Of a stretch of 37,479 nucleotides of DNA, positions 1-37,479 are shown in pieces (within the stretch, counting starts at the first letter, position 1; the number at the start of each line of letters is the position of its first letter). Below the pieces are notes generated by a model. That model made no database searches, was not told the DNA's origin, and saw nothing but the letters and a program-made list of their open reading frames with translations. A program made the translations under genes and the position numbers. Origin of the DNA: Bacteroidota bacterium (GTDB lineage: Bacteria; Bacteroidota; Ignavibacteria; UBA10030; BY39); NCBI GenBank assembly GCA_030682385.1, contig JAUXOG010000002.1, forward strand, positions 1 through 37,479, in the 5' to 3' direction.

Positions 1-1243
1 GGATTTCATAACTCACTACGGATTGTGAGTTGAACGGATTCGGATAATTTTGTGATAATGAGAATCGTCTTATTATCGGGTCATCATTCACATCACAAGG
101 CGAAAGAATAAAACTCCATGCATCGGAAAAATTGCTGCTGCCTTCGCTGTTGAAAGCAAGCACCCGCCAGTAGTAGGTTACAAAAGGTTCTATGTTGGTA
201 AATAAGAAGGAAGTTGTTTTGATTGTTGAATCATTTATTATTGTAGTCGCAAAATTTGAATCAGTTGAAACTTGCAGCCAATACCGATATGCTTTAATGG
301 ATTGCTTCCATTCTAAGTAATGATACCCGGAAAAAATAGATGCGTTATCAGGTGGGGAAAGAAGGACTGGAGTTGCGGGTATTCCGAAAGGTATCGGTGT
401 ACCAATTATTCTGAGATAAGCAACAAAATATAACGAATCATCCAATATCAAAGATGAATCTGTAAGCATATTTAAATTTGGCAGGGGAGGAACTCTTAAA
501 ACCATTTCAGAAAAAAATTCAGACAAATTAGAGGGCCAGTTGAACTTTATTGGATATGTTTCAGACCTAAACAGAGATAGAAATGTGTCTCTCTTTGCAT
601 ATTTTTCCCAGCCTTGTAAATGAAGCCACACCCCAACAGGACCTAAACAACTGGCAGCACCTCTCCTGTGGTCCACAAAACGAAAATCTAAAACCCAGGG
701 GGCACAAGGGGGTAGTTCGTATTCACCAAATTCTTCATCAATGCAATATGTAGCTCCAACAGCCACACCAAAGTGCATCATTATACTATCATTTGCATTA
801 TTGCGCACAGTTATTGGTACTACAATTTTAGGAGCGTCGTTAAGATGTGTAGTGAACCTCCATATTGGTGAAAATGAACTTGAACCGGAATCGTTTCGTG
901 CACTCACGCACCATCTGTATTCTTTATTAAATCTTAATGTATCTAATTGAAATGTTGTATCTGTTAATGTAGAATCATCAAATATTATTTGCTGTGGACT
1001 CCACCACCAATCCGGTGTCCAAATTTTAAGTCGATAATAATCAGCGTCCGTTGAAGAATTCCATACAAATTTTACACGAGGTGAAATATTGTCGGCATTA
1101 TGCCGTGGTGCGACTAATGTGGGTGTGGGAGGCGGCTGAAGATTACTTAATAGAATTGTATCCTCAGAATAAACGAATTGAGTCGAAACAAGTATTACAA
1201 AAATAGCAATGATAAACTGTTTTATTTTTATTAAAAGTCTCAT
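1..1243 (-). CDS. Secreted FN3-like protein with T9SS C-terminal sorting signal (3'-truncated by window edge)
   Basis: The minus-strand frame is open from ATG at 1243 to the window edge (414 codons, no stop), so the C-terminus is missing. The N-terminus reads MRLLIKIKQFIIAIFVILVS and looks like a signal peptide cleaved near residue 26 (VYS/EDT). Two stretches resemble fibronectin type III-like modules: residues about 42-135 (PPPTPTLVAPRHN..., YRWCVSARNDSGSSSFSP) and about 295-385 (PATPVLLSPPDNASIFSG, TYYWRVLAFNSEGSSNFS). The last visible residues, FSLSQNYPNPFNSQSVVSYE, match the start of the type A T9SS sorting domain (xLxQNYPNPFNPxTxIxY). From family knowledge such proteins are exported by Sec, cross the outer membrane through SprA and are released or anchored after CTD removal. 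The middle (about 136-290) is unrecognised and is rich in Trp, Cys and Pro. Its cargo function is unknown. It is divergent from the S46 peptidase gene. Confidence 0.88.
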   Translation of the reverse strand, partial: MRLLIKIKQFIIAIFVILVSTQFVYSEDTILLSNLQPPPTPTLVAPRHNADNISPRVKFVWNSSTDADYYRLKIWTPDWWWSPQQIIFDDSTLTDTTFQLDTLRFNKEYRWCVSARNDSGSSSFSPIWRFTTHLNDAPKIVVPITVRNNANDSIMMHFGVAVGATYCIDEEFGEYELPPCAPWVLDFRFVDHRRGAASCLGPVGVWLHLQGWEKYAKRDTFLSLFRSETYPIKFNWPSNLSEFFSEMVLRVPPLPNLNMLTDSSLILDDSLYFVAYLRIIGTPIPFGIPATPVLLSPPDNASIFSGYHYLEWKQSIKAYRYWLQVSTDSNFATTIINDSTIKTTSFLFTNIEPFVTYYWRVLAFNSEGSSNFSDAWSFILSPCDVNDDPIIRRFSLSQNYPNPFNSQSVVSYEI

Positions 1244-1259
1244 ATCTAATGCCCAGACT

Positions 1260-1288
1260 AATTTACGACAATGGTTGTAAATTGTCAA
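1260..1288 (-). promoter_or_regulatory. Sigma70-like promoter for the T9SS cargo gene
   Basis: Read on the minus strand, a perfect TTGACA (1283-1288) is followed by a 17-bp spacer and TAAATT (1260-1265). The predicted transcription start near 1253 leaves a leader of only about 10 nt before the ATG at 1243. An inverted repeat (GACAAT/ATTGTC) overlaps the -35 box and spacer and could be an operator; that part is speculative. Confidence 0.5.
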
Positions 1289-1362
1289 GTTTTTTTGCAA
1301 CTCTCATCAAATTTTCGCATCTTTATCCACAATATTTTACAGTTTAACTAAAGAATATCACG

Positions 1363-3528
1363 ATGAAATCAAAAATCTATCTATTAAGTTTAATTTTCGC
1401 ATTATTTGTAAGTACAACTGCGAATGCAGTTCTTGATGAGGGAATGTGGATGTTAGATGCTATCAACAAACTTCCACTCAATGAGATGAAGAAAACCGGA
1501 CTTGAATTAACCCCTGAACAAATCTACAATCCAAACGGAACGAGTTTAAAAGATGCAGTTGTTTCGTTAGGTGGCGGAACCGGATCGTTTGTTTCACCCA
1601 ATGGTTTAATTCTCACAAATCATCACGTGGCTTACGGGGCAATTGTTTCGGTAAGTTCTGTAATGGAAGACCGGCTTAAAAATGGATTTTTGGCAAATAA
1701 GTATGAAGAGGAAATTCAGATAGACAATATGACTGCACAGGTGCTGGTATCGATGAAGGATATTACCGACGAAGTGCTTGCAGAAGTTAAAGACGATATG
1801 ACTGCCGCCGACAGACAAAAAGCGATAAATGTTAAACTCCGTGAAATTGAAAAACGTGAAAAAGGTAATTCCGATTTTGAATGCCGCGCAACCGATGTTT
1901 ACGCCGGCGTGAAATATTATTTATTCACTTTTGAAATCATCAAGGATATCCGGTTGGTTTATGCACCAACAAACTCAATCGGCAATTACGGCGGCGAAAT
2001 TGATAACTGGATTTGGCCCCGCCATACCGGCGATTTTTCTTTCTTGAGAGCTTATGTTTCGCCCGAAGGAAAAACTGTAAAATTTTCAAAAGATAATGTC
2101 CCTTATAAACCAAAACATTTTTTCCCAATTTCAACACAGGGCTTTGATGATGGATCGTATCAGATGATTATGGGATTCCCGGGAAGAACATTCCGATACC
2201 GAACTGCCGCCGATGTGAAAGTTGCATTCGAGGAAGCTCTGCCTACGACTGTCGATTTGTTTAAAACAAGAATCGAGATTATTAACAAGTGGAGTAAAAA
2301 GGATCGTGCAATTGAGTTGAAGTATGCAAACAGGGTTCGCGGTTTAGAGAATACTTACAAAAACTCGTTAGGTGTTTTAGACGGAATGAAGAGAATCAAA
2401 CTCATACAAATGAAAGAAGCCGAAGAAGCTGATTTTTTGAAATTCATCAATTCAAATCCTGAACTGAATAATAAATATGGAAACATTCTTTCTGAAATCG
2501 ACAAACTGATTAACGACCTGTTGCAATACAATAAAAAGCGGATGATGTTAATGAATTTACAATCAACCGATTTATACCGGCTTGCACAACGGTTAATGAG
2601 TTTTACTGCCGTTCCAGCCAAAGATTCTCTCGGTAAAATAATTTCTCGCACAGATGCCGACCGTGCACCAATGAAGACTTTTTTTGATGCTGTTTATAAA
2701 AATTATGTACCTGAAGTCGATAAAGAATTATTTACAGCTCTGTTAATGAAAGCTGCCGAGTTACCACAAGAACTAAGTCTTGAAGTCGTGCAAAAAATAG
2801 TAAAAGGCAAAACAGGCGATAAAAGAGAAAGTGCTATCCGAAAGTTTGTTGACGATTTGTATGGCGACACTGATTTACGAACAAAAGAAAAAGCTGAAAA
2901 GTTATTGAAAGAAGATGACGACGATATTCGCGATGATGAATTTGTAGAGTTTGCAAACGCACACGATAAAGACGACGCTATTGTTAAAGACCGCTATGCA
3001 AAGTATGAAACTCAAATAGGTTTGCTGCGGACAAAGTTAATGGAAGCATATATGAAGTGGAAAGGCGAAAATTTATATCCCGATGCTAATAGAACATTGC
3101 GTTTCACATACGGAACTGTAAAAACGTTACGACCACGCGATGCAGTTAATTTGGATTATGTTACAACGCTCGGAGGCGTAATGGAAAAAGAAACCGGTTC
3201 CGAGCCGTTTGAAGTCCCCGCTAAACTACGCCAACTTTGGGAAAAGAAAGATTTTGGAATTTACACCGATAAAAAATCGGGCGATGTTCCAGTGGCTTTC
3301 ATTTCGAATCTTGATATTACCGGTGGTAACTCGGGAAGTCCGATTCTAAACGGCAAAGGCGAACTGACCGGCTGTGCTTTCGATGGAAACTGGGAAGGGG
3401 TAGTTGGCGATTATCATTTCGAGGATGCGATGAACCGCACTATCAGTGTAGATTCAAGGTATATTTTGTTTATTTTGGATAAATTTTCGGGTGCACAGAA
3501 TCTTCTAAATGAAATGCAAATTAAATAA
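1363..3528 (+). CDS. S46 family dipeptidyl peptidase (DPP7-like)
   Basis: This is a 721-residue exported serine peptidase of family S46, which removes dipeptides from the N-termini of peptides in the periplasm. The signal peptide is residues 1-22 (cleavage after TANA). The catalytic triad is visible: His88 (or 87) in LTNHHVAYGAI, Asp224 in RHTGDFSFLRAY, and Ser657 in GGNSGSPILNGKGELTG. In Porphyromonas enzymes the residue 18 after the catalytic Ser sets P1 preference: Gly in DPP7 (hydrophobic) and Arg in DPP11 (acidic). Here it is Gly675, with Phe673 also conserved, so a DPP7-like hydrophobic preference is inferred. Between the peptidase halves lies the long, charged alpha-helical domain typical of the family. 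Length fits the family (about 700-720). The start is supported by the signal peptide; no clear Shine-Dalgarno is present. Confidence 0.94.
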   Translation: MKSKIYLLSLIFALFVSTTANAVLDEGMWMLDAINKLPLNEMKKTGLELTPEQIYNPNGTSLKDAVVSLGGGTGSFVSPNGLILTNHHVAYGAIVSVSSVMEDRLKNGFLANKYEEEIQIDNMTAQVLVSMKDITDEVLAEVKDDMTAADRQKAINVKLREIEKREKGNSDFECRATDVYAGVKYYLFTFEIIKDIRLVYAPTNSIGNYGGEIDNWIWPRHTGDFSFLRAYVSPEGKTVKFSKDNVPYKPKHFFPISTQGFDDGSYQMIMGFPGRTFRYRTAADVKVAFEEALPTTVDLFKTRIEIINKWSKKDRAIELKYANRVRGLENTYKNSLGVLDGMKRIKLIQMKEAEEADFLKFINSNPELNNKYGNILSEIDKLINDLLQYNKKRMMLMNLQSTDLYRLAQRLMSFTAVPAKDSLGKIISRTDADRAPMKTFFDAVYKNYVPEVDKELFTALLMKAAELPQELSLEVVQKIVKGKTGDKRESAIRKFVDDLYGDTDLRTKEKAEKLLKEDDDDIRDDEFVEFANAHDKDDAIVKDRYAKYETQIGLLRTKLMEAYMKWKGENLYPDANRTLRFTYGTVKTLRPRDAVNLDYVTTLGGVMEKETGSEPFEVPAKLRQLWEKKDFGIYTDKKSGDVPVAFISNLDITGGNSGSPILNGKGELTGCAFDGNWEGVVGDYHFEDAMNRTISVDSRYILFILDKFSGAQNLLNEMQIK

Positions 3529-3587
3529 CTTGCTATTTAATAACCTTTTTTATAACTTTTGTTTGAAATAAAAACAATATGGAGTCG

Positions 3588-3617
3588 TTGTTATAGATAT
3601 TTGTTAATAATTATAAA
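3588..3617 (+). promoter_or_regulatory. Putative sigma70-like promoter for the sprA operon
   Basis: TTGTTA (3588-3593), an 18-bp spacer and TATAAA (3612-3617) lie in the 151-bp gap before sprA, giving a leader of roughly 55 nt. The -10 matches the sigma70 consensus at 5 of 6 positions and the -35 at 4 of 6. The gap is AT-rich, so chance matches are possible. Confidence 0.35.
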
Positions 3618-3679
3618 AGTGTAACTAATTAGTTCTCAATAATTTTCTGATACATTATTAAGCAGTATCGGGTAACAAC

Positions 3680-6600
3680 GTGAAAAATTTACATATAATC
3701 TTTCAAAATTGGAAGAATTTTTTCTCCAATAAATCAAACATCATTGCAATTTTATTTGCAATAATCGGTTTAGGGCTATCTTTTCTGGCATTTTCCCAAT
3801 CGGCAAAATCGTCATCTGGAAATTTATTCCTCTCCCCTGCTATCTCTGATACAACCGACACGATCGAAGATGAACCCGAAGAAGATTTTGACGAGGAAGA
3901 CCACAGAGAAGTTCTGCCACAAGACCCAAACATCAACACCAGAATCCGCGGAGAAATTTCAAAAGATTCTTCTCACGCAGCCGAATGGGTCGATTCAACA
4001 GCTTATGTTTTTGTTGATTCCACTTCACGAGTTGAACACTTTTTACATCAACGGAACGAATTAATTTACGCCAACCCGTTTGTAAAAAATCCACATCCAC
4101 TTTATTTAGAAAACCGCAGCACGGCATATCAGCTTAATGTTGCTTTGGACAGCACCGGATATTTCGTAGATGTAACCGAAAAGATATACGATAAAGATGT
4201 AAAAATTCCGATACGACTTACATTAGAAGATTATATACAACAACGATTAGAATTTGACCGGTATAAATCGTGGGAAGCTTTAGCTAAAGCTTATGTTTCG
4301 GAACAAAAAGAAGTAGGGTTAAGTGAATTTTTTGGATCTATTACCAATATTGTAATTCCGATGCCTGCCGTGGGATTTCTTAGCATATTCGGACCACAAC
4401 ACGAAATCAATTTGCGTATCAGCGGCGCAGTTGATATTAAAGCCGGATTCCGAAGCCAGAAATCGGACCAAACTTCACTGTCTGAACGCGATCAGGTTCG
4501 TAACGAGCCGAACTTCAATCAAGAAGTTCAGATAAATGTGAACGGCACGATTGGCGATAAACTAAACATACTTGCCGATTGGAATACACAACGTACATTT
4601 GAATATGAAAATCACTTGAAGTTGAAATATACCGGTTATGAAGACGAGATAATACAAAGCATTGAAGCTGGAAACGTTTCGTTACAAACCGGCGGCTCTT
4701 ACATCGGAAGCAGCCAGGCGCTATTCGGAATCAAAGGGAGATTCCAGTTAGGTCCCCTATCGTTGCAAACAGTAGTATCGCAGAAAAAAGGACAGACAAA
4801 AGAGTTGACCGCTTCAGGAGGCGCTCAGGAAAAACCTTTTGAGATTCGGGCTTTTCAATATTCCACAAACCATTATTTTTTCGATACTGTTTACCGGAAC
4901 ATTTTCGAGACACTCTTTTCTTCACTCGATAATCAATTGCCATTTACTATGCTGCAATATCAAATTGTGGAAATCGAGGTTTGGAAAACCAAGCAAGGCA
5001 GCATATTTCAAACCGGTCAGAAAGAAGGCGTGGCGTTGATCGACCTACCGCCAATTAGTCCGAATCAAAACTATCCTGATTCCGACAGAGAACTAAGTGG
5101 TGTATCTGGAAAAATTGAGCGTGGTACATGGATTAAACTTCAACCTAATGAATATAAATATAATCCAATGGCGGGTTATATTTCCATCGCTACAAGTTTA
5201 CAAAACGACCAAGCTTTGGCGGTTGCATTTAGAACTCAAGGTTCAACCGGCTCCCTTGATGACGATATGATTTTCGGAGAATTTGCCGGTTCAGATACTT
5301 CGAGCAGACCTATGATTCTGAAACTAATCCGACCAAAAAATTTAATTCCAAGTTACAAACCTGCTTGGGACTTAATGCTGAAAAATATTTACTCATTAGG
5401 TGGATCGAATTTGAAAAAAGAAGGTTTCGATCTGAAAATATATCGGGAATCAGGCGGGCAAGCCGACCTCGATGAGCTATACGGTACACCTTTACTCCAA
5501 ATATTGAAACTCGACAGATTAGGTGATAATAATTCCCAGCAGCCCGATGGCTTGATCGATTTTAATAACCGTACTGTAGATCAAGCACGTGCGGAAATAA
5601 TTTTCCCGTCGCTTGAACCATTCCGAAAATCAATACGTGAATTTTTAATATCAAAAAACGAATCCGATGCGGTTATAGATTCTTTAATCTTCCCCGAAAT
5701 CTACGATACACTCACTTATGTAGCCCAACAGAGCAGGGGAAATAGATATGTGCTTAAAGGAAAATCCTCTACCGGTGGACAAAGTAAGTATAGTCTTGGT
5801 TTCAACATAGTCGAAGGAAGTGTCCAGGTTTTGTTGGATGGTTCTCCCCTATCACCGAATGTTGATTATACTGTCGATTATATGATTGGCGAAGTTATCA
5901 TCCGGAGTGCACGCGCGTTAGTCCCGGGTGCAAATCTTCAAATTAAATACGAACAGAACGACCTCTTCCAACTTGCTTCAAAAACTTTAATAGGTTTGCG
6001 CGGCGAAATGGACCCGCTCCCTAATACAAAGTTAGGTTTCACATGGATGAATTTGAATCAGGAAACTCTGAGCGACAAAGTCCGTTTGAACGAAGAACCT
6101 ACTAACAATTCAATATTCGGTGTTGATGCTATGACTTCGTTAGACCTCGGATTTTTAACTACGGCAATCGATGCTTTGCCTTTCATTAAAACTAAAGAGA
6201 TGTCGAGTATTAAAATTGCGGGCGAAGCCGCTTATATGCTGCCCGATCCTAATACGAAGAAGAGTTCGATCGCAAGCGATAAAGGTTCGGGTATTGCTTT
6301 CATCGACGACTTTGAAGGAGCGCGTAGAACTATTCCACTCGGAGTTGGATATTCAACGTGGAGGCTTTCAAGTCCTCCCGGTTACACTCCATTAGGAAAT
6401 ATTCAAGATTCAATAAAAACATATTCGAAAGGAAAACTCTGGTGGTACAACCGGCTGCCAAGCGACGTATTCATTAACGACATTTGGCCCAATAAAAGTG
6501 TGCGGCGCGGTCAAGAGCAAGTTACAGTACTTAATTTAGATTACTTCCCAAAAGAACGGGGACCATTTAACTATTCATTAGATATCGAATCGACATTGCT

Positions 6601-9600
6601 TTCTGAACCAAATAAAAATTGGGCGGGCGTAATGAAATATTTAGGCGGCACCGGATCGAATATAATTGAACAAAATATTAATTATCTCGAACTGTGGATT
6701 AAAGCTGAAAATATGCCCGGCAGCGCCGCCGCGAATTTACAACGAGGACGGTTATATTTAAGCGTCGGTAAAGTTAGTGAAGATGTAATCCCCAATAAGA
6801 AGCTGAACAGCGAAGATCTAGTAAAAACTGTTAATCCCAATGGCGTTCTCAACGAAGGTGAAGATGTTGGTTTAGATATGCTCACAGATGCTGAAGAAAG
6901 AATTGCTTACGCGGCATTAGTAAATAAGTATCCCGAACTATCTTCCGACCCAAGTGGTGATAATTGGGCTTTTTCAACAGGCGGCATAGACTTCAGCCAC
7001 ATAAACGGAACAGAACGCAGTGCATCAAGCCCTGAAGGAAGATTTCCCGATACCGAAGATTTGAACACTAACGGCTCTGTTGACCTTATAGATAGTTATT
7101 TAGAGTATGAAGTTCCGCTTGATACTGTTTATATCGACTCGCTCGGATTTGAAAGACAGAACGAATTTATTGTCGGCGGTGGTTCTCTCGGTTGGCATCA
7201 AATAAGAATTCCACTCACTAATTTCACACGTAAAATCGCTTCAGGTGCCGAGAGCCCAACCGACATTTTACAAAACGTTCAATTCGTCAGGATGTGGATT
7301 TCAGGATTCGATCAACCGGTCCGTATCAGAATTGCAGATATTAGCTTAACCGGAAATCAATGGCAGGAGGTGAACAGAACTGATTCTGTCCTCAAAGTAT
7401 CTGTTGTAAACATCGAAGATAATCCCGAGTATGAAAGACCGCCCGGCGTTATCCGTGAGCGTGATAGGACACAACCCGATCAGGAAATTTTCGGGAACGA
7501 ACAATCGCTCAACATACAAATCAGGGGTTTATTTGATGGACAATCCCGCGAAGCTTTTAAATATTATGCCTACAAACCCTTGGATGTTTTTAATTACCGG
7601 ACAATGAAAATGTTCGTTCACGGTGATAGAACTTTTGATTTCAGGGGACTTGACGACTATGATGCCGACGTTTATCTTCGTTTTGGTTTCGACTCGTTAA
7701 ATTATTATGAGTACCGCGCCCCTCTCCATCAAGGTTGGGATCCGCTGAATAACGAAGTTGTAATTAAATTTTCTGATTTAACATCTATCAAAGAAGGAAG
7801 AGACTCGATACGTGGACGTTCAACACCAGTACCCGTTCCCGGTGGTCCTCCCGGATCTTACTATGTTGTGCGTGGTACTCCTGCTTTAACAAATATCAGA
7901 TACATTTGGGTTGGAGTTGAAAATCCAGTTGATAAAGGAAAAGCAATTGTATCCGGCGATATCTGGTTTAACGAGCTGCGTGTTTCCGATGTAGATGATA
8001 CACCGGGTTGGGCTTACCGCTTCGATACTCAACTTAAAATAGCCGACTTCGGAAATGCTACGTTCAATTACTCGAAAATGGATCCATACTTCCACGGATT
8101 GGATCAGCGGTTTGGGTCAAGAACTAACTCGGTGAACTGGGCGGCAAGTGCAAGTTTTGCGCTCGAACGGTTTTTACCATCAAGCTGGCAGGGAACCTCG
8201 CTGCCATTCAGCTATTCACATACTGAAAATGTTGTGAACCCACAGTACTTTCCAAATACCGATATACGTGTCGATCAAGCTGCCGACCGTGTTCGACAAA
8301 CTATGCTGAATGAAGGACATAGTTCCGAGCGAGCTGACTCAGCAAAAAATTCGATCTTGAACGAAGCCCAAACTTTGCGGATATCAGATTCTTATGCAAT
8401 TCCAAATTTACGAATTGTTATTCCATCTTCGGCTTGGTATATCAACGAAACTTTCAACAAATTAGGTTGGAGGTTTAATTACACAAAATCGATGGAACGC
8501 AATCCAACAATCGCTGAACGGATAAGCTGGGCTTGGAACGGTGGTGGAAATTATGCAGTGGCTATACCGCCTAATTTCTATTTCTCTCCATTCACAAAAT
8601 TATTTGCGGGCGTTTGGTTGTTAGAAGATTTTAAAGATTATAAAGTATTTTATATTCCGATTGTAAGTTTTAATACCGGGTTCGGTGTTCAACGGGGTCA
8701 ATCGTATGAAATAGCAAGAGTTCAATCTGTTCAACGTCCTGTTACCCGTAACTTCAACGCGAGCCGTTCGCTGGCTTTTGGATGGAAACTGACTGAAGGC
8801 GGGCTTTCAAGTTTATCGGGCGATTACGCGCTTAATATCGAAAGTGTGCTTTTGCATTTAGAAACCGATTCAGCCGGTAACCAACGCCGCTTTTCTGAAA
8901 TGCTAAAGGATATTTTTAGAACAAATAAAATTATTGATTTTGGAAGAGATGCACGCTATGGACAAAGATTTAGCATCAACACTAAACCCAAACTACCCAA
9001 CTTATTAGATATCAATAAATATTTGGATTTTACATTGGGCTATAGTGTAAATTACGGATGGCAAACTAACTTCCAACCAGGCGATGCCGGAAAAAGTGCA
9101 GGTTGGGATAACAATATTACTTTTTCATCTAATTTTAAATTAAAAGCTTTAACCGACCCTTGGTTTGCTTTCAAAGATGAGCCAGAAACACCTCAGGCAA
9201 AATTACCTCCTCCGAGAATTCGAGAACGTGAACGCACTGATGATTCTACTGCTGTAATGGATACAACTGCTGTTGAAGAGCCAGTTGTGCAACCAAAAGG
9301 ACCCAACAAAATATTCTCGCAGCTTAAAACTCTTTCAAAAATTTTCATTAAGTACCCTTTGATGGATTACGAAACAATAAGTATAACTTTTAATCAAACT
9401 AACCGGTCCACTAACTCGGGTGTCCGCGGCAGCACGGGTTTCATGAACTTCTGGGGAATCCCTCCATTCCAGGATCCAAACCCCGAATATGGTCCCTCAC
9501 GTTTATATCAATTAGGCATCGTTGCCGACCCTAGTGGAAAACTTGAAATAGATAGAACTACAGGTTTCCCGTTTGTTAAATTCAATGTGATAAAAGGATT

Positions 9601-10648
9601 GCGCGCGCCGAATGCTCAATTAACCGATCAGTTTACACACACGAACAGAATTTCGTTACGGACAAGCCGACCGTTGTGGGAAGGCGCTTCTTTAGATTTA
9701 ACCTGGAATTTGTCGTGGGCTTTCAACAAATCTACAACTCTATTAACCGATGCTGATGGCGTTCCTTCAGTCAGTTCGATGGCAATTTCCGGAAATGTTG
9801 ACCGCTCCTTCTTTACTTTGCCCCCTGTTCTTCTCTTTAAGATGTTGAAGAGTAATTTAGAAGAAGTCGGTAAAAAATATAACACCCGCAGAATTGATAT
9901 CACCGATAAAGCATCGGACGATGTTAAACTTGCAGAATCATTCGAAGAAAGGATGGAAGCCCTTCCATTATTACGGAAAGTTTTGGGTCCACTTGTGCCA
10001 CGTGCAAACTATTCGTTCCGTTGGGATGGTTTAGAAAAAACTTTAGGTATCGGCGATTATATCGACCGCCTGTCTTTCGACCACGTGTACACATCGAACT
10101 TTGCAAAACAATGGCGTGGAAATCCCGCAGGAGGTATCCGAACTGAAGGCGAACGAATTGGATATGGTTTTGCACCCCTCGTCGGCTTGAATGCAACGAT
10201 GAAAGAATTGCTAAAAGGAAATGTTACAACTACTCTACGGTATAACACAACTTCTTCATACGATTTGAATATCGCTGCCCGGAATATAGCAAGCACTTTA
10301 ACTCAGGAATTATCATTCTCAATGAATTACAACCGCCGTGGTTTCGAGTTTCCGTTCTTCGGACTCTCACTGAGCAACGATATAGATTTGAGTATGAGTT
10401 ATTCGATGTCGCATAATTCGCGCACTACATACGAAGTAAACCAATTGGAAACTAACCCCGACGGAACTCCTTTAGAAGGAACGACGAGAACAATGTTTGA
10501 ACCGAGATTAAGATACGTATTAAGTTCGCGCATAACTGCCTCAGTATTTTACCGTTATACTAAAATAGCACCCGATGAGGGAGGTTCTTTGATTCCGGGA
10601 AACACCACAAATGAGGGTGGATTGGATATAAGAATTGCAATACAATAA
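3680..10648 (+). CDS. sprA: T9SS outer-membrane translocon SprA (Sov)
   Basis: The 2322-residue protein matches the size and layout of SprA, the giant single-chain beta-barrel that forms the T9SS conducting channel in the outer membrane. It starts at GTG; the hydrophobic signal segment is residues about 21-40 (IIAILFAIIGLGLSFLAFSQ) after an unusually long 20-residue n-region, and no later in-frame start exists before it. Recognisable SprA stretches include a plug-like region around residues 280-400 (VNGTIGDKLNILADWNTQ, then SIEAGNVSLQTGGSYIG), the FIDDFEGARRTIPL motif near residue 875, and many amphipathic strands to the C-terminus, which ends in alternating strand residues (GLDIRIAIQ). An acidic low-complexity patch lies at about residues 61-75 and a Pro/Arg/Asp linker near 1840-1880. 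It is followed after 9 bp by a porX-like gene, so secretion channel and a T9SS regulator are probably co-transcribed. Confidence 0.95.
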   Translation: MKNLHIIFQNWKNFFSNKSNIIAILFAIIGLGLSFLAFSQSAKSSSGNLFLSPAISDTTDTIEDEPEEDFDEEDHREVLPQDPNINTRIRGEISKDSSHAAEWVDSTAYVFVDSTSRVEHFLHQRNELIYANPFVKNPHPLYLENRSTAYQLNVALDSTGYFVDVTEKIYDKDVKIPIRLTLEDYIQQRLEFDRYKSWEALAKAYVSEQKEVGLSEFFGSITNIVIPMPAVGFLSIFGPQHEINLRISGAVDIKAGFRSQKSDQTSLSERDQVRNEPNFNQEVQINVNGTIGDKLNILADWNTQRTFEYENHLKLKYTGYEDEIIQSIEAGNVSLQTGGSYIGSSQALFGIKGRFQLGPLSLQTVVSQKKGQTKELTASGGAQEKPFEIRAFQYSTNHYFFDTVYRNIFETLFSSLDNQLPFTMLQYQIVEIEVWKTKQGSIFQTGQKEGVALIDLPPISPNQNYPDSDRELSGVSGKIERGTWIKLQPNEYKYNPMAGYISIATSLQNDQALAVAFRTQGSTGSLDDDMIFGEFAGSDTSSRPMILKLIRPKNLIPSYKPAWDLMLKNIYSLGGSNLKKEGFDLKIYRESGGQADLDELYGTPLLQILKLDRLGDNNSQQPDGLIDFNNRTVDQARAEIIFPSLEPFRKSIREFLISKNESDAVIDSLIFPEIYDTLTYVAQQSRGNRYVLKGKSSTGGQSKYSLGFNIVEGSVQVLLDGSPLSPNVDYTVDYMIGEVIIRSARALVPGANLQIKYEQNDLFQLASKTLIGLRGEMDPLPNTKLGFTWMNLNQETLSDKVRLNEEPTNNSIFGVDAMTSLDLGFLTTAIDALPFIKTKEMSSIKIAGEAAYMLPDPNTKKSSIASDKGSGIAFIDDFEGARRTIPLGVGYSTWRLSSPPGYTPLGNIQDSIKTYSKGKLWWYNRLPSDVFINDIWPNKSVRRGQEQVTVLNLDYFPKERGPFNYSLDIESTLLSEPNKNWAGVMKYLGGTGSNIIEQNINYLELWIKAENMPGSAAANLQRGRLYLSVGKVSEDVIPNKKLNSEDLVKTVNPNGVLNEGEDVGLDMLTDAEERIAYAALVNKYPELSSDPSGDNWAFSTGGIDFSHINGTERSASSPEGRFPDTEDLNTNGSVDLIDSYLEYEVPLDTVYIDSLGFERQNEFIVGGGSLGWHQIRIPLTNFTRKIASGAESPTDILQNVQFVRMWISGFDQPVRIRIADISLTGNQWQEVNRTDSVLKVSVVNIEDNPEYERPPGVIRERDRTQPDQEIFGNEQSLNIQIRGLFDGQSREAFKYYAYKPLDVFNYRTMKMFVHGDRTFDFRGLDDYDADVYLRFGFDSLNYYEYRAPLHQGWDPLNNEVVIKFSDLTSIKEGRDSIRGRSTPVPVPGGPPGSYYVVRGTPALTNIRYIWVGVENPVDKGKAIVSGDIWFNELRVSDVDDTPGWAYRFDTQLKIADFGNATFNYSKMDPYFHGLDQRFGSRTNSVNWAASASFALERFLPSSWQGTSLPFSYSHTENVVNPQYFPNTDIRVDQAADRVRQTMLNEGHSSERADSAKNSILNEAQTLRISDSYAIPNLRIVIPSSAWYINETFNKLGWRFNYTKSMERNPTIAERISWAWNGGGNYAVAIPPNFYFSPFTKLFAGVWLLEDFKDYKVFYIPIVSFNTGFGVQRGQSYEIARVQSVQRPVTRNFNASRSLAFGWKLTEGGLSSLSGDYALNIESVLLHLETDSAGNQRRFSEMLKDIFRTNKIIDFGRDARYGQRFSINTKPKLPNLLDINKYLDFTLGYSVNYGWQTNFQPGDAGKSAGWDNNITFSSNFKLKALTDPWFAFKDEPETPQAKLPPPRIRERERTDDSTAVMDTTAVEEPVVQPKGPNKIFSQLKTLSKIFIKYPLMDYETISITFNQTNRSTNSGVRGSTGFMNFWGIPPFQDPNPEYGPSRLYQLGIVADPSGKLEIDRTTGFPFVKFNVIKGLRAPNAQLTDQFTHTNRISLRTSRPLWEGASLDLTWNLSWAFNKSTTLLTDADGVPSVSSMAISGNVDRSFFTLPPVLLFKMLKSNLEEVGKKYNTRRIDITDKASDDVKLAESFEERMEALPLLRKVLGPLVPRANYSFRWDGLEKTLGIGDYIDRLSFDHVYTSNFAKQWRGNPAGGIRTEGERIGYGFAPLVGLNATMKELLKGNVTTTLRYNTTSSYDLNIAARNIASTLTQELSFSMNYNRRGFEFPFFGLSLSNDIDLSMSYSMSHNSRTTYEVNQLETNPDGTPLEGTTRTMFEPRLRYVLSSRITASVFYRYTKIAPDEGGSLIPGNTTNEGGLDIRIAIQ

Positions 10649-10657
10649 AGAAAGAGA

Positions 10658-12223
10658 ATGATGTTAAATAAAGGTAAAATACTTTGGGTAGATGACGAAA
10701 TCGAGCTTCTGCGTCCGCATATTCTTTTCTTAAAAGAAAAAGGTTATGCGGTTGAAACTGCTACTAACGGCGAAGATGCTGTTGATTTGGTTTCTACGAA
10801 AACTTTCGACTTGGTTTTTTTAGACGAGATGATGTCCGGGATGGGCGGCTTGCGAACTCTTTCCGAAATCAAAAACATCAGGCCAGAACTGCCGGTTATT
10901 ATGGTAACTAAAAGCGAAGACGAAGGTTTGATGGAAAATGCAATCGGCAGCAAGATTAACGACTACCTGACTAAACCGGTTAATCCAAGTCAGATTCTTT
11001 TAGCTTGTAAAAAGTTTTTAGAAGGCAAGAAGATTACCGGCGAACATGTTTCGCGCGATTACATTAAAGAGTTTAACGAAATATCAGTTTCATTGCTATC
11101 GAACCCCGACGCAAATGATTGGATCGAAATTTATAACAAACTCGTAGGATGGTCATCCGACCTCGATCAACATCCGGAATTAGGTTTAAAAGATACATTT
11201 CACGATCAATTCCGTTCCTGCAACGTTGAGTTCTCGAAATTCATCGAAAAAAATTACAGGCATTGGCTTGAAAGTTCGGATAGACCACCACTTTCGGTTG
11301 ACGTTGTCGAACGTTTTTTAATCCCCGAATTACAGGATGGAAAATCGGTTTTCTTTTTTGTGATAGACTGTCTGCGGTTAGACCAATGGTTAGGTATGGA
11401 AGTTATTCTGCGCGACTTTTATAATATTAAAAAACAGTTTTATTATTCCATCCTCCCTACTGCTACACCTTATTCACGAAATGCAATTTTCAGCGGTGCG
11501 TGGCCCAACGATATCGAACGCCGTTTCCCGGAAATTTGGGAACAATGGGAAGACGACGACCACAGCCGCAATAAAAACGAGCTGCAGTTCCTCTTAAATT
11601 TATTGGGACGGCGTAAAATCAATCTCAAACCGGAACCCAAATACATAAAAATAATCGACCCCGAGTTTGGAAAGAACATTGAACAAAATATTCTATCCTT
11701 TACACACAATAAACTAACATCCATCGTATTTAATTTTGTGGATATGCTTGCACACGGCAGGTCCGATTCGCAGTTGTTAAAAGAAATTGCCCCCGATGAA
11801 TCAGCTTACCGTTCGCTCACGCAATCGTGGTTTACTCATTCTTCCTTGTTGAGTATGTTCCGTACACTGGCGACACAAAAGAATATTAAAGTAATAGTTA
11901 CAACCGACCACGGAAGTATCCGCTGTATGCGCGGCGCCAAAGTAATTGCCGACCGTGAAGCTGCTACAAACTTACGTTACAAATTTGGCAGGAATCTTAA
12001 AGTAGATGATAAACATGCTATCTTCATAAAAAATCCAAACGATTACCGACTTCCGAATCGAGGTGTTACGGTTAATTATATCATCGCAAAAGAAGATTAT
12101 TATTTTGTTTATCCCACCGATTATCATAAATATCTTGCCCAGTATCGTGATAGTTTTCAGCATGGTGGAATTTCATTAGAAGAAATGATTCTACCGGTTA
12201 TTGTCCTCGAACCAAAGCTCTGA
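10658..12223 (+). CDS. porX: PorX-like response regulator with PglZ domain
   Basis: This 521-residue protein has an N-terminal receiver domain (1-120) and a C-terminal PglZ/alkaline-phosphatase-like domain (about 210-515). Receiver landmarks are the acidic pair Asp12/Asp13 (LWVDDE), phospho-acceptor Asp56 (VFLDEMM), Thr84 (MVTKS) and Lys106 (LTKPVNP). In the PglZ part, Asp237 (FFVIDCLR), the Thr-rich PTAT at 267-270, His366 (DMLAHG) and Asp417-His418 (TTDHGS) sit where metal ligands and the nucleophile are expected. In Porphyromonas and Flavobacterium, PorX controls T9SS output with sensor kinase PorY; PglZ has been reported to hydrolyse phosphodiesters of signalling oligonucleotides. No kinase gene is in the window. 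The gene directly follows sprA, which supports a T9SS role. An ATG pair begins the frame (10658 and 10661); either could be used. Confidence 0.92.
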   Translation: MMLNKGKILWVDDEIELLRPHILFLKEKGYAVETATNGEDAVDLVSTKTFDLVFLDEMMSGMGGLRTLSEIKNIRPELPVIMVTKSEDEGLMENAIGSKINDYLTKPVNPSQILLACKKFLEGKKITGEHVSRDYIKEFNEISVSLLSNPDANDWIEIYNKLVGWSSDLDQHPELGLKDTFHDQFRSCNVEFSKFIEKNYRHWLESSDRPPLSVDVVERFLIPELQDGKSVFFFVIDCLRLDQWLGMEVILRDFYNIKKQFYYSILPTATPYSRNAIFSGAWPNDIERRFPEIWEQWEDDDHSRNKNELQFLLNLLGRRKINLKPEPKYIKIIDPEFGKNIEQNILSFTHNKLTSIVFNFVDMLAHGRSDSQLLKEIAPDESAYRSLTQSWFTHSSLLSMFRTLATQKNIKVIVTTDHGSIRCMRGAKVIADREAATNLRYKFGRNLKVDDKHAIFIKNPNDYRLPNRGVTVNYIIAKEDYYFVYPTDYHKYLAQYRDSFQHGGISLEEMILPVIVLEPKL

Positions 12224-12232
12224 TTTGTTTTG

Positions 12233-12661
12233 ATGAACAGCTACATCACTCAAAGCGAACAAGAGACAATTAACTTGGGGGCAGAATTTGCAAAGACCAA
12301 ATTGAAAGCGGGCGATGTCGTAGCCCTTTTCGGCGATTTGGGCAGCGGTAAAACGCGCTTCGTTCAAGGTATTTGCAAAGGTTTTGGAATTACCGAGCAC
12401 GTCGCAAGCCCTTCATTCACAATTGTGAACGAATACAATACAGGTTCACTAATAATTTACCATTTCGATTTTTACAGGGTAAAGTCCATTGATGAAATTG
12501 TAGATATCGGTTTTGATGATTATATTAATGCCGACGGAATTTGCGTCATCGAATGGGCTGAACGTGTTACCGGCTTGCTTGGCAGCAGGTTCGAAGTACA
12601 CTTTTCACTCGGCGATGCTGAAAATATACGTGAAATAAAAATTGTTCAATTAAATACCTGA
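12233..12661 (+). CDS. tsaE: tRNA t6A37 synthesis ATPase TsaE
   Basis: TsaE is the small ATPase that, with TsaB and TsaD, drives N6-threonylcarbamoyladenosine formation at position 37 of ANN-decoding tRNAs. The 142-residue product shows Walker A GDLGSGKTRFVQG near residues 33-45 and the family signature SPSFTIVNEY followed by YHFDFYR, and ends with the expected ICVIEWAER segment. An in-frame TTG lies one codon upstream at 12230, but ATG at 12233 fits family N-termini better. It lies 9 bp after the porX-like gene and 6 bp before tsaB, so the two t6A genes are transcriptionally linked. No Shine-Dalgarno is obvious. Confidence 0.93.
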   Translation: MNSYITQSEQETINLGAEFAKTKLKAGDVVALFGDLGSGKTRFVQGICKGFGITEHVASPSFTIVNEYNTGSLIIYHFDFYRVKSIDEIVDIGFDDYINADGICVIEWAERVTGLLGSRFEVHFSLGDAENIREIKIVQLNT

Positions 12662-12667
12662 TAGCTG

Positions 12668-13360
12668 ATGAAAGTTCTTGGCATTGAAACGGCAACGCTT
12701 GTGTGTGCTGCCGCTGTTGTTGAAAACGGCAATATAATTTCGGAAAAATCTTTTACTGAACCGAACATACATTCTGAAAAAATTATAAGCGTAATAGACG
12801 AAGTATTGAATACTGCCGGCAGCTTTGACGCAATTGCAGTTTCGATAGGACCAGGTTCGTTCACCGGATTAAGAATCGGTGTGAGTACGGCAAAAGGTTT
12901 GGCATACTCAACCGGAAAACCAGTGGTTGCAGTTTCTACGCTCGAAGCTCTTGTATTTAACATAATATCCAATCGGGCTTCTGATGAAAATGAAATTGTA
13001 GCAGCTTTGATTGATGCTCGCCGCGATGAATTTTATACTGCACTGTACAACATCCGAGGGAACGAAATGAAAGTAATCCTCAAACCGCAAGCACTGCGCT
13101 TCAACGAACTTCTATCTAAATTGCCACTCACACAAGTAGCTTTCGTTGGCAATGGAGTGCCAAAATTTCGTCAGTTAATTGAGACGAACAACTATGGTTC
13201 TGAAAATTTGAAATTTTATCCGGATAGTATTAACTTTTGCAGCGCCTCGTCGGTTGCTTTTATAGGCGAAAAATTGTTAAACTCAGGTGTAACCGAAAAC
13301 ATTACTGAACTTGAACCTGTATATATCAAAGATTTTCAAACATTGGTTAAAACATTATAA
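12668..13360 (+). CDS. tsaB: tRNA t6A37 synthesis protein TsaB
   Basis: TsaB is the inactive ASKHA-fold paralogue that scaffolds TsaD and TsaE in tRNA threonylcarbamoylation. The 230-residue product begins [20 protein letters not shown], carries the conserved HSEKI segment and the signature [20 protein letters not shown] at about residues 57-76, and continues with [11 protein letters not shown]. Its size fits stand-alone TsaB; no acetyltransferase domain (RimI) is fused. It lies between tsaE and accD (11-bp gap). TsaD and TsaC are not in the window. Confidence 0.93.
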
Positions 13361-13371
13361 AGGAAATTTCT

Positions 13372-14220
13372 ATGGCTTGGTTTAGAAGATCAAAAGAGAG
13401 TATAGATTCTGCAACGAAGAAAAAAGATGTCCCCGATGGTTTGTGGCTGAAATGCGAAAGCTGCAGCGAAATAATTCACCGCACTGTGCTTGAGCAGCAG
13501 TTTTTTACCTGCCCTAAATGCAATTTACATTTTCGTATTGGAAGTAAAGAATATTTTTCAATCCTACTCGATGAAGGAACATTCAAGGAGAGCGATGCAA
13601 AAATGCGGTCGAAAGACTTGTTGGGTTTCGTTGATACAAAACCATATAAATCGAGAATAAAAGATATGATCGCCAAGTCCGGTTTAAACGATGCTGTTCG
13701 TACCGGAGTTGGCAAAATGAACGGAATTGAAATTGGTATTGCAGTTATGGATTTCAGCTTTATCGGTGGTAGTATGGGTTCTGTCGTGGGCGAAAAAATC
13801 GCACGCATCACCCAGAAAGCACGCAAATCAAAAATCCCGTTAATCATTGTTTCTGCAAGCGGCGGTGCGCGGATGATGGAAGGGGCGTTCTCGTTAATGC
13901 AACTTGCAAAAACAAATGCACGCCTCGCTCAACTTTCGGATGCCGGGCTACCTTTCATTTCAGTAATTACCGACCCAACAACCGGCGGCGTAACCGCTTC
14001 GTTCTCGATGATGGGCGATATTAACATTGCTGAACCGGGCGCTCTGATCGGTTTTGCCGGTCCGCGTGTAATCAGGCAAACTATTGGTAAAGACCTGCCA
14101 CCCGGCTTTCAACGTTCCGAGTTCCAGCTTGAACACGGTTTCGTTGACCTCGTTATCCACCGAAAAGATTTGAAGGATAACATTACGAAACTTTTACGGA
14201 TGATGTATCAATGCAAATAA
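13372..14220 (+). CDS. accD: Acetyl-CoA carboxylase carboxyltransferase subunit beta
   Basis: AccD with AccA transfers the carboxyl group from biotin to acetyl-CoA, making malonyl-CoA for fatty acid synthesis. The 282-residue product has the N-terminal zinc ribbon Cys28, Cys31, Cys47 and Cys50 (WLKCESCSE ... [10 protein letters not shown]), then the crotonase-like core with [20 protein letters not shown] and the glycine-rich [18 protein letters not shown] and [12 protein letters not shown]. Length is typical. A purine-rich AAAGGAAA lies 6-7 bases upstream of the ATG. The end overlaps panC by 10 bp. AccA is not in the window. Confidence 0.95.
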
Positions 14221-15059
14221 TTACCTCAGTTTCAGAAATGCAGCATTATTCGGATAAAATCCGTATAAATGGAAATAAAATAGCCGTTGTTCCTACTATG
14301 GGATATTTGCACGAAGGACATCTTTCCTTAATTCGTCTCGCAAAACAACATTGCGATGTAGTGATTACAACAATTTTTGTCAATCCTGCCCAATTTTCCC
14401 CCGAAGAAGATTTTGAAAAATATCCGCGTGATTTGAATAGGGATATTTCAATGTGCACATCGGCAGGATGCGATGTAGTATTTGCACCCGATGTAGCAGC
14501 AATGTACAATCATAATTTCCTTACTTTTGTTTCAGTCGATAATATTTCGAATAAACTTGAAGGCACATTCAGACCATCACACTTCAAAGGTGTAACCACC
14601 GTTGTTGCGAAACTATTCAACATCACTAAACCTCACGTTGCTGTATTCGGACAGAAAGACGCACAGCAGACAGCAGTAATAAAAAAAATGGTAAAGGATT
14701 TGAATTTCGATATTCAGATAATCGTCGCGCCAACTGTCCGTGAGCCGGATGGACTTGCGTTAAGTTCAAGAAATATTTATCTGACAAATGGCGAAAGAAA
14801 GGATGCGTCAGTTCTCTATAAATCTCTAAAACTTGCTGAAGAAGAAATTAATAACGGTGAAAATTCAGTTGAAATAATTAAAACCAAAATGATAGATTTA
14901 ATTTTATCGAAACCGAATTTCATAATTGATTACATTTCTTTCAACGATGCCGATACTCTTGAAGAATTAGGCACCATCGCCGGGACACCGGTTTTAGTTT
15001 CCTTAGCTGCCCGTATAGGTAAAGTACGATTAATTGATAATTTAGTAATTAAGAAATGA
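14211..15059 (+). CDS. panC: Pantothenate synthetase
   Basis: PanC condenses pantoate with beta-alanine using ATP, the last step of pantothenate (vitamin B5, CoA precursor) synthesis in the cytosol. The 282-residue sequence has the ATP-binding motif [15 protein letters not shown] (His34, His37), the pantoate site [19 protein letters not shown], the [20 protein letters not shown] segment and the KMSKS-like [10 protein letters not shown]. Length is standard. The start overlaps accD by 10 bp and the stop overlaps the next ATG (ATGA), so translation is probably coupled. PanB, PanD and PanE are not seen here. Confidence 0.95.
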
Positions 15060-15820
15060 GTAATAAAAAAGAATTAGCAGTAATAATAATGGCAGCCGGT
15101 AAAGGCACTCGTATGAAAAATCCTGATATTGCAAAAGTGATGTACGAGGTTGCCGGTAAACCTATGATTGCATATGTAGTCGATCTCAGTAAAAAACTTC
15201 AACCGTCCCGAATTTTAGTTATTGTCGGATGGCAGCGAAATTCTGTTGTCGATTATTTTACGGCTACAGAAAATAATATCGAGTTCGTTGACCAACTACA
15301 ACAGTTAGGCACGGGTCATGCAATAATGCAGACCGAAAGTTATCTCGCTAACTTCGAGGGCGACGTTATAATTTTATCGGGAGACGTACCATTGCTAACA
15401 AAACAAACTCTCGATGGACTTTTGAAACATCACAACGAAAGCTTTGCATCCGCAACAATCGTGAGCGCTGAAATTTCAAATCCAACCGGTTACGGAAGAA
15501 TTATTAGAAGCGACGATGGTTCGGTCATCAAAATTGTAGAACAAAAAGATGCTTCAGCCGATGAATTGTCGGTTCAAGAAATCAATTCCGGGATTTATTT
15601 GTTTGATAAGGTAAAGCTATTCGATGCTTTAAAACACATCAAGCCGATAAATGCGCAGGGCGAATATTACCTGACCGATGTTTTTGCAAATTTTTGGAAA
15701 AACGGCTGGAAAGTTTCAGCTTTAAAAACCCCTGATTCCAATGAAATTATAGGAATAAACGACTTAAATCAGCTCGAAGAAGCACGAAAACTATTTGTCT
15801 CGAGAAAAACTATTCAATGA
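15056..15820 (+). CDS. glmU: GlmU-type UDP-GlcNAc pyrophosphorylase, uridylyltransferase domain only
   Basis: The 254-residue protein aligns with the N-terminal half of GlmU, which joins UTP and GlcNAc-1-phosphate to give UDP-GlcNAc for peptidoglycan and LPS. Motifs in order are IIMAAGKGTRMKNPD (nucleotide binding, residues about 10-24), QQLGTGHAIMQTE, VIILSGDVPLL, NPTGYGRIIR, IVEQKDAS, QEINSGIYLF and NAQGEYYLTDVF. Full-length GlmU is about 455 residues; here the left-handed beta-helix acetyltransferase half is absent and the frame ends cleanly with no downstream remnant, so GlcN-1-P acetylation must be done by another protein. The ATG overlaps the panC stop by 4 bp. A different sugar-1-phosphate substrate is possible, but the motif set is GlmU-specific. 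Confidence 0.87.
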   Translation: MSNKKELAVIIMAAGKGTRMKNPDIAKVMYEVAGKPMIAYVVDLSKKLQPSRILVIVGWQRNSVVDYFTATENNIEFVDQLQQLGTGHAIMQTESYLANFEGDVIILSGDVPLLTKQTLDGLLKHHNESFASATIVSAEISNPTGYGRIIRSDDGSVIKIVEQKDASADELSVQEINSGIYLFDKVKLFDALKHIKPINAQGEYYLTDVFANFWKNGWKVSALKTPDSNEIIGINDLNQLEEARKLFVSRKTIQ

Positions 15821-15822
15821 AG

Positions 15823-15851
15823 TTGAAATTATTAGGTAATTTCTTTATACT
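15823..15851 (+). promoter_or_regulatory. Sigma70-like promoter between glmU and the next gene set
   Basis: TTGAAA (15823-15828), a 17-bp spacer and TATACT (15846-15851) start 3 bp after the glmU stop. They match the sigma70 consensus at 5/6 and 5/6 positions. A start near 15858 gives a leader of about 20 nt that contains AAGGAA before the ATG at 15879. It probably starts a second transcription unit. Confidence 0.5.
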
Positions 15852-15878
15852 TATGTTAGAATTTTTAAGGAAACTGAT

Positions 15879-16370
15879 ATGAAAAAATCATTTTATATAA
15901 TCGCCATATTATTAATAGCTGTATTTACATTCGATGCTAACGGTCAATATAAGGCTCAACGTCCCGAACAAACGAGCGTAGTAAACTCTTTATACAGACC
16001 GGCGCCAAGTATTTCGGGGATGCTTAGTTGGTTCAATGCTGAAAACTTTCAAATGAATCATAATTTTTCGATGCAATACATTTCAGGCGGCGGCTCCGGT
16101 TTATCTTTAGCATCATACACAAACAGTATGTTTTATCAAATCTCAAACTCGCTCGATACTCGCTTGGACGTGAGTTTGATTGGCTCACCTTTCGGGCAGT
16201 ACAGCAAGCAGGATAATTTCAACCGGCTTTTAATAAGCAGAGCTGAGCTGAATTACAGACCATCGGAAAACTTCCACATTCAGCTTCAGTATCGTCAGCT
16301 TCCGATAAGCCACTACGGCTACTATATGCCGCATCACTGGTACACTTCGCCATTCAACTTCGAAGATTAA
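15879..16370 (+). CDS. Small exported protein of unknown function
   Basis: The 163-residue product begins MKKSFYIIAILLIAVFTFDA, a signal peptide with likely cleavage after DANG or nearby (residues 22-24). The mature part has alternating hydrophobic/polar stretches (NHNFSMQYISGGG, SLASYTNSMFYQISNSL, LDVSLIGSPFGQYS, LLISRAELNYRPSENFHIQL) that resemble beta-strands of a small outer-membrane or periplasmic beta protein, and a His/Tyr/Trp-rich end (SHYGYYMPHHWYTSPF). I do not recognise a family. It follows its own predicted promoter, has AAGGAA 9 bp before the ATG, and is 13 bp upstream of the LytR_C gene. Confidence 0.8.
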   Translation: MKKSFYIIAILLIAVFTFDANGQYKAQRPEQTSVVNSLYRPAPSISGMLSWFNAENFQMNHNFSMQYISGGGSGLSLASYTNSMFYQISNSLDTRLDVSLIGSPFGQYSKQDNFNRLLISRAELNYRPSENFHIQLQYRQLPISHYGYYMPHHWYTSPFNFED

Positions 16371-16383
16371 TTATAGGAATTAT

Positions 16384-16854
16384 TTGAAATTAAAACCGAA
16401 CGATAAAAAGAATTGGTCAAAATTATTTCTGACCTGGACTCTAAACGTAATTATTTTTCTGCTTTTTATAATAGTCGCATATCTTTTCTATGCTTTTCTT
16501 TCTCAACAAATCCCAACGACCGGAAACAACCAACCAACGTTAATTGACACTTCGCGACAAATAATACAAGTCGAGATTTTAAACGGAAGTGGTGGTAAAG
16601 GGATCGCTGCTAAGTTTACAAATTATCTGAGAACAAAAGGAATTGATGTTGTCGATACACGAAACTATAGAAGCTCGGACATCGAAGAAACTATTGTTAT
16701 CGATCGTATTGGCAACCTTCAAAATGCATCTCAAGTCGCTAATGCTCTCGGAGTATCAGACACAAAAATTATTCAACAAATCAATACCGATTATTTCATT
16801 GCAGTTACTGTAGTAATCGGAAAAGATTATCCCAAATTAAAACCAATGATGTAA
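16384..16854 (+). CDS. Single-pass membrane protein with LytR C-terminal (LytR_C) domain
   Basis: The 156-residue protein has a basic N-terminus, one membrane segment at about residues 14-38 (LTWTLNVIIFLLFIIVAYLF) and, after a short Thr/Pro/Gln linker, a LytR_C-like domain (about 60-155) opening with IQVEILNGSGGKGIAAKFTNYL and ending with a FIAVTVVIGKDY strand. In other bacteria this domain follows LytR-CpsA-Psr enzymes; here it stands alone on a membrane anchor, so a periplasmic binding role is likely and no catalysis is indicated. The only suitable start is TTG at 16384, with AGGA 7-8 bp upstream. It sits 12 bp before rsfS. Confidence 0.82.
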   Translation: MKLKPNDKKNWSKLFLTWTLNVIIFLLFIIVAYLFYAFLSQQIPTTGNNQPTLIDTSRQIIQVEILNGSGGKGIAAKFTNYLRTKGIDVVDTRNYRSSDIEETIVIDRIGNLQNASQVANALGVSDTKIIQQINTDYFIAVTVVIGKDYPKLKPMM

Positions 16855-16866
16855 CAAGGAGAACAG

Positions 16867-17280
16867 TTGACACCAAAAATTTTAGCAAAAAAAATTGCAA
16901 ATCTCACTCTCACAAAAAAAGCTCATGGCGTAATTATCATGGACTTAAAAAAAATAACCGATATAACTGATTACTTCGTTTTATGTTCAGCCGATTCCGA
17001 CACCCAAGTTAAAGCGATAGCCGATGCCGTTATTGATGGTACAGACGAAATCGGCATGCCTGCTTGGAGAACTGAAGGGCTAACTCAACGACAATGGATA
17101 ATTATCGATTTTATTGATGTTGTGTTGCATGTTTTTTTAAAAGAAGCTCGGCACTTTTATAATTTAGAAAAACTTTGGGGCGATGCAAAAATAGAAACCG
17201 TCGTTGATAAACCACCCGCACCGAAACCTAAAACTACTAAAACCACAAAGAAAAAAGTTGAAAGAAAATCTAAAAAATAA
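16867..17280 (+). CDS. rsfS: Ribosomal silencing factor RsfS (Iojap/DUF143)
   Basis: RsfS binds ribosomal protein uL14 on the 50S subunit and blocks 30S joining when nutrients are low. The 137-residue product has the family core: VIIMDLKKITDITDYFVLCS, SDTQVKAIADAV, then QRQWIIIDFIDVVLHVFLKE and ARHFYNLEKLWGDA. After residue about 115 there is an extra Lys/Pro/Thr-rich tail (KPPAPKPKTTKTTKKKVERK) that could touch rRNA. The start is TTG at 16867, well supported by AAGGAG at 16856-16861 with a 5-bp gap. The end overlaps the likely argS start by 23 bp. Confidence 0.92.
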   Translation: MTPKILAKKIANLTLTKKAHGVIIMDLKKITDITDYFVLCSADSDTQVKAIADAVIDGTDEIGMPAWRTEGLTQRQWIIIDFIDVVLHVFLKEARHFYNLEKLWGDAKIETVVDKPPAPKPKTTKTTKKKVERKSKK

Positions 17281-18904
17281 AATACTCGATGCGGTAAAAT
17301 TTTTTATCCCTGATTTTAACGGCGACGCCGTCTCAAGTCGCCTCGTTATCGAAAAACCACGACTTGCTGAACACGGCGATTTAACCACGAATATCGCAAT
17401 GATTTCAGCTAAGCAAGTCCGAAAAAATCCCCGACAATTTGCACAAGAATTAATCGAAAAATTTGAACTTGACCCAAATTACTTCGCCAAAGTAGAAATT
17501 GCCGGTCCGGGCTTTATTAACTTCTGGTTCACCAACAATTATTTTTATGAGCGACTTGGAACCATCATCAAAGAAAATTCGAATTTTGGGAGGCTAAATG
17601 TTGGCGACCGTAAGAAAACTCAAATCGAATTTGTAAGCGCTAACCCGACCGGACCGCTCACTGTAGGACACGGCAGAGGCGCCGTCCTCGGTGATACGAT
17701 CGCTAATCTGTTGGAATGGAACGGCTACGATGTAACGCGTGAATATTACTTTAACAATGCCGGCAGACAGATGCGCCTCCTCGGCGATTCCGTACGTTTA
17801 AGATATCTTGAACTGACAGGCGAAGATGTTGACTTCCCGGTAGATTTTTATCAGGGTGAATATATAAAAGATATTGCTCAGCATCTCGTGGATGAATTCG
17901 GTGATTCGTTAAAAGAAAATCAAGACGAAAATATTTTTAAACAACGGGCCGAAGATGAAATTTTTGATGATATTAAAAAAACCTTACAACGTTTGAAAAT
18001 TGAATTCGAGGTTTTCTTCAACGAGAAATCCCTCTATGACGACGGCAGCATCGATAGTGTTGTAAATGAGTTTCGGCAAAAAGATTTGGCTTACGATAAG
18101 GACGGGGCTGTCTGGTTTAAAGCATCGCAATTAGGAGGCGAAACCGACAAGGTAATAATTAAAAGCACGGGCGAACCTACTTACCGGCTCCCTGATATTG
18201 CATACCATCGGAATAAATTTCAACGCGGCTTCGAGCTGATAATCGACCTATTAGGCGCCGACCACGTTGCCACTTATCCTGATGTAGTCGCAGGTTTAAA
18301 AGCACTCGGCTACGACGAGAGAAAAGTAAAAGTTTTGATTCATCAATTCGTTACGATTGTTCAGAATGGTGAAATCGTAAAAATGTCCACCCGCAAAGCA
18401 AACTTTATCACACTCGACGAATTGATTGACGAGGTAGGCGCCGACGTTGTGCGATACTTCTTCATTATGCGAAGTATGGACAGCCACTTAAACTTCGATT
18501 TGAAATTAGCAAAAACCCAATCGGATGAAAACCCGGTTTATTATCTTCAGTATGCACATGCACGAATCGCAAGTATAATCCGCTATGCCGAAAGCGAAGG
18601 AGTTGAACTTTCGCAAACACCAAAGTTCGAATTATTAACTCAACCCGAAGAAATAAATTTGATTCGACAGCTTGAGCAATTTCCGGATTTTGTTGAATCT
18701 TGTGCTGCAAACTACGACCCTCACCGCCTTGCCGAGTATTTGCACGAAACAGCCGGCTTCTTCCACAAATTTTATCATCAGCATCGCGTGGTTACCGACG
18801 ACAAGCAGACAACCTCAGCACGAATTGCACTTTGCCTTGCAACAAAAATTGTTCTGAAAAACGGTTTCGATATTTTAGGAATAACTGCTCCCGAAAAAAT
18901 GTAA
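17258..18904 (+). CDS. argS: Arginyl-tRNA synthetase
   Basis: ArgS, a class I aminoacyl-tRNA synthetase, charges tRNA-Arg in the cytosol. The product shows the N-terminal tRNA D-loop recognition domain (about 1-110), the HIGH-type motif NPTGPLTVGHGRGAVLGD near residue 130, the DLLGADHVATYPDVVAGLKA segment, the KMSKS-type VKMSTRKANFITL, and the C-terminal anticodon-binding domain with VYYLQYAHARIASIIRYA. The open frame reaches back to a TTG at 17204, but that would give an atypical basic N-terminus and a 77-bp overlap with rsfS; TTG at 17258 gives MKENLKNKILDAVKFF, which fits family N-termini, and a 548-residue protein of normal size. The exact start remains uncertain. Confidence 0.94.
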   Translation: MKENLKNKILDAVKFFIPDFNGDAVSSRLVIEKPRLAEHGDLTTNIAMISAKQVRKNPRQFAQELIEKFELDPNYFAKVEIAGPGFINFWFTNNYFYERLGTIIKENSNFGRLNVGDRKKTQIEFVSANPTGPLTVGHGRGAVLGDTIANLLEWNGYDVTREYYFNNAGRQMRLLGDSVRLRYLELTGEDVDFPVDFYQGEYIKDIAQHLVDEFGDSLKENQDENIFKQRAEDEIFDDIKKTLQRLKIEFEVFFNEKSLYDDGSIDSVVNEFRQKDLAYDKDGAVWFKASQLGGETDKVIIKSTGEPTYRLPDIAYHRNKFQRGFELIIDLLGADHVATYPDVVAGLKALGYDERKVKVLIHQFVTIVQNGEIVKMSTRKANFITLDELIDEVGADVVRYFFIMRSMDSHLNFDLKLAKTQSDENPVYYLQYAHARIASIIRYAESEGVELSQTPKFELLTQPEEINLIRQLEQFPDFVESCAANYDPHRLAEYLHETAGFFHKFYHQHRVVTDDKQTTSARIALCLATKIVLKNGFDILGITAPEKM

Positions 18905-18950
18905 TATCGCTTTTAAAAAAATTCGGGACTTCATACAAGGAGAATGGTCT

Positions 18951-20771
18951 ATGAGTTTTTATCTTCATTTTATTCTAATTTTATTTTTCACTTTTAATTC
19001 TTGCAGCAGACCTGAATTGGCAGAAATCAAATTATCATTAAACGGTGAATGGCTTTTTTCAGCCGACTCACAGAAAATCGGCCTCGATCAAAAATGGTTC
19101 GCTTCTGATTTCAACCGCTCGAATTGGGAAAAAGTTAATGCCCCTGAATTCTGGGAAGAATATCCATCGCTTGCAAATTACGACGGCTGGGGCTGGTATG
19201 CAAAAAAAATCCTTCTCGAAAAAATATCCGACCCAATCAGTCTCCACTTTGCAGGTGTAGATGACGATGCGGTAGTTTGGATTAATGGTGTCGAAGTTGG
19301 CAGTCACACCGGTTACAGCGACCCCTTTGCTTTCGATTTGAAAAATGCGTTACGCGAAGGTGAGAATTTAATCGTAGTACAAGTTTTAGATTACGGAGGG
19401 GGCGGCGGAATTTATAAACCCATCACACTTATTGATACAAAGCATCTCGACAAGTTACTCAAAAGTGAGTATTTTGGAAAACAAGCAGTGCACAGCGCCG
19501 ACTGGGTTAGAGATGCTGTAATTTATTCCGTGTATCTCCGCTCGTTCTCAAAGGAAGGAAATTTTGCTGGATTAGAAAAACGAATACCTGAATTAAAAGA
19601 TTTGGGAGTTACAGTTTTATGGCTGATGCCGATACATCCTGTCGGAGTTACAAAGCGAAAAGGAAAGTTGGGCAGTCCTTACTCTATTCAAGATTATTAT
19701 GCTGTTAATCCGGAATTTGGTACGCTTGAAGATTTTAAAATACTTCTGAGAACCGTTCATGATAACAATATGAAGTTGATTATTGATTTGGTAGCTAATC
19801 ATACTTCGTGGGACAGTAAACTCATAAAAGAACATCCTGAATGGTTTACTAAAGATAACAGAGGAAATATAATTGCACCGAATAGCGATTGGACCGATGT
19901 AGCCGACCTTGATTTTACAAAACCTGAATTGCGTAAGTATATGATTGGAATGATGAAGTGGTGGGTGCACGACGTAGGCATCGACGGTTTCCGCTGCGAT
20001 GTATCGGAACTTGTTCCTACTGATTTTTGGGAAGCAGCCCGCGACGAGTTGAATAAGATTAAACCGGTGATGATGCTTTCTGAAGGGTCAATACCTGAGC
20101 ATCACATGAAGGCATTCGATATAACATACTCGTGGAATGTGTATGATGCGTTAGAACCGATATTAAAAGGTAAACGACCTGTTGAGTTATTGGATCAGAT
20201 TTTTCAGAATGAATATCTTCAATTCCCTACCGGCTCATTGAGAATGAGATTCAATACAAATCACGATAAAAATGCCTGGGACGCACCGGCGATAATGAAG
20301 TTCGGAATCGCAGGTTTGAAATTATCGACTGTCTTGATTAACACGATTCCCGGTATTCCAATGATTTACACAGGCGAAGAAGTAGCAAACGACAAACGGT
20401 TAGATTTGTTCGATAAAGTTGAAGTTGACTGGAATCGTTCGAACGAGATTGGCGAGTTATATAAAAAACTATTCAACCTGCGGCATACAAACCGAGCATT
20501 AACTTTAGGAAGTATAGTTCGTGTCTCGAATACGAACAAACAATCGGTGTACTCCTTTTTCAGAATCTATGAAAATGATATGATACTTGTTATACTAAAT
20601 TTTTCTAATGCAAATGCGGATGTAGAATTAACTATCCCGGAAATAGCATTCAAATCAAAAGGTAAATTCAGTTTGCAAGAGTTATTTACGGATGAACAAA
20701 TAGAAATCAATAAAACCCCGCCTCGGATATTTTTACATCCGTTTGATTACAAGGTATTTGTGAGGAAATAA
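18951..20771 (+). CDS. GH13 alpha-amylase family lipoprotein with N-terminal sugar-binding domain
   Basis: The 606-residue product starts with a lipoprotein signal (lipobox FNSC, Cys18). Residues about 25-165 form a jelly-roll like the sugar-binding domain of GH2 enzymes (NGEWLFSAD, WGWYAKKILLE, VVWINGVEVGSHTGYSDPF). A GH13 barrel follows (about 180-515): DAVIYSVYLRSF, LIIDLVANHTSWD (region I), GIDGFRCDVSE with nucleophile Asp350 (II), MMLSEGS with acid/base Glu378 (III) and FNTNHDKN with Asp439 (IV). The C-terminal beta domain closes it. The catalytic residues are intact, so it should act on alpha-glucans or oligosaccharides at the cell envelope; whether it is alpha-amylase, alpha-glucosidase or maltogenic cannot be told. 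AAGGAG (18937-18942) lies 8 bp before the ATG. It is 46 bp after argS and ends at a strong terminator. Confidence 0.92.
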   Translation: MSFYLHFILILFFTFNSCSRPELAEIKLSLNGEWLFSADSQKIGLDQKWFASDFNRSNWEKVNAPEFWEEYPSLANYDGWGWYAKKILLEKISDPISLHFAGVDDDAVVWINGVEVGSHTGYSDPFAFDLKNALREGENLIVVQVLDYGGGGGIYKPITLIDTKHLDKLLKSEYFGKQAVHSADWVRDAVIYSVYLRSFSKEGNFAGLEKRIPELKDLGVTVLWLMPIHPVGVTKRKGKLGSPYSIQDYYAVNPEFGTLEDFKILLRTVHDNNMKLIIDLVANHTSWDSKLIKEHPEWFTKDNRGNIIAPNSDWTDVADLDFTKPELRKYMIGMMKWWVHDVGIDGFRCDVSELVPTDFWEAARDELNKIKPVMMLSEGSIPEHHMKAFDITYSWNVYDALEPILKGKRPVELLDQIFQNEYLQFPTGSLRMRFNTNHDKNAWDAPAIMKFGIAGLKLSTVLINTIPGIPMIYTGEEVANDKRLDLFDKVEVDWNRSNEIGELYKKLFNLRHTNRALTLGSIVRVSNTNKQSVYSFFRIYENDMILVILNFSNANADVELTIPEIAFKSKGKFSLQELFTDEQIEINKTPPRIFLHPFDYKVFVRK

Positions 20772-20774
20772 CAA

Positions 20775-20811
20775 CAAACCCCGAGCGGTTAGAGTCGGGG
20801 TTTGCTTTTTC
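20775..20811 (+). terminator. Rho-independent terminator after the GH13 gene
   Basis: A 10-bp perfect stem, CAAACCCCGA (20775-20784) paired with TCGGGGTTTG (20795-20804), has a 10-nt loop and is followed by CTTTTTC. It starts 3 bp after the GH13 stop and closes the 15.8-20.8 kb unit. Confidence 0.88.
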
Positions 20812-21108
20812 TTACTCGACCTCGGGAGTTGGTCGCGCAAGTGTATCTATCAGGAGTTATTTTTGAAACAATCTGTTTTTATAACTACTAATATGATGCC
20901 GTTATATCCAGAAAGATTCATATTAAAAAAGTGCTTTTTTGGAGCTATTTTCGCCTATCCTAATCATCATTTTTCTCCAATAACTTTATCAACCAGATTA
21001 TATTGTAAATACTTTTAGGTTATTGTAGAATTTTCAGTTTTGTTTTGAGAATAAATTTTATTAAAATTCCAATAGTCAATTCAATAATTTTAAAGAACGT
21101 AAAATATT
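20812..21108. other. Intergenic stretch without a gene
   Basis: About 300 bases between the terminator and the S9 peptidase gene. It holds the promoter noted at 21003-21031, a weak AT-only hairpin (AAAAAA GTGC TTTTTT at 20925-20940), and a 41-codon open frame at 20893-21018 with no ribosome binding site or recognisable product. Nothing else is seen. Confidence 0.6.
21003..21031 (+). promoter_or_regulatory. Putative sigma70-like promoter for the S9 peptidase
   Basis: TTGTAA (21003-21008), a 17-bp spacer and TAGAAT (21026-21031) match the sigma70 consensus at 4/6 and 5/6 positions and would give a leader of about 70 nt before the ATG at 21109. Confidence 0.4.
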
Positions 21109-23052
21109 ATGAAACGTAATTTTGTCTTTTTATTAATTATTCTTGCTTTCACGATTTCTGTACTTGCACAACAAACAGGGTCTCTGGCACCTGCAGAAAA
21201 TTTAGTCGTCGATGGAATTCCACCAATTCCCCTCTCGATCGTCGAACAAGTCGGGAGATACACAGAATTCCGCTCAGCCGGATTTTTAAGCTGGCATCCG
21301 ACAAAATTAGAGATGCTTGCCGCAACTCGCTTTGCCGAGACGCCACAAATACACTGGGTGAAATTTCCCGGTGGAGCCCGCACTCAAATGACTTTCTTCC
21401 CCGAACGAGTTGGAGGCGCTTCGTTCAATCCCAAATCACCTGATTATTTTGTCTTCACAAAAGACATCGGAGGTGGCGAGTGGTTCCAAAATTACCGCTT
21501 CGATATTCAGACAGGTAACATTACATTACTAACCGATGGCAAATCGAAAAACACTTTCGGTGTCTGGTCGGATGACGGAAAAAAGATGACATACACTTCG
21601 ACACGCAGAAACGGAAAAGATGTAGATATATACACCATCGAACCGGCTAATCCAACCAGCGATAAACTTTTAGCCGAAGTTTCCGGCGGTGGTTGGGAAG
21701 TTCTCGACTGGTCGCCCGACTCAAAGAACATTTTAGTCCGCGAAGGTGTTTCGATTAACGAAAGCTATTTATATTTTTTCGATGCGTCAACGGGTGAAAA
21801 AGAATTAATCACACAAAAGAAGGAAGGTGAACAAGTTGCTTATAGCAACGCCAAGTTCGGCAAGGATGGTAAAGGAATTTTTCTAACAACCGATTTGAAT
21901 TCGGAATTTCTCAGATTGGCTTACTACGATTTGACTTCTAAGAAATACAAATTTTTAACCGACCATATTAAATGGGATGTAGATGAATTTGAACAATCGC
22001 CCGACGGAAAACAGATTGCATTCGTAACAAATGAAGATGGAATCGGAGTGTTACACATGATGGAAACTAAAACCGGAAACGAGTTAAAGCTGCCCAAAAT
22101 TCCGACCGGTATTATTTCAGGAATAAAATGGCATAATGACGGTGTGCACCTCGGATTCAGTTTAAGCTCTGCACGTTCTTCAACCGATGCTTACTCGATA
22201 AATATAAAAGCCGGAAAATTGGAACGTTGGACTTTCAGCGAAACAGGTGGACTTAATGTTGAGAAATTTGCCGAACCAAAATTATTTCACTGGAAATCTT
22301 TCGACGGGAGAATGATTTCAGGTTTTCTTTACAACCCTCCCGAACAATTTACAGGCAAGCGTCCTGTAATTATTGATATACATGGTGGACCTGAGTCGCA
22401 ATCCCGCCCAACTTTTCTTGGACGATATAATTATTATCTGAACGAACTCGGTATTGCATTAATTTTTCCAAACATTCGCGGTTCAGCGGGTTATGGTAAA
22501 ACTTTTTTGAAATTGGATAACGGATATTTACGCGAAGATTCATACAAAGATATTGATGCACTTTTTGATTGGATTAAATCGCAGCCGACTTTAGACGCCG
22601 ACAGAATTATGATTACAGGTGGAAGTTACGGCGGGCATATGACACTCGCGATTGCAACATATTATCCGGATAAATTCCGATGTGCTGTTGATATTGTCGG
22701 CATTTCGCACTTTGTTACTTTCCTCGAAAACACGGAGAGTTACAGGAGAGATTTGCGACGTGTTGAATACGGCGACGAACGCGTGCCGGAGATGCGTGTG
22801 TTTATGGAAAAAATAGCCCCGTTAAATAACGCCAACAAAATAACAAAGCCGATGTTTATTATACAGGGTAAAAACGACCCGCGAGTTCCTGCAAGCGAAG
22901 CTGAACAAATGGTTGCTACTTTGAAAAAGAACAACACCCCAGCTTGGTATTTGCTTGCAAAAGATGAGGGACACGGTTTCAGTAAGAAAAAGAACCGCGA
23001 CTTTCAGTTCTACTCGACCATAATGTTTATCAAGGAGTTTCTACTGAAGTGA
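21109..23052 (+). CDS. Exported S9 family (prolyl oligopeptidase-type) peptidase
   Basis: The 647-residue protein has a signal peptide (MKRNFVFLLIILAFTISVLA, cleavage near 20-21), a beta-propeller of TolB/WD-like repeats (about 60-370: GGASFNPKSPDYFVFTKD, LDWSPDSKNILV, FEQSPDGKQIAFVTNEDG) and a C-terminal alpha/beta-hydrolase. The triad is visible: Ser506 in GGSYGGHMTLA, Asp590 in GKNDPRVP and His622 in DEGHGF; HGGPESQ provides the oxyanion segment. It belongs with dipeptidyl/acylaminoacyl peptidases and probably trims peptides in the periplasm, complementing the S46 enzyme. Exact specificity cannot be read from sequence. It stands alone between its own promoter and the convergent helicase gene. 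Confidence 0.92.
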   Translation: MKRNFVFLLIILAFTISVLAQQTGSLAPAENLVVDGIPPIPLSIVEQVGRYTEFRSAGFLSWHPTKLEMLAATRFAETPQIHWVKFPGGARTQMTFFPERVGGASFNPKSPDYFVFTKDIGGGEWFQNYRFDIQTGNITLLTDGKSKNTFGVWSDDGKKMTYTSTRRNGKDVDIYTIEPANPTSDKLLAEVSGGGWEVLDWSPDSKNILVREGVSINESYLYFFDASTGEKELITQKKEGEQVAYSNAKFGKDGKGIFLTTDLNSEFLRLAYYDLTSKKYKFLTDHIKWDVDEFEQSPDGKQIAFVTNEDGIGVLHMMETKTGNELKLPKIPTGIISGIKWHNDGVHLGFSLSSARSSTDAYSINIKAGKLERWTFSETGGLNVEKFAEPKLFHWKSFDGRMISGFLYNPPEQFTGKRPVIIDIHGGPESQSRPTFLGRYNYYLNELGIALIFPNIRGSAGYGKTFLKLDNGYLREDSYKDIDALFDWIKSQPTLDADRIMITGGSYGGHMTLAIATYYPDKFRCAVDIVGISHFVTFLENTESYRRDLRRVEYGDERVPEMRVFMEKIAPLNNANKITKPMFIIQGKNDPRVPASEAEQMVATLKKNNTPAWYLLAKDEGHGFSKKKNRDFQFYSTIMFIKEFLLK

Positions 23053-23077
23053 TGGATTAATGGATTTATGGAATGTT

Positions 23078-23108
23078 GCCCGCCCGCCTTCGTCGTTCGG
23101 GAGGGGAG
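23078..23108. repeat. Short GC-rich imperfect palindrome in the convergent gap
   Basis: A GC-rich block (GCCCGCCCGCCTTCG, then TTCGGGAGGGGAG) stands out in an AT-rich gap. Its left arm CCCGCCYGCC and central TTCG resemble the palindromic element inside the DNA glycosylase gene at 30673-30716. The relationship is by eye only. Confidence 0.4.
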
Positions 23109-23148
23109 TATTGGATTTTAATTTTTGTTATCACGGTTTTAGCTCTGT

Positions 23149-23187
23149 GAATAATGAATATCGAATAATGAATGACGAATTTTGAAT
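23149..23187. repeat. Short tandem 14-mer repeat, probably a dispersed intergenic repeat
   Basis: GAATAATGAATATC (23149-23162), GAATAATGAATGAC (23163-23176) and a partial GAATTTTGAAT (23177-23187) lie head to tail between the convergent S9 peptidase and helicase genes. Confidence 0.65.
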
Positions 23188-23225
23188 CCTTCAACTTATC
23201 CATTGCTCCATTGACTCAATCGTAA

Positions 23226-26200
23226 TTAACTTGCAGAGATACACTTTCCCTCTTTTTGATAATTACAGTATTCGCACATCTCTTCGTTGCGTGTGAACTG
23301 ATTCGATTTTATTTTTTCAACCACTTGTATTATTTCTGTCTCAAATTTTTTAATCTCATCTTTTCTGAATTTATAAATCTGTGGATGGTCGGGAAATTTT
23401 GTAAATACTAACGCCGCTTCAATTTCATCCACTTCCAAAAAGCGGGCAACCAAAAAAGAATAAAACGCCATCTGCCAATAATAGCGGTCAGCTTTATTTT
23501 TAATATTGTTGAGAGTTACATTATCGGTTTTGTAATCAAGAATACACCATTTTCCTTCTTGATTCTTATAGAGTCGATCCAACGTGCCGGTCAGATAATC
23601 GTCACCAAATACTGTGTTGATGGTGAACTCTGTTTTATATTCCTGTAATTGGTTTACAGTTTTGCCAAAATCCGATTCGAAATAATTTTTTACTTGCAAT
23701 AATATATCGTTTGTAACTTGATTTATTTTCCCGTCTTCGATTACATATTCACTTTTAAAATTTTGCAGAATAAAACTACGAATTTCTTCCTCACTGAAAC
23801 TTTGATACTTTTCGAGGACAGAATGAGTGATCGAACCGACAATCCCTCCGTATATCCTGTCGTTCGGGTCGTCTTCTTCATGAAACTTTATGGACCTGAT
23901 TTCAAATTCAGGCATTCCGAGTTGGTATTTCAAAAAAAATTTCGTCGGACAGTCCTTGAACGTTTGGATTTGTGTAGCCGAGAAAAAGTTACTCCGAATC
24001 TGCCCTTGTCGCGATTCAATTAAAATATCCCCAATTGTTTTCTCAGATTCAACAGAACTTACTACATCCGTTTGTATTTCAATTTGTTCAGGTGAAGTAT
24101 AAACCTGAAGTTTTAATTTATAATCAATTTCTGAAGGCACGTAATTATTATTTTCTAAATTAAATGTTTTTAATTTTAGATTATCAACGTTGCGCTCGCC
24201 CTGCTCAATTTCATCTGCATTTAAATTTATACTTCCTAATACCCACTTCAAAGCTGATTGAGAATTATCAGGTAAACATCCCGATAACACTAACATATCT
24301 TTTGCGCGTGTGCAGGCAACATAAAATATTCTTTTTTCTTCAGCTTCAGTTTTTAAGTGCGATTGCTGCTTCAGAAATCTATAAATCAGCGGATCGATTT
24401 TTTTGTCATTCGAATTTTCTTCCATTGCCTGAAAACCGATACCGACTTTACTGTCGATGTACGGGGCATTATCGTACTTAAATTTTTTATCAAGAAACGG
24501 AACGAACACAACTGGAAATTCAAGTCCTTTAGCTGAATGGATGGTCATTATTTGCACTGCATTCCCCTCGCTTTCGATACTTGCCTGCCCTTCCCGCTGT
24601 TCTCCTTCAATCAAAGTTTTGAGCCGCTCCACAAAATCGAATAAGTTAGCAAATCCCTTTCCTTCGAAGTCGCGCGCCAAACGGAGAAGTTTATCCACAT
24701 TTAAACGACCTTGTTCACCTCGCTGTAAGCCGGCGATTGTTCCAAGCCAACCAGTTTGCCTGAAAATTTTTTGAACGAGCAACGGTATCGGTAAGCGCGA
24801 AGCGTAACTAATATTATCATTCAAAATATTTACTGCACGCTTTGAATTGTCGGAAACATTTTCAGTTTGAATAAACGATATCAGCTTTGACCAAAAGTCT
24901 GATCCATTCGATTGATTGGCAATATCGAATAACTCAGCATCAGAGAGAGTAAAAAAAGGCGACCTGAGTAACCCAACGAGTGCGACATCGTTATGACGAT
25001 TCAGCAAAAATTGGAAGTAATTGTAAAAATCGTAAATCTCCTGCGTTTGATAAAAGCCAATTCCGCCGGTAATTATATACGGAATTTTATATTTGTTAAG
25101 TGTGAGTTCTAATTTCTTCAGGTTGGTGCGGCTTCGCAAAAGAATAGCAGCATCTTTGAACCGGAAATCATTTGACGCTTCAGCCGCATCGTAGATTTGG
25201 TATTTAGTTTGGAACAAATTGATTATCCGCCGTGCAATTGCTTCGCACTCGTTTTCTATATTATTTTCTTTTTCATTTGAAGGTTTTAAAAGCAGCAGTT
25301 CAACTTTTCCTGATGCAGAATTCTTTCTACATTTTATCAATTCGTTGTATTCAACTTCATACTGATGGCTTCCCCCGACTAATACTTTAGCAAAAACAAC
25401 ATTAACGAAACAAACTATATCGGTGAGAAGCCGGAAACTTTCAGCTAATACAATTTTTCCTTTCCGTTCTTCAGTTGTAGAGCTAACGGTTTCGCCCTGC
25501 CACCGTATTTCATTATCAATTCCATGAGAATGTATGATATCTTGTTTTGTTTTTTCAAAAACTTCAACTTCAGCATTCCTGAAACCATAAATCGACTGCT
25601 TTGGGTCTCCGACGATAAACAAGTTTCCGCTTTGTAAATCGAAGAGGAGCTTGCGGAATATTTCATACTGTAGTAAATTCGTATCCTGATACTCATCAAC
25701 CATAATATACTTGAACCTTGAAGCGAGCTTCTGCTGCACTTCACTCGACTTAAGCATTTCATAAGTTTTTAACTGTAAGTCTTCGTAATCGAGATAGCTC
25801 TTTTCGCTTTTCTTGAGTTCATAATTTTTCAGAGCATCTTTGTAAAGCGAAAGAACCACACGTGTAATATTGAGTAGAATTATTTGGTGTTCGTTTTTTT
25901 TATCGGAACGATATACTACGATAAGTTCGCTCGTTCTTTCCCAAACATCTTTAAGAATAATTACTAAATTGCTCACTGACGATTTATCTGAACCCCTGCC
26001 GAAAATATCCGCCCGAAGCTCTCCTTTCTGCGTGAGCATATCGCCGATTATTTCACCGAAGTTATTTATTTTTTGATCATCGGTTTTAGCAGCGTGCCAA
26101 TCGTTCAACGTCCGTAAAATATCATTTGCCTTTTTACTATTTCCCGCTTTTAAAATTTTTTCTGCAGCATCTTTCCAACCGGAATTAATGATTGTCGAGA

Positions 26201-26852
26201 GTATTTGAGACCTCGATATTCCATCCCAATATTTTAAAATATCATCATCTGATTTCTCTGCCGATAAAATTCCCTCCTCCGCTAAAAGTCGTTCGACTTG
26301 TTCACGTTTTCCGAGAAAGAGCTTTATAAAGTTTTGCAGTTTATTCCTGCCGAGAGTCCGTAAAGCTAATGCTAACTCGGTGTATCTTTTATCCGAAGAA
26401 TTATTCAGCCACGCTGCTATTGATTCTTGGATTGATTCCTGTTCTAAAATTTCCTGATCTACGCCATCGAGAATAGCAAAACCGAAATCGACATTCGCTT
26501 CTACAGGAAACTGTCTCAAAATTTTTGAACAGAAAGAGTGGATGGTCGAAACATTAGCCGAGGGTAAGTGATTGCTGATGTCCTCGATTTTTTTAAGTCT
26601 ATCTAACGACTTTTCAGATTGTAAAAATCCGTTAAGTGTATCGGCGATTTTTTTCTTCAGTTCGCTTGCGGCTTTTTCGGTAAAAGTTATAGCTACAATC
26701 TCATCAATCTTCGTATCGGTGTTTAATAGAATATCAATAAAACGGCTCACGAGGACTGTAGTTTTACCCGAACCGGCATTTGCTGTAACCGATAAATGCC
26801 TTGTAATGGCGTGAGCTTTTTTTTGGCTTTCGGTGAAAATAGTTTCTGACAT
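23226..26852 (-). CDS. UvrD/AddA-like helicase-nuclease with Cas4-type Fe-S exonuclease domain
   Basis: The 1208-residue protein is a superfamily 1A helicase fused to a C-terminal PD-(D/E)XK nuclease, the AddA-type layout used in double-strand-break end resection. Helicase motifs: Q-motif FTESQKKAH, Walker A TANAGSGKT (23-31), motif II VDEYQDTNLLQY (about 384), GDPKQSIYGFRNA (motif III), MTIHSAKGLEFPVVFVP (motif V region) and FYVACTRAKDMLVLSG (VI, about 843). The nuclease has GTLDRLY then WCILDYKTDN (about 1085-1107). A Cys near 966 (KDCPTKFFLKYQ) and Cys1193, Cys1196 and Cys1204 (CEYCNYQKEGKC) form the four-Cys Fe-S pattern of AddB and Cas4; Bacillus AddA lacks it. No AddB partner flanks it, so it may act alone or with a distant partner. 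Start ATG at 26852; no clear Shine-Dalgarno. Confidence 0.88.
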   Translation of the reverse strand: MSETIFTESQKKAHAITRHLSVTANAGSGKTTVLVSRFIDILLNTDTKIDEIVAITFTEKAASELKKKIADTLNGFLQSEKSLDRLKKIEDISNHLPSANVSTIHSFCSKILRQFPVEANVDFGFAILDGVDQEILEQESIQESIAAWLNNSSDKRYTELALALRTLGRNKLQNFIKLFLGKREQVERLLAEEGILSAEKSDDDILKYWDGISRSQILSTIINSGWKDAAEKILKAGNSKKANDILRTLNDWHAAKTDDQKINNFGEIIGDMLTQKGELRADIFGRGSDKSSVSNLVIILKDVWERTSELIVVYRSDKKNEHQIILLNITRVVLSLYKDALKNYELKKSEKSYLDYEDLQLKTYEMLKSSEVQQKLASRFKYIMVDEYQDTNLLQYEIFRKLLFDLQSGNLFIVGDPKQSIYGFRNAEVEVFEKTKQDIIHSHGIDNEIRWQGETVSSTTEERKGKIVLAESFRLLTDIVCFVNVVFAKVLVGGSHQYEVEYNELIKCRKNSASGKVELLLLKPSNEKENNIENECEAIARRIINLFQTKYQIYDAAEASNDFRFKDAAILLRSRTNLKKLELTLNKYKIPYIITGGIGFYQTQEIYDFYNYFQFLLNRHNDVALVGLLRSPFFTLSDAELFDIANQSNGSDFWSKLISFIQTENVSDNSKRAVNILNDNISYASRLPIPLLVQKIFRQTGWLGTIAGLQRGEQGRLNVDKLLRLARDFEGKGFANLFDFVERLKTLIEGEQREGQASIESEGNAVQIMTIHSAKGLEFPVVFVPFLDKKFKYDNAPYIDSKVGIGFQAMEENSNDKKIDPLIYRFLKQQSHLKTEAEEKRIFYVACTRAKDMLVLSGCLPDNSQSALKWVLGSINLNADEIEQGERNVDNLKLKTFNLENNNYVPSEIDYKLKLQVYTSPEQIEIQTDVVSSVESEKTIGDILIESRQGQIRSNFFSATQIQTFKDCPTKFFLKYQLGMPEFEIRSIKFHEEDDPNDRIYGGIVGSITHSVLEKYQSFSEEEIRSFILQNFKSEYVIEDGKINQVTNDILLQVKNYFESDFGKTVNQLQEYKTEFTINTVFGDDYLTGTLDRLYKNQEGKWCILDYKTDNVTLNNIKNKADRYYWQMAFYSFLVARFLEVDEIEAALVFTKFPDHPQIYKFRKDEIKKFETEIIQVVEKIKSNQFTRNEEMCEYCNYQKEGKCISAS

Positions 26853-26908
26853 AACGTTTGGAATTTAAAACAATGAATTATCAATTCAAAATAATCCGTT
26901 TTATTTAA

Positions 26909-27058
26909 TCCCGTAGGGATGTAATGCTTATAGTAATAGAAAAAATTCTTACCAAAACACAAGCCCCAGCGGGGCGAAATGTGAATTATGTGTCGTTCCT
27001 ACGGAACTTGAATCGTGGGGATATACTTCCCTCTATAAACATTTCGTTCCTACGGAAC
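26909..27058. repeat. Cluster of short palindromes (REP-like intergenic element)
   Basis: Four small palindromes with 3-nt loops lie in 150 bp upstream of the helicase gene: TCCC-GTA-GGGA (26909-26919), GCCCC-AGC-GGGGC (26963-26975) and two identical GTTCC-TAC-GGAAC (26995-27007, 27046-27058). Their flanks are also inversely related (GGGGCGAAATG versus CATTTCGTTCC; ATGCTTATAG versus CTATAAACAT), so the whole block looks like a dispersed, mutated composite repeat and has no coding potential. Confidence 0.7.
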
Positions 27059-27083
27059 TACCTTTTTGCGTAACATCATTTAA

Positions 27084-27114
27084 TAAAAAAAGCCTACCTT
27101 TGTGGGATCGGCTT
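27084..27114 (-). terminator. Intrinsic terminator of the FadL-like gene
   Basis: Read on the minus strand, AAGCC (27110-27114) pairs with GGCTT (27090-27094), helped by partial inner pairing, and is followed directly by a run of T. It lies 25 bp past the stop of the gene at 27140-28582. Confidence 0.65.
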
Positions 27115-27139
27115 CTGTAAAAGAAAATTATTTTATTCT

Positions 27140-28582
27140 CTAAAAACGATATGTAACCGTTGCAACAACATTGTGAGTTATAATCTTTTCATCAACGCGT
27201 GAAGTTTTATCGTAATTCACGCGGAACGAATCCCAAAAACCGTAAGCATAACCCAAGTCGAAAGCAATAATATCTTGAACAACGAAACCGACACCCGCTG
27301 TTACATACTTACGTGCAAACGATGACGGATCGTCTTTGTATGGCGAGGGAAGATAAGCAAAACCTCCGCGCAACCGCATTCCCATAGCAGGCAATTCATA
27401 TTCTGCACCGCCACGTAAATTCACTGTAGGTTGGAACATTTCTTTGATATCTGTGTTGTAACTGATTAAATCTTCAGGTGCATTACGAAATTCCATTTGT
27501 GTCCAATCTGTGTATTCAAGGTCAGCAGCCAGCATCAAATCTTGAATGATATAAGATACCCCACCGTTAAAAACGAAGGGTGAGACTACATCGTATTTTG
27601 TTTTAAACTTCGATGGTGCATCGTATGGATATTTGAAGTTATCGCCATTATCGAAGAAACTTTCGCCTTGTGAAGTAAATGTTTCTTCAATTGTCAACCA
27701 AGATGGAGTTTTAAAACTCAAACCAATCCTTATCCAATCCGACATTCGATATAGCATACCGAATTTGGCTGAGAATCCATTAACAGTTGCAGTAATTGTT
27801 TGGTCAATGAACAAAGATCTAAAATCGAAAGGAAGCGTACGATAAATGTTATTCAAATCTTGTTCGGAGTAACTTCGCTGCCAGGAATATGAGCCGGTGT
27901 TGATATTTAAACTCATACCTACGTATAAATTTTTTGCTGCTTCCATAGCACCGCCCATACTCCAATTGTTCATACCACCGCTTTCTAAAGTTTTACCGCT
28001 TTGGGTAACGCTGTCTCGGATAGGGCTATCAAAAACAAAATAGTTTGGACTTAAAGAATCTACATTTGCTAAATATAATTCCCAAGCTAAGTTACCTTTT
28101 GGACTTTTAGTTGTAGAAACACCATCCCGGGCGTAATTTTGGATAATTGAACTTACAGGATTAAAACCGCTGAATGAAAGGGCTCCAGCAAAATCATTTA
28201 TGCGATGATAACCAGCAGCAAAGACCATACTTCCGCGAGTTGTTGGGAAAGGATATGCCACACCGAAATTATTTAGCTTCGTGCTGCTTGTAGAAAAAGA
28301 TTTCTCGCTTCCATACAAACTGCTATTATCTTTTGATGAAAGGTGAGATAAGCCGAAAGAAAATTCGGACATATCTAATTGACCTAATCCGGCAGGATTC
28401 CAGAACAAAGCTGTGTAATCGTTTGATATGCCCGTGTAAGCCATACCCAAACCGAGCGACCTGGCGCCAACACCGGTTCCTAATGTTGAATATCGTAACG
28501 CATCTTCTGGAAATTGTGCGAAACTTGTAACAGAAAAAGTTAAGAGGACTATTATTACAGTTGAAAATATATTCTTCTTCAT
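27140..28582 (-). CDS. OmpP1/FadL family outer-membrane transporter
   Basis: The 480-residue product has a signal peptide (residues 1-22, cleavage after SFAQ or SFA) and then the FadL-type plug start: STLGTGVGARSLGLGMAYTG followed by DYTALFWNPAGLGQLD. The remainder is alternating beta-strand sequence and ends in TYRF, the terminal aromatic typical of BAM-assembled barrels. FadL proteins let long-chain fatty acids or other hydrophobic compounds cross the outer membrane. PorV, a T9SS component, belongs to the same superfamily and begins similarly, so a T9SS shuttle role is an alternative, though the length is greater than the usual PorV/PorQ-like proteins of such genomes. AAGGAA precedes the ATG by 8 bp. 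It lies 32 bp after the lipoprotein gene, probably one transcript, and ends at an intrinsic terminator. Confidence 0.85.
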   Translation of the reverse strand: MKKNIFSTVIIVLLTFSVTSFAQFPEDALRYSTLGTGVGARSLGLGMAYTGISNDYTALFWNPAGLGQLDMSEFSFGLSHLSSKDNSSLYGSEKSFSTSSTKLNNFGVAYPFPTTRGSMVFAAGYHRINDFAGALSFSGFNPVSSIIQNYARDGVSTTKSPKGNLAWELYLANVDSLSPNYFVFDSPIRDSVTQSGKTLESGGMNNWSMGGAMEAAKNLYVGMSLNINTGSYSWQRSYSEQDLNNIYRTLPFDFRSLFIDQTITATVNGFSAKFGMLYRMSDWIRIGLSFKTPSWLTIEETFTSQGESFFDNGDNFKYPYDAPSKFKTKYDVVSPFVFNGGVSYIIQDLMLAADLEYTDWTQMEFRNAPEDLISYNTDIKEMFQPTVNLRGGAEYELPAMGMRLRGGFAYLPSPYKDDPSSFARKYVTAGVGFVVQDIIAFDLGYAYGFWDSFRVNYDKTSRVDEKIITHNVVATVTYRF

Positions 28583-28614
28583 TATTATTTCCTTAAAAAT
28601 TTTATGAGAACGAA

Positions 28615-29607
28615 TTATCGACCGCCGCGTGTATTGCCGCCGCGTGAACCTTGGTTACTGTCGTTACTTCCACCACGCGAATCGTTTCCTCTTGGCGGAG
28701 GCGACGACGGTGGCGGTGATGATGGTGGAGCCGACGGAGGTGGCGGTGGTGGAGTATATGTACGAGTTTCCTCCCGACTGCTGCCGCGGTCATTTCTTTT
28801 ACCTTCATCACGTGATGGTGGTGTGCTTTGTCGATCTCTGCCCGGTTGGTCATAACGTTCACGCCGCGAGTCGGGACGGCTTCCGCTGCTTTCACCTCTT
28901 CCGGTTCCTGACCTATCTGGCGAACGTGGACTCACCGATCTTGTATCGTCTCCACTTCTTGATTTTCCGCGAACCTGATCACCACTTCCTGTTTGTGAGC
29001 GCCCGCCGGTTCCTGTTACACCAACTCCTGTTGGCAAATCAAAACCGCTCCTGCCGCCGTCAAATCTATCCGGACGATTTTCTAAAGTTTGTGCACCTCT
29101 ATCGATGCTACCACGGTTTTCACCAAAATCTCTTTTGGTTCTCACAACATCTCCCTTATCGCTCACATAATACCAAGGTGTTCCCCCATAATACGAGGGA
29201 TAGTAATATGACGGGGAATAATAAGGATGTGGATAATAGACATAAGGAGTCCAGCACCATGAACTCCACGGATCATAATGCCAATATCTATCGTAGAACC
29301 ATGGATCGTTATACACATAACCGAATGCTATCGAGGGCCAATAATATGATGGGTAGTAGTAGGAATAGGACCAACGGTGACGAGGATACCAATTTCCACC
29401 GTCAAAATAATAATTATTGATTATAGGTCCGCCCGCTTTCGAATACAGTGTATCGCTGTAATATTCCGAATCATATCTATCGTTTTCAGCATAAGAGTAA
29501 TCTTCATTTACTACTTGGCGTTCTTGCTTCACAGTTTCAAATCGTGTATAGCAACCGGGAAGCAGGACGATGATACTAAAAGCCGCAATTAACATTTTTA
29601 TTTTCAT
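28615..29607 (-). CDS. Low-complexity lipoprotein (Tyr/Trp-rich, then Arg/Gly/Ser- and Pro-rich)
   Basis: The 330-residue product has a lipoprotein signal ending in the lipobox LPGC (Cys19). Four composition zones follow: an acidic/Tyr zone (25-60); an aromatic zone (about 65-150) packed with Tyr, Trp, Pro and His (WSYSYYYPSYYWPSIAFGY; YYSPSYYYPSYYGGTPWYY); an Arg/Ser/Gly/Asp zone (about 165-270); and a Pro-run (PPPPPPSAPPSSPPPSSPP) with a Gly/Arg/Asn/Ser tail ending RGGNTRGGR. I do not recognise a named domain. The Tyr/Trp block resembles the YXWY-type surface-layer and spore-coat-like low-complexity proteins only in composition. A disordered, surface-exposed or wall-contacting role is an inference. 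GGAG sits 5 bp before the ATG, and a good promoter lies about 85 bp upstream. Confidence 0.82.
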   Translation of the reverse strand: MKIKMLIAAFSIIVLLPGCYTRFETVKQERQVVNEDYSYAENDRYDSEYYSDTLYSKAGGPIINNYYFDGGNWYPRHRWSYSYYYPSYYWPSIAFGYVYNDPWFYDRYWHYDPWSSWCWTPYVYYPHPYYSPSYYYPSYYGGTPWYYVSDKGDVVRTKRDFGENRGSIDRGAQTLENRPDRFDGGRSGFDLPTGVGVTGTGGRSQTGSGDQVRGKSRSGDDTRSVSPRSPDRSGTGRGESSGSRPDSRRERYDQPGRDRQSTPPSRDEGKRNDRGSSREETRTYTPPPPPPSAPPSSPPPSSPPPRGNDSRGGSNDSNQGSRGGNTRGGR

Positions 29608-29692
29608 ATAAACTCCATTGATTATTTACTTTCTACAATGACAACAACACAAATGCCAGGAAAATTCATTAATTTGGGTTGAATCTATGCTC

Positions 29693-29721
29693 AATCTAAT
29701 TAAAAAAGGGTAGATTGTCAA
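29693..29721 (-). promoter_or_regulatory. Sigma70-like promoter for the low-complexity lipoprotein/FadL unit
   Basis: On the minus strand, a perfect TTGACA (29716-29721), a 17-bp spacer and TAGATT (29693-29698) give a predicted start near 29686 and a leader of about 80 nt before the ATG at 29607. Confidence 0.55.
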
Positions 29722-29785
29722 CCTATATCTTAGATCTGTTTCAATATTTATACAATTCGATTAATTTTGTGTTTAATTGGATACA

Positions 29786-30553
29786 CTAAAGGCGACCGAT
29801 GTATTCAATAGAGACTGTTCGATTAGCGATATTAATATTTTGTTGGTTTTTGATGAAATCTTTAAAATTAACACCTATGGTGAATCCACTGCCAATAGAT
29901 GCCCTTGCTGCTAAATTCAGGTATCCGTTTCCTTTTCCTAATGCTTTCGGATCGCTGTCGTTTATCGCCAAATTATATTCGGCGATGATGGATAGAAAAG
30001 TACCTAAAGTTTTTTCGGCACCGAAAAATAAATTCAAATCTTTATCTCCATCGGCACGTTCGAGCGAATAATTGATACCACTATGAATACTCAAAAATCC
30101 TGCTGCTGAAAAGTTTTTACTAAAGACCAGAAAAATACCCGGTGATTTTATAGTGTAACGGTCTAATGAGTCGAGGTAAACTTCTTTCCCCTGAGAATCG
30201 AACCCTAACGCAATTGCCGGAAGAATCTGAGTTTCATCGAAGGGACGAGCTTTGATGCTCATACCCGGGAATTTATTCCATTCCGGTTTCGAAGAACCGA
30301 TGAGATGAGTTCCACCGTAAGACAACCCGACGTTGAAAGTATTTAGTAAACCGAATGAGACTCCAAATAATGCGCCGCCATTCTGATAAAAATCTACATC
30401 TGCTGAATATTGCAGATGACCGATTATGCCAGCCGTTGGCATATCCACAATAAAGCGAGGCTCAAAATCGCCGCTTGAACCGGCTGATCCTTGTGCATAC
30501 AAATTATGAAAAGAGATGAGGAATAAAAAAGAAATTAATATGATTTTTTTCAT
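29786..30553 (-). CDS. Exported beta-barrel-like protein of unknown function
   Basis: The 255-residue product has a signal peptide (MKKIILISFLFLISFHNLYA, cleavage after YAQ or YA) and then alternating strands with glycine turns (RFIVDMPTAGIIGHLQYSAD, GALFGVSFGLLNTFNVGLSY, SIIAEYNLAIND, GYLNLAARASIGSGFTIGVN) ending in VSIEYIGRL. It looks like a small outer-membrane barrel; the pattern recalls YjbH/DUF940-like exopolysaccharide-associated barrels, but I cannot assign it. It lies 14 bp after the glycosylase stop with AGGTAAG before its ATG, so the two are probably co-transcribed. Confidence 0.82.
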   Translation of the reverse strand: MKKIILISFLFLISFHNLYAQGSAGSSGDFEPRFIVDMPTAGIIGHLQYSADVDFYQNGGALFGVSFGLLNTFNVGLSYGGTHLIGSSKPEWNKFPGMSIKARPFDETQILPAIALGFDSQGKEVYLDSLDRYTIKSPGIFLVFSKNFSAAGFLSIHSGINYSLERADGDKDLNLFFGAEKTLGTFLSIIAEYNLAINDSDPKALGKGNGYLNLAARASIGSGFTIGVNFKDFIKNQQNINIANRTVSIEYIGRL

Positions 30554-30567
30554 CGCTTACCTATAAA

Positions 30568-31218
30568 TTATTTTCTCGAAACCCATCTGTTCTCTTTGAT
30601 ATAAAACCTCCACTGATGCTCTGAACCGTTGGTGATCCCAATTCTTGAGCTCGAACTAATTTTAGATTTTAGACCCGCCTGCCCCACACCTTCGGAACGG
30701 GAATGGGCGGGCAGGTTTGGGATTTTAGAAATATTTATTTCACCAAACCAGATTTGTTCTCCACACAAGTCAGTTCCGTTTTCATTCCTTCCAAGCCCAA
30801 ATGCCTGACAAAGTTTTGCCGGACCGTTTGTGAGATTGTAAATATTTTTTGATGTATCAATTTTTCTGTGAGTTTTCATTAATTCAATATTTTCAACAGG
30901 TTCAACAGCACGTATCAAAACAGCGCATCCTTTGCCTTCCTCCTCTGTTACAACGTTACAGCAAAAGTGCATTCCGTAAGTGAAGTAAACATACAGATGC
31001 CCGCCTTCACAAAACATTACTTCGTTCCGCTTTGTTTTTCCACGAAATGAATGACTCGCATTATCGTTTTGTAGATAAGCTTCTGTCTCAACAATTTTAC
31101 CAACAAGCAGCTTCCCCTTGTATTTTCGAATTAGGTATTTACCGAGCAAATCTTTTGCAACTGTTATCGTTGGACGAAGATAGAATGAGCGGGGAAGTCT
31201 TTTGAGGGAGTTTAACAT
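30568..31218 (-). CDS. 3-methyladenine (alkylpurine) DNA glycosylase, AAG/MPG family, with an in-frame palindromic insert
   Basis: The enzyme flips out and excises 3-methyladenine, hypoxanthine and related bases in base excision repair. In the 216-residue product, the catalytic region VETEAYLQNDNASHSFRG gives Glu46, Tyr48 and His56 (equivalent to human Glu125, Tyr127 and His136); KRNEVMFCEGGHLYVYFTYG and CAVLIRAVEP follow, then NLTNGPAKLCQAFGL and the closing SSSSRIGI and WRFYIKENRWVSR. Residues about 168-185 (LPAHSRSEGVGQAG and neighbours) are an extra loop encoded by the palindromic element at 30673-30716; relatives go almost directly from the ISK-like strand to the SSSSRIGI segment. The open frame extends upstream to a TTG at 31257, but ATG at 31218 gives a family-like start (LKRLPRSFYLRPTITVAKDL). 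Confidence 0.92.
   Translation of the reverse strand: MLNSLKRLPRSFYLRPTITVAKDLLGKYLIRKYKGKLLVGKIVETEAYLQNDNASHSFRGKTKRNEVMFCEGGHLYVYFTYGMHFCCNVVTEEEGKGCAVLIRAVEPVENIELMKTHRKIDTSKNIYNLTNGPAKLCQAFGLGRNENGTDLCGEQIWFGEINISKIPNLPAHSRSEGVGQAGLKSKISSSSRIGITNGSEHQWRFYIKENRWVSRK
30673..30716. repeat. GC-rich palindromic element inside the DNA glycosylase gene
   Basis: The element has arms ACCCGCCTGCCC (30673-30684) and GGGCGGGCAGGT (30705-30716), which can pair in two registers (CCTGCCC with GGGCAGG; CCCGCC with GGCGGG) around a central CACACCTTCGGAACGGGAAT. It is strikingly richer in GC than its surroundings and is flanked by GATTTTAG on both sides (30665-30672 and 30721-30728). It is read through in frame by the glycosylase gene. 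Confidence 0.7.
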
Positions 31219-31357
31219 CGCACTAATTTTTACTTGAAATATCAAATAAAAAACCAATACAAAATTTCAATAAATATATTGTATACTTTTTCAAAGAATT
31301 GAATTTTGAGTATTCGATATTATTTGAGATTTGGTTTTTGTTATTTGTGATTTTTAG

Positions 31358-31396
31358 AATCTGTGTTAATCCGTTCAATCCGTGTCATCCGTGTTC
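31358..31396. repeat. Tandem ~10-nt repeat at the 3' end of the aldehyde dehydrogenase gene
   Basis: Four degenerate units run head to tail: AATCTGTGTT, AATCCGTTC, AATCCGTGTC and ATCCGTGTTC. The block abuts the dehydrogenase stop codon (minus strand, 31396-31398). It looks like a small dispersed intergenic repeat. Confidence 0.65.
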
Positions 31397-33015
31397 TATT
31401 TTCTCTGAAACTCGCGAATTATTTTATCAACTTCTTCTTCGGAAATGCCACTTCCTAAAACATTTCCGCTCCTAGGTGAAGTAATTCTTTCTGTTTCTTT
31501 TACCGGTTGAGCTGAACCTTTTTTCCAAACTGGAATATTCCCTGCTCCTTCACGCAAATGCTGCTCAATTTTTTCTATCCAGGATTCCGCCGACTTAATT
31601 TCTGCGGTTTGTTTAGCAGCTTGCGGTATAACAAATTTCTGCTCGCCTGTTTGTGAAGGATTTATAGGCCTTGTTTCAAATACAAGTCGCTTGATGTTGA
31701 TAAGATGTTTTGCCGAAACGTTTTCAGATATAATCGAACCACCGATTGTTCCGGGACCGAGTGTAAGGGATGGCAGAAGCTCGTTTGTCCCGCCAACTGC
31801 GCCGAATGCCGACTGTGTATTTACCAAAATTCTTGAAGCAGGTTTCTCGAGTGCGAATTTCATAATAATATCTTCATCGGATGAGTGAATAACCATAGTA
31901 TGTCCCAACCCTCCGAATTCAAGAAGTTCGATGCAGCGGTGGCACGCGTCGCGCCAGTTAAGTTCTGTGTAGAACGAGAGAACGGGCGATAGTTTCTCGC
32001 GGGAAAGCGGAACGTTCTTGCCTACTGCGTTTAATTCTGCTATCAACACTTTAGTGTCGGATGGAACTTGGATACCCGCTTTTTCAGCAATAAACAGAGC
32101 AGACTTTCCCACCATAGCTGCGTTCAAGTGTCCTTCGTTATCAAACATCAGGCGCGAAAGTTTTTCTTTATCTTCGCCTTCTACAAAGTACCCACCGAGA
32201 CGTTTGCATTCGGCAACAACCTGTTCTTTTATCGGTGAGTCGCAAATGAGCGAGGATTCAGTCGAGCAAAGCACACCGTTATCGAATTGTTTTCCCGACA
32301 AAATATCAGCGACTGCTTTCTGTACATTTGCAGTTCTTTCAATGAACGCAGGAACATTTCCCGGTCCCACGCCGTAAGCAGGTTTGCCTGAACTGTAAGC
32401 AGCTTTTACCATTGCTCCGCTGCCGGTTGCGAGGATAACTCCGGTTAATTTATTTCGCATCAATTCATTTGTGCCTTCAAGTGTTGGCTGTGTCATACAG
32501 TGAATCACGCCTTTAGGTGCGCCCGCAGATTCAGCAGCTTCACGCATCAACCTCGTTGCTTCCAACGTTGAGTAAATTGCTTTCGGGTGTGGGCTTGCAA
32601 CTATTGCGTTTCTTCCTTTTAAAGAAATAATTGTCTTGAACATCATTGTTGAGGTCGGATTCGTGGATGGAATTAAAGCGGCAACAACGCCCATAGGTTC
32701 ACCGATTTCGATAATCTTCTTCTCGCGGTCTTCATGGATGACACCCGCCGTTCTTAAATCTTTAATAGATTCCCAAACTCGCCTTGTAGCGAATTCATTT
32801 TTCTTTTTTTTGTCTTCCGGTTTTCCGAAACCGGTCTCCTCGTAAGCCATTTTCCCGAGTCGTTCAGCCGCTTCGTAACCGGCATCTGCCATTGCTTTCA
32901 CAATCTTATCGACGCGTTCCTGATTGTAAGCGCGGAACTCCTGAACAGCTTCATTGGCTTGAGCTAATAAATCGCGAACTTCCTGTATTGATGCTAAATC
33001 TTTGTATGATGACAT
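31396..33015 (-). CDS. Acylating acetaldehyde/aldehyde dehydrogenase with microcompartment-type C-terminal tail
   Basis: The 539-residue enzyme belongs to the CoA-acylating aldehyde dehydrogenases (EutE/PduP/AdhE N-domain type), converting an aldehyde, NAD+ and CoA to acyl-CoA and NADH. Landmarks are GVVAALIPSTNPTSTMMFKT (109-128), VILATGSGAMVKAAYSSGKP, AYGVGPGNVPAFIE and the catalytic Cys250 in FDNGVLCSTESS; FGGLGHTMVIHS and LTLGPGTIGGSIISENV close the core near residue 440. A tail follows: helix (ESWIEKIEQHLREGAG), Pro/Ser/Gly-rich linker, and the terminal amphipathic helix ISEEEVDKIIREFQRK (524-539). Such a linker-plus-helix is the known form of encapsulation peptides that target enzymes into bacterial microcompartments. 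No shell gene is in the window. AAGGAA lies 5 bp before the ATG; the upstream barrel gene ends 9 bp before it. Confidence 0.9.
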   Translation of the reverse strand: MSSYKDLASIQEVRDLLAQANEAVQEFRAYNQERVDKIVKAMADAGYEAAERLGKMAYEETGFGKPEDKKKKNEFATRRVWESIKDLRTAGVIHEDREKKIIEIGEPMGVVAALIPSTNPTSTMMFKTIISLKGRNAIVASPHPKAIYSTLEATRLMREAAESAGAPKGVIHCMTQPTLEGTNELMRNKLTGVILATGSGAMVKAAYSSGKPAYGVGPGNVPAFIERTANVQKAVADILSGKQFDNGVLCSTESSLICDSPIKEQVVAECKRLGGYFVEGEDKEKLSRLMFDNEGHLNAAMVGKSALFIAEKAGIQVPSDTKVLIAELNAVGKNVPLSREKLSPVLSFYTELNWRDACHRCIELLEFGGLGHTMVIHSSDEDIIMKFALEKPASRILVNTQSAFGAVGGTNELLPSLTLGPGTIGGSIISENVSAKHLINIKRLVFETRPINPSQTGEQKFVIPQAAKQTAEIKSAESWIEKIEQHLREGAGNIPVWKKGSAQPVKETERITSPRSGNVLGSGISEEEVDKIIREFQRK

Positions 33016-33024
33016 ATAATTCCT

Positions 33025-33771
33025 TTAAAATGAATATGTTAATCCTATGTATGGAAATTTAATAATCTCGAACTTGTCTCTCTCTCTAAAAAAACTAAAT
33101 CGTGTGAAAACAAATGCTAATTCTGAAACAAAATTACTTCTATAAGCTCTTACACCAATTAAAAATAATGATAACTCGAATCTTTCATCATAAGTTTGTG
33201 GTACCATTCCTTCAGCTATGAATTTTACGCCCCCTTTGTCTTTGCTCGAAATAATTGTTTCAAATCCAACTTGTGCCCAACTGTGTGAACGACTGTATTC
33301 GGTTTCTTTCTGAAAAAATTGTGTAATGTTAAAATGAAGTTTTGTATAATCAGTTCCTAAACTTAATGAAAGATTTCCATAAAAATTTTCACCCATATAA
33401 CCTGATGAAAATAATTTATTCGCGATGAACCAATCGGCACCAATAGCAACACCCCTAACAAAATCGTCGCCTTTGTAGATTTGAAATTTTGCACCGGTTC
33501 CTAAAAAAGAGGAACCCCAAATCGGCAAGTTGGTTGTGAGGTTTAAATGAAAATAATCGGTGATTGCGTAACCACCTTGGATTAGAAAAAAAGTGTACAT
33601 ACTTCCCCAAAATTTTCCCTCGGGAATTGTGTTACCTGTTGACATCCAGAAGAGCCGATTTTGAACCGGGTCAGAAACGTTGATTGCATTCTCTACATTA
33701 ATTTCTTGACCAAGAGATGTGGATTTTGGTATCAGGAAAAAAGACAATATTACTATCAATAATAATTTCAT
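33025..33771 (-). CDS. Exported beta-barrel-like protein of unknown function in the dehydrogenase operon
   Basis: The 248-residue product has a signal peptide (MKLLLIVILSFFLIPKSTS, likely cleavage near residues 19-22). The mature part contains repeated amphipathic strands with aromatic girdle residues (GKFWGSMYTFFLIQGGYAIT, YFHLNLTTNLPIWGSS, GNLSLSLGTDYTKLHFNITQ, FELSLFLIGVRAYRS) and ends in GLTYSF, a terminal-Phe strand typical of outer-membrane barrels. No family is recognised. Its ATG overlaps the stop of the PPC gene by one base (TAATG), so translation is probably coupled, and the aldehyde dehydrogenase follows 9 bp downstream. Confidence 0.82.
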   Translation of the reverse strand: MKLLLIVILSFFLIPKSTSLGQEINVENAINVSDPVQNRLFWMSTGNTIPEGKFWGSMYTFFLIQGGYAITDYFHLNLTTNLPIWGSSFLGTGAKFQIYKGDDFVRGVAIGADWFIANKLFSSGYMGENFYGNLSLSLGTDYTKLHFNITQFFQKETEYSRSHSWAQVGFETIISSKDKGGVKFIAEGMVPQTYDERFELSLFLIGVRAYRSNFVSELAFVFTRFSFFRERDKFEIIKFPYIGLTYSF

Positions 33772-34211
33772 TAAATGAGATTTTTATTTTTCCATAAGAA
33801 TAAATCTGTTTCTTCATCCCTTTCGCGTACTAAATCTTCGCCTGTAAATTCATCAATAAAAACTTCGCAGGCAAAAACTTTTGTACCGGGCATCAGATGT
33901 CCGCCAAAAACTTTTCCGTCTTTGTCGCTGAGTGTAATATGTGCATGTACGAATGGTTTGCAGTCGCGAACGCTCACATTCCCGATGCAGCTTAAAATTT
34001 CAAACCCACCTTTGATTTCAATATTCAAGTATTCTTTTTTATTTTGATCAAAAAATCCGATAATGGCACTCGTAACAGCACCGATGGCTTTAATGTTGCC
34101 GGTACGAATATCTTCTTCTGTTACTATTTTTGTAAGTACATCATACAGATCGACACCCGAAGGTAGTGAACCGATGAAAGTGCGTTTGTATTTGTATTGC
34201 GGTCTAAACAC
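33771..34211 (-). CDS. PPC/DUF296 domain protein
   Basis: The 146-residue product is a single PPC (plants-and-prokaryotes conserved, DUF296) domain: FIGSLPSGVDLYDVLTKIVT, NIKAIGAVTSAIIGFFDQNK, ILSCIGNVSVRDCKPFVHAH and TLSDKDGKVFGGHLMPGTKV, ending EVFIDEFTGEDLVRERDEET. The HAH...GGH histidines are the conserved metal-site-like residues. In plants the domain occurs with AT-hooks in DNA-binding proteins; here no AT-hook exists, and the prokaryotic function is not established. The start is GTG at 34211; an ATG two bases upstream is out of frame. It heads an operon with a barrel gene and the aldehyde dehydrogenase. Confidence 0.9.
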   Translation of the reverse strand: MFRPQYKYKRTFIGSLPSGVDLYDVLTKIVTEEDIRTGNIKAIGAVTSAIIGFFDQNKKEYLNIEIKGGFEILSCIGNVSVRDCKPFVHAHITLSDKDGKVFGGHLMPGTKVFACEVFIDEFTGEDLVRERDEETDLFLWKNKNLI

Positions 34212-34217
34212 ATTTCA

Positions 34218-34246
34218 AATATAGGGATTTGTAAGGATTTTAACAA
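34218..34246 (-). promoter_or_regulatory. Sigma70-like promoter giving a possibly leaderless PPC mRNA
   Basis: On the minus strand, TTGTTA (34241-34246), a 17-bp spacer and TATATT (34218-34223) end only 6 bp before the GTG at 34211. The predicted transcription start falls on or next to the start codon, and no Shine-Dalgarno is present. Confidence 0.5.
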
Positions 34247-34257
34247 GAATATCTTAA

Positions 34258-34319
34258 ATCTCGCAGAGCCGCAAATCACGAGGACGTTACTTTGCGCTCT
34301 TGGCGACTTTGCGTGAGAC
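34258..34319. repeat. Dispersed intergenic repeat of the TTTGCG...CTTTGCGTGAGA type
   Basis: An imperfect inverted repeat: the left arm CTCGCAGAGCCGCAAA (34260-34275) is roughly complementary to the right end TTTGCGTGAGA, with CTTTGCGCTCTTGGCGA between. The wording CTTTGCG..CTTTGCGTGAGA resembles a repeat I know from many unrelated environmental genomes. It lies in the gap between the PPC promoter and the ATPase gene. Confidence 0.65.
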
Positions 34320-34440
34320 TACTTTACAGATAATTGAAATACATATTGGCATATTTATTCAAACTGAAGTCGTTAATAATACTGCTAAGAACAAAAACTA
34401 TTAAAACGGATGTAAACACGTAATTAAAAAGTAATTTTTA

Positions 34441-36663
34441 TCAAGCATAATCAATAGAGAGTTTTTCAATTTTTTTAATTATTTCCTCGACGGTCTCTCT
34501 TAGCTCACCACCCATTTTTTTGTATTCGTCGGAGTATTCTTCCCCCATGAGAAAGAGGAGCGCATAGTAAATTGGTTTGTATTTATCCCTGACGTCAAAT
34601 TTGTTCTCACTGAAAAAATTATACACAAAATGATGTTGTTTCTTTGCTATAAACATTAGTAAAATAGAGCTAATTAATTCATTTACATCCTTCTGCATTT
34701 TCTCATTATCGAAGTTATTTTTATAGACTTCTATCGCCTCTTCGATTTCATCATTCCATAGTAGGATCATGACATAAGTATGAGCGGAATAATCATCTTT
34801 TATTTTTGCAATTGCTTCTCTTTGCAATATCAGTGCTTCTTTTTTATTTTTCTTTTGCTCATAGTATAGCCATGCTAAGTTATTCATCGCACCAGCTTCA
34901 CCTTTCTCGACAGCCATCAGGTAATACTGCTCTGCTTTCTTAAAGTCTTTGAATTCTGTCTTATACAGCAAAGCTAAGTTATTCATCGCATTAGCTTCAC
35001 CTTTCTCGACAGCCATCAGGTAATACTGCTCTGCTTTCTTAAAGTCTTTGAATTCTGTCTCATACAGTACAGCTAAGTTATTCATCGCATCAGTATCACC
35101 AATATTAACAGCTTCGAGATAGAATTTTTCTGCTTTTTCAAAATCACTCATTAATCTAAGAACATCACCTATTATCAGACCGATCATTTGTTGAGGGATA
35201 CCGTCGCTGAGGAGTTTTTTACTCGCTATATCATACTGTGAACTCTTAATATCTTCGATTGCCTCTTGAAAAACTTCAAGATGAGATTTATCGAGTTCTT
35301 TTATGTACTCGCTTTTTGAGGAGGATAAATATTTTCTTGTCTCTTTAAGAAGAGTATCTTGTATGTCGATCGGGATCGGTGTTTTTGCAAGGGCTTGAGA
35401 AACATAGAACGCATGTCTTTCATAAAGTCGGTTTTCCCTGAGAGCTTTAATATAGTTTTGTGCTTTTTCAACAAGCTCTTTTTCTCCGCAGCAAATCTCA
35501 AAAAATTTTACAAGCCATAATACTTTATTTCTATTCTTGCGTTTACCTAATCTCATTAAATAATAGATATTGAAAAAACGCTCATTGATTTGGTAAAGAA
35601 AGTTCTTTGTAGAGGTTGGAATCTTTTTTATCAGTTGATTTTTTTCAAGTTGATTTAATTGTGAGGAAACAGCTTTGCTGGACATTCTCACTTTTTTTGA
35701 GATTTCTTTGGTACTTATTGCATCCCAATTCTGTGCGATTGCATCGATAATTAATTGTTGTTGTGTTGAAAGGTTATCCAGCCTGTCTTTGTACAGCGGT
35801 GTAACACTATCCAACACTGCTTCTAAATCTCTGAAAGAGTTCCCGTCGATATCGTCTACGAATATGCAAAATAGAATAACGATAGTTCTCGGAACGCCAC
35901 CCGTTAATCGCCTTAATGCATCAATCCTTTCTGGTTGTTCCTTAATAATTTTACTAATTTCATCTACCTTGTAAGTATCCCCCAATTTATTCAGTAGCGA
36001 AATTGTTTCTTCCCGGTCAAGTTCATCTAACGTAATTAATTTAAAGAAATCGAAGAGTGGCTCTTTGTAATTGTAATAAAATTCCAGCATAGTTGAAGAT
36101 GAGCCAATCAATCTAATATAATTGCAAGTTATGAGTACTTCTCTCAAGCGTTGATTTTCTTTTTTAGAGAATTTTTCTATCATTTCACCAAAGTTATCAA
36201 GCAAAAGAACAATTTTTTTATTACGCTCTTTAAGAGCGTTTATTAATAAAGAGAAAATTCCTTCTTCAGGTGAATTTGTGGCGTATAGAGGGTCGATCTT
36301 GTCAGAAAGTCCCGAAAATGACTCGTCCTGATCTTCGAGTATTTCAATTACTTCTTCCCAAAGCTTTGCCAGTGTATGAACGCTATATTGTTCTTCATCG
36401 AACATCACGGGAATTAACCATGAGTTAAGCGCTCTATCATTTTTGATTTCGATGTTTATTCTGAGGAGGAGAGTCGTTTTTCCGTAACCTCTTTGCCCCT
36501 GAATAATGTAGTGCTGGGGCGGGTTAATCATTTGATCAGTTTTGATCGTTTCGAATAGTTCGTCAAACTCTTTCAGTCTCACCACAAAGTTTGAGATAAT
36601 TTCTTCAGCAGTTTGAGTTGCCGGGTTATAAATCGATGGAATTTTAAATTTAGTTTGCGACAT
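34441..36663 (-). CDS. STAND-like ATPase with winged helix and Sel1-like repeats
   Basis: The 740-residue cytosolic protein has a P-loop ATPase domain (about 20-290): Walker A GQRGYGKT (56-63), Walker B IVLLLDNFGE (Asp156), a sensor-like NYIRLIGSSST (181-191) and GGVPRT (255-260) as a sensor-2-like motif. A winged helix follows (about 300-375; STKEISKKVRMSSKAVSSQL). After a helical region come three 33-residue Sel1/TPR-like repeats (508-601; AEQYYLMAVEKGEANAMNNL), the last two nearly identical, and a helical C-terminus. This NTPase-wHTH-repeat order is the plan of STAND signalling ATPases, in which the repeats sense a partner; some such proteins act in phage defence or regulation. No effector domain is visible. 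Its start overlaps the upstream ATPase gene by 14 bp, implying a two-component ATPase unit. Confidence 0.82.
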   Translation of the reverse strand: MSQTKFKIPSIYNPATQTAEEIISNFVVRLKEFDELFETIKTDQMINPPQHYIIQGQRGYGKTTLLLRINIEIKNDRALNSWLIPVMFDEEQYSVHTLAKLWEEVIEILEDQDESFSGLSDKIDPLYATNSPEEGIFSLLINALKERNKKIVLLLDNFGEMIEKFSKKENQRLREVLITCNYIRLIGSSSTMLEFYYNYKEPLFDFFKLITLDELDREETISLLNKLGDTYKVDEISKIIKEQPERIDALRRLTGGVPRTIVILFCIFVDDIDGNSFRDLEAVLDSVTPLYKDRLDNLSTQQQLIIDAIAQNWDAISTKEISKKVRMSSKAVSSQLNQLEKNQLIKKIPTSTKNFLYQINERFFNIYYLMRLGKRKNRNKVLWLVKFFEICCGEKELVEKAQNYIKALRENRLYERHAFYVSQALAKTPIPIDIQDTLLKETRKYLSSSKSEYIKELDKSHLEVFQEAIEDIKSSQYDIASKKLLSDGIPQQMIGLIIGDVLRLMSDFEKAEKFYLEAVNIGDTDAMNNLAVLYETEFKDFKKAEQYYLMAVEKGEANAMNNLALLYKTEFKDFKKAEQYYLMAVEKGEAGAMNNLAWLYYEQKKNKKEALILQREAIAKIKDDYSAHTYVMILLWNDEIEEAIEVYKNNFDNEKMQKDVNELISSILLMFIAKKQHHFVYNFFSENKFDVRDKYKPIYYALLFLMGEEYSDEYKKMGGELRETVEEIIKKIEKLSIDYA
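34861..35142 (-). repeat. Tandem 99-bp repeats encoding Sel1-like units
   Basis: Three consecutive 99-bp units (the last 84 bp) encode residues 508-540, 541-573 and 574-601 of the ATPase. Units two and three are almost identical in DNA as well as in protein, while unit one differs at many positions, which indicates a recent duplication of one unit. Confidence 0.85.
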
Positions 36664-37479
36664 TTCGGTACCACCATTCTCTTAATAAAGGTGAATTAAA
36701 ACGATAGATTTTAGGATCATTGTTGTTGTTGATGTAACCATCATACTTAAGCGTATTAACAAGATTGTTGTAAGTGCTATCCAATTTAAATTTTACAGCT
36801 AAATTATAAATTTCAGAAGACGTGATTCTATGTTTTTCTGAGGTTATGTTTAATAGTTCTTTTATAAAAGAGAATTCCTCACCCTTATATGCTTTTCTTA
36901 ATCTGGTAAACCATAGCTCAAAATATATTCTCTGTTCCAATACTTCTGATATAGATTTATCTATAGTCTCTTTTGTAATTAATTCCTTATTTTCTTCCAA
37001 AAGATTTTTCTTAGCTTCATCTAGTATTATCTGAAAACTATAAGGGATCCACCATTTAATTTTATTAAGCAAATAGTTAAAAGCCTCATTGTCGAATGTG
37101 ATACTCGGGCCAATGATTTTATTCGAAAAATTTTCCGCTTCTGTTTCACTCAAAGGTGGTACCTTAATTGGAGCTAAATCATCAATCGTATTTATTGCAT
37201 TAATCTTGTTGACGATATTTTCTAGACCGATTGAGCCTGCATAGACAAATTGCAATTTTGTAGAGATAATTGGTTCTAGACGAATCTCTCGATTTGATTG
37301 CAAAAAATGAATTGAGGCTCCTTCCCCTTCGTCTTGAAGAATATTTTCTACTGCTTGGGCGAACTCATCGATTAAGACGATTATTTTATTTTCTCCAAGA
37401 TCAATTTTTCTCATTAGATTAAATATTTCTTGGAAATATGATATAGTATTGTCGTGGCGAATTTTTATTCCGTCCTTAC
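36650..37479 (-). CDS. AAA-type ATPase with C-terminal winged helix (5'-truncated by window edge)
   Basis: The frame is open through the window edge: 21 more in-frame codons precede the internal Met at 37414, so the true N-terminus and Walker A lie outside. The visible part begins just before Walker B (NKIIVLIDEFAQAVENILQ), continues with a sensor-like strand (LQFVYAGSIGLENIVNKI), an arginine-poor lid region (PLSETEAENFSNKIIG; WWIPYSFQIILDEAKKN) and a C-terminal winged helix (RITSSEIYNLAVKF; NTLKYDGYINNN; FNSPLLREWWYRNV). This ATPase_2-like plan (ATPase plus wHTH with FxSPLLREWW) is common in proteins of unknown role. Its last 14 bp overlap the start of the Sel1-repeat ATPase, so the two are co-translated and probably work together. 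Confidence 0.82.
   Translation of the reverse strand, partial: KDGIKIRHDNTISYFQEIFNLMRKIDLGENKIIVLIDEFAQAVENILQDEGEGASIHFLQSNREIRLEPIISTKLQFVYAGSIGLENIVNKINAINTIDDLAPIKVPPLSETEAENFSNKIIGPSITFDNEAFNYLLNKIKWWIPYSFQIILDEAKKNLLEENKELITKETIDKSISEVLEQRIYFELWFTRLRKAYKGEEFSFIKELLNITSEKHRITSSEIYNLAVKFKLDSTYNNLVNTLKYDGYINNNNDPKIYRFNSPLLREWWYRNVAN

Follow-up and report, generated by a model that had tools for sequence, protein, structure and literature searches.

A dispersed REP-like palindrome, apparently undescribed, found in frame in a DNA glycosylase gene and other conserved genes of an Ignavibacteria genome

INTRODUCTION

The window analyzed here, a stretch of 37,479 nucleotides from a member of the Ignavibacteria, carries a GC-rich palindrome in frame inside a predicted DNA glycosylase gene. 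This locus raises the question of whether the insert is a loop peculiar to one protein or a copy of an element dispersed in the genome. Most reports of protein-coding palindromes so far concern Rickettsia, Wolbachia, and a small number of additional lineages. A preliminary description, made from the sequence of the window alone, had suggested an undescribed element comparable to the in-frame palindromes of Rickettsia (RPEs) and had doubted that the GATTTTAG motifs on both sides, spaced by 56 bp, were simple target duplications.

RESULTS

The insert in the glycosylase gene

The window corresponds to contig C46 of a genome of 3.38 Mb in 140 contigs. The ORF containing the palindrome matches the methylpurine-DNA glycosylase family of Pfam (Table 1), and human AAG structures are its sequence matches among solved proteins. 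The element, CCCGCCTGCCCCACACCTTCGGAACGGGAATGGGCGGGCAGG on the plus strand, is read in frame on the coding (minus) strand as (N)LPAHSRSEGVGQAG, and the gene stays open across it because the copy measures 42 nt and is stop-free in that frame. The in-frame location given in the preliminary description was thus confirmed, as was the presence of extra residues: in an alignment with 30 orthologues of the order, the extra segment (IPNLPAHSRSEGVGQAGLKSK region) directly precedes the conserved SSSSRIGI strand, and none of the 30 orthologues carries it. The orthologue in a second genome of the same genus (locus L065 of genome G001; ~86% DNA identity) lacks the palindrome; this site consists there of four units of AAATCCG plus AAATC, a stretch that encodes KSEIRNPKSEI in frame. 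The gain with respect to L065 is 18 residues, composed of the 42-nt palindrome and a loop change of 12 nt. An orthologue from the same family (L066) contains neither heptamers nor palindrome at the insert site. In G044, a genome from another family of the order, the glycosylase contains an independent in-frame copy located at a different loop (PARRSPPLRTAGG; L274, L064, G044:C44).

Table 1. Features at the glycosylase locus, with their window positions, and other genes of this genome with in-frame copies
Feature	Position	Strand	Evidence or content
Host gene, methylpurine (3-methyladenine) DNA glycosylase	30568..31257	-	PF02245, E=5.8e-65; alignment of 30 orthologues
Palindromic element, 42 nt, CCCGCCTGCC...GGCGGGCAGG	30674..30715	+	Family copies genome-wide; missing in same-genus orthologue
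Left heptamers ATTTTAG ATTTTAG and first base of split heptamer A/TTTGGG	30659..30673	+	Sequence; G001 site; genome-wide arrays
Right heptamers, remainder TTTGGG of split heptamer, then ATTTTAG	30716..30728	+	Sequence; lag-7 periodicity over family junctions
Pseudouridine synthase with S4 domain			In-frame copy, 42 nt
HsdM			In-frame copy, 30 nt
HsdS			In-frame copy, 39 nt
Tyrosine integrase			In-frame copy, 39 nt
MvaI/BcnI-family nuclease			In-frame copy, 33 nt
Propeller protein with type IX secretion tail			In-frame copy, 21 nt
Type III Mod methylase			In-frame copy, 24 nt
Chorismate synthase			Array of 48-nt units, upstream of conserved GRHDPC segment

The site is laid out as ATTTTAG ATTTTAG A[42 nt]TTTGGG ATTTTAG, with the heptamer phase running on through the element. 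The GATTTTAG motifs are therefore part of an ATTTTAG/ATTTGGG heptamer array, and their 56-bp spacing results from the splitting of one heptamer with the phase kept (42 plus 2 x 7, i.e., 14). Their reading as a target duplication was rejected, and the doubt expressed in the preliminary description was well founded.

A family of copies in the genome

The reading of the insert as a unique loop was rejected by the other copies in this genome, which were counted on the basis of pattern searches and sequence stretches. A strict pattern retrieved 16 copies, a second pattern 59 raw matches, and a looser pattern 83 raw, partly overlapping matches; none of the three reversed patterns gave a match. Once overlaps were removed, about 60 places remained. 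A single occurrence, or orthologues with the same loop encoded by different DNA, was thus not what we found.

The family consensus, in right-arm orientation, is CCCGCCTGCC(AAAG)...(C)GGCGGGCAGG, with a length of 19 to 48 nt. The interior of canonical copies is a second, variable hairpin with covarying pairs: interiors of 7 nt have the form GCnnnGC (8 copies) or GTnnnAC (8 copies), with one copy of each mixed type (Fisher test on the 2x2 table, P = 0.003), and further covarying inner stems are GAAC..GTTC, GTCCGCC..GGCGGAC, GTCCCG..CGGGAC, and GTCCATC..GATGGAC. The 2x2 test gave a clearer result than permuting the inner stems within each length class, which had little power. Canonical copies fold better than shuffled sequences to a varying extent, with z values between -1.1 and -2.8. 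With its flanks included, the window copy had a z of -1.56, and 19 of 200 shuffles folded equally well; for the element alone, the interior of which is degenerate, the z was -0.88, no better than shuffles. The window hairpin is thus unremarkable on its own, and its statistical weight derives from the family, namely, dozens of copies in the genome versus none for the reversed patterns. Elsewhere in the window, the intergenic GC-rich stretch GCCCGCCCGCCTTCG (23075 to 23089) is possibly a decayed relative of the element.

In-frame copies in other genes

Inspection of the spanning ORFs of at least 150 aa, several of which were checked against Pfam or solved structures, revealed the element in frame in nine genes of this genome, the glycosylase gene among them (Table 1). 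This count leaves out four ORF-spanning copies in which the element is near the ORF end (L258, L264, L270, and L033), as well as L101, which has no left arm. In the comparison of Mod with PDB entry 6k0w, the alignment gap corresponds exactly to the eight inserted residues, and the array in chorismate synthase is an unaligned block with respect to 1r52. The host genes use several reading frames of the element and both of its orientations. Its length as a multiple of three is weak evidence of selection, since this is also common to many intergenic copies.

Several of these ORFs have additional features. The chorismate synthase gene (L252, G000:C65:45000-48000, ~1500-1710) consists at this point of tandem 48-nt units built on the element arms (TTAGRPACV..), which add ~64 residues. 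The Mod ORF (L248, G000:C42:13500-16500) contains several in-frame palindromes, including, apart from the 24-nt copy of the present family, a related CCTGCC..GGCAGG copy (RPASAIATAGRE) and a repeat pair TGTCATGCTGA.. (CHAERSEAS..) that resembles CGTC/TGTC-tagged repeats. In-frame palindrome-like inserts of other families are found in HsdM (L253; NPHPASPKGRG, CCTCTCCCAAAGGGAGAGG) and in the type IX secretion tail protein (L228; STSSGQVPASG, CTTCGACAAGCTCAGG..).

Empty sites, flanking heptamers, and target preference

Empty sites were sought in 1.18 Mb of sequence stretches of G001. Exact insertions with respect to this genome were found in the pseudouridine synthase gene (42 nt), in hsdM (30 nt), and at C27:23583 (42 nt), and none of these three clean sites has a target-site duplication. 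At the remaining orthologous places that lack the element in G001, the local sequence is more changed. The copy at C66:2369 is common to both genomes, and the two versions, like their flanks, differ by substitutions. The two genomes differ in their matches to the second pattern (59 versus 6) and to the looser pattern (83 versus 9), and two other genomes of the same family had none. Judged from these sequences, the several-fold contrast in copy number within the genus looks like the outcome of recent spread or rapid loss.

Arrays of AAATCYN heptamers are common in this genome and in some relatives, with 23 matches here and 29 in G001, as compared to 3 and 2, respectively, for the reversed pattern. 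Two preferences emerged from the flanks of the element. (i) Among 62 distinct flanks, taken from this and other genomes, 53 have a pyrimidine (T or C) immediately 3' of the element. (ii) The lag-7 match over the junction is 0.38 for the intergenic copies of this genome and 0.39 for copies of other genomes, as opposed to 0.26 at random positions, and lag 7 exceeds all other lags from 3 to 15 in both sets of copies. The element is at the center of another palindrome at 5 of 72 sites, versus 0.6 expected; such insertion is enriched yet concerns a minority of sites and was rejected as a general rule.

Some copies are arranged in tandem or nested within other palindromes, and 13 copies lie within or next to a single REP-like repeat, mostly as cgacc[element]ccgctggggtcg. 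Two short copies in this genome (L094, 8764, and L096, 15567; G000:C39) occupy the same position and orientation within another repeat, GTGTAA[element]TTCGTGGC, which suggests that composites can spread as units. At L272 (G000:C35, 1534-1740), four consecutive copies with TGACAAA-type heptamer pairs between them form a composite heptamer/palindrome array.

These data bear on an explanation that dispenses with transposition, in which heptamer arrays and palindromes would originate and multiply through slippage of the polymerase, template switching at hairpins, and gene conversion, with the palindrome copied from one array to a similar one. Slippage has already been proposed for bacterial heptameric repeats (PMC4692102). 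The tendency of the element to lie in heptamer arrays with the phase kept, the tandem and nested copies, and the presence in G001 of heptamers without the palindrome at the window site would be in agreement with such processes. We nevertheless consider this explanation unlikely, because insertions into the array-free, ordinary coding DNA of hsdM and mod are clean, because the arms are nearly identical under many phylum labels (see below), and because conversion between arrays would not be expected to produce so strong a preference for a 3' pyrimidine.

Spread among genomes

One form of the element was matched by 37 of 60 genomes of the order, and a stricter form by 1 of about 280 sampled genomes of the phylum outside the order. 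Across GTDB species genomes, at least 116 stretches contain the canonical form. The record titles among the GTDB matches listed name Ignavibacteria, Bacteroidetes, Chloroflexi/Dehalococcoidia, Deltaproteobacteria, Nitrospirota, Omnitrophota, Cloacimonadota, WOR-3/Stahlbacteria, PVC, and two candidate-phyla-radiation groups, about ten phyla overall; since all the matches listed are metagenome-assembled genomes, this list may be inflated by mis-binning. In the plasmid set, no match covered 80% of the query, and transfer on plasmids is unsupported by this search. In-frame copies elsewhere include those in alr (alanine racemase), with an 11-residue gap with respect to PDB entry 4y2w; in polA, between the 5' and 3' exonuclease domains of DNA polymerase I; in dnaX; and in a gene for a UvrD-family helicase.

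Some REPs bind nucleoid proteins or have regulatory roles. The presence of copies in conserved genes across lineages, together with the covarying inner hairpin pairs, which indicate that the hairpin is conserved at the nucleic acid level, could mean that the insert is kept for a function, either as a useful protein loop or as an mRNA or DNA hairpin with a role in regulation of the gene or in binding of a nucleoid protein. This is very improbable, given that the host genes are unrelated, that sites and frames differ and both orientations are used, and that the window insert is missing in the same-genus orthologue; moreover, an element moving as a hairpin would equally conserve the hairpin. We give just as little credence to an artifact of metagenome assembly or binning behind the cross-phylum spread or the inserts themselves: the matches listed are all metagenome-assembled and no strong plasmid match was found, but the C66:2369 copy has diverged in two species together with its flanks, frames are preserved, gaps with respect to homologues have the exact length, the matches stem from many projects and from isolates bearing many different names, and mis-binning could swell the list of phyla but not create the family.

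Relation to RAYT genes

This genome has ten matches to Y1/RAYT-type transposases (L075-L082). In this genome and ten relatives, the element does not directly flank the RAYT genes at the loci examined; an element arm is present within 4 of 38 RAYT loci examined, at a distance of ~0.5 to 1.5 kb. Its classification as a RAYT-linked REP was therefore rejected. Several of the RAYT loci inspected here have hairpins of their own on their flanks, which differ from locus to locus, e.g., CACCTCGATTTATCGAGGTG and CAGTTCACTGAAGTGAACTG.

DISCUSSION

The window insert is likely to be a copy of a dispersed REP-like palindrome that was inserted without duplication into a heptamer-array loop of the glycosylase, an enzyme that probably tolerates the extra loop. 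The copies at about 60 places, in frame also in other conserved genes, and the empty sites within the genus uphold the suggestion of an undescribed in-frame element. In the model that we propose, the element 5'-CCCGCCTGCC(AAAG)-variable inner hairpin-(C)GGCGGGCAGG-3' would insert as a unit without target-site duplication, favoring a pyrimidine on its 3' side and, in many cases, DNA made of heptamer repeats. In the species studied here, it would have entered an AAATC-type heptamer array already present in the loop-coding part of the glycosylase gene. The glycosylase with its insert is presumably translated and functional, and by analogy with some Rickettsia enzymes that tolerate RPEs, it probably accommodates an extra surface loop.

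We infer movement of the element from the sequence comparisons above. The moving entity may be the DNA hairpin, and its mobilization would probably take place in trans via single-stranded DNA, by a single-strand transposase of the HUH/Y1 type or another single-strand route, by analogy with REP/RAYT and IS200/IS605. The hairpins recognized by the transposases of these two systems carry a guide tetranucleotide at their foot (PMC6006769), which by the same analogy would here be CCCG. The RAYT loci examined, at which the element is not a direct neighbor, argue against this view. A broader proposal, which we put forward tentatively, is that the family represents a third, CCCG-tagged class of REP-like elements that has its own target preference, moves within genomes and across phyla by a single-strand mechanism, and repeatedly adds loops to enzymes. 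If so, chorismate synthase, alanine racemase, DNA polymerase I, and DnaX would have acquired new in-frame loops.

In-frame behavior of this kind is now seen in mostly uncultivated bacteria labeled as many phyla, and the arms are so alike across these labels that common descent or transfer is needed. The family provides a natural test set for the spread of minimal DNA elements without an obvious transposase, as well as for proteins that gain short new loops. For annotators, the family is a warning that inserted repeats can underlie motifs of predicted proteins such as LPA..GQAG, PAR..LAGG, or CHAERSEAS.

Comparison with known systems

No earlier description of the element was found among the matches listed from the searchable text of the literature consulted, in which letters inside figures are not included. 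The reading that we favor is a REP-like family of mobile palindromes, apparently undescribed, that protein loops tolerate. MITEs such as ERIC, RUP, and Correia are likewise short, nonautonomous inverted-repeat elements that are sometimes fused in frame (PMC2229807), but the present element is far shorter, is devoid of separate terminal inverted repeats, and lacks a target-site duplication at the three clean sites. The RPEs and the Wolbachia coding palindromes are also dispersed, both intergenic and in frame in conserved genes, and apparently tolerated (PMC2229807). The comparison with RPEs made in the preliminary description holds for the in-frame insertion, here into unrelated conserved genes. 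The element is much shorter than RPEs (19 to 48 nt versus 105 to 146 bp [PMC2229807]), and the arms and the tag sequence are unrelated. In addition, the present host, unlike Rickettsia and Wolbachia, is not from an obligate intracellular lineage.

REPs share with the element the nature of short multicopy hairpins with an unpaired tetranucleotide at one end. However, the constant end of the element is CCCG...CAGG, which has neither tag of the GTAG and CGTC REP superfamilies: among 140 element ends, none had CGTC or GACG and none had GTAG, and CTAC was present at 3 left ends. REP families are genome specific, whereas here the same arms occur under many phylum labels, and the cognate RAYT gene of GTAG REPs is flanked by the repeats, in contrast to the RAYT genes examined here. 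Cyanobacterial SDRs, attributed to Elhai et al. (2008), are reportedly very small hairpin repeats in tandem heptamers, mutually nested and without an evident transposase. Their heptamer setting and nesting are like the lag-7 signal and the nested copies of the present element, the main feature of which is its in-frame insertion in conserved genes; SDRs were described from cyanobacteria. CGTC-tagged repeats, the tag of which is also carried by some RPEs, have no dedicated transposase (PMC3733652), and none is apparent for the present element. REPs are known from within coding regions and also in frame in tnpA-REP genes (PMC3733652, PMC6006769). The element thus behaves in the manner of RPEs and intragenic REPs, yet on the features compared, namely, length, the GTAG and CGTC tags, and RAYT adjacency, it belongs to neither group.
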